Positions 1 through 57,704 of a DNA stretch of 57,704 bases are shown piece after piece. Origin of the DNA: Nitrospirota bacterium (GTDB taxonomy: Bacteria > Nitrospirota > Thermodesulfovibrionia > Thermodesulfovibrionales > Dissulfurispiraceae). Each line of letters opens with the position of its first letter. Position 1 is the first letter of the stretch. Location of the stretch: the NCBI GenBank assembly GCA_004321915.1, contig SCQE01000055.1:1-57704 (forward strand). The letters run 5' to 3'. The notes beneath the pieces are model-generated. The model saw only the letters and a list, made by a program, of their open reading frames with translations. It made no database searches and had not been told where the DNA came from. The position numbers were made by a program, and so were the translations under genes.

Positions 1-117
1 CACATGATTTGTCATTCCCGCGAAGGCGGGAATCCAGAAATATCTTGAAAATACTGGATCCCCGGGTCAAGCCCGAGGATGACAGATATGAGGCTTTGTC
101 ATGTTAGTTCTTAGTAG
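1..117. repeat. Dispersed ~117-bp repeat, copy 1 (cut by window edge)
   Basis: Nearly identical to 32319-32435: I count 3 mismatches in 117 positions. It contains a short hairpin (TTCCCGC, loop GAAG, GCGGGAA) and a second GC-rich imperfect palindrome around the GGATCC. It may extend upstream of the window. It lies just before the cheA-like gene, as the second copy lies just before the chemoreceptor gene. It looks like a REP/MITE-type intergenic element and has no coding capacity. Confidence 0.85.
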
Positions 118-188
118 CATTCAGAGAAACTGACTACTGAACGCTGAGTGCTGATGGCTATTGCCTATTACCGATGGAAAGGTAATGT

Positions 189-2483
189 ATGACTGAAAAA
201 GACATTGAATTCCAAAAACGGCTTATGGCCACCTTTAGGGTCGAGGCAGAGGAGCATGTAAAGAATATTTCCTCCGGCCTTCTCGAACTCGAAAAGGCCG
301 CTTCGTCTAAAGAACGGACGAGGCTTGTGGAAACGGTCTTTCGCGAGGCGCACAGCCTGAAAGGGGCTGCCCGCGCCGTTAACAGGGGCGACATCGAATC
401 CCTCTGTCAGGCGATGGAAAGCCTCTTTGCCCGTATGAAAAAGGACGAGCTTGCGCTGTCTGTCAAGCTATTCGATCTGCTTCAGGAATCCTCGGACTGT
501 CTGTTCGGGCTTATCTCTGAAGCCGATACTCCATCTGAGACAGGGGAAAAATATTCGCACAAAAAGCTTATCGGACGACTTGCGGAAGCGGCACAGAACT
601 CAGGTATCGGGGCACAGGAATCCGGGGCCGGTAGAATTGTTGGCGAGCAGCCTCCGACTCCCGACCCCCGGACATTGTCCCCTGTTTTCTCAGATACCAT
701 AAGGGTGTCCACAGCAAAGCTTTCTTCGGTGATGCTTCAGGCAGAGGAGATGCTTTCTGCAAAACTGGCCGCGCTTCAGCACGCCGTGCAACTCAGGCAG
801 GAGGCTGTCACGTTTGTATCGTGGGAAAAAGAGTGGGCCAAGGTGCTGCCTGTTATAAAAAAGATCAGGCGCTCTTATGAAAGAGCGGCGCTGCGTGATA
901 AAGATAATCTGAATAAGACGCAGGACCACCTTCCGTCAAGGGTTTACGATTTTCTGGAGTGGAACAGCTCTGTAGTCAAAACGCTTGAACAGCGGTTCCG
1001 GGCGGAGGCCAAATCGGCCGAGCGCGACAGCATTGCCTTGTGCGGGATGGTAGACACCCTTTTGGAAGACATGAAGAAGGCGTTGATGTTTCCCTTTTCA
1101 TCACTGTTTGAAATTCTGCCCAAAATAGCGCGCGATATTTCAAGGGAGCACGGCAAAGATGTCGATATTGTGATACAGGGCGCCGATATCGAAATCGACC
1201 GGCGCATACTTGAAGAAATGAAAGACCCTTTTGTGCATCTGATCAGAAACTGTATAGATCACGGCATCGAAATGCCTCTGGAGAGGGAGTCGAAAAAAAA
1301 GTCTCGACGTGGGACCATAACGGTCACTGTTTCTACGAGGGACGATAAAGTCGAAATTTTAGTGGCTGACGACGGAGCGGGCATCAGCATAGCCGGATTA
1401 CGCTCGGCAGTCCGGAAGCTCGGGGCCGTTTCAAAAGAAAGGGCTGAAGAGTTCGCAGAGGATGAACTGTTGCAGCACGTTTTCCAGTCCGGGATTTCAA
1501 CCAGTCCTATCATAACCGAGATATCGGGCAGGGGACTTGGCCTAGCCATTGTTCGGGAAAAGGTCGAGAAGTTCGGCGGTACGGTCTCTCTTTCGACTCA
1601 GCCCGATGAGGGGACCGAGTTTCGCATTGTCCTGCCTCTGACGGTGGCCACGTTTCACGGCATCCTCGTCCGGGTAAGCGATCGTCTGTTTGTAATTCCT
1701 ACAACGCATGTGCAACGTGCGGTGAGGGTAAAACGCGAGGACATCAAATCCGTGGAAAACAGAGAGACGATAGTTTTCAACAAAAAGACCGTATCTCTGG
1801 CTAGGTTGCACAAAACTCTGGGGCTTTCAGGAAAGGAGACCTCGCTGGAGCAGTCCGGCAGGCTTCCGGCGGTGGTCCTTAATGCGGCGGACAGCAGCGT
1901 GGCGTTTTTAGTCGATGAAGTTATCGGCGAACAGGAGGTGTTGTTGAAGGCGTTCGGGAAACAGCTTTCCCGTGTGCGCAATGTAGCAGGCGCTACAGTG
2001 CTAGGTTCCGGAAAGGTGGTGCCTATATTGAATGTCCCTGACCTGATCAAATCTGCGGCAGGAGCAAAACCTGAGGCAGCAGCAGAGTCTGCGCCTGAAG
2101 AGGAAAAGCGGCAAATAGCGGCAAGGAGCGTTTTGGTCGTGGAAGATTCAATAACATCGCGCACTCTCCTGAAGAACATTCTCGAATCCGACGGATACAA
2201 TGTCACTACCGCCGTTGACGGGCTCGATGCCTTTACTCGCCTGAAAAGCGGGCATTTCGATGTAGTAGTCTCGGACGTGGATATGCCGAGGATGAACGGT
2301 TTTGACCTTACATCTAAAATCCGGGCGGACAAAAAACTGGCTGACGTCCCTGTCGTGCTGGTGACCGCGCTCCAGTCACGCGAAGACCGGGAGAAGGGGA
2401 TAGATGTCGGCGCAAACGCCTATATTGTAAAGAGCAGTTTCGATCAGGGCAATCTGCTCGAAATAATAAAAAGATTGGTATAG
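189..2483 (+). CDS. cheA: CheA-CheY hybrid chemosensory histidine kinase
   Basis: This is a cytoplasmic CheA-type kinase with a receiver domain fused to its C-terminus, 764 residues. The order is an HPt domain (about 1-110, phospho-His55 in AHSLKGAARA), a dimerisation region, an HATPase domain (N-box LIRNCIDHG, G-box GRGLGLAIV), a CheW-like domain (about 490-620), and a REC domain (about 650-764) with Asp696 in VVSDVDMPRMNG and Lys in YIVKSS. FrzE and WspE have the same architecture. ATG 189 follows GGAAAGG at good spacing. It is the first gene of a one-direction signalling cluster; no cheW, cheR or receptor is adjacent within the window, though they may lie upstream. Which pathway it drives (taxis or another output) cannot be read from it alone. 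Confidence 0.93.
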   Translation: MTEKDIEFQKRLMATFRVEAEEHVKNISSGLLELEKAASSKERTRLVETVFREAHSLKGAARAVNRGDIESLCQAMESLFARMKKDELALSVKLFDLLQESSDCLFGLISEADTPSETGEKYSHKKLIGRLAEAAQNSGIGAQESGAGRIVGEQPPTPDPRTLSPVFSDTIRVSTAKLSSVMLQAEEMLSAKLAALQHAVQLRQEAVTFVSWEKEWAKVLPVIKKIRRSYERAALRDKDNLNKTQDHLPSRVYDFLEWNSSVVKTLEQRFRAEAKSAERDSIALCGMVDTLLEDMKKALMFPFSSLFEILPKIARDISREHGKDVDIVIQGADIEIDRRILEEMKDPFVHLIRNCIDHGIEMPLERESKKKSRRGTITVTVSTRDDKVEILVADDGAGISIAGLRSAVRKLGAVSKERAEEFAEDELLQHVFQSGISTSPIITEISGRGLGLAIVREKVEKFGGTVSLSTQPDEGTEFRIVLPLTVATFHGILVRVSDRLFVIPTTHVQRAVRVKREDIKSVENRETIVFNKKTVSLARLHKTLGLSGKETSLEQSGRLPAVVLNAADSSVAFLVDEVIGEQEVLLKAFGKQLSRVRNVAGATVLGSGKVVPILNVPDLIKSAAGAKPEAAAESAPEEEKRQIAARSVLVVEDSITSRTLLKNILESDGYNVTTAVDGLDAFTRLKSGHFDVVVSDVDMPRMNGFDLTSKIRADKKLADVPVVLVTALQSREDREKGIDVGANAYIVKSSFDQGNLLEIIKRLV

Positions 2484-2487
2484 GGGA

Positions 2488-2514
2488 CAGGGATCGGGGA
2501 TCAGAGTTCAGGGA
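2488..2514 (+). repeat. Left inverted repeat flanking the four-helix-bundle gene
   Basis: 27 nt that match the reverse complement of 2918-2944 at 24 of 27 positions. The pair brackets the small gene at 2529-2906 inside an otherwise tightly packed che operon. This is the type of GGGATCNGGG-rich sequence that recurs between genes in some anaerobe genomes. Confidence 0.7.
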
Positions 2515-2528
2515 AAGGAAAGGGAAAA

Positions 2529-2906
2529 ATGAGTGTCAAGAGTTATCGTGATTTAGAAGTTTGGCGGAGGGCAATGGATTTGGTTGTCGAATGCTATAAA
2601 AGAACAAAAGGTTTTCCAAAGAATGAGGCCTTTGGCTTATCAAGCCAATTACAACGCTCGGCCGTATCTATTGCCGCTAATATCGCTGAGGGACATGCAC
2701 GACAGCACACCAAAGAGTTTATCCAGCATATATTCATAGCCTGCGGCTCTCTTGCCGAACTGGAAACACATATTTTTATAGCCGAACGTTTGAACTATAT
2801 TAACGCAGTTCAGTTGAAAGAACTAATAGATAAAACAGAGGAAATAGGCAAAATGCTCAACGGGCTTCGCAAGGCTTTGGAAGTGCGCTCCGGAGGGATA
2901 AAATGA
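2529..2906 (+). CDS. Four-helix-bundle protein (23S rRNA IVS / S23 family)
   Basis: This 125-residue protein has the marks of the S23/TIGR02436 family: an N-terminal Y-RDLEVW-A motif, FP-NE-FGL-SQL-RSA-SI-ANIAEG in the middle, and a helical C-terminus. Family members form pentameric four-helix bundles. They were first seen in intervening sequences of 23S rRNA genes and are now found widely as stand-alone genes; their molecular function is not settled. The DGR accessory protein Avd, also in this window at 41330, has the same fold. The gene interrupts the spacing between cheA and cheB, overlaps cheB by 4 nt (ATGA) and is bracketed by inverted repeats, so it looks like an inserted cassette rather than a chemosensory part. 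Confidence 0.85.
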   Translation: MSVKSYRDLEVWRRAMDLVVECYKRTKGFPKNEAFGLSSQLQRSAVSIAANIAEGHARQHTKEFIQHIFIACGSLAELETHIFIAERLNYINAVQLKELIDKTEEIGKMLNGLRKALEVRSGGIK

Positions 2907-3991
2907 CCGACGCCCGATCCCTGACCTCTGACGCCCGATCCCTGATAAAGGTGCTTATTGTCGAAGACTCGCCTGTGGTTAGGGAACTGCTGTTATATAT
3001 CTTGAGTTCCGACCCTGAAATCCGCGTTATAGGAACGGCAAACAACGGTGAGGAGGCGGTCGAATTCGTGCAGCGCGACAGGCCTGACGTCATTACAATG
3101 GACATAAATATGCCTAGGATGAACGGTCTCGATGCTACCCGCGCCATTATGGAGACCAATCCTGTACCTATCATTATCGTAAGCGGCAGCTATGACGTCA
3201 AGGAAGTAGATACGACCTTCCGCGCTATGGACGCAGGAGCGGTCGCGGCAGTGGCAAGGCCCGGTGGTATCGGGCATCCAGACCATGAGACTACGAAAAA
3301 GGAACTGCTTCATACAGTCAAACTTATGTCCGAAGTCAAAGTGGTGAAACGATGGAAGCATTACCGGCAAAAAGAGGCGGCGCCGGTCATTAAGCAGGAT
3401 TATAAATCCGATATCATCGCCATTTCTTCCGAAATAAGGTTGGTTGCCATCGGTGTTTCTACCGGCGGACCTCCGGTGCTTCAGGCCATACTGTCAGGGC
3501 TTCCTAAAGACTTCGGCGTCCCTGTTCTGATCGTACAGCACATTGCTGCCGGGTTTTTAGGCGGCATGTTGGAATGGCTTGGCAAGAGCAGCGCGATACC
3601 TCTTCATACTGCCATACACGAAGGACCTGTGCTGCCGGGGCACGCATATTTTGCGCCTGACGGCTTTAACATGGGCGTAGATCGGCAGGGCCGGACAATC
3701 TTAAGCAAAGACGTTCCTGAAAACGGGGTATGTCCTTCAGTCTCGTTTCTATTCCGCTCGGTTGCCGCCGTATACGGACAGAAAGCCGTAGGCGTATTGC
3801 TCACAGGCATGGGAAAGGACGGGGCGGAAGAATTGAAGCTGATGAGGGACAAAGGCGCAGTCACTATTGTTCAGGACAGGGAAAGCTCGGTTGTCTACGG
3901 GATGCCCGGCGAGGCGATCAGGCTTGGGGCGGCGGCCTATGTGCTTTCCCCTGACAGGATCACTGCGATGCTGTCATATTTGAAAACCTAA
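2903..3991 (+). CDS. cheB: Chemotaxis response regulator / protein-glutamate methylesterase CheB
   Basis: CheB removes methyl groups from (or deamidates) receptor glutamates when phosphorylated by CheA. The 362-residue protein has an N-terminal REC domain (Asp67 in TMDINMPRMNG), a linker, and the methylesterase domain from about 175. The Ser-His-Asp triad is visible: Ser186 in GVSTGG, His213 in QHI, and Asp306 in GMGKDG. Odd point: the first ~15 residues (MTDARSLTSDARSL) are encoded by the right-hand inverted repeat, so the native start was probably remodelled by the insertion. The REC fold proper begins at KVLIVEDS. No CheR gene is present nearby. Confidence 0.95.
   Translation: MTDARSLTSDARSLIKVLIVEDSPVVRELLLYILSSDPEIRVIGTANNGEEAVEFVQRDRPDVITMDINMPRMNGLDATRAIMETNPVPIIIVSGSYDVKEVDTTFRAMDAGAVAAVARPGGIGHPDHETTKKELLHTVKLMSEVKVVKRWKHYRQKEAAPVIKQDYKSDIIAISSEIRLVAIGVSTGGPPVLQAILSGLPKDFGVPVLIVQHIAAGFLGGMLEWLGKSSAIPLHTAIHEGPVLPGHAYFAPDGFNMGVDRQGRTILSKDVPENGVCPSVSFLFRSVAAVYGQKAVGVLLTGMGKDGAEELKLMRDKGAVTIVQDRESSVVYGMPGEAIRLGAAAYVLSPDRITAMLSYLKT
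2918..2944 (-). repeat. Right inverted repeat, inside the 5' end of cheB
   Basis: This is the inverted partner of 2488-2514 (24/27 matching positions). It encodes part of the non-conserved N-terminal extension of CheB and also contains a short direct duplication (GACGCCCGATCCCTGA appears twice from 2909). Confidence 0.7.
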
Positions 3992-4009
3992 TAATCGAGG
4001 TGCATGGTC

Positions 4010-5431
4010 ATGGACGAACACTGCGGCAGGGGTGAGATACTTGTAGTGGAAGACAGCGCCACACAGGCGGAAGGGCTGAAATACATTTTGGAAAAAAACG
4101 GCTATGCAACGAGAGTGGCCGCTGACGGGCGTGCGGCCATTGACTTGATGCGGCAGAGCAGGCCTGACATGGTCATAAGCGATATCGTTATGCCCGAGAT
4201 GGACGGCTATGAGTTGTGCAAAAGAATGAGACATGAAGAAGGCCTCAAAGACGTGCCGGTCATACTTCTAACATCTCTTTCCGACCCGAAAGACGTTATC
4301 AAAGGCCTCGAAAGCGGGGCGAACAACTTCATCATGAAACCCTATGACGAACGCTACCTTCTTTCCCGCATTCAATACCTGCAATCCAATGCCGAGTTAA
4401 GAAAGGACATGACGGCGGAGATGGGCATCCGCGTATATTTCGCGGGGGAGCATTTTTTCATAAACGCGGAAAGGCTTCAGATACTGGACCTGCTGCTCTC
4501 GACCTACGAAAACTCCTACAATCAGAATTGCGAGCTTATCAAGACCCGGAACGAACTGAATGCGCTGAACGACGAACTCGAAAACAAGGTGCTGGAAAGG
4601 ACTGCGAAACTCGATGCCGAGATAATGGAGCGCAAGCGCGCCGAGGAGGAAGTTAGAGAGATATCCCAGCAGCTCTGGCAGGCGACGAAGCTGGCGACGA
4701 TGGGGGAATTGGCGGCGAGCATAGCGCACGAACTGAACAATCCTCTTGCGACGGTAAGCCTGAGGGTCGAGACCCTCCTGTCCCAAGCGGGACCGGAAGA
4801 AGCGTTTAAGCGACCGCTTGAGATCATAGCGCAGGAGGTTGAGCGGATGGGCAACCTTGTTGCGAACATGCTGCAGTTCAGCCGCAGGAGCGCTCAACAC
4901 ATATCTACCGTTGACGTGCGCGAGGAGATAGACAAGACCCTTGAATTGATCTACTACCATCTGCGCAAACGGAGCATAAACGTCGTAAAGGAGTTCCCTT
5001 CCGATGCAGCGCATATTCACGCGGACAGGCAGCAGTTGAGACAGCTCTTTTTAAACCTGTTTACGAATGCGGGCGACGCCATGCCGAAGGGCGGGACTTT
5101 GACGATACGGGTGTCATCAAAAAATGGGACGGTTCCATTTTTTGACGACAAACCCGAGAAAATAGAACCGTCCCATTTTTTGAGTATCGAGATCATCGAC
5201 ACAGGGAGCGGCATATCCCCGGAAAACCTTCAAAAGGTGATGACGCCTTTTTTTACCACAAAGATGGAAGGCAAGGGCACGGGGCTGGGACTGCCTATCT
5301 GCAAGCGTATTGCGGAGGAGCACAAGGGGACGATTGACATAAGGAGCGAAGAGGGCAAGGGTACGGCGGTGATCATTACGCTGCCGGTCGTGAACGGCAA
5401 CAACGTGAAGCAATTGAAAGGAGGCGACTGA
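4010..5431 (+). CDS. Response regulator-histidine kinase (REC-HisKA-HATPase)
   Basis: A cytoplasmic kinase with an N-terminal receiver: REC about 8-120 (Asp58 in VISDIVMPEMDG, Lys in FIMKPYD), a helical linker, a coiled coil (about 175-220), HisKA with His240 in SIAHELNNPLA, and a C-terminal HATPase with DTGSGIS and GKGTGLGL motifs. A receiver ahead of a kinase suggests it is itself switched by phosphorylation. I prefer ATG 4010 over ATG 4004 because GAGG at 3997-4000 is then 9 nt upstream. A perfect palindrome (5117-5183) is inserted in frame within the HATPase, adding about 22 residues between two conserved strands. The stop overlaps the next gene by 1 nt. Confidence 0.92.
   Translation: MDEHCGRGEILVVEDSATQAEGLKYILEKNGYATRVAADGRAAIDLMRQSRPDMVISDIVMPEMDGYELCKRMRHEEGLKDVPVILLTSLSDPKDVIKGLESGANNFIMKPYDERYLLSRIQYLQSNAELRKDMTAEMGIRVYFAGEHFFINAERLQILDLLLSTYENSYNQNCELIKTRNELNALNDELENKVLERTAKLDAEIMERKRAEEEVREISQQLWQATKLATMGELAASIAHELNNPLATVSLRVETLLSQAGPEEAFKRPLEIIAQEVERMGNLVANMLQFSRRSAQHISTVDVREEIDKTLELIYYHLRKRSINVVKEFPSDAAHIHADRQQLRQLFLNLFTNAGDAMPKGGTLTIRVSSKNGTVPFFDDKPEKIEPSHFLSIEIIDTGSGISPENLQKVMTPFFTTKMEGKGTGLGLPICKRIAEEHKGTIDIRSEEGKGTAVIITLPVVNGNNVKQLKGGD
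5117..5183. repeat. Palindromic element inserted in frame in the kinase gene
   Basis: Two 19-nt arms (5117-5135 and 5165-5183) are perfect reverse complements, separated by 29 nt. The GGGACGGTTC / GAACCGTCCC core belongs to a small repeat type I know from several anaerobe genomes. It is read in frame as SKNGTVPFF...EPSHFL and has no stop codon. Confidence 0.85.
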
Positions 5432-8328
5432 TGACAATGACCTCTCTCGGCAGACTGCTAATCGTTGATGACGAAACCGAACTGATGGCGGCTTTGTGCG
5501 AAGTGCTGAAAGATCAGGGGTATGAAGTTGAAGGGTATGCTTCCGGAAAAGAGGCGGTCGATGTGTTGAAAGACAGGTCGTTCGACGTGCTCCTGACCGA
5601 CCTTATGATGCCCGGGATGGATGGAATAGAGCTGCTCAAGTCCGCGCTCGAAATAGACAGTCACCTTGTGGGGATCGTCATGACCGGACAGGGGACGGTG
5701 CAGACCGCGGTGGAGGCCATGAAGATCGGGGCCTTCGATTACGTTCTTAAGCCTTTCAAGATCGGCACGATCATGCCGGTCCTGTCGCGGGGGATGGAGG
5801 TAAGGCGCTTGAGGCTGGAGAATATCCATCTGCGCGAGACGGTGGAGATATTCAACTTGAGCAAGGTGGTGGCGCTCACCCTCGATGCGAACACCATCGT
5901 AAGCAAGATAGCCGAGAGCGCCCTTCAGCAGTGCAATGCGGACGAGGTCTCGGTCATGCTCCCCACCGACGACGGCAAAGAACTCTATATTGCGACGATC
6001 AGGGGCGACAACCGGGAGTATTTTTTAGGCCAGAGGATCTCCATAGAGGCGGGTATAGCGGGGTGGGTCGCGCGTTCGCACGAGACGGTGCTGCTGAACG
6101 GCGAGGTGGAGGACAAAAGATTCGGATCGTTGAATCCGAGGCCTGATATCTGCAGTTCTGTCTCCATGCCGATGATGGCAGGCGGCAGGCTGGTCGGTGT
6201 ACTGAACGTAAATGTCACAAAAAGCAGACATCAACTGAATTTCGGGCAGGTTAAGGCATTGAGCATCTTGGGCGGCATGGCCGCTCCGGCGCTCGAAAAC
6301 GCATGGATGTACGCGCAGGTGCGGCAGGCGGAGAACGAGTGGAAACGTACGTTTGACGCCATAATCGATCCCATTATGATCCTCGACACGGGACACAGGA
6401 TCATCAAGGCGAACAGAGCTATGGCCGATAAACTGGGCATCGAGCCGTCCGTGGCCGAAGGTCTCACCTGTTACAAAGAGGTGCACGGCATGGAAGGGCC
6501 AATACCGACATGCCCGCTTTCTCTGTTGTTGACCGACCGCAAGACCCATACCGTTGAAGTTTATGAAGAACGTATGGGAGGCCATTTTCTTGTTTCCACA
6601 TCGCCGCTCTATACGCCGCACGGAGCGCTGTACGGCGCAGTGCATTATGCCAAGGACATTACCCGGCGCAAGCTTGCGGAGGAAACGCTTGCAAAGAGCG
6701 AGGAGCGGTTTCGCCGTCTTGTCGAATCCGTAATCGACTATATATACACGGTGATGGTTGAAAACGGCCGCACTGTTGCAACGACCCACAGCCCGGCCTG
6801 CGCTGCCGTAACAGGCTACACTGCCGAGGAATACGATACCGATCCGGACCTTTGGTACCGTATGGTGTATGAGGAAGACCGGGGGGCCGTTATGGAGCAG
6901 AGCCGCCACATACTTGCCGGGGAAATTCCTCCGCCTGTCGAACATAGGATCATACATAAAGACGGCTCGATCAGGTGGGTAAGGAACACATCCGTTCCTT
7001 CGTTTGACAATGAAGGGCGTCTTACGGGGTACGACGGGATGATAACCGACATCACCGAACGCAAGGCAGCGGAATTTGCGTTGCAGTTCAGGAACCTTCT
7101 TCTGGCCACCCAGCAGGAAGTCTCGATTGACGGCATTCTGGTTGTAGACGGGGCCTCGAAGATCGTATCGTTTAACCGCCGTTTTGTTGAAATGTGGGGT
7201 ATACCGGCCCACATTGTCGAATCCGGCGATGACGGCTCGGTTTTGCAGTCGGAGCTCGGCAAAGTAAAAGACAGGAAAGAATTCCTCCGGAGGATCAATT
7301 ATCTTTACAGTCATAGCGATGAAAAGAGCATGGATGAAATTACACTCCTTGACGGTAGAACGTTTGACCGCTATTCCTCCCCGATGTTCGGCGAAGACGG
7401 AAAGTACTACGGCAGGGTGTGGTATTTCAGGGACATAACAGAGAGAAAACAGCTTGAAGGAAAGCTGAGGGAACACGCCGAGACCCTTGAGGGAAAAGTA
7501 AGTGAAAGGACAAGGCAACTCGAGAGCACTAACGCAGAACTCCAGTTATTGAATAGAGAACTTGAGATAAGGAAGCAGGAATCCGACGAAGCAAAATTGC
7601 AGGCTGAAGAAGCAACAAGGGCAAAGTCCGACTTTCTCGCCAACATGAGCCATGAGTTGAGGACGCCTCTTAACTCGATTATAGGTTTTTCTGAAATATT
7701 GAAAAAGGGGATGTTCGGACAGTTGAGTGAAAAGCAGGATGAATTCGTCGGTTATATCATCGGTTCCGGCAAACACCTGCTGAACCTGATCAATGACATA
7801 CTCGACCTGTCCAAGGTGGAGGCCGGCAAAGTCGAGCTTGAAGTGGGCGCTTTCAATTTGATCGAGACTCTGAATGCCTCTCTTATCATGTTCAGGGAAA
7901 AGGCCATGAAACACGGTATATCTCTGAAGTTCGATACCGGGCTTGATACGAATACCGAAATAGAGGCGGACGAGAGGCGTTTAAAACAGATACTTTTTAA
8001 TCTGCTGAGCAATGCGGTAAAGTTTACGCCCGACGGAGGAACGGTGTGTTTGAGGGCGGAAAAGAGCGGAGGGGAGGGTATAGAAATTTCTGTCGAGGAC
8101 ACAGGTATCGGGATAAGGGAAGAGGACATTACCAAGCTGTTCAAAGAATTTTCGCAACTTGAATCAGCATACGACAAGAAATACGAGGGCACGGGGCTCG
8201 GACTTGCATTGACGAAGAGGCTGATAGAGCTTCACGGAGGGAGGATACGGGTGGACAGCGAATACGGGAAGGGCAGCAAGTTCAGTTTTGTCGTGCCGCT
8301 TCGCCAAGGAGACGGGCATGGCGCATAA
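5431..8328 (+). CDS. Multi-sensor histidine kinase REC-GAF-PAS-PAS-PAS-HisKA-HATPase
   Basis: A 965-residue soluble kinase. Domains in order: REC (about 8-120, Asp57 in LLTDLMMPGMDG), GAF (about 145-285), three PAS modules (about 305-415, 425-545 and 555-680; each ends in a D-ITRRK or DITERK motif), a coiled coil, HisKA with His741 in NMSHELRTPLNS, and HATPase with DTGIGI and GTGLGLAL. There are no membrane segments, so it senses internal signals or partners. The PAS modules show no obvious heme or flavin signature that I can call. AAAGGAGG lies 7 nt before the ATG. It is tightly coupled to both neighbours and probably phosphorylates the following CheY-like protein or the HD-GYP regulator. 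Confidence 0.93.
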   Translation: MTMTSLGRLLIVDDETELMAALCEVLKDQGYEVEGYASGKEAVDVLKDRSFDVLLTDLMMPGMDGIELLKSALEIDSHLVGIVMTGQGTVQTAVEAMKIGAFDYVLKPFKIGTIMPVLSRGMEVRRLRLENIHLRETVEIFNLSKVVALTLDANTIVSKIAESALQQCNADEVSVMLPTDDGKELYIATIRGDNREYFLGQRISIEAGIAGWVARSHETVLLNGEVEDKRFGSLNPRPDICSSVSMPMMAGGRLVGVLNVNVTKSRHQLNFGQVKALSILGGMAAPALENAWMYAQVRQAENEWKRTFDAIIDPIMILDTGHRIIKANRAMADKLGIEPSVAEGLTCYKEVHGMEGPIPTCPLSLLLTDRKTHTVEVYEERMGGHFLVSTSPLYTPHGALYGAVHYAKDITRRKLAEETLAKSEERFRRLVESVIDYIYTVMVENGRTVATTHSPACAAVTGYTAEEYDTDPDLWYRMVYEEDRGAVMEQSRHILAGEIPPPVEHRIIHKDGSIRWVRNTSVPSFDNEGRLTGYDGMITDITERKAAEFALQFRNLLLATQQEVSIDGILVVDGASKIVSFNRRFVEMWGIPAHIVESGDDGSVLQSELGKVKDRKEFLRRINYLYSHSDEKSMDEITLLDGRTFDRYSSPMFGEDGKYYGRVWYFRDITERKQLEGKLREHAETLEGKVSERTRQLESTNAELQLLNRELEIRKQESDEAKLQAEEATRAKSDFLANMSHELRTPLNSIIGFSEILKKGMFGQLSEKQDEFVGYIIGSGKHLLNLINDILDLSKVEAGKVELEVGAFNLIETLNASLIMFREKAMKHGISLKFDTGLDTNTEIEADERRLKQILFNLLSNAVKFTPDGGTVCLRAEKSGGEGIEISVEDTGIGIREEDITKLFKEFSQLESAYDKKYEGTGLGLALTKRLIELHGGRIRVDSEYGKGSKFSFVVPLRQGDGHGA

Positions 8329-8680
8329 GATACTTGTAGTCGAGGACAACGAGAATAACCGCAAATTACTGAGAGAGGTCTTGGTCTATAACGGTTATGA
8401 GGTGATCGAAGCGGTCAACGGTGTCGGTGGACTGGGGTCTGCAAAGGAGCATAAGCCGGACTTGATACTCATGGACATTCAGATGCCTGTCATGGACGGT
8501 CTTGCATGCATGAAGCTTATAAGAGAAGATGCCGACATAGGCCGTGTCAAAATTATAGCGCTCACGTCGTTTGCGATGAAGGGTGACAGGGAAAGGTTTC
8601 TAGATGCCGGGTTTGACGGCTATATGACTAAGCCTATAGACATAGACGGGCTTACGGAATTTGTAAAGGAATTTATCTGA
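8318..8680 (+). CDS. CheY-like single-domain response regulator
   Basis: A 120-residue stand-alone receiver: acidic pair in KILVVEDNENN, phospho-Asp in LILMDIQMPVMDG, Thr in ALTSFAM, Lys in YMTKPID. It resembles DivK/CheY-type proteins that follow PAS-kinases. The start is placed at ATG 8318, 7 nt after AAGGAG and overlapping the kinase stop by 11 nt. A longer reading from 8288 would add unconserved residues. With no output domain it probably acts by protein contact or as a phosphate relay. Confidence 0.93.
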   Translation: MAHKILVVEDNENNRKLLREVLVYNGYEVIEAVNGVGGLGSAKEHKPDLILMDIQMPVMDGLACMKLIREDADIGRVKIIALTSFAMKGDRERFLDAGFDGYMTKPIDIDGLTEFVKEFI

Positions 8681-8697
8681 AAAGGGGGAAGTAAAGT

Positions 8698-10215
8698 ATG
8701 CAGCAGGTCAGGCATAGGATATTGTGCGTTGACGACGAGGTGAAGAACTTAAAACTGCTTGAGGCGCTTCTTGTGCCTGAGGGGTATGAAATGATAGAGG
8801 CCAAAGACGGTAAGGAGGCGCTGAGTAAAATCAGGAAGGACCGCATCGATCTGATATTGCTCGATGTAATGATGCCGGAGATGGACGGTTTCGAGCTGTG
8901 TAAGGAGATAAAAGGGAACAAGAAATACAGGAACATTCCTGTGGTCATGATCACTGCGCTTACGGCCAAGGCCGACAGGATCAAAGGCATCGAGGCAGGG
9001 GCCGAAGAGTTCCTGTCAAAGCCCTTTGACCAAGGAGAGGTGATCGCTAGGGTAAAGATGCTTCTCAGGGTCAAGGACCTTAACGATAAGCTGAATTCCT
9101 CTTACAACAACATCAATCGCCTGACCGATTTCGGAGAGGACATTATCAAGACCTTCAATCCTCTTGAATTTGATTTTATGTCTAAGATAGACGGTATAGT
9201 CGGGCAGCTTATACGCCAGACCAGCGATATGACGGACAGGCCCGAAACCGTGCTGGTAAGGATCCCTAATGAAAAGCAAAATTACGAATGGTACCGGTAT
9301 GAGTTTATTTTCGACAAGCTCGACAGACTGAAGTTTGAAATGAACATACTGCTGAAACTGCCGAAAGCCGACGATTCAAGACTTCTTTTCTACAATGAGG
9401 CGGTGATGTCAGGCCCTATGTTCGAAGCCTTTACAGGGAAACTCAGGGCTTACAATATATCCGCAAAGAACATGGTTTGCTATATGAGCAATAACCTCAG
9501 CGTTTTTGCCCTGAATTACGGCAGGGATGTGACTTCCTACGATGCTGCGGTGCTGAATAATATAGTCATGCAAACGCTTTTTCTTCGCTCTCTGTCTTCG
9601 CAGGTCAAAGAGACCGAGAACGCCTTCGAATACATGGTACATGCGCTTGCGCGGGCTTCCGAGGCAAATGACGAAGACACAGGAAACCATATCCTCAGGA
9701 TAGGCTTCTATTCCGCAGTCATAGCAAAAAAACTCGGAATGAACGACGGTTTTGCCGAAACGATCAAGCTGCAGTCCCAGATGCACGATGTGGGGAAGAT
9801 ACACACGCCTGCCGAGATACTGAAAAAACCGGGTAAACTGACCAATGAAGAATGGAAAATCATGAAGATGCATACTGAGCGCGGCGGCGCTATTCTGGGC
9901 AGCCACATACGTCTTAAAACGGCAAAGGCCATTGCACTGACCCATCACGAAAGGTGGGACGGCAGCGGTTATCCGAGAGGGTTGAGCGGCGAGCAGATCC
10001 CGATCGAAGGCAGGATAATCAGCATTGCGGACCAGTATGATGCGTTGAGGAACGCAAGGGTATATAAACCCGCATTCGACCACGATAAGGCCCACCGCAT
10101 TATTGAGGAGGGCGACGGCAGGACAATTCCTGCGCATTTCGACCCCCGTGTGCTTACGGCCTACAAAGAGCTGTCAGGCAGATTCGAGGAGATTTACGAG
10201 AAGCTGAAGAATTGA
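8698..10215 (+). CDS. Response regulator with HD-GYP domain (c-di-GMP phosphodiesterase type)
   Basis: A 505-residue protein: REC domain (Asp56 in LLLDVMMPEMDG, Lys in FLSKPFD), a middle region of about 180 residues that I do not recognise, and a C-terminal HD-GYP domain. The metal-binding HDVGK (His363-Asp364) and the HHERWDGSGYP signature are both intact. HD-GYP proteins hydrolyse cyclic di-GMP, so the cluster may convert a chemosensory or PAS-sensed signal into a change in c-di-GMP level. It is the last gene of the cluster; 130 nt separate it from the hydrogenase operon. RpfG is a well-known relative with the same ends but without this middle region. Confidence 0.93.
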   Translation: MQQVRHRILCVDDEVKNLKLLEALLVPEGYEMIEAKDGKEALSKIRKDRIDLILLDVMMPEMDGFELCKEIKGNKKYRNIPVVMITALTAKADRIKGIEAGAEEFLSKPFDQGEVIARVKMLLRVKDLNDKLNSSYNNINRLTDFGEDIIKTFNPLEFDFMSKIDGIVGQLIRQTSDMTDRPETVLVRIPNEKQNYEWYRYEFIFDKLDRLKFEMNILLKLPKADDSRLLFYNEAVMSGPMFEAFTGKLRAYNISAKNMVCYMSNNLSVFALNYGRDVTSYDAAVLNNIVMQTLFLRSLSSQVKETENAFEYMVHALARASEANDEDTGNHILRIGFYSAVIAKKLGMNDGFAETIKLQSQMHDVGKIHTPAEILKKPGKLTNEEWKIMKMHTERGGAILGSHIRLKTAKAIALTHHERWDGSGYPRGLSGEQIPIEGRIISIADQYDALRNARVYKPAFDHDKAHRIIEEGDGRTIPAHFDPRVLTAYKELSGRFEEIYEKLKN

Positions 10216-10283
10216 AGGCAGGGGGCAATAAACAGGCGGGATTAATACGTTGCATTTCATAGCGTATAACGGTAAATAAAACC

Positions 10284-10312
10284 TTGACAATTTCATTGCA
10301 TTGGCATATTCT
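10284..10312 (+). promoter_or_regulatory. Candidate sigma70-type promoter of the hydrogenase operon
   Basis: TTGACA at 10284-10289 is followed, after a 17-nt spacer, by TATTCT at 10307-10312 (4 of 6 consensus positions). It lies 35 nt before the small-subunit start, with AGGAGGGG as ribosome binding site. Confidence 0.55.
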
Positions 10313-10347
10313 TATTATCAAATAAACTTTCTTTATAGGAGGGGAGC

Positions 10348-11421
10348 ATGCAGGATGAAAGCCTCTTTAGTGATCTTTCCAAGCGGGGGATCTCGAGAAG
10401 GGATTTCCTGACCTTCTGCAGTACGATGGCTGCGACGCTCGGTCTGCAGTCAACCGTAGTTCCGCAGATAGCAGAAGCTCTGGAAAAGAAGCAGAAACCG
10501 TATGTTGTCTGGCTTGAGTTTCAGGATTGTGCGGGGGATTCGGAATCCATTCTCAGGTCAACTAAGCCTACTATCGCGCAGTTGGTCCTCGACGTGATTT
10601 CTCTCGAGTACCACGAAACGATAATGGCTCCGTCGGGGAAGAATGCAGAGAAGTCTTTGGCTGATGTAGTAAAGAACCACAAGGGCAAGTATATTGCGAT
10701 TGTGGAGGGGTCTATTCCTATGAAGGACGGAGGTGTTTATTGCTGTATCGGCGGTAAGACCGCTATCGATATGGCAAAAGAGGTTTGCGGAAACGCCCTT
10801 GCCACAATAGCTGTAGGCTCCTGCGCGAGTTACGGCGGCATTCCTGCGGCAGCCCCGAACCCTACCGGCGCTGTCAGCGTAAAGCAGGCCGTGCCTAATG
10901 CTACTGTAATAAATCTTCCGGGCTGTCCGGTCAATTGCGAGAACCTGACCGCTACGGTCGTTCACTACCTTACCTTTGGCGCTCTTCCTCAGTGTGACAA
11001 GGAAGGCCGTCCGTTATTCGCTTACGGCAAAAGGATACATGACAATTGCGAAAGGCGTCCTCATTTCGATGCAGGGCAGTTTGTAAGAAAGTGGGGCGAT
11101 GACGGCCACAGGAAAGGCTGGTGCCTGTACGAAATGGGCTGCAAAGGTCCTCAGTCGTATATGAATTGTCCTACGATAAGATGGAACGAAGGCACGAGCT
11201 GGCCGGTAATGGCCGGGCACGGCTGCTTCGGGTGCGGACAACCACAGAACTGGGACGCCTTGGGCTCCATATACTCCAGATTGCCTAATGTTCCGGGCGC
11301 CGGCTATCAGACCACAGCAGACAAAATAGGTCTGGGTGTAGCTGCAGCCGCTGCAGCCGGGGTTGCGGTGCATGCTGCGGTCAGGGCCTCGAAATGCAAA
11401 GCTGAAGAAGATAAAAAATAA
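10348..11421 (+). CDS. hyaA: [NiFe]-type hydrogenase small subunit, Tat-exported, membrane-anchored
   Basis: This electron-transfer subunit carries FeS clusters between the active site and cytochrome b. A twin-arginine signal (SRRDFL, Arg17-Arg18) and a hydrophobic Ala-rich C-terminal anchor (GLGVAAAAAAGVAVHAAV) place the complex on the outer face of the inner membrane. Cluster motifs seen include GSCASYGG, NLPGCPVNC, NCPTIRWNEGTSWP and GHGCFGCGQ. Odd point: the first proximal-cluster motif, normally Cys-x-x-Cys, is Cys61-Ala-Gly-Asp64. Aspartate as one proximal-cluster ligand is known for the actinobacterial-type (group 1h) hydrogenase of Ralstonia eutropha, so the site may still be functional. 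The length (357) is normal for the family. Confidence 0.93.
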   Translation: MQDESLFSDLSKRGISRRDFLTFCSTMAATLGLQSTVVPQIAEALEKKQKPYVVWLEFQDCAGDSESILRSTKPTIAQLVLDVISLEYHETIMAPSGKNAEKSLADVVKNHKGKYIAIVEGSIPMKDGGVYCCIGGKTAIDMAKEVCGNALATIAVGSCASYGGIPAAAPNPTGAVSVKQAVPNATVINLPGCPVNCENLTATVVHYLTFGALPQCDKEGRPLFAYGKRIHDNCERRPHFDAGQFVRKWGDDGHRKGWCLYEMGCKGPQSYMNCPTIRWNEGTSWPVMAGHGCFGCGQPQNWDALGSIYSRLPNVPGAGYQTTADKIGLGVAAAAAAGVAVHAAVRASKCKAEEDKK

Positions 11422-11437
11422 TTGAGGAGGACATAGA

Positions 11438-13147
11438 ATGGCAAAAATAGCTATAGACCCTTTGACGCGAATAGAGGGGCACCTGAGAATAGAAGCGCAG
11501 ATCGAAGGCGGCAAGGTTGTGGACGCATGGTCTTCGAGCACGATGTGGAGAGGTATAGAACTGATCGTCAAGAACAGAGATCCTAGGGAGGTGTGGGCGC
11601 TTCTGTCCCGTATATGAGGCGTCTGAACAACGGTTCACTCCACCAGCTCCGTGAGGGCTGTCGAAAACGCACTTAACATCACCATACCTGACAACGCAAG
11701 GATCATAAGAAATCTTATTTCGGGCATCCAGTATGTTCAGGACCATGTGATTCATTTCTATCATCTGCACGCCTTGGACTGGGTCGATGTCGTCAGCGCA
11801 TTAAAGGCCGATCCGACCAAGACTTCAGCCTTGGCGCAGTCCATATCCGACTGGCATAATTCTTCTGCCGCATATTTCAAGACGGTGCAGGGGAAGGTAA
11901 AGGCCCTTGTCGAAAGCGGTCAGCTCGGAATTTTTGCTAACGGTTATTGGGGGCATTCCGTATATAAACTTCCTCCCGAAGCCAATTTGATGGCTGTGGC
12001 GCATTACCTCGAGGCCCTTGAATGGCAGCGGGATGTCATAAAGATGCAGGCGTTTTTGGGCGCTAAGAACCCGCATCCTCAGACCTTCCTTGTTGGAGGG
12101 ATGTCCATTCCGATCGACCCCAACAGCCAGAACGCCATTAACGCCGGAACTTTGGCCATGATGCTCGGTCATGCGCAGAAAGCGCAGGAATTTGTCGAGA
12201 AGGTTTATATACCAGACCTTCTTGCTGTGGCCTCCTTCTATAAGGACTGGGCGGGGATCGGCGCAGGCGTAGGCAACTATCTTTCCTGCGGCGATTTCCA
12301 GAAGGACAATGTAAGCAACTCCACCAATTGCTGGCTGCCTGCTGGATTTATAAGGGGGAAAAATCTTTCGAAGGTCGAGCCTGTAGACCACAAGAAGATA
12401 ACCGAAGATGTCGCGCATGCTTGGTACAAATACAGCGATGACGACAAAAAGGGCAGACATCCGTGGGAAGGCGAGACCGTTCCGAACTATACCGGTCCTA
12501 AGCCCCCGTACGAATGGCTCGAAACTGACAAGAAATACAGCTGGGTCAAGTCCATCAGATACGACGGCCTTTCTACCGAGGTTGGACCGCTCTCGAGAAT
12601 GCTGGTCGCTTACGCTTCCGGCCACAAGAGGATTGTAGAGGTCGTAAACAGCGTGCTCGGAAAGCTCGGAGTAGGGCCCGCGGCATTGTTTTCGACCCTC
12701 GGGCGCACTGCAGCACGCGGCGTCGAGACCCTTGTTACCGCAGAGATGCTTCCTGTCTGGATCAACGAGCTTGCCGCCAATATCAAAAAAGGCGACTACA
12801 AGATACACAACGGCGACAAGTGGGAACCATCCACATGGCCGGCAGAGGCCAAGGGATACGGTTTCCATGAGGCCCCGCGCGGCACGCTCTGCCACTGGGT
12901 GGTGATCAAAGACAAGAAGGTCGCCAACTATCAGTGCGTTGTGCCCGGCGGATGGAACTCCTCGCCTAGGGATGCAAAGAACCAGAGGGGACCTTTCGAG
13001 GAAGCCTTGATAGGCACGCCTGTGGCGGACCCGAACAAGCCTGTGGAGATTTTGAGGACCATACACTCTTTTGATCCCTGCATGGCATGCGCGGTGCATC
13101 TTGTGGATTCAGAGGGAAAAGAGCTGTTTAAAGTCAAAGTGAAATAG
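11438..13147 (+). CDS. hyaB: [NiFe]-type hydrogenase large subunit with two in-frame TGA codons (probable Sec-x-x-Sec)
   Basis: The catalytic subunit starts at ATG 11438, 7 nt after GAGGAGG, with MAKIAIDPLTRIEGHLRIEA, the family's normal N-terminus. Reading continues in one frame to 13147 (570 codons) except for TGA at 11615-11617 and 11624-11626 (codons 60 and 63). They fall exactly on the two cysteines of the L1 motif: SRI-TGA-GV-TGA-TTVHSTSSVRAVENAL, where RICGVCTxVH is expected. Both residues bind nickel. The L2 motif is ordinary Cys (DPCMACAVH, Cys548 and Cys551), followed by a 15-residue tail for cleavage after His554 by the downstream protease. Selenocysteine at both L1 positions is the simplest reading. 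Known [NiFeSe] enzymes carry Sec in L2 instead. The first start after the TGAs is GTG 11651, which would lose the active site. Confidence 0.88.
11634..11655 (+). promoter_or_regulatory. Weak candidate SECIS hairpin after the second TGA
   Basis: TTCAC (11634-11638) can pair with GTGAG (11651-11655), one G-U pair, around a 12-nt loop containing AG. It begins 7 nt after the second TGA, the region where bacterial SECIS elements lie. The stem is short and the loop does not clearly fit the consensus, so this is only a place to look. Confidence 0.25.
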
Positions 13148-13157
13148 GAGGGCGGCC

Positions 13158-13808
13158 ATGGCGAATAAAGAATATGTCTGGGAAGTGCCGGTAAGGCTCA
13201 CGCACTGGGTAAATGTGCTGAGCATACTGGCCCTGATCATAACCGGCTTCTATATAGCCAACCCGTACATCCTTGCAAGTTCGGAGACCTCGATGATAAT
13301 GGGCAGCATGAGGTTTATCCATTTTGTTTCGGGCTACCTGCTGGCCGTGGGCCTTTTTGTCAGGATATACTGGTGGTTTGCAGGAAACAAATACGCAAGG
13401 CTGGACCAGTTTCTTCCTATGAGCGATGAGCGCTGCAAGAACCTTACCGGGACCACGCAGTTCTATTGCTTTATGAAGAACGATATGCCGCATTACGCAG
13501 GGCATACGGGGCTTGCCGGAATCACCTATTTTGCGCTGTTCGTCCTCTTTATCGTGGAGATCCAGACCGGCTTCGGCCTTTATGCCCAGTCGCATGACGG
13601 GGGCATTTTCTGGACCCTGATGGGAGGCTGGCTCGTGCCTGCAGGGAGCAGCGGTTCAGGTGTAAGGCTCGTTCATCATCTGATAATGTGGTGCGTTATT
13701 GTGTACCTGATAGCCCATATTTACATCGTCATACACAACCATCTCATAGAGAAGAACGGGCTTTTGATGTCTATCTTCAACGGTTACAAAACTATGGGGG
13801 ACAAGTAG
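13158..13808 (+). CDS. hyaC: Ni/Fe-hydrogenase b-type cytochrome subunit
   Basis: A 216-residue integral membrane diheme cytochrome b that takes electrons from the small subunit into the quinone pool. It starts with WEVPVRLTHWVNVLSILALI, typical of the family, and shows four hydrophobic helices with histidines in THW, HFVSGY, LVHHL and the last helix (HIYIVIHNH). It sits 10 nt after the large subunit with AGGAGGGCGG as binding site. Its presence confirms a respiratory, membrane-bound uptake-type complex rather than a soluble one. Confidence 0.93.
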   Translation: MANKEYVWEVPVRLTHWVNVLSILALIITGFYIANPYILASSETSMIMGSMRFIHFVSGYLLAVGLFVRIYWWFAGNKYARLDQFLPMSDERCKNLTGTTQFYCFMKNDMPHYAGHTGLAGITYFALFVLFIVEIQTGFGLYAQSHDGGIFWTLMGGWLVPAGSSGSGVRLVHHLIMWCVIVYLIAHIYIVIHNHLIEKNGLLMSIFNGYKTMGDK

Positions 13809-13812
13809 TCTT

Positions 13813-14310
13813 TTGAAGACGACCCTCATAGGATTGGGAAATATCCTGCTGATGGATGAAGGTATCGGGGTCCATGCGGCAAACGAGATTCGGGAGAGAT
13901 ATTCATTCTCTCCCGAAGTCGAGATAATCGACGGCGGCACGCTGGGCCTCGACCTTCTTCCGTATTTTGAAGACCGTGACAATATCGTAATAGCGGATGC
14001 GGTGAATTTCGGCAAAGAGCCGGGCTTTATCGGAGTGATCGAAGACGATGATATACCTTCAGTTCTCAGGGCCAAGCTTTCTGTCCATAACATAGGTCTT
14101 AACGATGTTGTTGCAGCCACCAAACTGATGGAAAGAATGCCGTCAAAAATGAGGCTTGTGGGAATTCAGATCCTATCCACAGAAGTAGGACTCGATATGA
14201 CCGATACGATTAAAGAGAAGTTCCCGCGCTTCGTTCAGGTCATAATAGAAACATTACAGGAGTTGAATATAGAATGTGCCTTGCGGTCCCCTCAAAAGTT
14301 ATCAGCATAG
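13813..14310 (+). CDS. hyaD: Hydrogenase maturation endopeptidase (HyaD/HupD family)
   Basis: A cytoplasmic protease of 165 residues that clips the C-terminal tail of the large subunit after nickel insertion. Family features: the N-terminal IGLGNILLMDEGIGVHA (Asp/Glu nickel-probing residue), IDGGTLGLDLL, ADAVNFG and SVHNIGLNDV. The start is TTG 13813, 4 nt after hyaC; no better start is visible. It overlaps hypC by 37 nt. Its predicted substrate, the 15-residue tail after His554 of the large subunit, is present. Confidence 0.92.
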   Translation: MKTTLIGLGNILLMDEGIGVHAANEIRERYSFSPEVEIIDGGTLGLDLLPYFEDRDNIVIADAVNFGKEPGFIGVIEDDDIPSVLRAKLSVHNIGLNDVVAATKLMERMPSKMRLVGIQILSTEVGLDMTDTIKEKFPRFVQVIIETLQELNIECALRSPQKLSA

Positions 14311-14549
14311 ATAATCTCCTTGCAACCGTTGATGTTATGGGCGCAAGAAGAGACGTGAGCCTTATACTATTGCCAGAAGACGCCCGGATAGGCGAGTATG
14401 TTCTCGTACACGCCGGCTTTGCCATCCAGAAGATAGACGAGGCTGCGGCCCTCGATGCACTTACGCTTTTGCGCGAATACGCCGAGCTGCTTGAATCTGC
14501 GGACGAAGAGGCCTTCAGCAGAATGACCGCAAGCCCTCCGCAGGGATGA
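14274..14549 (+). CDS. hypC: Hydrogenase assembly chaperone HypC/HupF
   Basis: A 91-residue chaperone that carries the Fe(CN)2CO group with HypD and binds the large-subunit precursor. It begins with MCLAVPSKV, with the essential Cys2, followed by the small beta-barrel (VDVMGARRDVSL, YVLVHAGFAI). The C-terminal ~20 residues are longer than the E. coli protein. HypC normally contacts an N-terminal active-site cysteine of the large subunit, here replaced by Sec if the TGA reading is right. Other hyp genes (A, B, D, E, F) are not in the window. Confidence 0.93.
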   Translation: MCLAVPSKVISIDNLLATVDVMGARRDVSLILLPEDARIGEYVLVHAGFAIQKIDEAAALDALTLLREYAELLESADEEAFSRMTASPPQG

Positions 14550-14563
14550 TCTGTTTTTAGATT

Positions 14564-15481
14564 TCAGGGCTTGCCCAAGAAAGCGAGAAGTTCCTCTTTA
14601 TCGCTTATTAAAAAATATTCTCCCCTAGTTTGACTGCCGGTGTGTGGAATAATTTTCAGAAGACTTTTGAAGTCGAGTTCTACGAACATTGTATGGAGCT
14701 TTTCCCAGTCGGGTGTTTTTATCTTTAAAGAGAATACGTCAAAATCAACAGGCACAGAGATGTCTATCGTAGCAAGGGTTCTGCTAAGTTTTGCGGTTTC
14801 TATATTTTCTGAGATCATCTTTCTTATGCGCTCGTTTTTTATCTTTGATGTGTCTGCAAGCAGTTCATCAAGACTATGGTTTTGCAAGAGTTCTTTTGCT
14901 GTTTTCTCGCCAACGCCTTTTACTCCCGGGATATTGTCGGCGGTATCGCCGGTAAGCGCCATAACTTCGGGTATCCTTTCGGGCGGCAGTCCGAAGCGGG
15001 TTAGAACGGCGGTGTTGTCTATCACTACGTCTTTCATAGGATCGTATATCTTTACCCGGTCGCTCACCAGCTGCATCATGTCCTTGTCTCCGCTCATTAT
15101 GAATACATGCATCCCATGCGATGATGCCTTTTTTGCTATGGTGCCTATTATATCGTCCGCTTCGAACCCCGGCAGTTCGAAGGCCGCGATGTTCAGCGCT
15201 TCGACGATGCTTTTCATATAAGGGATCTGTGTGATCAGATCGTCGGGCGTATCGGGACGGTGGGCCTTGTATTCCTCGTATATCCGGTGCCTTTCTGTGG
15301 GCGCCTTTGTGTCGAAGGCGATAGCGACCGCGTCAGGTTTTTTTTCTTTGAGGACCTTCATCATCATGGTTGTGAAGCCGTATATGGCATTGGTCGGCAG
15401 GCCTTTTGAATTGGTCAGGCTTTTTATCGCATGATATGCGCGGTAGAAATACGAGTTGCCGTCGATCAGATATAAGTTCAT
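14564..15481 (-). CDS. Stand-alone 5'-3' exonuclease / flap nuclease (PolA N-terminal domain)
   Basis: A 305-residue homolog of the N-terminal nuclease domain of DNA polymerase I. Acidic metal-binding residues are visible in LIDGNSYFYRA, ELPGFEADDI, IMSGDKDMMQL and TGDTADNIPGV, followed by the helix-hairpin-helix GVGEKTAKELL. The last ~20 residues (RGEYFLISDKEELLAF) look like the first strand of the 3'-5' exonuclease domain of PolA, then a TGA stops the gene 15 nt from the convergent hypC end. So this may be a truncated polA rather than a native short nuclease such as ExoIX. It overlaps the upstream methyltransferase by 4 nt, as in an operon. Confidence 0.85.
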   Translation of the reverse strand: MNLYLIDGNSYFYRAYHAIKSLTNSKGLPTNAIYGFTTMMMKVLKEKKPDAVAIAFDTKAPTERHRIYEEYKAHRPDTPDDLITQIPYMKSIVEALNIAAFELPGFEADDIIGTIAKKASSHGMHVFIMSGDKDMMQLVSDRVKIYDPMKDVVIDNTAVLTRFGLPPERIPEVMALTGDTADNIPGVKGVGEKTAKELLQNHSLDELLADTSKIKNERIRKMISENIETAKLSRTLATIDISVPVDFDVFSLKIKTPDWEKLHTMFVELDFKSLLKIIPHTGSQTRGEYFLISDKEELLAFLGKP

Positions 15482-16434
15482 TTTTTTATCCCGATGATTA
15501 GAACTGTTTCGGGAAGATGCTTTATTTCAATGTTTTTGAACCCTGTTTTCCTCAACCACTCTTTTATTTCGTTAGGGCTATAACACCGTCCTTTTTCTGT
15601 TCCAACCAGCATGTTTACGGCGAAGAGGGCGCTGTTTGCAGGCGCGGTCATGTTGTCGTTTATAGGGAACTCCTGCACGGCAATCCTGCCTCCCTGATTC
15701 AATGATTGCCTGCATTTGTCGAGCAGGGCAATATTTTCTTTCTCGGAATAAGCGTGGGCTATCTGGCTTACAAGTATGAGGTCGTACCCGGAGCCTATGC
15801 TGTCAACATGGAAATCACCCGCGATGAAATCGATATTTTTGGCACCCTCCTTTTTTACAACCTTTTTGGCTATCCTGATAGTTTCCGGCATATCGAAGAT
15901 CGTGGCTTTAATGCCCTTCTGCGCCATAGCTATTGCGTTGGTCCCGGGGCCGCCGCCTAAGTCGAGCATATTTTTTATCCCTTTAAGCGCTATCGCTTTT
16001 GTAAGAGCTTCTGTTCGAAGTATAGTCAGGTTGTGCATTCCCATAATGAACGCCTCATGATCGAATCCTCTTCGTGCAGGCTTGCCGGTTTTTAGGACAT
16101 CATCCAAGCCCGAAAAGTTCTGCCACATGGTTGATGCATGCTTGATGATGTCGCCCTGATAAAGGGGGGCGTTTTTAACAAGATATTTTGAGCTTATAGG
16201 CATATTACGGTATAGGCTGTTTTTGTTTTTTGAGACCAATCCTATGCCTGTAAGCGCGTCAAGAAGTATCCTTGTTGCCCTGAGGTCGGTCTTAAGTTTT
16301 TTTGCAATTTCCAAAGCGGAAGACGCTTCTTTCAGGTTGTCGAAGATACCGAGATTGTTTGCGGTCAATATAACTCGCGATGAAGTAAATCCCAAATACA
16401 GTCTGCGCAGTTCAGCCGGCTTATCGGTCGCCAT
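15478..16434 (-). CDS. SAM-dependent O-methyltransferase, acetylserotonin/plant-COMT fold
   Basis: 318 residues. The N-terminal winged-helix dimerisation domain (about 10-90) is followed by a class I Rossmann methyltransferase domain with the SAM loop MLDLGGGPGTNA, the acidic FDMPETI at the end of strand 2, and GDFHVD. The family methylates hydroxyl groups of small aromatic or quinone-like molecules; the substrate here is unknown. It is translated just ahead of the nuclease gene with a 4-nt overlap. I see no direct functional link between the two. Confidence 0.88.
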   Translation of the reverse strand: MATDKPAELRRLYLGFTSSRVILTANNLGIFDNLKEASSALEIAKKLKTDLRATRILLDALTGIGLVSKNKNSLYRNMPISSKYLVKNAPLYQGDIIKHASTMWQNFSGLDDVLKTGKPARRGFDHEAFIMGMHNLTILRTEALTKAIALKGIKNMLDLGGGPGTNAIAMAQKGIKATIFDMPETIRIAKKVVKKEGAKNIDFIAGDFHVDSIGSGYDLILVSQIAHAYSEKENIALLDKCRQSLNQGGRIAVQEFPINDNMTAPANSALFAVNMLVGTEKGRCYSPNEIKEWLRKTGFKNIEIKHLPETVLIIGIKK

Positions 16435-16624
16435 TTTATTCCCCCTATGATATCGAGCGGTATTGTTGCATATATTATAACTAATAGAAAAATTTGTTTT
16501 GGTAAATTTTTAGGCATGCATGCTCTCTGCAGGCCCCGGCCTTGATGCGGAGCGGGTGTTTACACGATAAAAACGCCTCTCAACGATTGACCCTATAAGA
16601 CTGCCTGTAGTACTCTAAATAGAT

Positions 16625-17074
16625 ATGATGAAAGTTCGTTTTGTAAATATATTTTTCACAATCTACTTTTTGTTGTACTCGGCTTCCCCGATAATGTCCG
16701 ACTTTAAAAATAGCAGTATGGCCCACGGCGAGGGGTCGAGTGTTTTGACTGTGTTTATTATCGATGAAGCGTTAGGATTGCTGGTTGATCTGACCTCGGG
16801 TGTTAATTCAGAGAGTGATAATAACGATGACGACGACAGTATTATCGTCAAAAAGAAAAGGTCCGTATTGCGCAACAACGGGATCGGCGAACTCATTAAG
16901 ATACAAGCAGGCTTCAATATCGATCTGTTTCAGGACAATAGTTTGCTGAATGCGCAAGTGAACACTCATTTTGCTCCCAATAATCATGAAGAAAATTATC
17001 ATAATAAGTTTAAACAGGACGAACTGTTCGTAACTCAAAGTTCGGGTATCTCCCCGCCTTATATGTCGGCTTAG
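16625..17074 (+). CDS. Hypothetical exported protein, Asp/Asn-rich
   Basis: 149 residues with a hydrophobic N-terminus compatible with a signal peptide (FVNIFFTIYFLLYSASPIMS). A central acidic run (NSESDNNDDDDS) is followed by a basic KKKR. I recognise no family. The start (ATG 16625 or 16628) has no clear ribosome binding site, and the gene is alone between two 150-190-nt gaps, so it may be a poorly conserved orphan gene. Confidence 0.4.
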   Translation: MMKVRFVNIFFTIYFLLYSASPIMSDFKNSSMAHGEGSSVLTVFIIDEALGLLVDLTSGVNSESDNNDDDDSIIVKKKRSVLRNNGIGELIKIQAGFNIDLFQDNSLLNAQVNTHFAPNNHEENYHNKFKQDELFVTQSSGISPPYMSA

Positions 17075-17223
17075 ATCGCCGGCATTTAAAGACCCCCGTT
17101 TCTATTTATATCTCTGCAATGCCGGCAGCGTAGGTTGATGTCAAAGTCCGGACATACGCTTTGCGTATTCACGGGCTTCGTCATATGACCGGATGATATC
17201 CGGATTATCTATGAGGTGCGGCT

Positions 17224-18234
17224 ATGAAGCGTTTATCTTTCGTAATACCTGTTTTCAACAGCGAAAAGACCATCGGGACCCTGTGCGAGAAACTGATCGC
17301 ATATTTTTCATCGGAATTCTCGCTGGAGATTGTTCTTGTAAACGATGCCAGCACCGACAACTCAGATGCGGTATGCAGGCAGTTGCAGGCCGGTCATAAC
17401 GATATAATATCGTACATCAGGCTGTCGAAAAATTTCGGAGAGCATAATGCCGTAATGGCGGGCTTGAACCATGTGAGCGGTGATTATTGCGTGACCATCG
17501 ACGACGACCTTCAGAACCCTCCGGAGGAGGTCGGCAAGCTCATATACGAAATTCAAAAAGGCTACGATGTTGTGTACTCCTATTACGAGAACCCGCAAAT
17601 GAGTTTTTTCAGAAGGATCGGGAGCAGGTTTAACGACAAGATGGCCAACATATTGTTGAAAAAACCGGCAGACCTCTATCTTTCTAGCTTTAAGGTCATG
17701 AACGGGTTTTTGGCGAGGGAGATCATCAAATATACCGGCCCTGACCCTTATATAGACGGGATCATATTAAGGGTGACTTCCAATATCGGGAGGGTGAAAG
17801 TGGAGCACAGGGGGAGGGTTTATGCCAGATCGGGCTATACCTTCGGGAAGCTGGTTTCTCTGTGGGGCAATATGGCGGTGAGTTTTTCCCTCTATCCCAT
17901 TCGGGCGTTGGGGATATTGGGTTTTATCATGATGATTGTAGGCTGCTACAGCATATTGGAGTCGGTTGTAAGGCTGTGGACTCCTCTGAAAAACCCGTCC
18001 GACTACGAGTTCCTAGTAGACGTGACCGCTTTCTACAGGGGCATTCAATTGTTCGCTATCGGCGTCGTGGGCGAATATATCGGCCGTATCTATATGTCTA
18101 TCAAGAGAGACCCGCAATTTATAATACGAGAGATTTTACCTTCGAAAACATGTGCGGATTCGTACATGTCCGACCACGTAGGCAGGAATGAGAGGAGGAG
18201 ATGTACAGGGCCTAGGGGAGCTGATCCTAAATGA
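17224..18234 (+). CDS. Family 2 glycosyltransferase, DPM1/GtrB type, membrane-anchored
   Basis: 336 residues. The GT-A catalytic domain starts at once (LSFVIPVFNSEKTIG), with nucleotide and metal motifs LVNDASTDNS and VTIDDDLQNPPEE. Two C-terminal hydrophobic helices follow (about 220-245 and 265-290). This is the layout of enzymes that put a sugar on polyprenyl phosphate (GtrB, ArnC-like). It starts a tightly linked run of six genes and overlaps the next by 4 nt. With the YfhO-like membrane protein at the end of the run, it probably supplies lipid-linked sugar for surface glycan decoration. Confidence 0.9.
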   Translation: MKRLSFVIPVFNSEKTIGTLCEKLIAYFSSEFSLEIVLVNDASTDNSDAVCRQLQAGHNDIISYIRLSKNFGEHNAVMAGLNHVSGDYCVTIDDDLQNPPEEVGKLIYEIQKGYDVVYSYYENPQMSFFRRIGSRFNDKMANILLKKPADLYLSSFKVMNGFLAREIIKYTGPDPYIDGIILRVTSNIGRVKVEHRGRVYARSGYTFGKLVSLWGNMAVSFSLYPIRALGILGFIMMIVGCYSILESVVRLWTPLKNPSDYEFLVDVTAFYRGIQLFAIGVVGEYIGRIYMSIKRDPQFIIREILPSKTCADSYMSDHVGRNERRRCTGPRGADPK

Positions 18235-18980
18235 ACGAAGTCGAGTACGTCCGGATGTATGAAGCCGAAGAAATCCATTGGTGGTACGTCGCGCTGCATG
18301 AACTCATACTGTCTTTTGTCGTTCTCGAGTGTCGGGACAAACCGCTCAATATTCTGGATGTAGGCTGCGGGACCGGACGTTTGTGTCAGATGATGTCCGA
18401 GTACGGAGAGGTGTCCGGCTGTGATAGGTCCGGAATTTCCGTGGCTTATTGCCGTAAAAGAAACTTGTCCTCGGTTTTTAGGGCCGACCTTAATACTGTA
18501 GTTTTGCAGAGCGACTTTTATGATGTAATTACATCGATAGATGTTCTTTGCCACCGTGCGATAAAGGATGACGTTACTATCTTGAAGAAACTTTATACCG
18601 CACTGAAACCAAGCGGGATACTTATTCTTAATCTGCCTGCTTACGAATCCCTCAGAGGCACCCACGATGCGGCAGTGCATACTGAAAGAAGATATTCAAA
18701 ATCGGATCTGGTTTCCGTCATGACCGAAACAGGGTTTGTCGTAGAAAAGGCGACGTATCGCCTGTTATTTCTCTTTCTGCCTGTGCTCATTTACAGGCTG
18801 TTTAAACGTCTGTTTTTGAGACACGGGGGAGCGAAGGAAGTTCTATCCGATGTTTCAATGCCTTCTGCGGTAATCAACAGAGCGCTGCTGGGTCTTGGCA
18901 GGATAGAAAACCTTTTTATTAAGAGATATTCCATGCCGTTCGGCACATCGGTCTTTGCTGTCGGGAGAAAACCTTTATGA
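18231..18980 (+). CDS. SAM-dependent methyltransferase (type 11/12 family)
   Basis: 249 residues, soluble apart from one hydrophobic stretch near 180-195 (LLFLFLPVLIYRLF), which may tether it to the membrane. SAM-binding motif NILDVGCGTGRLCQM and acidic GCDRSG are clear; the post-motifs YDVITSIDVLCHR and LKPSGILILNLPA fit the family. The start overlaps the glycosyltransferase by 4 nt and the stop overlaps the radical SAM gene by 4 nt. Such proteins in glycan clusters often modify lipid-linked or sugar substrates; the substrate is unknown. Confidence 0.85.
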   Translation: MNEVEYVRMYEAEEIHWWYVALHELILSFVVLECRDKPLNILDVGCGTGRLCQMMSEYGEVSGCDRSGISVAYCRKRNLSSVFRADLNTVVLQSDFYDVITSIDVLCHRAIKDDVTILKKLYTALKPSGILILNLPAYESLRGTHDAAVHTERRYSKSDLVSVMTETGFVVEKATYRLLFLFLPVLIYRLFKRLFLRHGGAKEVLSDVSMPSAVINRALLGLGRIENLFIKRYSMPFGTSVFAVGRKPL

Positions 18981-20398
18981 TGGTCCTTCTTATTCGCCCG
19001 CCCGATCCTCTTCAAAAGGTCGGGTTGCTCAGCCATACGAAACCTATGAATCTCGCCTATCTGGCCGCCTACCTTCGAAAAAGCGGTTTCGATGCATATA
19101 TTGCGGATTACGAGATAGAATCTTTTAGTCACCGCGCCTTGCTGACTCTTATAAGCGAAAAAAAACCTGCGGTCATCGGTGTCTCCTGTATGACACCTAC
19201 GATAAAGGGCGGTGCGATGATATGCGGTGCGGTAAAGGCCTTTGATAAGAATATCGTGACGGTCGTTGGCGGTCCTCACGCAAACAGTCTCCCTGAAGGA
19301 ACTATGGAAGAATTTAAAGAGTTCGATTTTCTGATATACGGGGAGGGGGAAGAGACGCTCAAAGAGTTATGCGTGCGCTTCAGGGACGGTGTAAAAAAGT
19401 ATGACATTCCGGGAGTTGTTTTCAGGGACGGGGATTGTATTGTTAAAAACGGTCCGAGAGAATTGATTTCAGATCTGGACAGCATCCCGTTTCCGGCAAG
19501 AGACCTTATCAAATATGATATCCAGAAAGGCCATTCGACAAGGGGGGTCTCGAACAAAATTCTATCGGCAGAGGTTTTTACTTCCAGAGGGTGCCCGTTC
19601 GGTTGTGCTTTTTGTGCAATCCGTACGACTTTCGGCAACAGTGTGCGGTTTAGAGATCCCTCTTTTGTGGAAGAAGAAATAAGGCAGATAATAAGAGACT
19701 GCAGGGTCAACCACATTATCATCGCGGACGATACCTTCACGCTCGACAAAGCCCGCGCATTGAGAATTTGTGACATTCTCGGACGGTCGGGCATTAAATC
19801 GTGGAGTTGCGATACGAGGGTAAACAGCGTTTCAAAGGAGCTTCTTCTGGCCATGAAGCAAAGCGGATGCCAAAAGGTGGCGTATGGAGTAGAGTCCGGA
19901 AGCCCTAGAATACTTGATCTGATAAACAAAAAAATAACGCTTGAACGGGTAAGTGAAGCGGTGCATTGGAGCAAAGAGGCAGGAATCAAAGATATAGAAG
20001 GGAACTTTATTATCGGCAGCGACCCCTCGGAAACAATGGCGGACATTAATTTGACGGCTAGGGTGATAACATCCCTTCCTTGGACTTTTGTGTCCGTATC
20101 TATCATCGTGCCGTACCCCGGCACCCCGGTCTATGAAAAGATGAAGGCCCAAGACCTTATCGAAAAAGACATAGATTGGGACGACTTTGTTATGTTCGGT
20201 AAGCGTCCTCGCTGGAGGACCGAAAACTTTTCTGCAGCGGAACTGATTTCGATACAGAAGCGCCTTACAAGGGCTTTTTATCTTGATCCCGGATATATAC
20301 TCGGACGGCTGATGGAGATAAGGTCGTGGGGCGATTGTGCGTATTGGTTTTCTGCAGGATGGACTTATCTTAAATGGTACTTTTGGGGCAGGCTGTGA
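18977..20398 (+). CDS. B12-binding-domain radical SAM protein
   Basis: 473 residues. The N-terminal cobalamin-binding-like Rossmann domain (about 1-140) lacks the classic DxHxxG base-on motif. It is followed by a radical SAM barrel with Cys206, Cys210 and Cys213 in GCPFGCAFC. The order LIRPP...KPMNLAYLAAYLR at the start is usual for the family (BchE-like, hopanoid and lipid-modifying members). The reaction cannot be read from sequence; methylation or rearrangement of a lipid or sugar precursor is plausible given the neighbours. It is translationally coupled to the preceding methyltransferase. Confidence 0.9.
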   Translation: MMVLLIRPPDPLQKVGLLSHTKPMNLAYLAAYLRKSGFDAYIADYEIESFSHRALLTLISEKKPAVIGVSCMTPTIKGGAMICGAVKAFDKNIVTVVGGPHANSLPEGTMEEFKEFDFLIYGEGEETLKELCVRFRDGVKKYDIPGVVFRDGDCIVKNGPRELISDLDSIPFPARDLIKYDIQKGHSTRGVSNKILSAEVFTSRGCPFGCAFCAIRTTFGNSVRFRDPSFVEEEIRQIIRDCRVNHIIIADDTFTLDKARALRICDILGRSGIKSWSCDTRVNSVSKELLLAMKQSGCQKVAYGVESGSPRILDLINKKITLERVSEAVHWSKEAGIKDIEGNFIIGSDPSETMADINLTARVITSLPWTFVSVSIIVPYPGTPVYEKMKAQDLIEKDIDWDDFVMFGKRPRWRTENFSAAELISIQKRLTRAFYLDPGYILGRLMEIRSWGDCAYWFSAGWTYLKWYFWGRL

Positions 20399-20416
20399 TA
20401 GGGGGTGTTTGGGGTC

Positions 20417-21433
20417 ATGCAAAACGAAAACATGATGAATTTTAATTCTAAAAACATACTAATAACGGGCGGTCTGGGCTTTATAGGTTCGAACCTTGCC
20501 ATAAGGCTTGCGGGGCTCGATGCGCACGTGACTCTGGTTGACAGCCTAATTCCGGAGTACGGCGGGAACCTATGGAACATCGAGCCCGTAAAAGATAAGG
20601 TCGTTATCAACATTTCCGACGTGCGTGACGAGCATTCAATGAAGTACCTTGTGCAGGGTATCGATTATGTATTCAATCTTGCAGGACAGACCAGTCATCT
20701 GGATTCTATGACCGATCCTTATATCGATCTCGAAATAAATGCATACTCGCAGCTGTTTATCTTAGAAGCGTGCAGGAAGCATAATCCGGGGGTCAAAATT
20801 GTTTTTGCCGGTACCCGCCAGATATACGGCATACCCGAGTATCTGCCGGTGGATGAGAAACATCCGTTTAAGCCGGTCGACATAAACGGCGTCAATAAGA
20901 TGGCCGGAGAATGGTATCACATTGTTTACAATAATATTTACGGTATTCGTTCAGCGGTGTTGAGGCTTACCAATACCTATGGTCCCCGTATGAGGGTGAA
21001 AGATGCGCGCCAGACTTTTCTCGGCATATGGATCAGGAATTTGGTGGAACGAAAACCGCTGCCGGTATTTGGGGACGGCAAACAGCTTAGGGATTTTAAT
21101 TATGTGGACGATGTTGTCGATGCACTGCTTCGGTGCGCCCTGTTTGAAGAGTCGAACGGAAAAGTCTACAACCTTGGGGCCGACGATCCGGTAACACTGA
21201 AGGATACGGCTGAGTTACTGATAAGCCTGAACGGAGGGGGGAGTTATAAAACAGTACCGTTTCCTCCTGACCGCAAGGTCATAGATATAGGAGACTATTA
21301 CGGAGACCACAGTAAGATAACTTCAGAGTTGGGCTGGCTGCCTAAAACCGGACTTTCCGAAGGCTTGTCCGAAACGCTCGAATATTACAGACGTTTTTCG
21401 TTGCATTACTGGGGAGACGGCGATGCAGCCTGA
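20417..21433 (+). CDS. NAD-dependent nucleotide-sugar epimerase/dehydratase, atypical active site
   Basis: An extended SDR of about 338 residues. The NAD-binding GGLGFIGSNLA, the sugar-binding region and the YNLGADDP C-terminal motif fit UDP-glucose 4-epimerase-like enzymes. Odd point: the catalytic Tyr-x-x-x-Lys is Asn157-Gly-Val-Asn-Lys161, so the tyrosine is missing, and the usual SSxxVYG is AGTRQIYG. It may use another base, be inactive, or belong to a subfamily with a changed mechanism. ATG 20417 is chosen over GTG 20405. It overlaps the aminotransferase by 11 nt. Confidence 0.85.
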   Translation: MQNENMMNFNSKNILITGGLGFIGSNLAIRLAGLDAHVTLVDSLIPEYGGNLWNIEPVKDKVVINISDVRDEHSMKYLVQGIDYVFNLAGQTSHLDSMTDPYIDLEINAYSQLFILEACRKHNPGVKIVFAGTRQIYGIPEYLPVDEKHPFKPVDINGVNKMAGEWYHIVYNNIYGIRSAVLRLTNTYGPRMRVKDARQTFLGIWIRNLVERKPLPVFGDGKQLRDFNYVDDVVDALLRCALFEESNGKVYNLGADDPVTLKDTAELLISLNGGGSYKTVPFPPDRKVIDIGDYYGDHSKITSELGWLPKTGLSEGLSETLEYYRRFSLHYWGDGDAA

Positions 21434-22544
21434 CGTTGTACCCGTTGCTAACCCTCTGGCCCAGTATATTGCTTACAAGGACGAGTTTGTTCACGCGCTG
21501 CGTGGTGTTCTTGAAAGAGGACGATACATCTTAGGCGATGAGGTCGCGTCTTTTGAACTTGAGTTTGCCGCATTTCTAGGTGTCGGCTATTGCGTAGGTG
21601 TCGGCAACGGAACAGAGGCCCTAAAGATTGCGCTCAAGGCTTGCGGGGTATCTGCGGGTGACGAGGTAATCACAGTGTCCCATACATCGGTTGCCACGGT
21701 TGCTGCTATAGAAGAGGCGGGGGCTGTCCCTGTTTTTGCCGACATAGACCGTTTGACGAGGTGTATGGACCCACACACAATAGATTACCTGATTACACCA
21801 AAGACAAAGGCCCTGCTTCCCGTGCATATTTACGGTCAGCCGGCCCCTATGCGTGAGATCCTTGAGATAGCCAAGGCATACAAACTTAAAGTAATTGAAG
21901 ACTGCTCTCAGGCCCACGGGGCCGAGATATCAGGCAGGAAAGTCGGATGTTTCGGAGATGCGGCTGCGTTCAGTTTTTATCCCACCAAAAACCTCGGGGC
22001 CTTTGGAGACGGGGGCGCTGTCGTAACTGATAATGCAGATATCGCCGGGAAATCGAGACTTCTCCGGGAATACGGGTGGAAAGAGCGCTATATAAGTTCC
22101 ATTAAATGCGGGAACTCAAGGCTCGATGAACTTCAGGCTGCTGTTTTGAGGCTCAAACTTTTAAGGCTTGAATCCGACAATGCAAAGAGAAGACGTATTG
22201 CGCAAACCTATATGGCGGCTATAAACGGCTTTAAAATCACAGCCCCGACATTTATCGAAAATACTCTGCATGCGATGCATCTTTTTGTCTTGGAAACGGA
22301 CATGCGTGACGATTTCAGGGAGTTTCTGTTAAAAGAGGGCGTGGGGACCGCACTGCATTATCCGATGCCGGTCCATCTGCAACCGGCTTATGCAGGACCG
22401 GTAAGAGGCCCGCAGAAGCTTAAAAACACTGAAGAGTTATACGCAAAGATAGTCAGCCTTCCGATGTTCCCTGAGCTTACGGATGCAGAGGTCGAGAAAG
22501 TTTGTTTAGCGATTCGGAAATGGGCGGCACAACATGAAAAATAA
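21423..22544 (+). CDS. DegT/DnrJ/EryC1-family sugar aminotransferase
   Basis: A PLP-dependent enzyme of 373 residues that transaminates keto-sugars bound to a nucleotide. Family features: NGTEALKIALKA, HIYGQPAPM, EDCSQAHGA, the PLP-lysine region FSFYPTKNLGAFGDGGA, and the C-terminal LHYPMPVHLQPAY. With the upstream epimerase it could make an amino-sugar nucleotide for the glycosyltransferase, although no 3- or 4-keto sugar dehydratase other than that atypical epimerase is present here. It overlaps the next gene by 11 nt. Confidence 0.92.
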   Translation: MQPDVVPVANPLAQYIAYKDEFVHALRGVLERGRYILGDEVASFELEFAAFLGVGYCVGVGNGTEALKIALKACGVSAGDEVITVSHTSVATVAAIEEAGAVPVFADIDRLTRCMDPHTIDYLITPKTKALLPVHIYGQPAPMREILEIAKAYKLKVIEDCSQAHGAEISGRKVGCFGDAAAFSFYPTKNLGAFGDGGAVVTDNADIAGKSRLLREYGWKERYISSIKCGNSRLDELQAAVLRLKLLRLESDNAKRRRIAQTYMAAINGFKITAPTFIENTLHAMHLFVLETDMRDDFREFLLKEGVGTALHYPMPVHLQPAYAGPVRGPQKLKNTEELYAKIVSLPMFPELTDAEVEKVCLAIRKWAAQHEK

Positions 22545-24738
22545 AATAAACCGTTATGTAAAATTTATAAACTCAGGGGACATTCAATTCTTTGTATATA
22601 TGCCCGCGGCTATAGGTTTGCTTATTCTGTTCAATTACGATGAACTTAAAAAACCTGATTTGATACCTGTTATGGATTCGCTTGCCCAATTCACCGAGTT
22701 TTTGTATGCGGTATCGGCTTATCAGAACCATGAGTTGCCTCTGTGGAACTCCTATCTTTACGGCGGGCAGCCCTTTTATCTCCTGATGAACCACGGCCTG
22801 CTTTTAAATCCGATAGTGTGGATATGGATAATTTTAGGAACCCTTATAGGATTAACGCATCTTCAAATATATGTCTGGTATCATTTGACCGAAATTGTCT
22901 TCTACGCGCTGGGCGGTTTTTTTCTGGTCCGAAGGATAACAAAGAACAATATCGCGGCCTTGATCGGTTTTATAATCCTGTTGTTTTCAGGCGACGCAGC
23001 CTATTGGGTGAACCAGATATACATCTTTACCATAATAATGCCGGTTCCTTGGATTTTATTTTTAGGCCTAAGATATTTCGATAAGCAGACGGTCCCCAAC
23101 GCATTCGTCGCTGCGTTTTTCTTAGGCATAACGCTCAATGTTTATTATCCCATTTATCTGATAGCGTTTTTGTCGATTACGGCGGTCTTTCTCGCTCTTT
23201 TTTATTTCCGTGCCATGGCGGAGATTGATCATAAAAAACTCTTCCGCCATCTTCTGCTTACCGTTCCGCTCATCGCCGTTTTAGTCCTTCCGACCTATTT
23301 TGCATATACCGAGATCAACAACGATTATTACCAGATCAGCCGCTACAGCAGCGAAGAACAGGTAAATGCCGTGGATGTGCCTCTTGAACATACCTCGCAC
23401 GTCGCATTGGCTGACATAGCGCCGCTGATGCTGGTCCCGCAGAGGGGATTTCACGATGCAACGGCGCTTATAGGAACTCTTGCTTTTGTGTTTATGCTGT
23501 CCGGACTCTTGTCCCGTTCGAAAGCGAGCCTGTTATGGACCGGGATCTTTATCGCCATGTGCCTGAATATAGCGGGCAGGCATACGCCCTTCTTTTATCT
23601 CGGTTACCTTTTGGTCCCTTTTTATAAGCTGATCAGATCTTTTTCATTTTTTTCGGGGTTCATTTCTTTTTCAGCAGCGGTGCTGGCCTGCATTGGGGTG
23701 GGGAATTTATTACGGAAGATATCGTCCTTTTCTCCGGATATGTCCGGGATATATTTCTGGCGCAGGGAGACATTAATATTTTTGCTTTTCATAGGCCTTA
23801 TCTTTTATCTGCCTGAAGGCCATAGGCTTTATCCCGCGCTTGCGGCAGCAGCGCTCGCTGCAGTTTTTTTTCTCGTTATTAAGCGGCCGGGCGATAAGAG
23901 ATCTCTTGTCCTGTTCGGTCATATTGCGATAGCCGCCTTTCTCGTTATCGGCGCGTTTAACTTGTCGCTTATTAAAGGAAGCAGTCTTGAAATCCCCGGT
24001 TTCTTCAATTATACCGGCAGGTTCGGCTTTTCATTCGACAGGCCTGATGAGTATCTTTCGATAGACGAAAAGACCAACAAGAGCATTCCGTTCACCAATA
24101 TCGGGGACAAGACCGACGCCCCGTGGTATTTTGACGACTGGGGTTCGGACAACACCTTGTTCGTTGACAGGCAGTACTATCACCGGTCAAAGACCATGGG
24201 TTTTGACGGGATGATGAAAAAGAAGCTCCATTTTCTGAAATATTATACTGTTTATGATAAGGCGCTGAATTATAATTTTTTTATCGATAAGTCCATACTT
24301 GTATTGAGAGATGAAAACAATGTAGGAAATAAGAATGCCGGACTTGAATTGGACCGTGTAGAAGACATCGAGGAAAGAGAAGAGATCCTCCCCGCAGCAT
24401 TATTTCTGAACAAAAAAACCGCAAACAGGGTTGTTTTCGATATAACGGTCAATGAAGATGTTTTTCTGTTATATACGGACCGTTATCATAAAGGTTTCAA
24501 GGCTGCAATAGACGGCAAGGAAGTTCCTGTTTTAAAGGGAATGGATATATTCAAAGCTGTCGAACTGCCTGCAGGCAAACATTTGGTGGAGTTTGTATTT
24601 CAACCGTTTTACGGATATGTCCTGATTATTTATCTTGCTGTTGCTGTCGGTTTTTACTTGGTAATGCTTGTTTGCGGCACGGTAAAAATCTATGAATCGG
24701 TTGTCAGGAGCTACCGCTGCAACTTTCTATCTCCTTAA
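22534..24738 (+). CDS. YfhO-like polytopic membrane protein (GT-C type)
   Basis: 734 residues with about a dozen hydrophobic helices. An early lumenal acidic pair lies in IPVMDSLAQFTEFLYA, followed by LPLWNSYLYGGQPF, which matches the YfhO family. A C-terminal soluble beta-rich domain (about 640-705) precedes a last helix. YfhO-type proteins are thought to be GT-C glycosyltransferases that take sugar from a polyprenyl carrier. Its place at the end of the glycan run supports that role. The 3' end overlaps the convergent transporter gene by 35 nt. Confidence 0.85.
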   Translation: MKNKINRYVKFINSGDIQFFVYMPAAIGLLILFNYDELKKPDLIPVMDSLAQFTEFLYAVSAYQNHELPLWNSYLYGGQPFYLLMNHGLLLNPIVWIWIILGTLIGLTHLQIYVWYHLTEIVFYALGGFFLVRRITKNNIAALIGFIILLFSGDAAYWVNQIYIFTIIMPVPWILFLGLRYFDKQTVPNAFVAAFFLGITLNVYYPIYLIAFLSITAVFLALFYFRAMAEIDHKKLFRHLLLTVPLIAVLVLPTYFAYTEINNDYYQISRYSSEEQVNAVDVPLEHTSHVALADIAPLMLVPQRGFHDATALIGTLAFVFMLSGLLSRSKASLLWTGIFIAMCLNIAGRHTPFFYLGYLLVPFYKLIRSFSFFSGFISFSAAVLACIGVGNLLRKISSFSPDMSGIYFWRRETLIFLLFIGLIFYLPEGHRLYPALAAAALAAVFFLVIKRPGDKRSLVLFGHIAIAAFLVIGAFNLSLIKGSSLEIPGFFNYTGRFGFSFDRPDEYLSIDEKTNKSIPFTNIGDKTDAPWYFDDWGSDNTLFVDRQYYHRSKTMGFDGMMKKKLHFLKYYTVYDKALNYNFFIDKSILVLRDENNVGNKNAGLELDRVEDIEEREEILPAALFLNKKTANRVVFDITVNEDVFLLYTDRYHKGFKAAIDGKEVPVLKGMDIFKAVELPAGKHLVEFVFQPFYGYVLIIYLAVAVGFYLVMLVCGTVKIYESVVRSYRCNFLSP

Positions 24739-25762
24739 AAATTTTCAGCACGGAAATAAATACCGCTACCACAAGGGGCCCCATGATAAGGCCGATCAGC
24801 CCGAACATATTTATGCCTCCGAGCACGCTGAAGAATATTACCAGAATGTGCATTTTGGTCTTGCTCCCGATTATTATGGGTTTCAACACATTGTCCACCA
24901 TGCTGATGCCCAGTACGCCTACGAGGATCATAACTACGCCTTTCCACATTACGCCTTGGATGAAGAAATATACCGATATGACCCCCCATACGGCGAAGGT
25001 GCCGACCAGCGGTATGAATGAAGATATGGCTGTTGCCAGTCCCCATAAAACAGGCGAGTGCGTGCCGAGCAGAGCGTAGGTTATCCCTCCGATAATGCCT
25101 TGAACGATGGCCACAACCACCCCGCCGTAAATAGTCGACACGATAACGTCCCTTACCTGAACGGTAAGCGCATTTTTATTTTCTTCGGAGAAAGGCAGGT
25201 AGTCTCTCAGTTTCTGCATGAAGTTTGCTCCGTCCTTTAGAATGAAAAAGACCGCAAACATCATGAATACGAAGTTTGCCACCGCGGACATGACGTTGCC
25301 TATACCTGTCGGTATCATGCCGATTATGTTCTTGCCGACTTTGGACAAGTTCTCTGTAAGTTCCTTTTGCATCTGCGCGTCTGTAAGCGAGAGATTAAAA
25401 ATCCTGCCGATATTTTTTGCCAGCTGATGGACCGTCGGGTTATTGAGGACGTTTTTGACCGATTCCAGTTGTCCCCTATCGAAAGATTCGGAAAGGTTTC
25501 TGGCCTCGTCGATCAGTAAATAAAATGTGTATGAAAAAGGGCCTATGAGGACTATTGTTATGAGCAGAAGCACTGCAAGGGAGGCAACTATGGGCCATTT
25601 TATGTATTTGAGCAAATAAGCGTAAACCGGATAAAACACTATCGAAATAACGACCGCCCAAGCGAGCGGAGCAAGAAAGGGCTGAAGTATTCCATATGTC
25701 AGGTAGCCTAGCAGTAAAAGCAGGGCTGTGCTGGCCAGAATATAGAATCTGTTGGTCTGCAT
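24704..25762 (-). CDS. AI-2E family transporter (PerM/YdiK type)
   Basis: 352 residues from the chosen start, with about eight membrane helices. The N-terminal YGILQPFLAPLAWAVVISIV and the later LLGTHSPVLWGLATAISSFIPLVG and GPLVVAVF motifs are typical. The family exports diverse small molecules; TqsA (AI-2) is one member, and Na+/H+ antiport has been shown for others, so the substrate is unknown. ATG 25762 follows an AAGGAAGG-like site; longer in-frame reading adds 45 unrelated residues. Confidence 0.9.
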   Translation of the reverse strand: MQTNRFYILASTALLLLLGYLTYGILQPFLAPLAWAVVISIVFYPVYAYLLKYIKWPIVASLAVLLLITIVLIGPFSYTFYLLIDEARNLSESFDRGQLESVKNVLNNPTVHQLAKNIGRIFNLSLTDAQMQKELTENLSKVGKNIIGMIPTGIGNVMSAVANFVFMMFAVFFILKDGANFMQKLRDYLPFSEENKNALTVQVRDVIVSTIYGGVVVAIVQGIIGGITYALLGTHSPVLWGLATAISSFIPLVGTFAVWGVISVYFFIQGVMWKGVVMILVGVLGISMVDNVLKPIIIGSKTKMHILVIFFSVLGGINMFGLIGLIMGPLVVAVFISVLKIFKEIESCSGSS

Positions 25763-25766
25763 ATTT

Positions 25767-26438
25767 CTATCCTTCCTCTTTTGCCTTATATATAAACGTC
25801 TTGAAAATCCATGCCGACAGCTCTTCTTTCTGAATCCGCTCAGGGTGCCATTGCACACCGACCATGAAATTATAGTCCTTTTTGATAATGCCTTCAACTA
25901 TGCCGTCTTCGGAAGCCGCGAAAACTTCAAGACCGGCGCCGACTGTTTTTATAGCCTGATGATGCGAAGAGTTGACCGTTGCTGTTTGTTCTTTAAAGCC
26001 TAATACGGGATGGATGTTTATTTTGTGTGTGCCGCTTCTGTGATCGAGCGCATCAGGCAGGTTATGCTTTATGTCTTGATGTATGCTGCCGCCGAAGGCT
26101 ATGTTAAGGAGTTGCATGCCGTAACATATTGAAAGGACCGGCATCTTTCTTCTTGTGCATTCAATGAGAAGCGCAAGCTCGAAATCGGTCCTTTCTTTTT
26201 TTGCGGACTTTAGGCATTCAGAGGGGACCGAAATTTTTTCACCGTAATATTCCGGCAGTATGTCGCTGCCGCCCGATATCAGGAGCCCGTCAATCTTTTC
26301 GGAGGTCCCGCTCGCGTCCTTTTGCGGAGGCAGTATTACCGGAATCCCCCCGTGGCCCTCAACAGCCGATATATACCCGTGTTTGAGTTTGTAGAGATCA
26401 TCGTCCATGTCGGACGTAATGCCTATGAGCGGCTTTAT
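25767..26438 (-). CDS. Class I glutamine amidotransferase-like hydrolase (peptidase C26, PuuD family)
   Basis: About 223 residues. The nucleophile lies in LSICYGMQLLN and the His-Glu pair in GVQWHPER; substrate loops GLLISGGSDILPEYY and SSHHQAI are intact. PuuD cleaves gamma-glutamyl-GABA, and other members act on other gamma-glutamyl compounds. Start problem: the first ATG (26408) begins at MDDDLYK and omits the conserved first strand KPLIGITSD. In frame upstream only an ATA (26438) is available, overlapping the preceding stop by 3 nt. I extend to that codon because the strand is needed for the fold; ATA as a start is unusual. Confidence 0.8.
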   Translation of the reverse strand: MKPLIGITSDMDDDLYKLKHGYISAVEGHGGIPVILPPQKDASGTSEKIDGLLISGGSDILPEYYGEKISVPSECLKSAKKERTDFELALLIECTRRKMPVLSICYGMQLLNIAFGGSIHQDIKHNLPDALDHRSGTHKINIHPVLGFKEQTATVNSSHHQAIKTVGAGLEVFAASEDGIVEGIIKKDYNFMVGVQWHPERIQKEELSAWIFKTFIYKAKEEG

Positions 26439-27997
26439 TTCAGTATCCTGCCTGAACGGCTGCCTGTAAACCCGCCGTGCTTAAGCGCATGGACCCCGTT
26501 TACAAATACATGCTCTATACCTTCCGGTTTGCTGAAAGGGTTTTTGAATGTGGCTGTATCGCGGATTGTCTTATAATCGAACAGCAGTATGTCTGCGAAA
26601 TAGCCTGTTTTTAAAAGGCCGCGTCTTTCGATACGGAAGGTCCTTGCCGGAAGTGAAGTCATTTTTTTTATCGCCTCAGACAGCGAAAACAGTTTCTCAT
26701 CACGCACGTATTGGGCGATTATTTTTGGGAAGCTGCCGAAGCCTCTCGGGTGGGGCTTCCCGCTGCTTGTAACGCCGGAAAACGACCGCACAGAGCTGTC
26801 TGAGCCTATCATGGAGTAGGGCAGGCTGAGAAATTTTCTGAGGTTATCTTCATTCATCGAGAAGAATACCGCGCTTGTCCTTACCTCTTCGTCTATCAAT
26901 ATTTCTATCAGGGTATCATCGGGCTTTTTTTCGAGCTTCGCCGCTATCGCAGCTATGCTTTCGCCTTCCATCCATCGGTTGCGCTCTTTTACGGCTGTGG
27001 CGACAAATATCTTCTCCCATGAATCAGGCTTGTTTGCTAACTCCGTTTTAATTTTTTTCAGTGCGTCAGGGAACTTTAGCCTGTTCAGTTCGTCCTGATA
27101 TCCTCCTTCATAAACCCATGAAGGCAGTACCGTGTCGAGGTCCGTGCTGGATGCGATGTATGGATAACGGTCGCAGGTGACTCTGGTCCCGGAGTTTTGT
27201 GCCTTCTCGATTGCCGATATGGCGTCATCCGCCTTATGCCAGTTGCGCTCGCCTGCGGTTTTTATGTGTGAGATATGGACGGGGATGCCTGATTCACGGC
27301 CTATCGCTATTGTTTCTTCGATAGATTCGATAAGTCTGTCCCCTTCGCTTCTCATATGCGAGGCGTATATGCCGTCTCTTGATTTAGCGGTTTTTGCAAG
27401 TCCGACAAGCTCTGCGGTATCCGAGAAAATGCCCGGAGGATAGATGAGTCCGGTGGAGAGGCCTCTTGCGCCTGAGTTCATGGCATCGGCAAGAAGTTCG
27501 TCCATTTTGAGCATTGAACTTTTGTCGGCAGCGGTATTTTTGTATCCGACTACTGAGCCCCTGATATTGCCGTGTCCGCAGAGCGTAGCAAAGTTTATCG
27601 CAATGCCTTTTTTTGTAAGCAGGCCGAAATACTCGTCAAAGGTGTGCCAACGCTCTTTTATGTCCAGCTCGTTCATGTCCGTCTGTCTGCGCTCAAAGGC
27701 CTCGCCAAGGAGCGGAGCCGCTGACAGGCCGCAGTTGCCGTTAATCTCGGTAGTCACTCCCTGAGAGAGCTTACCCTCGGCCCTGCCGTCTGCCAATATA
27801 GTAAATTCCGAATGTGCGTGGGTGTCTATAAAGCCCGGACATGCGATGAGTCCCGTTGCATTTATTTCATGTTTTGCATGGGGTGATCCATTACCTAAAA
27901 AAACGATGGTCTCAGCTTCGATGCCGATATTGGCCTCGATCGGCCCATTTCCTGTGCCGTCGATAAGGACTGCGTTTTTGATCAGATAATCGAGCAT
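26435..27997 (-). CDS. N-acyl-D-amino-acid deacylase (D-aminoacylase), amidohydrolase family
   Basis: 520 residues of the metal-dependent amidohydrolase superfamily. Metal ligands are visible in PGFIDTHAHSE, NGNCG (Cys ligand of the D-aminoacylase type), SHMRSEGD and HISHIKTAG, with the late Asp in MIGSDSS. The enzyme cleaves N-acyl-D-amino acids, plausibly from peptidoglycan turnover, which fits the nearby gamma-glutamyl hydrolase and AMIN amidase. It ends 4 nt into the hydrolase that follows, so the two are probably co-translated. Confidence 0.9.
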   Translation of the reverse strand: MLDYLIKNAVLIDGTGNGPIEANIGIEAETIVFLGNGSPHAKHEINATGLIACPGFIDTHAHSEFTILADGRAEGKLSQGVTTEINGNCGLSAAPLLGEAFERRQTDMNELDIKERWHTFDEYFGLLTKKGIAINFATLCGHGNIRGSVVGYKNTAADKSSMLKMDELLADAMNSGARGLSTGLIYPPGIFSDTAELVGLAKTAKSRDGIYASHMRSEGDRLIESIEETIAIGRESGIPVHISHIKTAGERNWHKADDAISAIEKAQNSGTRVTCDRYPYIASSTDLDTVLPSWVYEGGYQDELNRLKFPDALKKIKTELANKPDSWEKIFVATAVKERNRWMEGESIAAIAAKLEKKPDDTLIEILIDEEVRTSAVFFSMNEDNLRKFLSLPYSMIGSDSSVRSFSGVTSSGKPHPRGFGSFPKIIAQYVRDEKLFSLSEAIKKMTSLPARTFRIERRGLLKTGYFADILLFDYKTIRDTATFKNPFSKPEGIEHVFVNGVHALKHGGFTGSRSGRILK

Positions 27998-28024
27998 TGG
28001 TGAAAAGCGGTTTTGGTGATAGGT

Positions 28025-29425
28025 CTATATCCTGCGGGTGTTCTTTGAATAACGGGCATTCTTCTTTGCTTTAGGGGCCTTTGCAACCTTGCCTTTTTTT
28101 ACAACTGTTGCTTTGCGGCTCTTAGAGATCTTCTTTACCAGTTTGGTCTGTTTGGCGGGTTTAATGTCGTAACCGTTTCTGTATGGAGTTTTGTGTGAGA
28201 CCAGCATATGAGGAGAGGCTGTAGAAAAGTAGGAGTTTATTCCGAGCGCGATAGAATTGGCGAGTTGGTCCCTGTATTCGTCCGTTGTGAGCAGCCGCTC
28301 TTCCTCCCTGTTGCTTATGAACGAGACCTCCACAAGAGCGGAAGGCATTTTGGCACCGACTAGGACATAGAACAGCGCCTGTTTTACGCCGTGGTTTGCG
28401 ACTTCAGGATATTCCGAAGTTATATTGGTCACAAGCGCGTTCTGCACATAGCCCGCAACCTTTACAGATTCGTCACGTTTGCTTTCCCTTTCGAGGGCGG
28501 TAAGTATCACTCCGAGTTCGCCCTGCGCTTTTTTCATCTCTTTTACGGATATATCGTTCTCTCTGGCCGCAACACGCAGGGCTTCCGCGTCGTCGGTCCA
28601 GTTCAGAAGATATGTTTCTATGCCGCGCGCCTGTCTGTTCGGGCTCGCATTAGCGTGTATGGACAGGAACAGGTCGGCCCCGCTGTTGTTGGCTATTTCG
28701 GCGCGCTCCCTAAGCGGTATGAAAATGTCCTTCTCTCTCGTCAGGATTATCTCATATTGAGGATGTTCCGAATGCATGATTTCGCGTATCTTTAACGCAA
28801 CATCGAGCACCACATCTTTTTCATAAAGGCCTTTGGGCCCTACTGCTCCGGGGTCATGCCCCCCATGTCCGGGGTCGAGCACGATTCTTTTATACGCAGG
28901 CCTTGCCTCGGTCCTGTCCGGGACCCTTTTTTCTTTTTCGCGCTCAGGAATAAGCTCTCTTTCTTTTACGCGTTCCCTATCGGGTTTTTGCTGGATTGTC
29001 GTGCCCTTATGAAAAATATCTATGACAAGCCTCGGCGGGTCGTCCAGATTGATGACTTTGAAGTCGTAGTCATTAGTTTCAAGATCGAAGACTATCCTGA
29101 CGGTAGTCGCGGTATTTTGGCCTAAACGCACCGATTTTACCAGCCTGTCGTTTACCTGATAGCTTGGTTGTATGCCTTTTTGGAGTTTTGCGTTTTTGAG
29201 GTCGAAGAAAAGCCTGTCAGGATTCGACAATGTGGCTTTTGAAAATTCTACAGGTCCGCTCAAGTCAATGGCTACACGCACATTATCGGCGCCTGTCCAG
29301 TGTCTGATCCCTTTTATTTCGATCGGCTCATCTGCAAAGGATAACGCAGGCAGAGAGACAAGAATGCAGCAGAGAACAAAAAACAGGGTTACGTCGGATT
29401 TTCTGAGTTTGGCAGGTATACGCAA
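28025..29425 (-). CDS. amiC: N-acetylmuramoyl-L-alanine amidase with AMIN domain (AmiC type)
   Basis: A periplasmic zinc amidase that cuts peptide stems from murein during cell separation. After a signal peptide (VTLFFVLCCILVSLPALSFA) comes an AMIN domain (about 33-130), a charged linker, and the Amidase_3 domain with zinc ligands in VLDPGHGGHDPGA, Glu in GLYEKDV, His in LSIHANAS and the catalytic Glu in ALVEVSFIS. A Lys-rich tail of about 70 residues follows. I choose TTG 29425, just after the NifU-domain stop. A longer reading from 29485 adds a basic stretch that overlaps that gene. Confidence 0.9.
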   Translation of the reverse strand: MRIPAKLRKSDVTLFFVLCCILVSLPALSFADEPIEIKGIRHWTGADNVRVAIDLSGPVEFSKATLSNPDRLFFDLKNAKLQKGIQPSYQVNDRLVKSVRLGQNTATTVRIVFDLETNDYDFKVINLDDPPRLVIDIFHKGTTIQQKPDRERVKERELIPEREKEKRVPDRTEARPAYKRIVLDPGHGGHDPGAVGPKGLYEKDVVLDVALKIREIMHSEHPQYEIILTREKDIFIPLRERAEIANNSGADLFLSIHANASPNRQARGIETYLLNWTDDAEALRVAARENDISVKEMKKAQGELGVILTALERESKRDESVKVAGYVQNALVTNITSEYPEVANHGVKQALFYVLVGAKMPSALVEVSFISNREEERLLTTDEYRDQLANSIALGINSYFSTASPHMLVSHKTPYRNGYDIKPAKQTKLVKKISKSRKATVVKKGKVAKAPKAKKNARYSKNTRRI

Positions 29426-29429
29426 TACT

Positions 29430-29654
29430 CTATATCGCCTGGACCGCCTTGGTTCCCGGCACTTCCTTCTTGAGGGTGGTTTCAACCCAGTTTTTAAGGG
29501 TCAGACTCGACATAGGACAACTGCCGCACGCGCCTTTTAGTTTCACATATATAATATCGTCTTTTATTTCTACAAGTTCAATATCTCCGCCCTCTGCCTT
29601 CAACCCGACCCTGACTTTTTCGAGCGCTTTTTCTATCTGATCCTTAGTTATCAT
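29430..29654 (-). CDS. NifU C-terminal-domain protein (Fe-S scaffold/carrier)
   Basis: A 74-residue NifU-like domain with the CxxC cluster site in GACGSCPMSSLTLKNWVE. Stand-alone domains of this kind carry and deliver Fe-S clusters. GGAGG lies 5 nt before ATG 29654. It is first in a reverse-strand run with the amidase, a neighbour with no obvious functional link. Confidence 0.93.
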   Translation of the reverse strand: MITKDQIEKALEKVRVGLKAEGGDIELVEIKDDIIYVKLKGACGSCPMSSLTLKNWVETTLKKEVPGTKAVQAI

Positions 29655-29798
29655 TACAGCCTCCTTCTAAAAAGGACTTAATAAAAATAATAAGCCCCAA
29701 CAGGCTGAAAAGTCAATTTCTCATTTATTCTCAAGAAGTTTTAATGTTATTTGAGTTTTTAATTTGCCCTTGTATTGTGTTTATGCTAATATCTTCAA

Positions 29799-30407
29799 AT
29801 GACAAAAATAATGTCGATATTATCTTGCCGGTCAAACATCAAAAAAGTTTTAACCATTTACGTTCTTTTTGTCCCGATTTTTTGTTTGTGTCCTTCTTTC
29901 TCAGGTGCCCAAGATGTCCGCCCAGAGATAAGGATTTTCTTGAAAAATGACACATCCGAAATCAGGACGGAGGGCCGTGCCGGCATATACGGTAATTATC
30001 CTCAAGCATTCGGAAATTATTTTTTCGGACGTCTCTCCGATGAGCTCCGCAAGTCGGGGCTCCTTTCGGAAACTCAGGCCGTATCGAATATGGAATGCGG
30101 AGTGAAGCTTATAGAGGTGAACGAGGCGAATGCGGACGGCGTTCTAAGTTGGATTTACAAAAAGGCATGGGCTTTGTCCGAGGTAAGCTGCACAGCCAAG
30201 GGCAGGGAGCTGAAACGTACGGTGAAGGCCGATACGTCCGATATTTTTTTGAAGCATAATGCCGTAGCTGAGTTCTTGTGGAGAAGCAGGACCATCCCTG
30301 CCACGAGCCCGGTATTTCAAAATACGCCCGTCGGGATTACGCTCAACGACCTTGCGGCAATGACACATAAGGCAATGGCCGATATGGGCGAAGTTTTATC
30401 AAAATGA
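29799..30407 (+). CDS. Hypothetical exported protein
   Basis: 202 residues with a signal peptide (VLTIYVLFVPIFCLCPSFSGA). The mature part resembles small periplasmic beta/alpha proteins that bind or modify envelope components, but I recognise no named family. It is followed, with 4-nt overlap, by a repeat-type exported protein and then a deacetylase, so the three form an operon. No clear ribosome binding site precedes ATG 29799; ATG 29811 is also possible. Confidence 0.6.
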   Translation: MTKIMSILSCRSNIKKVLTIYVLFVPIFCLCPSFSGAQDVRPEIRIFLKNDTSEIRTEGRAGIYGNYPQAFGNYFFGRLSDELRKSGLLSETQAVSNMECGVKLIEVNEANADGVLSWIYKKAWALSEVSCTAKGRELKRTVKADTSDIFLKHNAVAEFLWRSRTIPATSPVFQNTPVGITLNDLAAMTHKAMADMGEVLSK

Positions 30408-31354
30408 ACCGTAGCCTTGGTCTTCCAAAGAAAGCTGCGTATATGCTGTTTTATATCGCCTGCGGATTGGTCCTCGCTTTATTTTCCGGATCTGAAATAA
30501 GCGCATCGAACATGAACCATCTTGCGGAAGGCAACAGGCTTAAGGGTGTCGGGGATTGCTCCGGCGCCGTAGAAAAGTACAGACTCGCAAAACAGCAGAG
30601 GCAGTTCAGGGAGGAGTGGGGCTTTTATCATGCCGCAGCCGACTGCTATGCAGCTCTCAGGGATTACGACAAGGCCATTGTTTCTTACGGAAAGGTCATA
30701 GAATCCACCAAAAACAGGGCGCTTCAGGGGGAGATGTACAGGGGCAGGGGGAAGGCCTATTACCTTAAGGCCAAGGGCAAAACTCTCGACGGCCACTACG
30801 TAGATCTTGCTTATAAAAATCTGGCCGAGGCAAAGGCAAGGGCTGTCGATGTGGCGGACATCGAGAGGGAGATCAGCGCGGACATAGACAGGCTTGGGGC
30901 AGCCGTGACAGGGGAACCTAGAAATGCTGCCGAGGAAGAAAGAAAGATAGATGAGAAGATGCAGGAGTACTTGAATAGGGTCCCTCAGCCCCCTGTGCAA
31001 GAGGTCCCGGTTGTTGTTAAGCCGGAAGTCAAAGAGACTGAAAAGACCGAAAAACCGTCAAAGAAGAAAACAATAAAAAAACCTCTAAAGAAAGGCTCTC
31101 TCAAAAAGGCCCCTGTCAAAAAAGGCGCTGCGCCAGACAATTCATCCTCCAAGCACCGGAAGCTGTCGGACCTTCATAAAGGCAAGACCGACAAGGACGG
31201 GGCAAGTTCCGGCGAACTGCCTTTCAAAGATATATTCCAGAAATACGGAGAAGGCAAGGCGCCTCCGAAAAAACAGAAGAGGGCCGCAGCCGTTGATAAG
31301 GACACCACTTCAGAGGAACTCGAAAAGCTGCTCAAAGAGGTTGTCGGCAAATGA
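30404..31354 (+). CDS. Exported TPR-like protein with Lys/Pro-rich tail
   Basis: 316 residues. An N-terminal signal or anchor (AYMLFYIACGLVLALFSGS) is followed by about two to three TPR-like helical pairs (GDCSGAVEKYRLAK, RDYDKAIVSYGKVI, AYKNLAEAKARA). A long low-complexity basic region comes next (KKKTIKKPLKKGSLKKAPVK) and then a short helical end (SEELEKLLKEV). The layout suggests a scaffold that contacts partners in the periplasm. It overlaps both neighbours by 4 nt. Confidence 0.65.
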   Translation: MNRSLGLPKKAAYMLFYIACGLVLALFSGSEISASNMNHLAEGNRLKGVGDCSGAVEKYRLAKQQRQFREEWGFYHAAADCYAALRDYDKAIVSYGKVIESTKNRALQGEMYRGRGKAYYLKAKGKTLDGHYVDLAYKNLAEAKARAVDVADIEREISADIDRLGAAVTGEPRNAAEEERKIDEKMQEYLNRVPQPPVQEVPVVVKPEVKETEKTEKPSKKKTIKKPLKKGSLKKAPVKKGAAPDNSSSKHRKLSDLHKGKTDKDGASSGELPFKDIFQKYGEGKAPPKKQKRAAAVDKDTTSEELEKLLKEVVGK

Positions 31355-32286
31355 GAGAAATTTTTCCTATGCGCAGAGTTGGATTGATATACGACGATAT
31401 TTATCTTAAGCATGAGATGCCGGCAGGGCATCCTGAATCAAAGTTAAGGCTGATAAGCATTCTTGAGGCCCTTAAGTCGTCCCCGTACTGGAACTATATC
31501 CATTGCCTGAAACCGCGCAAGGCCGGGCTCGACGAAATCGCGACGGTCCATAAAAAATCCTATATCGAGAGGATGAGGGACTTCGGCACCGGTTATTTCG
31601 ATCCGGATACTTACGTTTCGGAGCATACGCTCGAGGCCGCTTTTTTTGCAGCAGGGGCCGTGGTCGAAGCTGTCGAAAGGTGTAGATCAGGAGAACTGGA
31701 AAGGGCGTTCTGCGCTGTAAGGCCTCCCGGCCATCATGCCGAAGCTGACAGGGCCATGGGGTTCTGCGTGTTTAATAACGTCGCGGTCGGCGCAAGGCAT
31801 GCTCAGAAGATCGGATATGAAAAGATTTTTATAGTAGACTTTGATGTCCATCACGGCAACGGCACGCAGCATATGTTTGAAGAGGACGATTCCGTATTCT
31901 ATTTCAGCACGCATCAATATCCGCATTATCCGGGCACAGGAAGCGGGTCGGAAAAAGGGAGGGGCAAGGGGCTGGGCTACACGTACAATGTCCCGATGGG
32001 GCATGGCGCAGGCGACAACGAGTTTGAGGATATATATAACCGGACGCTCCCCGCGCTGATAAAGAAGTTTTCTCCTGACATGGTCATGGTTTCGTCGGGT
32101 TACGATATTCACAGAAGAGACCCTCTTTCGGGGCTCAGTGTTTCGAATGAGGGGATACGCAGTATTGTGAGGGGTATACTATCGTCCGCAGATGTACCGT
32201 TTGTTTTTACATTGGAAGGCGGATACGATTTGACAGCGCTCGCGGAATCTGTAAGGATAACTGTCGGGGAATTGCTTGGGGCATAG
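31351..32286 (+). CDS. Histone deacetylase-superfamily protein (acetoin utilization / acetylpolyamine amidohydrolase type)
   Basis: 311 residues of the zinc arginase-deacetylase fold. Catalytic and metal residues are visible: RPPGHHAEADRAMGFC (His pair), DFDVHHGNGTQ (Asp and His ligands), and SSGYDIHRRDPL (Asp ligand), with the final EGGYDL. Bacterial members deacetylate small molecules such as polyamines, or proteins such as AcuC targets; the substrate here is unknown. ATG 31351 overlaps the preceding gene by 4 nt; ATG 31369 (MRRVGLIYDD) may be the true start. Confidence 0.9.
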   Translation: MREIFPMRRVGLIYDDIYLKHEMPAGHPESKLRLISILEALKSSPYWNYIHCLKPRKAGLDEIATVHKKSYIERMRDFGTGYFDPDTYVSEHTLEAAFFAAGAVVEAVERCRSGELERAFCAVRPPGHHAEADRAMGFCVFNNVAVGARHAQKIGYEKIFIVDFDVHHGNGTQHMFEEDDSVFYFSTHQYPHYPGTGSGSEKGRGKGLGYTYNVPMGHGAGDNEFEDIYNRTLPALIKKFSPDMVMVSSGYDIHRRDPLSGLSVSNEGIRSIVRGILSSADVPFVFTLEGGYDLTALAESVRITVGELLGA

Positions 32287-32318
32287 TCCGGAATTACTAA
32301 GGAATACATTTACAATGC

Positions 32319-32435
32319 CACACGATTTGTCATTCCCGCGAAGGCGGGAATCCAGAAATATCTTGAAAATACTGGATCCCCGGGGCAAGCCCGAGGATGA
32401 CAGATATGAGGCTTTGTCATGTTAGTTCGTAGTAA
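32319..32435. repeat. Dispersed ~117-bp repeat, copy 2
   Basis: Matches 1-117 at about 114 of 117 positions, including the TTCCCGC/GCGGGAA hairpin. It fills most of the gap between the deacetylase and the chemoreceptor gene and ends about 30 nt before that gene's start. Confidence 0.88.
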
Positions 32436-32466
32436 TTAATTTTATGAATAGGGGGGAGTCTTTATT

Positions 32467-34155
32467 ATGATCAAATGGTTTTACAACATGGGGTTGAGCA
32501 AAAAGTTCTACAGCACCTTCGGTGTCATCATTTTTTGTTCGATGATAGGCATTGCCGTAGGACAGGTGGTTTTCACAAAAGTGCAGATAGGCGGCAGGTA
32601 TTTTAAAGGCATCGAGTTGAAGAAAGACGCTGTTGACGACATCGCAAGAATACGGATGAACCTTAATCTTATGCGGAGCATTTATTATGAGCAGTTATTT
32701 AAGTATGACGCTGATTCTGTGGCGGGTCTCAAAAAAATAGCCTCAAGTGCAGACAATCTTTTTGAGCAGCTAAAGAGCAAACAGACGCAGAAGAACGGAA
32801 ACGATAAACTCTACTGCACCTCATGTCATTCAGGGGAAACCATGGCGGCTTTCTTTACGGATATTGACAATGCAAAGGTTTCTTGGGATTCTTTCAAGGC
32901 ACTTTTATTCAACCGGCTGATTCCGCTCGCCGCAGCCGGGAACGTGAAAGGGAGCATAGAGATCGTAGAAGGCGACTTTTCGACACTGTATGACGATATT
33001 ATGGAGAAGACCAAAAACCCTGTCGACACTCTGAGGGTAGTCGCACCGATGCAGGTCGAAAAACTGAAGAAGGAGTCCACCATAATAAAAGTCGGTTTTC
33101 TTATAGCCGGAGTGCTGATTGCGGTCTTTCTCGTGATGATAGCATACTTTCTTTCCGCGGACATCGTAGAGCCTGTTGTTTCGGTCGCCCGTTTGTCGGG
33201 ATACATGGCTGACGGAGATTTTAAAAAAGTGGATATAAAGACCAAGGGCAACGACGAGATAGGACAGATGGCCAATGCTTTTCAGCGCATGTGTTCAAAC
33301 ATGGGCGGTTGCGTAATGAAGATGAGGAGCGGGATAGACAGCCTTCAGTCGACCGCCGAAAAGCTTTCTTCCACATCCGAAGAGCTTTCCAATGTAACGG
33401 ATGGGCAGCTCAGACAGGCCGATCAGGTTGTTGCGCTCACGAACGAAACCTCCGAAAGCATCGTGAATGTAGCGCATAATGCGTCTAAGGCCGCGGATGC
33501 GGTCCAGGAATCATCCAATCTGGCGTCGCACGGGAAGACCATTGCCGACAGTGCGGTTGCAGAGATCAACAGGATCGCGGATTCGATAAGGGACGCTGCG
33601 GGCACCATAGAAAAACTTGGAGAAAGCTCCAAAGAGATAGGCGAGATAGTGCTCGTGATTACCGATATAGCCGACCAGACCAACCTGCTTGCGCTGAATG
33701 CGGCGATCGAAGCTGCAAGGGCAGGCGAACTCGGCAGGGGATTTGCCGTTGTTGCCGATGAGGTAAGAAAACTTGCCGAAAAAACATCCAAGGCCACCAG
33801 CGATATAGCTCAAAAGATCAAGATAATCCAGACGGAAACGCAGCGCTCCGTAGATATGATGAAAGAGAGCACCGAAGAGGTCGACCGCGGTGTAAAGCTC
33901 ATGAATACGGTAAGCGAAGCGCTCGATTCCATAGCTTCGGCCTCGTCCAACGCTACAGGCATGGTGAAGTCCATAGCCGAAGCCTCGGAGCACCAGACCA
34001 CGGCCTCTGAGGAGATAAAGGCGAATGTGGACGATCTGTCGGGTGGGATCAGGCATTCAAGTGCGGTGGCTAAGGAGTTGAGCGATATCTCGATAGAACT
34101 CGCCCGTTCTGCCGATTATCTGAAAAAGGAAATGGAATGGATCAAGGCTTCATAA
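32467..34155 (+). CDS. Methyl-accepting chemotaxis protein with periplasmic c-type heme motif
   Basis: A 562-residue membrane receptor: first membrane helix about 15-37, a periplasmic sensor domain to about 205, second helix about 208-230, HAMP (about 230-285), then the cytoplasmic signalling coiled coil with the conserved tip ([19 protein letters not shown]). Odd point: the sensor domain contains CTSCH at residues 117-121, a c-type heme attachment motif, within a helical region. Heme-bearing receptors (DcrA in Desulfovibrio, several in Geobacter) sense redox, O2 or NO. ATG 32467 follows AGGGGGGAG. It is not next to a che operon, but copy 1 of the repeat upstream of it precedes the cheA-like gene. 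Confidence 0.93.
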
Positions 34156-35350
34156 CGGTTTTTGGGCTCTTGTTTGTTTTGACCCTGCTCAGCGCCAGCA
34201 GGCCGGTTATGAAGAACAGCGCTATTGCAAGGACCGCGGGGCGTTGGCTGCCGAACCATGACGATAAAATGCCGAATACGAGCGGACCGGCTATCGCAGA
34301 CGATTTGCCGACAAGAGAATAAACGCCGAAGTATTCGGCTTCATGGCCTTCGGGAATAAAGCTTGAGTAAAGCGCCCTGCTTGCGGCCTGCACTATTCCG
34401 AGCCCGGCCCCTGCAACGGCCGCTATAATGAGAAACGCCGGTTTTTGGTGAACGAACGCGGATGCAAAAGATACCGCTGTCCAGAGTACTAGGGACAGCA
34501 TTACTACTTTCTTGGGCCCTGCCGTATCTATGGTTTTTGCGAAGGCGAATGCTCCGGACAGCGCTGTAACCTGCACAAGCAGGTATAGGGTGATCAGTTC
34601 TTCGCTCGAAAATTTGAGCGTAGTGGCCGCGAAGATGCTCGAAAATACTATTACCGTGTTAACGCCGTCCTCATAGATCAGATATGAAAAGAGGAACTTT
34701 CTCAACTCTTTTTCCGTCCATATCTTTTTGAGCGTCTGTAGTATTCTGCTCGATGCCGGGGCCCCCTGCGTACGCTCATCCGCAGGCAGTAAGGCAAACG
34801 AAGGGAGCGCAAAGATTATGAAGAAGACCGATACCATCGGCCAGACATAGTTGAACATGTTTTGTTTTATGAGCAGCAGCGCGAGAAGGAGCGAGAGTAT
34901 CGAACCTGCATAGCCTATCCCGAAACCCCATGCGGAGACCCGTCCTTGGACAGATGGCGAGGCTATCATGGGAAGAAAAGAGTTGTAAAAAACGAGTCCC
35001 CCCTCCATGCCTATATTCGCGAACGTCATAAGGAGGAAGCCCTCCAACGCCATGCCCTTTTCGAGCAAAGAGAAGGAAGCCACAGCCGCAACGCACATAA
35101 AGGTGTAAAGGCCGAGCAGTTTTTTCCGCAGCCCCGAATAATCCGCAAATCCGCCCAAGATAGGCGATGTCAGCGCCACAATCGCCATGCTCAAGGAAAT
35201 TGCCCGTCCCCACCAAAGGTCGCCTTGCCCTGTTTCGTTGCCTACGATGACATTCGCGTAATAGACAGGGAATATCACGGCTGCTATCACCGCCGAATAG
35301 CTCGAATTCGCGAAATCGAAAAGACACCATGAGAAGATACGCTTGTTCAT
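34142..35350 (-). CDS. MFS transporter of the UMF1 (Atg22-like) family
   Basis: 402 residues with twelve predicted helices. The N-terminal [17 protein letters not shown] and the loop [14 protein letters not shown] are diagnostic of the UMF1 family; the late loop [20 protein letters not shown] is also typical. Yeast Atg22 exports amino acids from the vacuole; bacterial substrates are mostly unknown. The 3' end overlaps the convergent chemoreceptor gene by 14 nt. Confidence 0.92.
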
Positions 35351-35416
35351 CGGTTTTATTATACCCTCTCACGATTTTACTTGAAAGATTCGTCAAAATC
35401 TGTTATCCAATAAGAT

Positions 35417-36709
35417 ATGACCGATGACCCCACCATAACGGTTTCCGAGAAATATCTGCATGACATAAAAAGGAAGCTATCGGATTACGAGACGCTTATC
35501 GATGTTTCGTCGATCATCTCCTCCACTCTGAAGCTCGATGATTTGATGAACCTTGTGATGGAAAAGGCCAAGCAGGAACTTGATGCAGAGGCATGCTCTA
35601 TACTCTTTTATAACAGGGACACCGACAAGCTTGAGTTTGAGGTCGCTCTATGCGCCGAGGACTGCGCTTCGGACATCTTAAAGAAGAAGATAGTCCTCGA
35701 TATGGGACAGGGCATTGCCGGGTGGGTAGCGGCCAATATGAAACCTCTCGTAATCAACGATGTCGGTTCCGACCCGCGCTTTTTTGCGGACGCGGACAAG
35801 ATGACCGGCTTTACCACGAAGAGCATAATAGCTGTGCCCCTTATCGGGCGGGGGGGGCTGATTGGCGTGGCAGAACTTATTAATCCCCGCAAAAAAGATT
35901 ATGACATAGAGGTTTTCAATATACTCTGCGGCCAGTTTGCGATCGCAATAGAAAACGCGCTCTTTCACAGAGAAGTTGTCGAGCAGGAAAAACTCAAGCA
36001 GGAACTCGACATAGCTGCAGCGCTCCAGAAAAGTTTCCTGCCCGAACTGCCCGTGTTCGGCAAGGGCAATGTGCTGGTGTCTGCCGTCAATATACCTGCC
36101 GAACAGGTGGGCGGAGACTTGTATGACTTTATTGTTCCGTCCGACGACAAGATAGGGGTTTTTATCGGTGATGTCTCGGGCAAAGGCGTTTCAGGGGCTT
36201 TGTATATGGCGAAGATAATCAGCGATTTCCGTTTTATCGCATTGCAGAGCGATTCCCCTGAAATAGCCTTCAACAGGCTCAACGCGATGCTTGCCAACGC
36301 GCCGAGGGGGATGTTCCTCACCGCCGTTTATATCATAGCTGATGTAAATACAGGGGAACTTAAAGTTTCTGTTGCCGGACACCCCCCGTTTTTAAGGATA
36401 GGCAATGACGGCGTATATGTAGAAGACATGGCCGGGGCCCCTCCTATCGGCATTCTTCCTGTAGAGTATCCGATGACTGTGATCCATCTTAACAAAGGCG
36501 ACAGGCTGCTTCTTTTTACGGACGGTGTTTATGAGGCAAAGAACAGGGATTCCAAAAGGATAGGCTTTGATGCTTTTGTCGACTTTGTTTCGACCAATAA
36601 AGATGAGGAGAATCTTATCAAGGCTGTCACCGATTATGTCGAGAATTTTTCGGAAGGCGTAGCAAGGGCCGACGATATCACATTGCTTGAGGTCAAATGG
36701 CTTGGCTGA
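35417..36709 (+). CDS. rsbU: GAF-domain PP2C/SpoIIE-type phosphatase (RsbU-like)
   Basis: 430 residues: an N-terminal coiled coil, a GAF sensor domain (about 30-185), a signalling helix with ELDIAAALQKSFLPELP, and a PPM phosphatase domain (about 215-430) with metal Asp residues in GGDLYDF, IGDVSGKGVSGAL and FTDGVYEAKN. Proteins of this kind dephosphorylate an anti-anti-sigma STAS protein and so release the partner of an RsbW-type kinase. The two genes that follow are exactly such a kinase and a STAS protein. Confidence 0.92.
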   Translation: MTDDPTITVSEKYLHDIKRKLSDYETLIDVSSIISSTLKLDDLMNLVMEKAKQELDAEACSILFYNRDTDKLEFEVALCAEDCASDILKKKIVLDMGQGIAGWVAANMKPLVINDVGSDPRFFADADKMTGFTTKSIIAVPLIGRGGLIGVAELINPRKKDYDIEVFNILCGQFAIAIENALFHREVVEQEKLKQELDIAAALQKSFLPELPVFGKGNVLVSAVNIPAEQVGGDLYDFIVPSDDKIGVFIGDVSGKGVSGALYMAKIISDFRFIALQSDSPEIAFNRLNAMLANAPRGMFLTAVYIIADVNTGELKVSVAGHPPFLRIGNDGVYVEDMAGAPPIGILPVEYPMTVIHLNKGDRLLLFTDGVYEAKNRDSKRIGFDAFVDFVSTNKDEENLIKAVTDYVENFSEGVARADDITLLEVKWLG

Positions 36710-37136
36710 TATAGGAAGGCTCATAGTTAATATAAAGGTCCCGTCGCACCCTAAATATCTCTCTCTGGTCAGGACCGTGACCGTCAAGGTTGCTGAAATA
36801 AGCGGCATGCCCAAGTCTGTCAGGGAACATGTTAAACTTGCGGTTGACGAGGCTTGCGCCAATGTCATAAGACATGCCTACAGGGGCGATCCCGGAAAGA
36901 GTATAGGGCTGAGATACGAAGTTACGGAAAAGGGTTTTGAGGTGGTCATCGACGACGAAGGCCGCAAGGCGGAACTTGAGAAAATAAAGGGCAGGGACCT
37001 CGGCAAAGTCAAGCCCGGCGGGCTCGGAACGCATTTCATACGCAGGGCCTTCGAAATTATTAAGTTCGACGGCAGGAAGAGGAAGGGCAACAGGCTCCGC
37101 CTTATCAGACAGAGAAAGGACGGCAAATGGAGATAA
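36702..37136 (+). CDS. rsbW: Anti-sigma regulatory factor, RsbW-type serine kinase
   Basis: About 144 residues of the GHKL fold. The N-box is in VDEACANVIRHAYRGD, the D-G box in VIDDEGRKAE, and the last box in GGLGTHFIRRAFE. It would phosphorylate the STAS protein encoded next and sequester an unknown target, such as a sigma factor. The start is uncertain: I place it at TTG 36702, overlapping the phosphatase stop, with TTGAGG 9 nt upstream. A longer frame to 36687 adds five residues. No ATG exists in the proper region. Confidence 0.85.
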   Translation: MADIGRLIVNIKVPSHPKYLSLVRTVTVKVAEISGMPKSVREHVKLAVDEACANVIRHAYRGDPGKSIGLRYEVTEKGFEVVIDDEGRKAELEKIKGRDLGKVKPGGLGTHFIRRAFEIIKFDGRKRKGNRLRLIRQRKDGKWR

Positions 37137-37459
37137 ATATACGCGAATATGAGGGCGGCAAGGTAATAGCTGTTTCGGGCGAGATAGACCTGTACTCGTC
37201 TCCGCTTTTAAGAAAACAGCTTATGGTTTTTGTGAAGAAAAAAGAATCGCCGCTGCTCGTGGATTTCGGGGGTGTTTCGTACATAGACAGTTCCGGCATA
37301 GCCACCTTTGTAGAGGGCCTTAAAGGGGTGATGTCTTTCGGGGGCAGGATGAAGATGTTCGGCATTCGGCCCGCGATAATGGAGATATTCAGTTTTTCTA
37401 AACTCGACAAGGTTTTTGAGATATACGGAACAATAGATGATGCTGCCGATAGCCGATAG
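37127..37459 (+). CDS. rsbV: Anti-anti-sigma factor, STAS domain (RsbV/SpoIIAA-like)
   Basis: A 110-residue STAS protein with the phosphorylatable Ser in SYIDSSGIATFVE and the early GEIDLYSSPLL. It completes the phosphatase-kinase-STAS partner switch. It overlaps the kinase gene by 10 nt and mlaE by 23 nt. No sigma-factor gene is adjacent, so the target may be elsewhere or not a sigma factor at all. In Mla systems the STAS protein MlaB binds the ATPase, so a role with MlaE is also possible, though the full phosphatase and kinase argue for a switch. Confidence 0.9.
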   Translation: MEINIREYEGGKVIAVSGEIDLYSSPLLRKQLMVFVKKKESPLLVDFGGVSYIDSSGIATFVEGLKGVMSFGGRMKMFGIRPAIMEIFSFSKLDKVFEIYGTIDDAADSR

Positions 37460-38246
37460 CCTTTTCGGGACCGTAGGGCGCAAGGGGTTGTCTTTATTCA
37501 GATTCAGCCATTCTGCAGCAAGCCTGATCAATACTGTTTTTTACTGGACATTCATTTCTCCTTTCAAAGGCAGGCCTGTTCGCGTCAAAGCGGTCGTTTC
37601 AGAGATGGTGCGGGCGGGTTACAATTCTGTTCCAATAGTATCGGTCATATCGCTTTTTGTGGGCATAATCCTTGCGCTTCAGTCCGCATACCAGTTGAAG
37701 AAAGTCGGGGCCTTAATTTATATAGCCAATCTTGTCGGGGTTTCCATAACGCGTGAACTGGGGCCTATTCTTACCGCCATAATAGTTGCGGGCAGGAGCG
37801 GGTCGGCATATGCGGCAGAGATAGGTTCTATGAAAGCGGCAGAAGAGGTTGACGCACTTACCAGCATGGGGATAAATCCTGTCAGGTTTTTGGTCGCCCC
37901 TAAGATGCTTGCTATGATAGTTATGCTTCCTGCTCTTACCCTGTTTTCCGATATCATCGGCCTGTTCGGCGGTTTCCTGATCTCTGTGACCGCTTTTGAG
38001 ATACACCCGTCCAACTATCTGCAACAGACCGCCAATGCGCTTGTTGTAAAGGATGTACTCACAGGACTCGTCAAGGCGGTCGCGTTCGGAGTTACTATCA
38101 CGCTTGTCGGTGCATACCATGGTTTTAAGGTCGAGGGCGGTGCGGAAGAGGTGGGCAGACGGACAACGGCATCTGTTGTCGCTTCGATCTTTCTGGTTAT
38201 CGTGTTCGACCTGTTCTTTACTGCCGTATTTTACCTGTTCGGTTGA
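37437..38246 (+). CDS. mlaE: MlaE-family ABC transporter permease
   Basis: A 269-residue inner-membrane permease of the MCE lipid-transport system. It has five to six hydrophobic helices and the family motifs SVISLFVGIILALQSAYQL, TRELGPILTAIIVAGRSGSA and EEVDALTSMGINPVRFLV. The matching ATPase (MlaF) and MCE protein (MlaD) are not next door but at 55.5-57.2 kb on the other strand, 17 kb away. It is translated with the STAS gene (23-nt overlap). Confidence 0.95.
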   Translation: MMLPIADSLFGTVGRKGLSLFRFSHSAASLINTVFYWTFISPFKGRPVRVKAVVSEMVRAGYNSVPIVSVISLFVGIILALQSAYQLKKVGALIYIANLVGVSITRELGPILTAIIVAGRSGSAYAAEIGSMKAAEEVDALTSMGINPVRFLVAPKMLAMIVMLPALTLFSDIIGLFGGFLISVTAFEIHPSNYLQQTANALVVKDVLTGLVKAVAFGVTITLVGAYHGFKVEGGAEEVGRRTTASVVASIFLVIVFDLFFTAVFYLFG

Positions 38247-38332
38247 TTGATAGCTGTTCAAAGGAACACTAAGCAAAGAGAATGTGAAAAGTACCTTGCT
38301 TTCAAACTGTTTTGTGTAGTATCTTTTAATTT

Positions 38333-38881
38333 ATGAATATGCTGCTTTCATCGGTGTTTTTGCTTGTCGCCCTTTCCCTTGCCGCGCCTGCGGTCGCTTT
38401 GCAGGTCAATGAGACTGCCCCGCCTATATCCTTGCGCGACAGCAACAATGATTTTTTCTATTTGAGCAATTATGTTAACGCCCCCCAACCCCCTCTTAAA
38501 ATAAGAGGGGGCAAAGGGGAGTTAGATAAGGTGAAAGGTATTATCGTAAACTTCTTTTCCTCCACTTGCAAACCCTGTAAAAATGAGCTTCCGGTCTTGA
38601 ATTCGCTTGTTGATGAATTCGAGAAAAAAAGCATTAAGGTAGTGATAATCGGGTACAAAGAGAACTTCGATAAGTTCATCGATATGCTTGATGAGTTAAA
38701 GGTTGACAAGCCGATAATACTTGCAGACCCTTACGGAAAGGCAGGCGAGAAGTACGGCGTCTATGGCCTGCCGCTTACGGTGTTTATCGGGGCGGACGGT
38801 AAGGTTAAAGACATCATCAAAGGTGAACTGCCGAATATAGGCAAGGTTTTAAGGGAAAAGGCAAAGAAGCTGTTAAAATAA
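38333..38881 (+). CDS. TlpA-like thioredoxin-fold protein, exported
   Basis: 182 residues: signal peptide (LLSSVFLLVALSLAAPAVA), then an AhpC/TSA-TlpA fold with the redox CKPC in FFSSTCKPCKNEL and the cis-Pro region YGLPLTVFIG. It probably reduces or oxidises periplasmic disulfides, for example during cytochrome c maturation. Odd point: about 15 residues (APQPPLKIRGGKGE) between the N-terminal strand and the core are encoded by a palindromic repeat (38489-38511 and flanks) inserted in frame. Confidence 0.88.
   Translation: MNMLLSSVFLLVALSLAAPAVALQVNETAPPISLRDSNNDFFYLSNYVNAPQPPLKIRGGKGELDKVKGIIVNFFSSTCKPCKNELPVLNSLVDEFEKKSIKVVIIGYKENFDKFIDMLDELKVDKPIILADPYGKAGEKYGVYGLPLTVFIGADGKVKDIIKGELPNIGKVLREKAKKLLK
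38489..38511. repeat. Palindromic repeat inserted in frame in the TlpA-like gene
   Basis: A perfect 10-bp stem (CCCCCTCTTA / TAAGAGGGGG) with an AAA loop, inside C- and G-rich flanks. Similar CCCCCTT-AAGGGGG palindromes recur around the DGR locus. Confidence 0.75.
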
Positions 38882-38897
38882 AAAAGGTGGAATTTGC

Positions 38898-39185
38898 GTG
38901 TTTCTTATAGATGATATAATATGGCTGGATGCGATAGTAGAAAAACTCGCATGGAAGCACAATGTTTTTATTTCTGAAGTGGAAGAAGTATTAAGCGGCA
39001 AATGCAGGATATTCAGGAAGGAAAAAGGGCTGGTAGAGGGGGAGCATTTATATAATGCTCTCGGCAGAACAAACGGCGGCAGGTATCTGTCGGTATTTTT
39101 CATAATGAAGCTGAACAACAAGGCTTTGATAGTAACCGCCAGAGATATGACAAAGAGCGAAAGGAAACGCTATGACACAAAGTAA
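38898..39185 (+). CDS. brnT: BrnT-like toxin of a type II toxin-antitoxin pair
   Basis: 95 residues of the RelE-like BrnT family. The C-terminal ARDMTKSERKRYDTK is the family's signature, and the N-terminal WKHNVFISEVEEVLSG fits. BrnT is an mRNA-directed ribonuclease held in check by BrnA. The start is GTG 38898, 7 nt after AAGGTGG. It overlaps the antitoxin gene by 14 nt. The order toxin-first is usual for brnTA. Confidence 0.85.
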   Translation: MFLIDDIIWLDAIVEKLAWKHNVFISEVEEVLSGKCRIFRKEKGLVEGEHLYNALGRTNGGRYLSVFFIMKLNNKALIVTARDMTKSERKRYDTK

Positions 39186-39417
39186 GAAGACAAAAGAGAT
39201 GACCATTTATGAGGCCTCTGATTTTTGGGGCGAACATGATTTTGGGGCGGCTGAAGATATCAGGGAGACTAAAGAGATAAAATTTGACCTGAGAAAGAAA
39301 AAGTATGTAGGCATTGACCTTAAGCTGTTTTCGAGGATTAAGACCAGAGCCAAAAAACTGCACAAAAATGAAGATGTGCTGATAAACGAATGGCTGAATG
39401 AAAAGGTGAGAGTTTAA
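39172..39417 (+). CDS. brnA: BrnA/CopG-like antitoxin
   Basis: 81 residues. The acidic-aromatic middle (MTIYEASDFWGEHDF) binds toxin in relatives, and the C-terminal part (YVGIDLKLFSRIKTRAKKL) looks like a ribbon-helix-helix DNA-binding region. It is coupled to the toxin gene and ends 3 nt before the DGR target gene, so the toxin-antitoxin pair could share transcription with the DGR. Confidence 0.8.
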   Translation: MTQSKKTKEMTIYEASDFWGEHDFGAAEDIRETKEIKFDLRKKKYVGIDLKLFSRIKTRAKKLHKNEDVLINEWLNEKVRV

Positions 39418-39420
39418 GAA

Positions 39421-40743
39421 ATGAATCGGGTTTTCATGCTGCATAGAGCCTTATCCGTTCTTTTCGTCCTCATATTCGCAGCTTCCGCCTTTGCCGCAGA
39501 GAGGCAAAAGCCCAAGCAGAAACTGATGGACAACTACATTGCTGTTTTTGACGTTGAAACGATTGATGTGGACAAAAAACTCTCCCGGCCTCTCACAGAA
39601 AGCATAAGGCGCGAGCTGGTGATGTCCGGCAAATACGATGTGGTGGACCGCGGCAATATGAACAAGATATTGGGCGAGCAGAAATTTCAGATGTCCGGCT
39701 GCGTATCCGGGCAGTGTATAGTGGAGGCCGGTCAGCTTTTAGGCGCGGGCAAGATAATCAGCGGCTCTGTAAGCATGATAGGAAAGACCTATTACCTGAC
39801 GCTTTCACTAATCAGTGTGGAGACCGGGAAAATAGAGAATGTTTCAGAGGATGAATGTAAATGCGCGGTTGACGATCTTCTTAAATCAAGCAAAAGGCTT
39901 GTAAAGAAGCTTTTGGGCGAGAGCGTGCCTGAACAACAGACAACCGGAACGGCTACAACCCCCTCTGCCCCCTTTTCTAAGGGGGAATACAAAGACCCTA
40001 CAACAGGCATGGAGTTCGTATCTGTCAAAGGCGGCTGTTATCAGATGGGCGACACCTTCGGCGATGGCGATAGTGATGAAAAGCCTGTGCATGAGGTTTG
40101 TGTTGATGATTTTTACATGGGGAAGTATGAGGTGACGAATGCCCAGTACAGGCAGTTCAAGCCGAGCCATGACAGCAAGAGCTATGAGGGAGTGTCTTTG
40201 AACGGAGACAGCCAGCCGGTGGTAGAAGTATCATGGAACGACGCCAAAGAATATGCAGAATGGCTGTCATCAAGGACAGGACAGAGATACAGGTTGCCGA
40301 CCGAAGCGGAATGGGAATATGCGGCAAGAGGCGGCAGCAGCAGCCGCAACTATTGGGGTAGCAGCAAAGACGAAGCGTGCAGATATGCGAATGTAGCGGA
40401 CAGGACAGCAAAAAGAAAATGGAGTAGTTGGACAACGCACGAATGTGAAGATGGCTACGAGGGAACAGCACCTGTCGGGCGTTTTCAGCCGAACAGTTTT
40501 GGCTTGTATGACATGATGGGCAATGTATGGGAATGGACAAGCGACTGGTACGGAAAAGATTATTATTCGAGCAGTCCCCGCAATAATCCTACCGGCCCAA
40601 GTTCTGGCGAATACCGTGTGCTTCGGGGCGGTTCGTGGATCGGCATTCCTCAGATCGTTCGCGCAGCGCTTCGGAGCTGGGGTACGCCAACGCTACGGAT
40701 CGACAACGGCGGCGGTTTTCATTTGGTCGCCCCCGCCCGGTAG
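39421..40743 (+). CDS. DGR target protein: CsgG-like domain plus variable FGE-sulfatase/C-type-lectin domain
   Basis: 440 residues: signal peptide (ALSVLFVLIFAASAFA), a CsgG/LpoB-like domain (about 35-165, with SGKYDVVDRGNMNKILGEQ and GAGKIISGSVSMIGK), a linker, and a formylglycine-generating-enzyme-type domain (about 198-440; FVSVKGGCYQMGD, GKYEVTNAQYRQF, RLPTEAEWEYAARGG, GNVWEWTSDW, VLRGGSW). This domain has the C-type-lectin fold used by DGRs for diversification. Its last ~40 residues are the variable repeat, so the protein probably displays a changeable ligand-binding surface in the envelope. The linker (TTPSAPFSKGEY) comes from a palindromic repeat. A true sulfatase-activating role is unlikely, as VR is hypervariable. 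Confidence 0.93.
   Translation: MNRVFMLHRALSVLFVLIFAASAFAAERQKPKQKLMDNYIAVFDVETIDVDKKLSRPLTESIRRELVMSGKYDVVDRGNMNKILGEQKFQMSGCVSGQCIVEAGQLLGAGKIISGSVSMIGKTYYLTLSLISVETGKIENVSEDECKCAVDDLLKSSKRLVKKLLGESVPEQQTTGTATTPSAPFSKGEYKDPTTGMEFVSVKGGCYQMGDTFGDGDSDEKPVHEVCVDDFYMGKYEVTNAQYRQFKPSHDSKSYEGVSLNGDSQPVVEVSWNDAKEYAEWLSSRTGQRYRLPTEAEWEYAARGGSSSRNYWGSSKDEACRYANVADRTAKRKWSSWTTHECEDGYEGTAPVGRFQPNSFGLYDMMGNVWEWTSDWYGKDYYSSSPRNNPTGPSSGEYRVLRGGSWIGIPQIVRAALRSWGTPTLRIDNGGGFHLVAPAR
39955..39988. repeat. CCCCCTT-AAGGGGG palindrome, copy in the DGR target linker
   Basis: Stem CCCCCTT / AAGGGGG (39968-39974 and 39979-39985) with flank ACAACCCCCTCTG. Nearly the same sequence occurs at 41292-41324. It is read in frame. 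Confidence 0.75.
40617..40738 (+). repeat. DGR variable repeat (VR)
   Basis: 122 nt aligned by hand to the template repeat at 41681-41799. The first 22-23 nt and the last ~16 nt are identical. In between there are 20 substitutions at TR adenines, one 3-nt length difference and one G-to-A change. VR covers the last ~40 codons of the target gene. Confidence 0.95.
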
Positions 40744-40773
40744 TTATTTTCTGAGTTCTGATTTTCTATTTTC

Positions 40774-40800
40774 GCGGGCAGGCGCGAAGCGTCTGCCCGC
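40774..40800. promoter_or_regulatory. Hairpin just downstream of VR (possible DGR target-recognition element or terminator)
   Basis: A 12-bp stem (one G-T pair) with a GAA loop: GCGGGCAGGCGC / GCGTCTGCCCGC, 30 nt after the target stop. In Bordetella phage BPP-1 a hairpin/cruciform downstream of VR helps target choice. The T-rich run after it also allows a terminator role. Confidence 0.6.
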
Positions 40801-40877
40801 CGCATTTTTAGGAGTTATTAATAAGGGACAACCCCATTTGTTAAGGTGGAATAGATGTGAGGGGTTGTTTTAAGAGT

Positions 40878-40910
40878 CCCCCTTAAAAAAGGGGGATTGA
40901 GGGGGTTGTT
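40878..40910. repeat. CCCCCTT-AAGGGGG palindrome, copy before the endonuclease gene
   Basis: CCCCCTTAAAAAAGGGGG followed by ATTGAGGGGGTTGTT. The same sequence, with GC for AA in the loop, lies just before the reverse transcriptase start at 41971-42003. Confidence 0.8.
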
Positions 40911-41333
40911 ATAAAAATTAACTACAATCCAAAACTTAAATCTCTTTCGCGTGAGCTAAGAAACAATAGCACATTGTCTGAGGTGTTGCTTTGGAATAAG
41001 TTGAAGGCGCGAAAGATGAGAGGTTATCAATTCATGCGCCAGAAACCGATAGATGAATATATTGTGGATTTTTATTGCAGCGAATTAAAGCTTATCATAG
41101 AGATTGACGGTGAAAGCCACGACGGAAAATTTGAAGAGGATATGACAAGACAACGAAAACTCGAATCTTTGGGGTTGACGGTGTTGAGGGTTAACGATCT
41201 GGATGTAAAAAGGGACATGGAGAATGTTTTAATGGCTATTGAAGGTTGGATTGAAAATAACAACCCCTTTACAACCCCCTTGCCAACGGCGACAACCCCC
41301 TTGCCCCCTTTTCTAAGGGGGAATAATATATGA
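40911..41333 (+). CDS. DUF559 / Vsr-like endonuclease-domain protein inside the DGR
   Basis: About 140 residues. Family features: NYNPKLKSLSRELRNNSTLSEVLLW at the N-terminus (helix 1), then IDEYIVDFYC, LIIEIDGESHDG (acidic metal residues) and VLRVNDLDV. These small PD-(D/E)XK-fold proteins are widespread mobile-looking genes of unsettled function. Start problem: homology begins near 40911, where the in-frame codon is ATA; the first conventional start (TTG 40974) would remove helix 1. The last ~20 residues (TTPLPPFLRG) come from a palindromic repeat. The gene lies between VR and avd, not a usual DGR position, and overlaps avd by 4 nt. Confidence 0.8.
   Translation: MKINYNPKLKSLSRELRNNSTLSEVLLWNKLKARKMRGYQFMRQKPIDEYIVDFYCSELKLIIEIDGESHDGKFEEDMTRQRKLESLGLTVLRVNDLDVKRDMENVLMAIEGWIENNNPFTTPLPTATTPLPPFLRGNNI
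41292..41324. repeat. CCCCCTT-AAGGGGG palindrome, copy before avd
   Basis: ACAACCCCCTTGCCCCCTTTTCTAAGGGGGAAT, with a partial extra unit at 41271-41284. It encodes the endonuclease tail in frame, and its AAGGGGG lies 8-9 nt before the avd start. Confidence 0.8.
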
Positions 41334-41662
41334 AAGAATCTCCGATTTTCGTAAAGACCTATGATTTTACAAAATGGCTTTTGGAGCATACTATCAAGTT
41401 CCCGAAAAGCCAGCGTTTTGTTATGGCGAAAAGAATAGAAGAAGCGGCGCTTAATTTTTATGATTTACTGCTTCTTGCCGTGAAGAAAGAGAAGGACAGA
41501 AAAAGTTTTCTGGAAGATGCGAGCTTTGAGCTGGAAAGGATAAAACACTATATGCGGCTTAGCAAAGACCTGAATCTGATGACTTTGAAACAGTACGAAT
41601 ATTCCTCAAAAGAGATAGTCGAGATAGGCAGGCTTTTGGGCGGCTGGATTAAAAAGGTGTAG
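41330..41662 (+). CDS. avd: DGR accessory variability determinant (Avd-like four-helix bundle)
   Basis: 110 residues, nearly all helical: [40 protein letters not shown] is typical of Avd. Avd pentamers bind the reverse transcriptase and the template RNA and are needed for mutagenic cDNA synthesis. The gene lies 19 nt before TR, the standard position. It starts at ATG 41330, overlapping the endonuclease gene by 4 nt, and its ribosome binding site (AAGGGGG) is part of a palindromic repeat. Confidence 0.9.
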
Positions 41663-41680
41663 TAAAGGGTATGGGCTTGC

Positions 41681-41799
41681 TGTGCTTCGGGGCGGTTCGT
41701 GGAACAACAAACCTCAGAACGTACGCGCAGCGAAACGGAACAGGAATACGCCAACGAAACGGAACAACAACAACGGTTTTCGTTTGGTCGCCCCCGCCC
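41681..41799 (+). ncRNA. DGR template repeat (TR), template part of the DGR RNA
   Basis: 119 nt between avd and the reverse transcriptase gene, read as RNA and copied with errors at adenines. In the target's frame it spells AAC/AAT/AAA-rich codons ([19 protein letters not shown] then [14 protein letters not shown]), the usual TR pattern. It has four AAC codons where VR has five positions. It has no coding role. Confidence 0.95.
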
Positions 41800-41827
41800 A
41801 AGACTGTTATTGAGAAAGGCCGAGATG

Positions 41828-41849
41828 CCGTATTTTCAAGGAAATACGG
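41828..41849 (+). promoter_or_regulatory. Hairpin 3' of TR in the DGR RNA
   Basis: An 8-bp perfect stem CCGTATTT / AAATACGG with a TCAAGG loop, about 30 nt after TR. In known DGRs the RNA 3' of TR folds and primes cDNA synthesis with Avd-RT. Confidence 0.5.
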
Positions 41850-41914
41850 ATAGTGCAGATGATAGTCTATAAGCCCATATCCTGCGCCGGAGCGATCCGG
41901 ACGAATATAAAAAA

Positions 41915-41958
41915 GGCCGGGTGATTCCGGTAGCGTTAAGCGAACGATTCATCCGGCC
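41915..41958 (+). promoter_or_regulatory. Longer hairpin in the TR-RT spacer
   Basis: Stem GGCCGGGTGA / TCATCCGGCC (10 bp, one G-U) encloses 24 nt with an inner CGTT/AACG stem. It lies about 115 nt after TR, 45 nt before the reverse transcriptase start. Confidence 0.5.
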
Positions 41959-41970
41959 ACCTGTATTCTT

Positions 41971-42003
41971 CCCCCTTAGCAAAGGGGGATTGAGGGGGTT
42001 GTT
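41971..42003. repeat. CCCCCTT-AAGGGGG palindrome, copy before the reverse transcriptase
   Basis: CCCCCTTAGCAAAGGGGG followed by ATTGAGGGGGTTGTT, directly abutting ATG 42004. The GAGGGGG part sits at Shine-Dalgarno distance. Confidence 0.8.
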
Positions 42004-43059
42004 ATGAAACGATACGGCAATCTTTTCTCTCAGATAACCTCTTTTGAAAACCTTTATGCCGCAAGCAGAAAGGCGCGCAAAGGCAAAAGGTTCAAAGATA
42101 ATGTTATGGCCTTTGAAAGAAATATCGAGGACGAACTTTTCAGGCTTCAGGATGAACTGCTTTCAAAAACCTATAAGCCCGGAACATACAGGGAATTTAG
42201 CATTTACGAGAGAAAGCCGAGAAAAATAAGCGCCGCGCCTTACAGAGACAGGATTGTTCATCACGCCCTCTGCAATGTTATAGAGCCGGTTTTTGAAAAA
42301 ACTTTTATATTCGATTCTTATGCCTGCCGAAAAGGCAAAGGCACTCATGCCGCGGTTGACCGGTTCACAGAATTTTGCCGTAAGAACAGATATGTGCTTA
42401 AGACGGACATAAAGAAATACTTTCCGAGCATTGACCATGAAATCCTTTTTGCGAAAATTAAAAGAAAGATAAAATGCAGAGACACGCTTTGGCTTATCAA
42501 GGCTATTATTGACGGCAGTAACAGGCAGGAAGCTGTGAATGACTATTTTGATGGAGACGGTTTGTTTGAACCGTATCAGCGCAGGCGCGGAATACCTATC
42601 GGCAATCTGACCAGCCAGTTTTTTGCGAACATCTATCTTGATGAGCTTGACCATTATGCAAAGGAAGTTCTGCGCTGCAAACATTACATCCGCTATGTTG
42701 ACGACATTACGGTTTTAGGCAACGACAAGAAAAGGCTGTGGGAGGTTAGAGACGGCATAGTCGGATTTCTTGAAAAGCACAGACTAAAGCTTCACCCTCG
42801 CAAAACTTTGGTATTGCCGGTTTCAGAGGGTATAGACCATTTAGGGTATAGAATATTTCCAACACACCGCCGGCTTAGAAAAGACAACAGCATGGGATTT
42901 GCGCGCAAACTGAAGATTATGAATCGTCTTTTTTTAGTCGGACAAATAAGCTTTGAAAAAATGAATGCTTCGGTACAAAGCTGGCTCGGGCATGCGAAGC
43001 ATACAGACAGCTGCGGACTGAGGGAAAGGATTTTTGAGAAATATGTATTTTGTTGTTAG
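42004..43059 (+). CDS. DGR reverse transcriptase
   Basis: 351 residues of the group-II-intron-like RT family of DGRs. RT motifs: [32 protein letters not shown], the first catalytic Asp in [14 protein letters not shown], the DGR-typical [19 protein letters not shown] (197-205 core), and the catalytic YVDD at 231-234, then HPRKTLVLP and FLGYRI-like HLGYRIF. It copies TR RNA into adenine-mutated cDNA that replaces VR. There is no maturase or endonuclease domain. The stop is followed by a repeat-type intergenic region. Confidence 0.96.
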
Positions 43060-43060
43060 T

Positions 43061-43208
43061 TTGTCATTCCCGCAGTCTGTAAGCGGGAATCCATGGTTCG
43101 ACAAGCTCACCATGACAAATGTCACCCTGAGCATGTCGAAGGGTGGATGCCCGCAAAAACCTTCGGGCATGACGAGTCTTCGGCTGTCCTTACCCGCCTC
43201 CGCGCGCG
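43061..43208. repeat. Intergenic palindromic repeat region (TTCCCGC...GCGGGAA type)
   Basis: TTGTCATTCCCGC/GCGGGAATCCATGG, then GTTCGACAAGCTCACCATGAC and CATGTCGAAGGG, then GCCCGCAAAAACCTTCGGGC. Short hairpins resemble the core of the 117-bp repeat. It fills most of the 236-nt gap after the reverse transcriptase; I see no gene in it. Confidence 0.65.
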
Positions 43209-43295
43209 TTGACAATTACCTCTCACTCTTTTAGAATGTTAGCATTCACTTACATCTAAACATCCTCTGAAAAAGCGGGAAGGAGAATACATCTC

Positions 43296-44384
43296 ATGAA
43301 GACCCGAGGTTTTACGTTAAAAATTTGCGCTCTGGCATGCGTTTTTATAAGTTTGATTTTTATTGTTTCATGCAATAAGAAAACCGAGAAACAGGCTGCC
43401 GAGAGAAGAATAAATGTAACGGTGCAACCTGCAGGCAGGCAGCAGTTGCGTCCTATGATCGAAGCTGTAGGCACTTTGGCGTCTTTTGAAGAAGTGCTTG
43501 TAAGTTCGGAAATAGAGGGCATAATTAAGGAGTTGAAGGTAAGCGAGGGGTCTCTCGCATCAAAAGGCATGCTGCTTGCAGCGCTTGACGATACGGACTA
43601 TGCGCTCGACGCAGTCAGGGCCGAAGCTGCATTGAAGCAGGCCAAGGCGGCATTGGAAAATACCAAGGTCGAGTTTGGCAGAAAAAGGGCCCTGTTTGAA
43701 GAACAACTCGTTCCCCGGCAGCAGATGGACGATGTTGCAACAAGACTGAACATTGCCGAAGCCGAGGCGGACAGGGCAAAGGCGTCTCTGGATATGGCAA
43801 GGCATAAACTGTCCAAGACGAAAATTCTGTCGCCTATTGCAGGAGCAGTGAAAGAGAAGAGGTCATCGAGAGGAGATTTTGTAAGGAACGGCTCTCCTAT
43901 GCTTGTTCTGATACAGGCAAATCCTCTTAAGCTCTACTTTTCGGTCTCTGAAAAAGATGTTTCGAAGATAAAGGCCGGACAGGACATTTCCCTGAAGGTG
44001 GATGCGCTGCCTGATAAGGAATTTGCAGGTAAAGTGGCATCTGTATTTCCCAGCCTCGACGACAGGACCAGAACGCTTCAGATAGAGGCGCACATACCGA
44101 ACCCTTCCGGGATGCTCAAGCCCGGCTTGTTTGCTAAAGTTACGGCGTTTACCGGGGCCCCTAAGGAAACGGTTGTTGTGCCTGCAACCGCGCTGCTTTA
44201 CGAAGGAGATTCAGTAACGGTTTATGTTGTTGAAGGTGAGCAGGCAAGGGCGCGCAAGGTCAAGACCGGCGCGAAACACGGTGATTTTGTAGAAATAGTT
44301 GAAGGGGTGAAAGAGGCCGAGCAGGTCGTAGTTGTCGGACAGCAAAATCTAGCTGAAGGAATAAAGGTTAATGTTTCTCGCTGA
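43296..44384 (+). CDS. RND efflux periplasmic adaptor (MFP), lipoprotein
   Basis: 362 residues. Lipobox IVSC (Cys26) makes it an inner-membrane-anchored lipoprotein. The barrel-sandwich and hairpin domains (SSEIEGIIKELKVSEGSLASKGMLLAAL and the coiled coil of about 100-165) and the late LKPGLFAKVTAF are typical of HlyD/AcrA-type adaptors. It pairs with the transporter encoded next (14-nt overlap). No outer-membrane TolC gene is adjacent, so it probably uses one elsewhere. Confidence 0.93.
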   Translation: MKTRGFTLKICALACVFISLIFIVSCNKKTEKQAAERRINVTVQPAGRQQLRPMIEAVGTLASFEEVLVSSEIEGIIKELKVSEGSLASKGMLLAALDDTDYALDAVRAEAALKQAKAALENTKVEFGRKRALFEEQLVPRQQMDDVATRLNIAEAEADRAKASLDMARHKLSKTKILSPIAGAVKEKRSSRGDFVRNGSPMLVLIQANPLKLYFSVSEKDVSKIKAGQDISLKVDALPDKEFAGKVASVFPSLDDRTRTLQIEAHIPNPSGMLKPGLFAKVTAFTGAPKETVVVPATALLYEGDSVTVYVVEGEQARARKVKTGAKHGDFVEIVEGVKEAEQVVVVGQQNLAEGIKVNVSR

Positions 44385-47300
44385 TATTTCCATAAAACGC
44401 CCTGTCTTTGCAACGATGGTGATACTTGCCATCGTGCTTTTAGGCGTGGTCAGTTACCCTAATATCGGGGTCGATCTCTTCCCGAAAGTGGATTTCCCTA
44501 TCGTCAACATAATCACAAAGCTCAAAGGCGCAAGCCCGGAGATAATGGACATCGACGTCACCGACAAGATCGAGGAGGCTGTCAATACCATCAACGGGGT
44601 CAAGACCATAACGTCATCGAGCATAGAGGGCGTATCTACGGTAACAGTAGAATTTGTTCTGGAAAGGGATATAGAGCTTGCAGCTCAGGATGTCAGGGAA
44701 AAAATATCTCTCGTGCGAGGCAAACTGCCGCGCGATATCGACGAACCGATAATAGAAAAAGTCGATCCGGATGCCACTCCTGTTTTGTGGATGGCGCTGT
44801 CAGGCGAGAGGTCTGTCAGAGAAATATCAACTTATGCCGACGAGGTGTTGAAGGAACAGATACAGAAGGTCAACGGCGTAGGTTCTATAAGAACGGGCGG
44901 TCTGCGGCTGAGACAGGTCAGGATATGGCTGGATTCGGCCAGAATGAATGCCTACAAGATTACGGCCCACGATATAATCAGGGCGCTCCAGAGGGAGAAT
45001 GTCGAGCTCCCCGGCGGAAGGATCGAAACCAACACAAAAGAGTATTCGGTAAAGATAAAAGGCGAGTTTGCAGACCCGCAGGAATTTAATAATTTAATCG
45101 TGGCCTACGCAAAAGGGGCGCCGGTCAGGCTCCGCGACATAGGAAGGGTTGAAGACGGGATGGAAGAGAAGCGCTCCATTATCCGATTCAACGGTAAAAA
45201 CGCCGTGGGTATGGGGGTCCAAAAACAATCCGGCACTAATACCGTAGAGGTCATAGACAGGGTCAAGGCAGAGCTCGAAAAAATAAGGAAAACCCTGCCT
45301 CCGGGCATGAATCTGGATATAAGTTTCGACCAGTCGGTATTCATAAAACGCTCGATAAACGAAGTCCAGCACCATCTTGTGTACGGCGGGGTCTTTGCAA
45401 CGCTCGCGGTACTGCTCTTTCTTAAAAGCCTGAGAATAACGCTTATCAGCGCTTTGGCCATCCCTACATCCATAATCTCGACCTTCGCCATAATGAACGC
45501 CTTCGGTTTTACCTTCAACAATATGACGATGCTTGCGCTTTCCCTTTCGATAGGCATACTGATTGACGACGCCATAATCGTAATCGAGAACATCCACAGG
45601 CATATAGAGGCGGGTAAAGGGCCGATGGAAGCTGCGTCCACCGCAACAAAAGAGATCGGGCTCGCAGTAATGGCCACAACCCTTGCGATAGTAGCGATAT
45701 TCCTGCCGGTGGCTTTCATGAAAGGGCTTGTCGGAAGGTTTTTCGTACAGTTCGCTTTTACAGTGGTCTTTGCGGTCCTTGTATCGATGTTCATCTCTTT
45801 TACGCTGACGCCTATGATGGCTTCGAGGTACTTAAGGATAGAAAAAATAAGGCATTGCCATGAACTGACCGGCGGCACAAGCCTTTGCAGCAGGCTTTCG
45901 GACATGCTCGAACGAAGATACATGCAGATAGAGGAACTGTACAAAAAACTACTCGGTTATTCGATCGAGCATAGGGTCAAAGTGCTCACAATTTCACTAC
46001 TCGTGTTTTTGTTCAGTCTTTTCATAACAAAATTTATAGGTAAAGAGTTTGCTCCGTCCGAAGACCAGAGCAGGGTGGCTGTAAGGCTTCAGGCGCCGAT
46101 AGATTATTCCGTGGACCAAGTGGATAAAATGTTCATGCAGGCGGAACAGGCCATAGGCAAGATGCCTGAAGTGGTGTCGGTATTTTACGCTCAGGGCTTT
46201 TTCGGGCCGACCAATAAGGCCTCTATGTTCGTGGGGCTGAAACCCAAGTCGGACAGAAAAAAGAGTCAGGAGCAGGTGAAGGCAGAGATGCGAAAGCTCC
46301 TCAAAAACATCGTCGGGTTGAAGGCGAGCGCGGAAGATATTTCTCTCATCGGCGGCGGCATAAGAAATGTGCCGATACAGTATGTGATAAGGGGCAGAGA
46401 CCTCTCAATGCTCGAAAAATATATGGACAAAATATCGTCTGAATTTTCGAGACTGCCGGGTATAGTCGATATTGACTCGTCTTTAGAGGCAGGCAAGCCG
46501 GAAGTAAAGGTCTTTATAGACAGGGACAAGGCCGCAGACTTGGGCGTCGAGACCGCAACGGTTGCAGAGGCCATAAATTTTCTTATCGGCGGCGAGGTTG
46601 ACGTGACTAAATACAAAGACACAGCCAAGGGACGGCGTTATGATGTAAGGGCCCGTCTCAATCCTATCGACAGGGCCGATCCTGACGCTATAGGCAAGTT
46701 GTATGTGAGGGCAAAAGACGGAAAGCTTGTGGAAGTCTCGAATATCGTGAACATCAAGGAAGGCGGCGGCCCCAGCGTTATAAACAGGGTCGACAGGCAG
46801 CGGGCTGTGATGATGTTCGCCAATTTAGAGAAGAAACCGCTAGGTCAGGCCAAGGGAGAGCTTGACGCAATTGCGGCCAAAACGCTTTCGCCCGACTACA
46901 CAACCGCCTACAAAGGCGCGGCTGATATGATGGGTGAATCTTTTTATTATCTGATATTCGCTTTAGTGCTGGGAGTTGTAATGGCGTACATGATATTGGC
47001 GGCGCAGTTCGAAAGTTTTGTGCATCCTGTGACCGTGCTGCTCGCAATGCCGTTTTCGTTCATAGGCGCGTTCGGGGCCTTGCTTCTGACCAACAATACC
47101 TTGAATATTTTCAGTCTTATCGGACTTATACTTTTGATGGGACTTGTCAAGAAAAACGCGATCCTGCTTGTGGACTACACAAACACGCTGAGAAGTCGGG
47201 GTTTGAGCAGAAAGGATGCAATACTTCAGGCAGGCCCTGTAAGGCTCAGGCCTATACTTATGACCACTGTTGCGATGATATTAGGCATGATGCCGATAGC

Positions 47301-47451
47301 GCTCGGCCTCGGCGAAGGCGCTGAAACACGTGCCCCGATGGCCATAGCCGCAATCGGAGGCCTTTTGAGTTCGCTTTTTCTGACTCTGATAGTCGTGCCT
47401 GCGGCTTACGATATATTCGATGATTTACAGGGCAGGTTTTTTAAAAAATAA
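44371..47451 (+). CDS. RND-type efflux transporter (AcrB/HAE1 family)
   Basis: 1026 residues. N-terminal FLADISIKRPVFATMVILAI, porter-domain motifs, the twelve-helix pattern with LSIGILIDDAIIVIENIHRH (the proton-relay acidic pair in helix 4), and C-terminal GLVKKNAILLVDY and LRPILMTT are all usual. It exports drugs or other toxic compounds by proton motive force. It ends at a strong bidirectional terminator. Substrate specificity cannot be told from sequence. Confidence 0.95.
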   Translation: MFLADISIKRPVFATMVILAIVLLGVVSYPNIGVDLFPKVDFPIVNIITKLKGASPEIMDIDVTDKIEEAVNTINGVKTITSSSIEGVSTVTVEFVLERDIELAAQDVREKISLVRGKLPRDIDEPIIEKVDPDATPVLWMALSGERSVREISTYADEVLKEQIQKVNGVGSIRTGGLRLRQVRIWLDSARMNAYKITAHDIIRALQRENVELPGGRIETNTKEYSVKIKGEFADPQEFNNLIVAYAKGAPVRLRDIGRVEDGMEEKRSIIRFNGKNAVGMGVQKQSGTNTVEVIDRVKAELEKIRKTLPPGMNLDISFDQSVFIKRSINEVQHHLVYGGVFATLAVLLFLKSLRITLISALAIPTSIISTFAIMNAFGFTFNNMTMLALSLSIGILIDDAIIVIENIHRHIEAGKGPMEAASTATKEIGLAVMATTLAIVAIFLPVAFMKGLVGRFFVQFAFTVVFAVLVSMFISFTLTPMMASRYLRIEKIRHCHELTGGTSLCSRLSDMLERRYMQIEELYKKLLGYSIEHRVKVLTISLLVFLFSLFITKFIGKEFAPSEDQSRVAVRLQAPIDYSVDQVDKMFMQAEQAIGKMPEVVSVFYAQGFFGPTNKASMFVGLKPKSDRKKSQEQVKAEMRKLLKNIVGLKASAEDISLIGGGIRNVPIQYVIRGRDLSMLEKYMDKISSEFSRLPGIVDIDSSLEAGKPEVKVFIDRDKAADLGVETATVAEAINFLIGGEVDVTKYKDTAKGRRYDVRARLNPIDRADPDAIGKLYVRAKDGKLVEVSNIVNIKEGGGPSVINRVDRQRAVMMFANLEKKPLGQAKGELDAIAAKTLSPDYTTAYKGAADMMGESFYYLIFALVLGVVMAYMILAAQFESFVHPVTVLLAMPFSFIGAFGALLLTNNTLNIFSLIGLILLMGLVKKNAILLVDYTNTLRSRGLSRKDAILQAGPVRLRPILMTTVAMILGMMPIALGLGEGAETRAPMAIAAIGGLLSSLFLTLIVVPAAYDIFDDLQGRFFKK

Positions 47452-47482
47452 GGACAGCGCCGTTCGGCGCTGTCCTTATTTT
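47445..47482. terminator. Bidirectional Rho-independent terminator
   Basis: A perfect 17-bp stem (AAAATAAGGACAGCGCC / GGCGCTGTCCTTATTTT) with a GTTC loop. A/T-rich ends on both sides serve the convergent RND and aldolase genes. Confidence 0.92.
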
Positions 47483-48836
47483 AATTCAATAGATCTTTGC
47501 TTATCCGTTTTTTTACAACAACCGGTTTTACGGTCTTGCCGACTATATCGACAGTGCCTCCGACCTTCAGCTTCGTAAACAAAAGAGCGAACTTCTCTTC
47601 CAACTCTTGCATTATCGGCTGTCTTACGTTTTCGGGCAGGTCCCACCATTTTTTCTTGTTCGGGCCGAACGCTTTCTTCCTGCAGCCATAGATAAACTGC
47701 TCGTCCGTCTGGCTTTCTTTTTTCTCTTTAGCGCATTCTGTCCTGATGAAATCATACATTTCGTTTCTGAATCCGGACGGCAGATGTTTGCTGTCATAGA
47801 TTATATTCTGGAACCCTGTCGCTAAATGCACCTCGGCAGTGCCGGTCTCGGGGAACATATTAAAGGCGTCTTCCGGCAGGGTAGAGGCCCCGTGCTGCAC
47901 ACAGCCCGCAAGGCCGTACTCGTTTCTCGCGGTCTCGGACAGCGTTTTCAACGTGTCGAAGTCTATCTTGACTTTGGCAAGGCTGCCGTCAGACAGGACC
48001 ACTCCGCCGTGGCTCGTGCCGGTCTGCACGCTTATTTTGCTCAACCCTTTCGGGCTGATGAACGTATCCTTGAGACCTTGGAGAAAGGCCCTGAGTTCGT
48101 CAGGCGTGCTGTTTTTTGCGCCTATCTCGCCTATCTCTCCTCCTATCGAAATATCTATGCCGTCCGGCTGGTTTTGTCTCACATGTTCAGCAAGCGCGGA
48201 GGTCATCTCAAAATTGGGCCTCTGCTGCGCTTTCATCGATGGGACGGAAAGATCGACGAGCGTTGAGGCGTCGATATCTATATTGTAAAATTCGGCCTCT
48301 ATGGCCTCTGAAATAAGGCCTTTCACATATGCTGTTTCGGCCTGCGGGTCGCTTATGTAATTCTTTTTCACTAGCTGAAAGTGGTCGCCCTGAATAAATA
48401 CCGGCCCCTGATACCCCTCTTTTACGGCAGCTGCAAGTATGACGGCAGAGAATTCCAAAGGCCGCTGCTTTGTGTAGCCTATTTCGGACCTCGCTATCTC
48501 GAATATGACCGCCCCTGCTTTAGATTCGAGCATCTTTCTGAAAACGGCTTTTGCGGTGTCGTAAGCAAGGCCGCGAATATTGACGGCCGGGACCGTAAAA
48601 CCCGTATAGTTTCTGCCCATCTCGTCATACAGTCCCTGAATGGATGCGGGCACCGCCCCGCAAGCCTTTGCTATCTCTTTGATCAAAAGCAGTTTTGCTT
48701 TTTTATTTTCCTCGTCCTGTTCGAACACCGCGTCATATACGAGGTCGTCCATAGCTGCCCGGATGCCCTGAACGTCTTTTACCTCAACTCCGTCTTCTCT
48801 CGTTTCTATCGCTTTTTTGAGAACTGACATATTCAT
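47481..48836 (-). CDS. fba: Class II fructose-bisphosphate aldolase family protein (long form)
   Basis: 451 residues. Zinc-enzyme motifs: VFIQGDHFQLVK (Asp-His), EAEFYNIDIDAS, SIGGEIGEIG (Glu/His region), KISVQTGTSHGGVVL (His ligand) and QHGAST. It is longer than the usual ~330-residue class II enzyme, with extra N-terminal and C-terminal segments, and belongs to the tagatose/fructose-bisphosphate aldolase superfamily. The phosphofructokinase gene upstream in the same direction supports a role in glycolysis or gluconeogenesis. GGAGG is 6 nt before its start. Confidence 0.88.
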   Translation of the reverse strand: MNMSVLKKAIETREDGVEVKDVQGIRAAMDDLVYDAVFEQDEENKKAKLLLIKEIAKACGAVPASIQGLYDEMGRNYTGFTVPAVNIRGLAYDTAKAVFRKMLESKAGAVIFEIARSEIGYTKQRPLEFSAVILAAAVKEGYQGPVFIQGDHFQLVKKNYISDPQAETAYVKGLISEAIEAEFYNIDIDASTLVDLSVPSMKAQQRPNFEMTSALAEHVRQNQPDGIDISIGGEIGEIGAKNSTPDELRAFLQGLKDTFISPKGLSKISVQTGTSHGGVVLSDGSLAKVKIDFDTLKTLSETARNEYGLAGCVQHGASTLPEDAFNMFPETGTAEVHLATGFQNIIYDSKHLPSGFRNEMYDFIRTECAKEKKESQTDEQFIYGCRKKAFGPNKKKWWDLPENVRQPIMQELEEKFALLFTKLKVGGTVDIVGKTVKPVVVKKRISKDLLN

Positions 48837-48864
48837 CTAAACCTCCTCGGTCCGATGCTGAAGA

Positions 48865-50076
48865 CTATAGATGCCTCTCTACGGTATTGTTGATTTCTTT
48901 AAACGATGCTTTGTACTTTTCGGGTTTTCTGCCGAAGCATGTGCCTAAGCTTTCGAAGAGGGCTATTTCTTTGGTGTCGACCTCTCTGCGTTTGATGGCT
49001 TCCGTGGTGGGCATGAAATAAACCTTGTCGCCGTCGACATTCACAACCGTGGTGCCTGATTTGCCCTCGAGCAGAAGGAGTACTGCGGCAGAACCGGCTT
49101 TATGTCCGAAATTAACGTCGAATGCGGATGATGAGCCGCAGCGCACAAGGTGTCCCGGTGTGACTTCCCTGACTTCAGGCACCTCATAAATACCCGGAGC
49201 GTACATGCCTGTTTTTTTCATGAACTCTTTTATTTCAGGGTCTGCCTTCAGTCTTTTTTCGAGCTGCTGTCTTACGAATTTTCCTGAGCCGGCAAGTTTT
49301 TTGTGGCCGAAAGCGTCAACGCCGGCCGACTCGTCATACAGCATCTCTCCGTTTGCCATCTTGAGCCCTTCGGCCACGACGATAATATAAGTGCCGGCCT
49401 TCACATCGCTGCGCAGCACGCGTCCTGAGTAGGTGGTTTTCATATGTTCATAGACCACATCAAAATCAACAGGAATTTCCGGAATAAGTATGCAGTCCGC
49501 CTCGGCCCCGACCCCGCCCCTGAATGCCGTATGTCCGACATACCTGCCGAACACCTCTACGACAATCACACGGTTATGACTCAAGCCGGTTGTCTTCAGG
49601 TCTCTCGTGAATACCGATATCCTGTTTACTGCGGAATCCCCGCCTACGCTGTACGGCTGGAGGTCGAGGTCCATTGTCTTCGGAACGTGTATGCAGGGGA
49701 TGCCCTGCTCAGAGAGGTCTACTACAACGCTGCCGGTATCGTCCCCGCCGCTGATGATAAGCGCGTCGATGCCGAATTTTTTGAGGCCGTCTTTGATCCT
49801 CTGATACTTGTTTTCGTCCTTTATCTTGCTTATTTTAACGCGGGAGTGCCCTGCTTCTGAGCCTGCAAGCGACGCTTCTATCCTGCTGACCCTTTCTGCG
49901 TTCAGGGTGACCACTGAATCGAGTTCCATAAGGTTATAAAGGCCTGCGTAACCGTTAGGAATAACTACAGATTCAATTCCCAGCGAATACGCAAAGCGCG
50001 CAACGCCTTTGATTACGGCGTTAAGGCCTCCGCAATCGCCTCCGCTCGTGATGATGCCTACTTTTTTGATGGACAT
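48865..50076 (-). CDS. pfp: 6-phosphofructokinase, probably pyrophosphate-dependent
   Basis: 403 residues. GIITSGGDCGGLNAVIKG at the N-terminus is standard for the family. ATP enzymes have GGDG and PGTIDND, whereas here the motifs are ISGGDDTGS and VPKTMDLDL; the second Asp and the Lys are marks of PPi-dependent enzymes. The reaction is then reversible, useful in both glycolysis and gluconeogenesis in anaerobes. It starts after AGGAGGGG and is transcribed with the aldolase gene, 28 nt downstream. Confidence 0.9.
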   Translation of the reverse strand: MSIKKVGIITSGGDCGGLNAVIKGVARFAYSLGIESVVIPNGYAGLYNLMELDSVVTLNAERVSRIEASLAGSEAGHSRVKISKIKDENKYQRIKDGLKKFGIDALIISGGDDTGSVVVDLSEQGIPCIHVPKTMDLDLQPYSVGGDSAVNRISVFTRDLKTTGLSHNRVIVVEVFGRYVGHTAFRGGVGAEADCILIPEIPVDFDVVYEHMKTTYSGRVLRSDVKAGTYIIVVAEGLKMANGEMLYDESAGVDAFGHKKLAGSGKFVRQQLEKRLKADPEIKEFMKKTGMYAPGIYEVPEVREVTPGHLVRCGSSSAFDVNFGHKAGSAAVLLLLEGKSGTTVVNVDGDKVYFMPTTEAIKRREVDTKEIALFESLGTCFGRKPEKYKASFKEINNTVERHL

Positions 50077-50140
50077 AGACCCCTCCTGAATTTATTGTGT
50101 GTGTATTATTAAGAAAGATTTTTTAATGTTTGATGCTTAA

Positions 50141-50169
50141 AAAATACCACACTATAATGACATTTGCAA
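50141..50169 (-). promoter_or_regulatory. Candidate promoter of the phosphofructokinase-aldolase operon
   Basis: On the reverse strand TTGCAA (50164-50169), 17-nt spacer, TATTTT (50141-50146): 4 of 6 matches in each box. The sequence between here and the start is A/T-rich. Confidence 0.45.
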
Positions 50170-50176
50170 GTCGAAA

Positions 50177-51529
50177 CTACCGCTTCAAGTGCAAGGTCCT
50201 TTCGGCGGTGAACAGGCTGTACTGTGAAGCGCTTTTGAGACCGAGTCTCGACGAAAAAGCGGTCGGATACGGCAGATATTTCAGGTCGACGATCAGTGTC
50301 AATTTGTTTTTTGCGTGCTTAGGCAGTTTGAAGTTATAAGTTTCTTTTCTGACTTCGAGTGGATTCAGCCTGTTGTCGTAAAGGACCTTTGCCGCTTTAT
50401 AAGAAGAAAAAGTCTGTTTGTTTTGAGTGTCGGCAAAAACAGTCCTGTATATTCTCGCCCCTCGCGGGATGTCGTCCCCTATTGTTTCGGCATCCGACGC
50501 GGAAATTCCGGCGATATCGAGCTTTTCGCCTGACGCTATGTTTGAAGACGCAGGGACCCATATAAGCGAATTATTGTCCAGTTTTACCTGAAGTTCAAGC
50601 CATAAAAGCCTTAATTCAGCGCTGCCTGTCGGCATCATATGGCCTACGTTGGTGTTGTCGACTAGGACCGTGACCGTCATATCTTCTCCTTCGACATTGA
50701 CTTCGCTGATCGAGACGGAAATGGCGGCTTCCACCTGTTTTTTATTGTGGGCGCCCGGGAACTTGTGCGTGTAAAGTCTTTCGTAGTCTTTGAACTGTAT
50801 CCAGTTGGTCTCGCCTACCTTGCCTGACTCGAATAAGGCCTGCCCGCCTGTCAGGTATCCTTTTATGTTCATGTGGCAGTCCTGACACTGAATGTTCTTT
50901 TTTGCGTAATCGCTCTGTTTCCATTCCGTGAAGGTCGATTTGATCTCGATACCGTTGTGATTGGTGGCGTTGTGGCATACGGCGCAAAACTCGCTTTTAT
51001 TAAAAAAATCGGAGTAGGCCTTATGATGGTCGGTGAGGGTAGGGATCGGCCCGTATTTTACATCTCCCGGCGAGGAGATGTAATTTCCGTTGCCCGGCTC
51101 TTTTCCTGTGAAGCCCGTCATGGTATGACAGAAATCGCAGGTAACACCGGCCATTGCGTTATTCACCTGGTCCTTTGAAACTATGTATCCGTTGTTTTTT
51201 ATATAAGACACCGGTGTATGACAGGCGATGCATTTTTTCGCCTCCTCGGCCATGGAAGCATTGTCCTTTATAGAGGGCACGACCTCGTTGAAATACTGGG
51301 CCTGAAATACGGGGTTTTCGAACGACTTATCATGCATGGATTCTGCGTACTGGGAATATACCTTGCTGTGGCACCCCCGGCAGGATGAGGAGCGCCAGAA
51401 CTCTCCCGAACCCGAAATCGACATTACCGTTTTTTCGTCGCTTTCCTCTGAAAGGATTATATCGACTGCAGCGCAGCCCGCAAGGGAAAGTATAGATAAT
51501 AAGATGCATAGAGCATAACGAGCAGTCAT
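50177..51529 (-). CDS. Pentaheme c-type cytochrome lipoprotein
   Basis: 450 residues. Lipobox LSLAGC (Cys19). Five CxxCH heme sites: CRGCH (from residue 50), CIACH, CDFCH, CAVCH and CQDCH, all in the first ~230 residues; the C-terminal half is a heme-free beta-rich domain of unknown function. The first part resembles the cytochrome c-554/NrfB-like multiheme class. It is probably anchored at the outer or inner membrane as an electron carrier. AGGGGAG precedes its ATG; it is monocistronic as seen here. Confidence 0.9.
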   Translation of the reverse strand: MTARYALCILLSILSLAGCAAVDIILSEESDEKTVMSISGSGEFWRSSSCRGCHSKVYSQYAESMHDKSFENPVFQAQYFNEVVPSIKDNASMAEEAKKCIACHTPVSYIKNNGYIVSKDQVNNAMAGVTCDFCHTMTGFTGKEPGNGNYISSPGDVKYGPIPTLTDHHKAYSDFFNKSEFCAVCHNATNHNGIEIKSTFTEWKQSDYAKKNIQCQDCHMNIKGYLTGGQALFESGKVGETNWIQFKDYERLYTHKFPGAHNKKQVEAAISVSISEVNVEGEDMTVTVLVDNTNVGHMMPTGSAELRLLWLELQVKLDNNSLIWVPASSNIASGEKLDIAGISASDAETIGDDIPRGARIYRTVFADTQNKQTFSSYKAAKVLYDNRLNPLEVRKETYNFKLPKHAKNKLTLIVDLKYLPYPTAFSSRLGLKSASQYSLFTAERTLHLKR

Positions 51530-51648
51530 GATGTTCTCCCCTAGATAAACAAATTGACGATACGTGAAATATTGAAATATGAGAATAAAACTTTTTAACC
51601 GCAGATTGCAAGATTTAGCGCCGCAGATTTTCGAATAGGGGATAGTGT

Positions 51649-51783
51649 ATGAAGATTATCCGTCAGCCCCGGCCCTTAAATCCCGGACATCCTTCGAAGC
51701 CTTTGCAGCCCTGTTTTCTCAGTTTGCATTCCGAGTTTGAACATATTACGGCCGGAGATTTCGGCTTTGGCGCTCGCTTATGA
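51649..51783 (+). CDS. Possible small protein (44 residues), uncertain
   Basis: Within a 425-nt gap (51530-51954) an ATG at 51649 follows AGGGG at proper distance and opens 44 codons (MKIIRQPRPLNPGHPSKPLQ at the N-terminus). I recognise no family, and its composition is not distinctive. Otherwise the gap shows no gene, tRNA or clear terminator; it must hold the divergent promoters of the cytochrome and fabG. Confidence 0.15.
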   Translation: MKIIRQPRPLNPGHPSKPLQPCFLSLHSEFEHITAGDFGFGARL

Positions 51784-51954
51784 GTTGTTCCGGGCGATTT
51801 TTTTATCTGTTTTGTCCGGGGCATATTCCGGGTTTCAGTATAGCATAGAGGAACGGTCGCAAATCTTTTTCGGGAATAAACTTTATATTGACTGGAAAAT
51901 CAAATCTACTCTCTGTTAAAATGATTCCTGCTTTTTTGAGGGCATTTCAAAACC

Positions 51955-52689
51955 ATGAACGGACATACAGCAATAATAACGGGCGGAAGCCGGGGCATAG
52001 GCAAGGGGATCGCGGAATGCCTTGCCAAGAGGGGCGTTAATGTGGTCGTTGCCGCGACTAGGCTGGAGGCTGCCGAAGAAACCTCGGCCGCCCTGACGGT
52101 CTTGGGCGTGAAAAGCATAGCTGTCAAGGCCGATATAGCCAAGGCGAGCGATGTTTCCGCATTGTTCGAAAGAGCTGTCGCGGAATTCGGCAAGGTGGAT
52201 ATACTCGTAAATAATGCAGGGATTACGAGAGACGGGCTTTTGCTTCGCATGAAGGAAGAGGACTGGGATTCCGTAATAGACACGAACCTTAAAGGGACTT
52301 TTCTCTGCTCGAAAGAGGCCGTTAAATTAATGTCGAAACAGCGTTACGGCAGGATCATAAACATAACCTCGATAGTCGCTTTTATAGGAAACGCAGGTCA
52401 GACCAACTACAGCGCGTCCAAGGCCGGCATCGTAGGGCTCACAAAATCGATAGCAAAGGAATATGCAAGCAGGGGTATAACGGTCAATGCTGTGGCCCCC
52501 GGTTTTATTACGACCGCCATGACCGATGTTTTAAATGAAAATGTGAAGCAGGAAATGATGAAGGCAATTCCGATGGGAAAATTCGGCAGCGTTGAAGATA
52601 TAGCGAACGCGGTCGCATTTCTGGCCTCGCCCGATACGTCTTACATAACCGGACAGGTTATACACGTAAACGGCGGGATGTATATGTAA
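51955..52689 (+). CDS. fabG: 3-oxoacyl-ACP reductase FabG
   Basis: 244 residues of the classical SDR family. NADPH site GGSRGIGKG, NNAG, and the catalytic Ser-Tyr-Lys (ITSIVAFIGNAGQTNYSASK) are intact; the C-terminal GQVIHVNGGMYM is typical. It reduces beta-ketoacyl-ACP in fatty-acid elongation, matching the acpP, fabF and rnc genes that follow. A weak site (GAGGG) lies 13 nt before ATG 51955. Confidence 0.95.
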   Translation: MNGHTAIITGGSRGIGKGIAECLAKRGVNVVVAATRLEAAEETSAALTVLGVKSIAVKADIAKASDVSALFERAVAEFGKVDILVNNAGITRDGLLLRMKEEDWDSVIDTNLKGTFLCSKEAVKLMSKQRYGRIINITSIVAFIGNAGQTNYSASKAGIVGLTKSIAKEYASRGITVNAVAPGFITTAMTDVLNENVKQEMMKAIPMGKFGSVEDIANAVAFLASPDTSYITGQVIHVNGGMYM

Positions 52690-52696
52690 ATAAGTG

Positions 52697-52732
52697 AGAA
52701 GTAAAAAGTGAGGGGTGAGAAGTTTTACTTCT
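52697..52732. repeat. Inverted repeat in the fabG-acpP gap
   Basis: AGAAGTAAAA (52697-52706) pairs perfectly with TTTTACTTCT (52723-52732); outer AAGTGAGAA/TTCTCACTT arms extend it (52692-52700, 52743-52751). It might attenuate or stabilise the mRNA, or be just a repeat element. Confidence 0.55.
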
Positions 52733-52781
52733 TATTTCCCATTTCTCACTTCCTAATTAAAGAAGACAACTGGAGGGTAAC

Positions 52782-53012
52782 ATGGTAGATGAAAAAGTAA
52801 GCGATATTATCGCGAAGCAGCTTGGGGTGGACAAGTCCGAGGTCACGTCCGAGGCCTCTTTTGTGGATGATCTTGGCGCGGATTCTCTCGACACTGTCGA
52901 ACTCGTCATGGCCTTTGAAGAGGCCTTCAATATCGAAATTCCGGACGAAGACGCAGAGAAGATCACCAAGGTAAAAGACGCGATAGACTACATTAAAAGC
53001 AAGGTAGGATGA
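52782..53012 (+). CDS. acpP: Acyl carrier protein
   Basis: 76 residues, very acidic. The 4'-phosphopantetheine Ser is in [20 protein letters not shown]. It carries the growing acyl chain for FabG and FabF. GGAGGG lies 6 nt before ATG; the stop overlaps fabF by 4 nt. Confidence 0.97.
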
Positions 53013-54259
53013 GTTCTAAAAGAAGAGTAGTAGTCACCGGGCTCGGTCTCGTTACGCCTATCGGCATCGGGGTCGAAGAGTCTTGGAAAGCCGCTTTGGC
53101 CGGCAAATCAGGGATAGACAGAATCACGCTTTTCGATCCTGCGCCTATTCCTGTGCAGATTGCGGGCGAAGTCAAGAATTTCGATCCTGCGCCTTACATA
53201 GAGCCGAAGGAAATAAAAAAGATGGACAGGTTTATCCATTTTGCCATGGCTGCCGCAACTATGGCTATGGACGATTCCGGGTTCAAGGTCACGGAAGAAA
53301 ACGCAGAACGCGTAGGTGTAATAATAGGCGCAGGCATGGGCGGCCTGCCTGCGATTGAACATTACCACAAGGTGCTCATGGAGAGAGGGCCCAAGAAAAT
53401 ATCGCCCTTCTTTGTGCCGATGATAATAATCAACCTTGCGTCGGGCAATGTGTCGATAAAATACGGCGCGAAAGGACCGAATTCGACTGCGGTCACGGCT
53501 TGCGCTACGGGCAGTCATTCAATAGGAGATGCCTTCAGGGTTATCCAGCGCGGTGAAGCCGATGTTATGATAGCAGGCGGTACGGAATCGGTCATTACTC
53601 CGCTCTGCATATCCGGTTTTGCGGTAATGAAGGCCCTCTCCACAAGGAATGACGAGCCTCAAAGGGCGAGCAGACCGTTCGATTCCGACAGGGACGGCTT
53701 TGTTATGGGCGAAGGCTCCGGAATAGTCATACTCGAAACCCTCGAAAGCGCGGTAGCTAGGGGCGCCAAGATATACGCCGAGATTTTAGGTTATGGAATG
53801 TCGAGCGACGCGTATCATATCACAACGCCTGCTCCGGCAGGAGAGGGCGCTGTCAGGTGCATGAACGCAACACTAAAGGATGCGGGGGTGGATCGCACAA
53901 CCGTCAGTTATATAAATGCGCACGGCACTTCCACAAAGTACGGCGACGAACTCGAAACCGCAGCAATTAAAACCGTATTCGGAGACCATGCCTACAAGCT
54001 TTGTGTGGGCTCGACAAAATCCATGACCGGCCATCAGCTCGGGGCGGCAGGAGGGGTGGAAGCGGTGTTTTCTGTCCTGAGCATTTTTAATAATATGGTG
54101 CCTCCCACCATAAACCTCGAAAATCCCGACCCTGAGTGCGACCTCGACTACATACCCAACAAGGCAAGGCAGGTGGATGTCGAATGCGCTATGTCAAATT
54201 CCTTCGGTTTCGGCGGAACCAATGCCTGTCTCCTTTTCAGAAAATACAGAGGGGCTTGA
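53009..54259 (+). CDS. fabF: 3-oxoacyl-ACP synthase II (FabF)
   Basis: 416 residues of the thiolase fold. The Cys-His-His triad is seen in [26 protein letters not shown] and [12 protein letters not shown], and the final [12 protein letters not shown] is typical. It condenses malonyl-ACP with acyl-ACP. It overlaps acpP by 4 nt and rnc by 38 nt, the usual fabF-rnc order in many bacteria. Confidence 0.97.
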
Positions 54260-54950
54260 TAAGTCTTTAGGCTACGTCTTTAAGGACAAGCGGCTATTAG
54301 CGGAAGCCCTTACCCACAAATCGTTTCATAACGAAAATCCGTCACAGGCAAAGGGCTATAACGAACGCCTCGAATTCCTAGGCGATTCCGTACTCGGTCT
54401 CGCTATTTCCGAAATTCTTTTCAGCAAGGACCCACAACTCAGCGAATCCGAAATGTCGAAGATGAAGTCTTGTCTTGTAAACGAGAATGTTTTGTATGGA
54501 ATTGCCGAAAAACTGTCTGTAGGGAAGTTTCTGAAACTCGGCAAGGGCGAAGAGCTTTCGGGCGGAAGGCTGAAAAAATCGATCCTGTCCGATGCCGTAG
54601 AAGCCATATTGGGGGCCGTTTTTCTCGATGGCGGCTATAATGCCGCTTATGGACTTATAGAGGCGCTTTTAAGGGACAACCTGCATTCGGTCGTATATCT
54701 GAAAGAGGATTACGACTTCAAGAGCGAGCTTCAGGAAAGGTGTCAGGCCGGGTTCGAATTGCTGCCCGCTTACCGCATTGTAAAACAGGAAGGTGAGGAG
54801 CACCAGAAAGTGTTCACAGCCGAGGTTTACATAAAAGACGTTTTTTGCGGAAGGGGCAAGGGCAAAAGCAAGAAAGAAGCGCAGCAGAGTGCCGCCAAAG
54901 AAGCCATAAAAAAGCTCGACGGAGGCGCTGTCGATTTATCGACGCGTTGA
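54222..54950 (+). CDS. rnc: Ribonuclease III
   Basis: About 242 residues. Catalytic domain with the signature NERLEFLGDSVLGLAISE (metal-binding Glu/Asp), later DAVEAILGAVFLDGGY, then a C-terminal double-stranded RNA-binding domain (about 165-240). It processes rRNA precursors and structured mRNAs. I choose ATG 54222 (GGCGGA upstream), because the longer reading from 54177 adds 15 residues overlapping fabF. Confidence 0.94.
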   Translation: MPVSFSENTEGLDKSLGYVFKDKRLLAEALTHKSFHNENPSQAKGYNERLEFLGDSVLGLAISEILFSKDPQLSESEMSKMKSCLVNENVLYGIAEKLSVGKFLKLGKGEELSGGRLKKSILSDAVEAILGAVFLDGGYNAAYGLIEALLRDNLHSVVYLKEDYDFKSELQERCQAGFELLPAYRIVKQEGEEHQKVFTAEVYIKDVFCGRGKGKSKKEAQQSAAKEAIKKLDGGAVDLSTR

Positions 54951-55535
54951 CGACAGGGTTTCCGATACCCTTTTGGTCAATTCCTTTGCAGCCTCCAAGA
55001 CCGCGCTGTTCAAGGCCTTTGCAAGGTTCCTGAATGCGTTGTCCTCAAGCTTGACCTGTTTGGATATCCGTTGATTGTGAACTTCTTTGCCTTCGGGCGA
55101 GATCAAAGAAACGTCGAAAAGCAACTCTGCCGACGACCCTTCAGCGCTGTCTGAACGTTCGAACCTTTTGAGATCGATCTTTGCGTGATATGCTCCGGCA
55201 GGCGCCGCCAGCGAGCCGCTTACTTCACCGAAGCCGCCGGAAGCAAGCAGCGAATCTTTTACGATATCTCGTACAGTCTCTGAAGGTGGGGCGTCCCACT
55301 TGGAGTATTTGGAGATTGTGAGCTCGTAAAGCGAGGTCCTGTAAACAATATACGGTTGCGACAGATGTCGTGGGGCGTTTATCGTTATATAAGCTTTTGG
55401 TTTGTCTTGGGGGATGTTCGAGGCGGTCTGCCCTGAATAACCGATACTGTAAATCTTTGTTTCGGGCATGGAACATGCGGTCAAAATAAGGCTTAATAAA
55501 AAAAATTCTAAAATCAAAATCGGTCGCTTATTCAT
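54936..55535 (-). CDS. ABC-type transport auxiliary lipoprotein (PqiC/DUF330-like)
   Basis: 199 residues. Lipobox LTAC (Cys21). The mature domain (KAYITINAPRHLSQPYIVYR and SKWDAPPSETV) fits the PqiC/LptE-like auxiliary family that works with MCE proteins. It overlaps mlaD by 8 nt, so it is probably the outer-membrane-side partner of this MCE system. Its 3' end overlaps the convergent rnc gene by 15 nt. Confidence 0.85.
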   Translation of the reverse strand: MNKRPILILEFFLLSLILTACSMPETKIYSIGYSGQTASNIPQDKPKAYITINAPRHLSQPYIVYRTSLYELTISKYSKWDAPPSETVRDIVKDSLLASGGFGEVSGSLAAPAGAYHAKIDLKRFERSDSAEGSSAELLFDVSLISPEGKEVHNQRISKQVKLEDNAFRNLAKALNSAVLEAAKELTKRVSETLSSTRR

Positions 55536-56436
55536 CTCCGCTCCTCTCTTTATGGATTATGCTCCACGGTTTGTGCTTTATCTCATGCATCACATCTCTC
55601 AGGTCTTCGCTTGTTTTTTGTAACGTAAGGACCAATGCTTCTATATTCTTCGATTGCCGGTCCACTGCAGAGCCTACGGACTTGGATGTCTTGCCTACCT
55701 CGGAAGCCGCGTCTTCCATGTATTTCATCATGGCGTTTGCCTTCTCTATACCGTCTTTCGCTTTTTTCAGCAGGTGGGCGGCCTCGCCTTTGTTTTCCTT
55801 CATCATATCTTCCAATTCGCCGAGCACACGGCTGAGTTTGTCGTTGGTGTTTTTTAACGCGGTCGCTATTTTGTCGAAATTCGATGAACTCGATACGAGC
55901 GTCTTATCGGCGGTGTCGATAAGTTTTTCGATATTTTGGATGTTCTTTTTGCTGAAGACCCCGTTCATGTCTTTTATCAACGAGTCGACCGATTGCGATA
56001 TGCCCCCGACCTTCGCCATCATCTCGCCGAACTGGAGCTGCTCATCGGCAGGGACCAAGTCTCCGGGACTGAACCTTTCGGCGCCCGCATTGCCGAGCGT
56101 CAGCAGTAAATAGAGGTCGCCCACCAAGCCTACCTGAGTAATTACTGCCTTACTGCCTTTGAAAACAGGGGTGCCTTTTTTTATGCCGACCGTTATGGTC
56201 ACGGGGTCTCCGGCAGTTTCAGGAGTTTTTATGTTCAGCACCCTGCCTACGCGCACCCCGCCGAGCCTGACCTGAGCGCCTTCTTCGAGCCCCGCGGAGT
56301 TTGTGACTTTAACGTAATAGGTGTCGAACTTTTCGAAGAGGCCGCTTCCGCCTATGAATATTACAAAGCCGCTCAGTATCAGGGCTGCGGACAGGATTAT
56401 CACACCCGCTTTTATCTCTTCTTTTAGGTATGCCAA
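55528..56436 (-). CDS. mlaD: MlaD-family MCE protein
   Basis: 302 residues. One N-terminal membrane helix (VIILSAALILSGFVIFIGG) is followed by an MCE domain (about 38-115: GLEEGAQVRLGGVRVGRVLNI) and a long helical C-terminal region (about 145-285) with heptad-like repeats, longer than E. coli MlaD. It forms the periplasmic lipid-binding ring of the transporter. The start is TTG 56436, 7 nt after GGAGGG. It lies between the ATPase and lipoprotein genes. Confidence 0.92.
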   Translation of the reverse strand: MAYLKEEIKAGVIILSAALILSGFVIFIGGSGLFEKFDTYYVKVTNSAGLEEGAQVRLGGVRVGRVLNIKTPETAGDPVTITVGIKKGTPVFKGSKAVITQVGLVGDLYLLLTLGNAGAERFSPGDLVPADEQLQFGEMMAKVGGISQSVDSLIKDMNGVFSKKNIQNIEKLIDTADKTLVSSSSNFDKIATALKNTNDKLSRVLGELEDMMKENKGEAAHLLKKAKDGIEKANAMMKYMEDAASEVGKTSKSVGSAVDRQSKNIEALVLTLQKTSEDLRDVMHEIKHKPWSIIHKERSGDE

Positions 56437-56450
56437 ACGAAATCCCTCCG

Positions 56451-57236
56451 TTAATTTCCTGCTATGAACCTGAAATAATCGTCAGGGGAATATGTAGCCG
56501 ATTCGGGTCTGCGTTCAAGAAACATTTTTATCCTGTCCTGCTTTGAAACCTTGAATTCATCGATTGTTCCTGCGAATATGACCTGTCCTGCGTCAAGCAT
56601 GATAACATAATCGGCGATAGCGAATACACTCGGAAGTTCATGTGTCACAACTATTATGGACATGCGAAAAACGTTCCTTAGTTTTATTATCAATTCGTCA
56701 AGGCCTGCCGCGGTTACAGGATCGAGACCGGCTGACGGCTCATCGAAAAAAAGCAGCTCCGGCTCAAGCGCAATCGCCCTCGCAAGTCCGGCCCTTTTCT
56801 TCATTCCCCCCGAAAGCTGGGACGGGTAAAAATTCTCGAACCCCGAAAGCCCGACAAGGTCGAGCTTCATTCTGACCATTATTCCGATGGTCGATTCTTC
56901 AAGCTTGGTGTGCTCTCTCAAAGGCAGCGCCACATTGTCTGCTATAGTCATGGAATTGAGCAAGGCCGCGCCTTGGAACAGGATGCCCAGTTTTTTTCTG
57001 ACTGAGTTCAATCCCTCTTCGTCAAGGATAGTTATGTCTGTGCCGTTAATGGATATCCGGCCTGAAGAAGGTTTTAAAAGCCCTATCAAATGCTTGAGCA
57101 GCGTGCTTTTGCCGCACCCGCTTCCGCCTAAGATAACTGTCGTCTTGCCGCGCGGGGCCGAAAAAGAAACATGCTTGAGGACCTGCCTGTCGCCGTAGTG
57201 GGTGACGAGATCGTCTATCTGTATTATGCTGTCCAT
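56451..57236 (-). CDS. mlaF: MlaF-family ABC transporter ATPase
   Basis: 261 residues. Walker A GGSGCGKST, signature LSGGMKKRAGLARA, Walker B LLFFDEPSAGLDP and the H-loop VTHEL are complete. The MlaF/Ttg2A subfamily energises MCE lipid transport with MlaE. The only MlaE permease in the window is at 37.4 kb. It begins the reverse-strand mlaF-mlaD-lipoprotein operon; the start shows no strong ribosome binding site. Confidence 0.94.
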   Translation of the reverse strand: MDSIIQIDDLVTHYGDRQVLKHVSFSAPRGKTTVILGGSGCGKSTLLKHLIGLLKPSSGRISINGTDITILDEEGLNSVRKKLGILFQGAALLNSMTIADNVALPLREHTKLEESTIGIMVRMKLDLVGLSGFENFYPSQLSGGMKKRAGLARAIALEPELLFFDEPSAGLDPVTAAGLDELIIKLRNVFRMSIIVVTHELPSVFAIADYVIMLDAGQVIFAGTIDEFKVSKQDRIKMFLERRPESATYSPDDYFRFIAGN

Positions 57237-57290
57237 AGGCAGGGTTTATTATATCAAAATCGAGCGTTACCCATGAGGCAATTCGAAACA

Positions 57291-57330
57291 TTGACACGTA
57301 TATTTTTAAAAGTTACACTATTGTATAACT
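57291..57330 (+). promoter_or_regulatory. Promoter and likely autoregulatory operator of the toxin-antitoxin pair
   Basis: TTGACA (57291-57296), 17-nt spacer, TACACT (57314-57319). An imperfect 8-bp palindrome, AGTTACAC / GTATAACT (57311-57330), overlaps the -10 box, as expected for a Phd-type operator. A GGAGG site precedes ATG 57348. Confidence 0.6.
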
Positions 57331-57347
57331 CTTAAAACGGAGGTTAT

Positions 57348-57620
57348 ATGCGTTTTGCAGGGGTAAAAGAGCTTAAGCAGCAAACGATGGAACTGCTCAA
57401 ATCATCAAAAAAAGAGGATATAATTATAACCGCCTACGGGAAGCCTGCAGCCGTGCTTCACCACATTACAGAGGAGGATTTTGAGGATTATCTTATAGAG
57501 AACGATCCAAAGTTCAAGACGAAAATAGCTGAGTCCCTTGCCGCTTATGACCTCAGCGGCGGCATAGAGGCTGATGCCCTGCTAAGAAAGCTCGAAAAAC
57601 GCCGTGCAAAAAAGGTTTAG
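57348..57620 (+). CDS. Phd/YefM-family antitoxin
   Basis: 90 residues. The N-terminal VKELKQQTMELLKSSKKEDIIITAYGKPAAVLHH is the DNA-binding Phd/YefM fold; the C-terminal tail is charged and probably toxin-binding. It represses its own promoter with the toxin. It overlaps the toxin gene by 17 nt. Confidence 0.92.
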   Translation: MRFAGVKELKQQTMELLKSSKKEDIIITAYGKPAAVLHHITEEDFEDYLIENDPKFKTKIAESLAAYDLSGGIEADALLRKLEKRRAKKV

Positions 57621-57704
57621 GATTGTTTTCAGCCCTTCTGCTCAAAAGGAAATAGAGGGGCTTGAGATCGCAAAAGCAATACAGCTTGTAAAGGACATTA
57701 AATC
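57604..57704 (+). CDS. RelE/ParE-family toxin, 5' part only
   Basis: GTG 57604 opens 33 codons to the window edge (QKRFRIVFSPSAQKEIEGL), the usual N-terminus of RelE/ParE toxins that follow Phd-type antitoxins. The rest of the gene lies outside the window, so the active-site residues cannot be checked. Confidence 0.75.
   Translation, partial: MQKRFRIVFSPSAQKEIEGLEIAKAIQLVKDIK

Follow-up and report, generated by a model that had tools for sequence, protein, structure and literature searches.

A gene of the S23 family, bracketed by two convergent and degenerate arrays of 7- or 8-nt units, probably constitutes a widespread bacterial cassette that carries no transposase and whose product, a protein of the Avd fold, would recognise the arms. 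We observe this anatomy across many phyla, with the two arms of a locus coupled to each other, array units that covary with the S23 protein, and gene-less arrays that are associated with S23-carrying genomes. More tentatively, such cassettes may represent a new class of bacterial mobile element, in which a non-enzymatic ring of Avd-fold subunits would read a heptamer array, co-evolve with its arms and spread with the help of host enzymes.

The S23 cassette between cheA and cheB

The window (the entire stretch of 57,704 nt analysed in this study) contains the following features of the cassette, its host operon and gene-less arrays:

129-175, + strand: gene-less 7-nt array upstream of cheA (array scan)
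189-2483, + strand: CheA-like kinase of the host operon, with Hpt, HATPase, CheW and receiver domains (profile matches)
2484-2517, + strand: left arm, degenerate 7-nt array in G-rich/YAG orientation (lag-7 score 10.4, 20/28 matches)
2529-2906, + strand: S23 (four-helix-bundle) gene, 125 aa, Avd-like fold (PF05635, TIGR02436, AlphaFold2, Foldseek)
2903-2944, + strand: first 14 codons of the CheB-like protein, within the right arm (sequence, comparison with the CheB of relative G015)
2905-2947, - strand: right arm, reverse-complement array of the same kind (lag-7 score 8.8, below the counting threshold of 10)
2945-3991, + strand: conserved part of the CheB-like response regulator/methylesterase of the host operon (profile matches)
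52692-52752, no strand assigned: mini-hairpin without a gene, two 7-nt arrays converging on a short loop (array scan, sequence reading)

A sequence-only reading of this DNA had described the S23 gene as bracketed by inverted repeats pairing at 24/27 positions (2488-2514 vs. 2918-2944), and this is confirmed; in a background of 214 comparable pairs of segments elsewhere in the window, the best 27-mer match averaged 15.8 and peaked at 22, with 0/214 pairs at 24 or above. The idea of a fixed 27-nt repeat did not hold, the arms being sections of degenerate 7-nt arrays whose edges run slightly past 27 nt (units GGATCGG, GGATCAG and AGTTCAG on the left; GACGCCC, GATCCCT, GACCTCT, GACGCCC and GATCCCT on the right). 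The left arm lies directly 3' of the cheA stop and 5' of the ribosome-binding region of the S23 gene. The right arm is indeed, as that reading had suggested, the source of the non-conserved start of the CheB-like protein, whose first 14 codons encode MTDARSLTSDARSL and whose start overlaps the S23 stop as ATGA. In the relative G015 the N-terminus of CheB reads MIKVFIVDDS, and in the window IKVLIVEDS comes after the array peptide. A cheA-cheB junction without the gene, looked for in relatives, was found in G015: its CheA-like and CheB-like genes are neighbours separated by only some tens of bases, S23 is absent between them, and its CheB (49% identical to that of the window) starts at the conserved IKV. 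The cassette has probably replaced the spacer of such a junction and given CheB a new start overlapping the S23 stop.

When queried against its own genome, the left arm returned only the right arm, one 22-nt match elsewhere and a chance-level 15-nt match, and its core, with one mismatch allowed, occurs at seven further places. Further S23 genes in the genome, where the sequence-only reading had proposed to look for the same arms, turned out to carry different arm sequences. Fixed terminal inverted repeats, as in an insertion sequence or MITE, are rejected on the grounds of this difference between copies; what the S23 loci have in common instead is a period of 7 nt (sometimes 8 nt), an inverted polarity and a YAG core. 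Among other repeats of the window are a 25-nt inverted repeat (96% complementary, 17-nt loop) inside a sensor-kinase frame at 5117-5183 and, where the contig ends (1-100), a palindromic repeat of GTCATTCCCGCG...CGCGGGAATCC type, which we take to resemble known dispersed repeats.

Membership of the protein in the S23 family and its Avd fold, both part of the initial description, are supported by a full-length match to PF05635 (E 3e-40; 137.2 bits vs. a cut-off of 33.8), a match to TIGR02436 (131.9 bits vs. a cut-off of 24), a predicted structure of four helices (AlphaFold2, mean pLDDT 95.3) and Foldseek TM values of 0.88 to 2gsc, 0.76 to 2rld and 0.77 to Avd (4dwl). The solved relatives 2gsc and 2rld contain five chains per entry, and by analogy the S23 protein is probably a homopentamer. 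The Pfam search of the protein matched no transposase, including the Y1 domain, and returned only PF05635 and bAvd; with respect to Avd membership, the scores fall below both cut-offs (NF033474, 38.7 vs. 80; bAvd, 38.6 vs. 40). Of the proposed small mobile cassette without a transposase, the small size and the lack of a transposase stand and the fixed repeat does not, and its movement is what we infer. The only reverse transcriptase (PF00078) match listed for the contig is at 42211-42855, ~39 kb from the S23 gene. We found no S23 matches in phages and no match for S23 in PADLOC. At gathering score, no Rfam family matched any part of the window, the gene being located between cheA and cheB and not within an rRNA gene.

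Arrays and cassettes across phyla

The comparison covered 110 loci, namely 30 from relatives and the own genome and 80 named loci from many phyla, the latter being the best 80 of at least 551 confirmed relatives. Four of the seven PF05635 places of the own genome (G000) were used (L001-L004), with L005-L007 left out as weak or Avd-like; also left out were a fragment (L072) and two weak loci (L073 and L074) of the relatives. Within the 150-nt flanks of the best 80 named loci, the highest lag-7 match over 28 nt was 19.2/19.3 vs. 11.3-11.6 in background windows located 600 or more nt away, and the same measure in relatives gave 17.1 and 16.5 vs. 11.4-11.5. Other lags were at background except 14 (the double of 7) and, weakly, 8. 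By a stricter count (lag score threshold of 10) in these 110 loci, which include the best 80 of at least 551 named ones, an array is present on at least one side in 94 and on both sides in 70, with 24 loci passing on one side only and 16 on neither; several sub-threshold loci show weaker arrays by eye, and the window locus is itself tallied as one-sided because its right arm scores 8.8. The 28 period-7 arrays found in 805 control windows represent gene-less arrays nearby.

The two arms of one locus belong together. Their period is equal in 70/70 two-array loci (62 with period 7, eight with period 8, none mixed), and an inverted 21-nt match of at least 18 connects the flanks of 66/109 loci (L118, with its short upstream flank, is absent from this test) vs. 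11/545 cross-locus pairs and 0/194 far-flank pairs. Array length is variable between loci, with a median of 4.6 units per arm. No arrays were detected at five control loci matching PF05635 that are of other kinds (L005, L006, L007, L073 and L074); at L006 and L007, a reverse transcriptase gene lies no more than ~1 kb away. Separately, L066, L077 and L254 are flanked by repeats that are longer or in direct orientation (TTCAAACGGCTCAAACGG, for example) rather than by clear convergent 7-nt arrays, and the S23 genes of L066 and L077 have a GFERGGNQEF stretch in common. At L003, two 7-nt arrays (2695-2720 and 3120-3157) lie inside the gene downstream of the S23 gene, presumably, from its sequence, a cobyric acid synthase.

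Cassettes between tandem genes are mostly co-directional with them (73/82, p 1.4e-13; orientation from simple ORF calls, 18/130 loci being without usable neighbours), and the ATGA overlap at the S23 stop occurs in 8/130 loci. Some cassettes are located inside CRISPR arrays (L002, L054, L067 and L076, in genomes G000, G006 and G018), in line with a figure legend of PMC10910872 that places the S23 family among CRISPR-linked proteins. On a Nostoc plasmid the cassette sits between nrdB and nrdA, and a Calothrix plasmid of 85% identity is without a cassette there. At the trxB-thiI junction, 5/29 genomes of the G187 genus have a cassette and nearly all the rest another repeat, an occupancy implying that cassettes can also persist at one place. 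The filler in most of the cassette-less genomes (most of L257-L283) is a dispersed repeat of ~140 nt with the ends AGGATGCTCAAAATGG / CCATTTTCAGCATCCT. At a Dolichospermum junction that is 99% identical, another repeat is likewise found in place of the cassette. No target-site duplication was seen at cheA-cheB, cas6-cas4, nrdB-nrdA or trxB-thiI, with no clean high-identity empty site among them, and in two G006 copies and two Calothrix plasmids the shared sequence extends past the cassette and does not mark its ends.

Conservation at the same place across distant genomes, named at the outset as an argument against mobility, is not seen at cheA-cheB; it is seen inside one DNA methyltransferase gene, where the cassette is in place across phyla. 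Eleven loci (L051, L059, L104, L112, L118, L120, L134, L141, L144, L149 and L255) share the same point in the same type of host gene, which reads, from its sequence, as one kind of DNA methyltransferase; the host frame of L118 begins just before the S23 gene, where the locus is cut, and that of L051 changes before the cassette. A further cassette (L128) is in a PglX-type methyltransferase. The hosts were named from profile scans at five loci, which returned a type III methyltransferase for L255, L120, L149 and L104 and PglX for L128. The host frame is open through the gene and both arms in ten S23 loci. Among 130 S23 genes, with a median of 7 stops per gene in each of the +1 and +2 frames, the +2 frame is stop-free in 13 and the +1 frame in none; L132 has a stop-free +2 frame and no read-through. 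Synonymous shuffles of eleven genes gave zero stops in 0-145 of 500 cases, so an open frame alone is not remarkable for some high-GC genes. Nested methyltransferase cassettes occur in several phyla, each a case of two overlapping coding frames. Splicing out of the host message is disfavoured in these cases, since no stop interrupts the host frame along the cassette. The insert of L104 (762-888) matches the PADLOC PglX profile PDLC02522 at 286-415, and this profile may therefore contain the same insert.

Arrays without an S23 gene are also abundant. In 451 kb of the own genome, 18 period-7 arrays score 12 or above vs. 0-5 for every other period tried. Samples of 400 kb each, from eight S23-positive and eight S23-negative relatives, contained 21 vs. 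0 period-7 arrays and 7 vs. 1 period-8 arrays, with periods 6 and 9 reversed; the 21 arrays fall in four of the eight S23-positive genomes, the other four having none in the 40-60 kb sampled. Across the phylum, a strict motif occurs in 49/194 S23-positive vs. 6/101 S23-negative genomes (p 3e-5, counts that include the cassettes' own arms), i.e., 6/55 motif-bearing genomes are without S23. Among these six, G059 matches the motif 11 times (CTAGGGG type) and gave no hit to S23 with the threshold relaxed to E 10; it may reflect a recent loss of S23 or be a counter-example. Among 13 close array pairs in an 851-kb S23-positive sample, nine are convergent with the polarity of the cassette and none is divergent. 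The solo arrays do not exactly reproduce the S23 arms of their genome. As for the objection that arms might occur everywhere without the gene, gene-less arrays are common, as it supposed, but far commoner in genomes that carry S23.

Proposed array recognition and competing explanations

Array unit sequence differs from locus to locus and follows the S23 protein, a clear effect of modest size. Over 88 of the 110 loci, those whose array, period and protein were all clear, similarity of array units correlates with similarity of S23 proteins (rho 0.243 vs. a maximum of 0.144 in 500 permutations). The correlation is retained in pairs below 60% identity (rho 0.217 vs. a permutation maximum of 0.157), between phyla (0.236) and after GC correction (0.231; 0/1000 permutations for each of the last two), and it is 0.238 between phyla when Nitrospirota is merged with the relatives. 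On the protein tree of 109/110 loci (L086, of 70 aa, left out), the loci of period 8 cluster, requiring 8 changes vs. 10.6 when shuffled, with 3/500 shuffles as low. In a set of 72 of the 88 loci, at <70% identity, the oriented motif YYAGKGR was obtained from 5' arms (4.10 vs. 2.90 bits, n=59) and, independently, from reversed 3' arms (3.70 vs. 2.65, n=58).

From this covariation we infer that the S23 protein recognises its own array. With a median of 4.6 units per arm, each subunit would contact roughly one repeat; by analogy with the solved relatives, it is an attractive possibility that a pentamer reads some five of them. Through such recognition, the protein may enable enzymes of the host to copy the array-ended unit, or paste it, into operon gaps. 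Full cassettes, which include the gene, and mini-hairpins, which lack it, would then accumulate as RAYT genes and REP hairpins do. Cutting and joining by template switching at the hairpin during replication or repair would be our guess.

The strongest of the rival explanations, which we nevertheless consider rather unlikely, is an RNA-level element similar to the intervening sequence (IVS) of 23S rRNA: the arms would pair, RNase III would cut, and S23 would bind the 5' array of its own message for autoregulation or RNA protection, any spread being rare and incidental. This account agrees with the predicted RNA fold, where the arms form a terminal stem (z -3.18), with the co-directional placement of tandem-gene cassettes (73/82) and, in the sections of PMC4990558 available to us, with the Coxiella 23S IVS, which has a terminal stem, tandem GACAGAT heptamers and a 5' cut at the first repeat. 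Nevertheless, gene-less arrays are dispersed in S23-positive genomes, the open methyltransferase frame would be needless if the cassette were excised from the message, and the orientation bias in operons may reflect selection only. A second alternative, which we regard as improbable, has polymerase slippage making the arrays and S23 genes inserting or being tolerated there, with the protein uninvolved. Array length does vary, and in many genomes no long repeat unit is commoner than the heptamer, a fact ascribed to polymerase contacts in work cited within the consulted parts of PMC4679880 and PMC4692102; the convergent arms, the equal period in 70/70 loci, the between-phyla covariation and the scarcity of arrays in S23-negative genomes speak against it. 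Copying of the cassette by a reverse transcriptase encoded elsewhere, with S23 acting as an Avd-like aid, is suggested by the fold (TM 0.77 to 4dwl) and weak Avd profile matches and is very improbable, and unlikely as a general rule, since 14/26 S23-positive relatives (most of them near-complete) have no PF00078 match and no arrays are present at the two Avd-like loci of the own genome that lie next to a reverse transcriptase gene. Recognition of the array by the S23 protein, with spread of the unit by host enzymes, is the reading that we carry forward.

Relation to known systems

REPtrons consist of a RAYT gene flanked by REP hairpins. The S23 cassette resembles them in having a gene between inverted copies of a short repeat and, as a class, gene-less hairpins in the same genome, and it differs in that the protein is a helix bundle without the Y1 transposase domain and the repeat is a tandem 7-mer array rather than a palindromic REP. 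TRAP is an RNA-binding ring that binds (G/U)AG repeats; common to both is the notion that a protein ring reads repeats with AG at regular spacing, and the TRAP protein itself is presumably unrelated to S23. With Avd, the accessory protein of diversity-generating retroelements (DGR), the S23 protein shares the fold (TM 0.77 to 4dwl), but no reverse transcriptase is beside the gene and the scores are under the Avd and bAvd cut-offs.

The 23S rRNA IVS of Coxiella and Leptospira likewise has an S23 ORF and terminal inverted repeats forming a stem, and for Coxiella the available sections of PMC4990558 place tandem heptamers beside this ORF; unlike these IVS, the cassettes described here are in protein-coding operons, CRISPR arrays and a methyltransferase gene, in many phyla. 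Dispersed heptamers, as covered by the consulted parts of the respective papers, include GGGAATC in Xanthomonas and GGGGA(C/T)T in Nostoc (PMC4692102) and TAACTGA in Beggiatoaceae (PMC4679880); they are similar to the arrays of this study in being 7-nt tandem arrays, mostly intergenic and partly in convergent pairs, with 70 and 75 such pairs in two Xanthomonas genomes (PMC4692102). The term S23 is absent from the main text of PMC4679880 and PMC4692102. S23 genes, rRNA IVS and dispersed 7-nt repeats are treated apart in the portions consulted of PMC4990558, PMC4679880, PMC4692102, PMC10053308 and PMC10910872. In titles and abstract beginnings of the open-licence literature, no link was found between S23 genes in general and heptamer arrays, or between S23 genes and methyltransferase frames, and no paper on an Avd ring structure was found in the open-licence literature.

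The present finding ties together S23/four-helix-bundle genes, rRNA intervening sequences and dispersed 7-nt repeats, and provides S23 with testable roles, both biochemical (recognition of its own array) and genetic (spread of array-ended units). If arrays are indeed spread by a protein without a catalytic domain, DNA would be mobilised in an unusual way, and the tentatively proposed new class, if true, would explain S23-bearing rRNA IVS, the heptamers of Xanthomonas, Nostoc and Beggiatoaceae, as well as the in-frame nesting of S23 genes within defence methyltransferases.

Elsewhere in the window, an Avd-like gene at 41345-41641 is followed by the reverse transcriptase at 42211-42855, with several inverted repeats around, and together they probably form a diversity-generating retroelement; a second pair of an Avd-like gene and a reverse transcriptase is located on another contig, C13.
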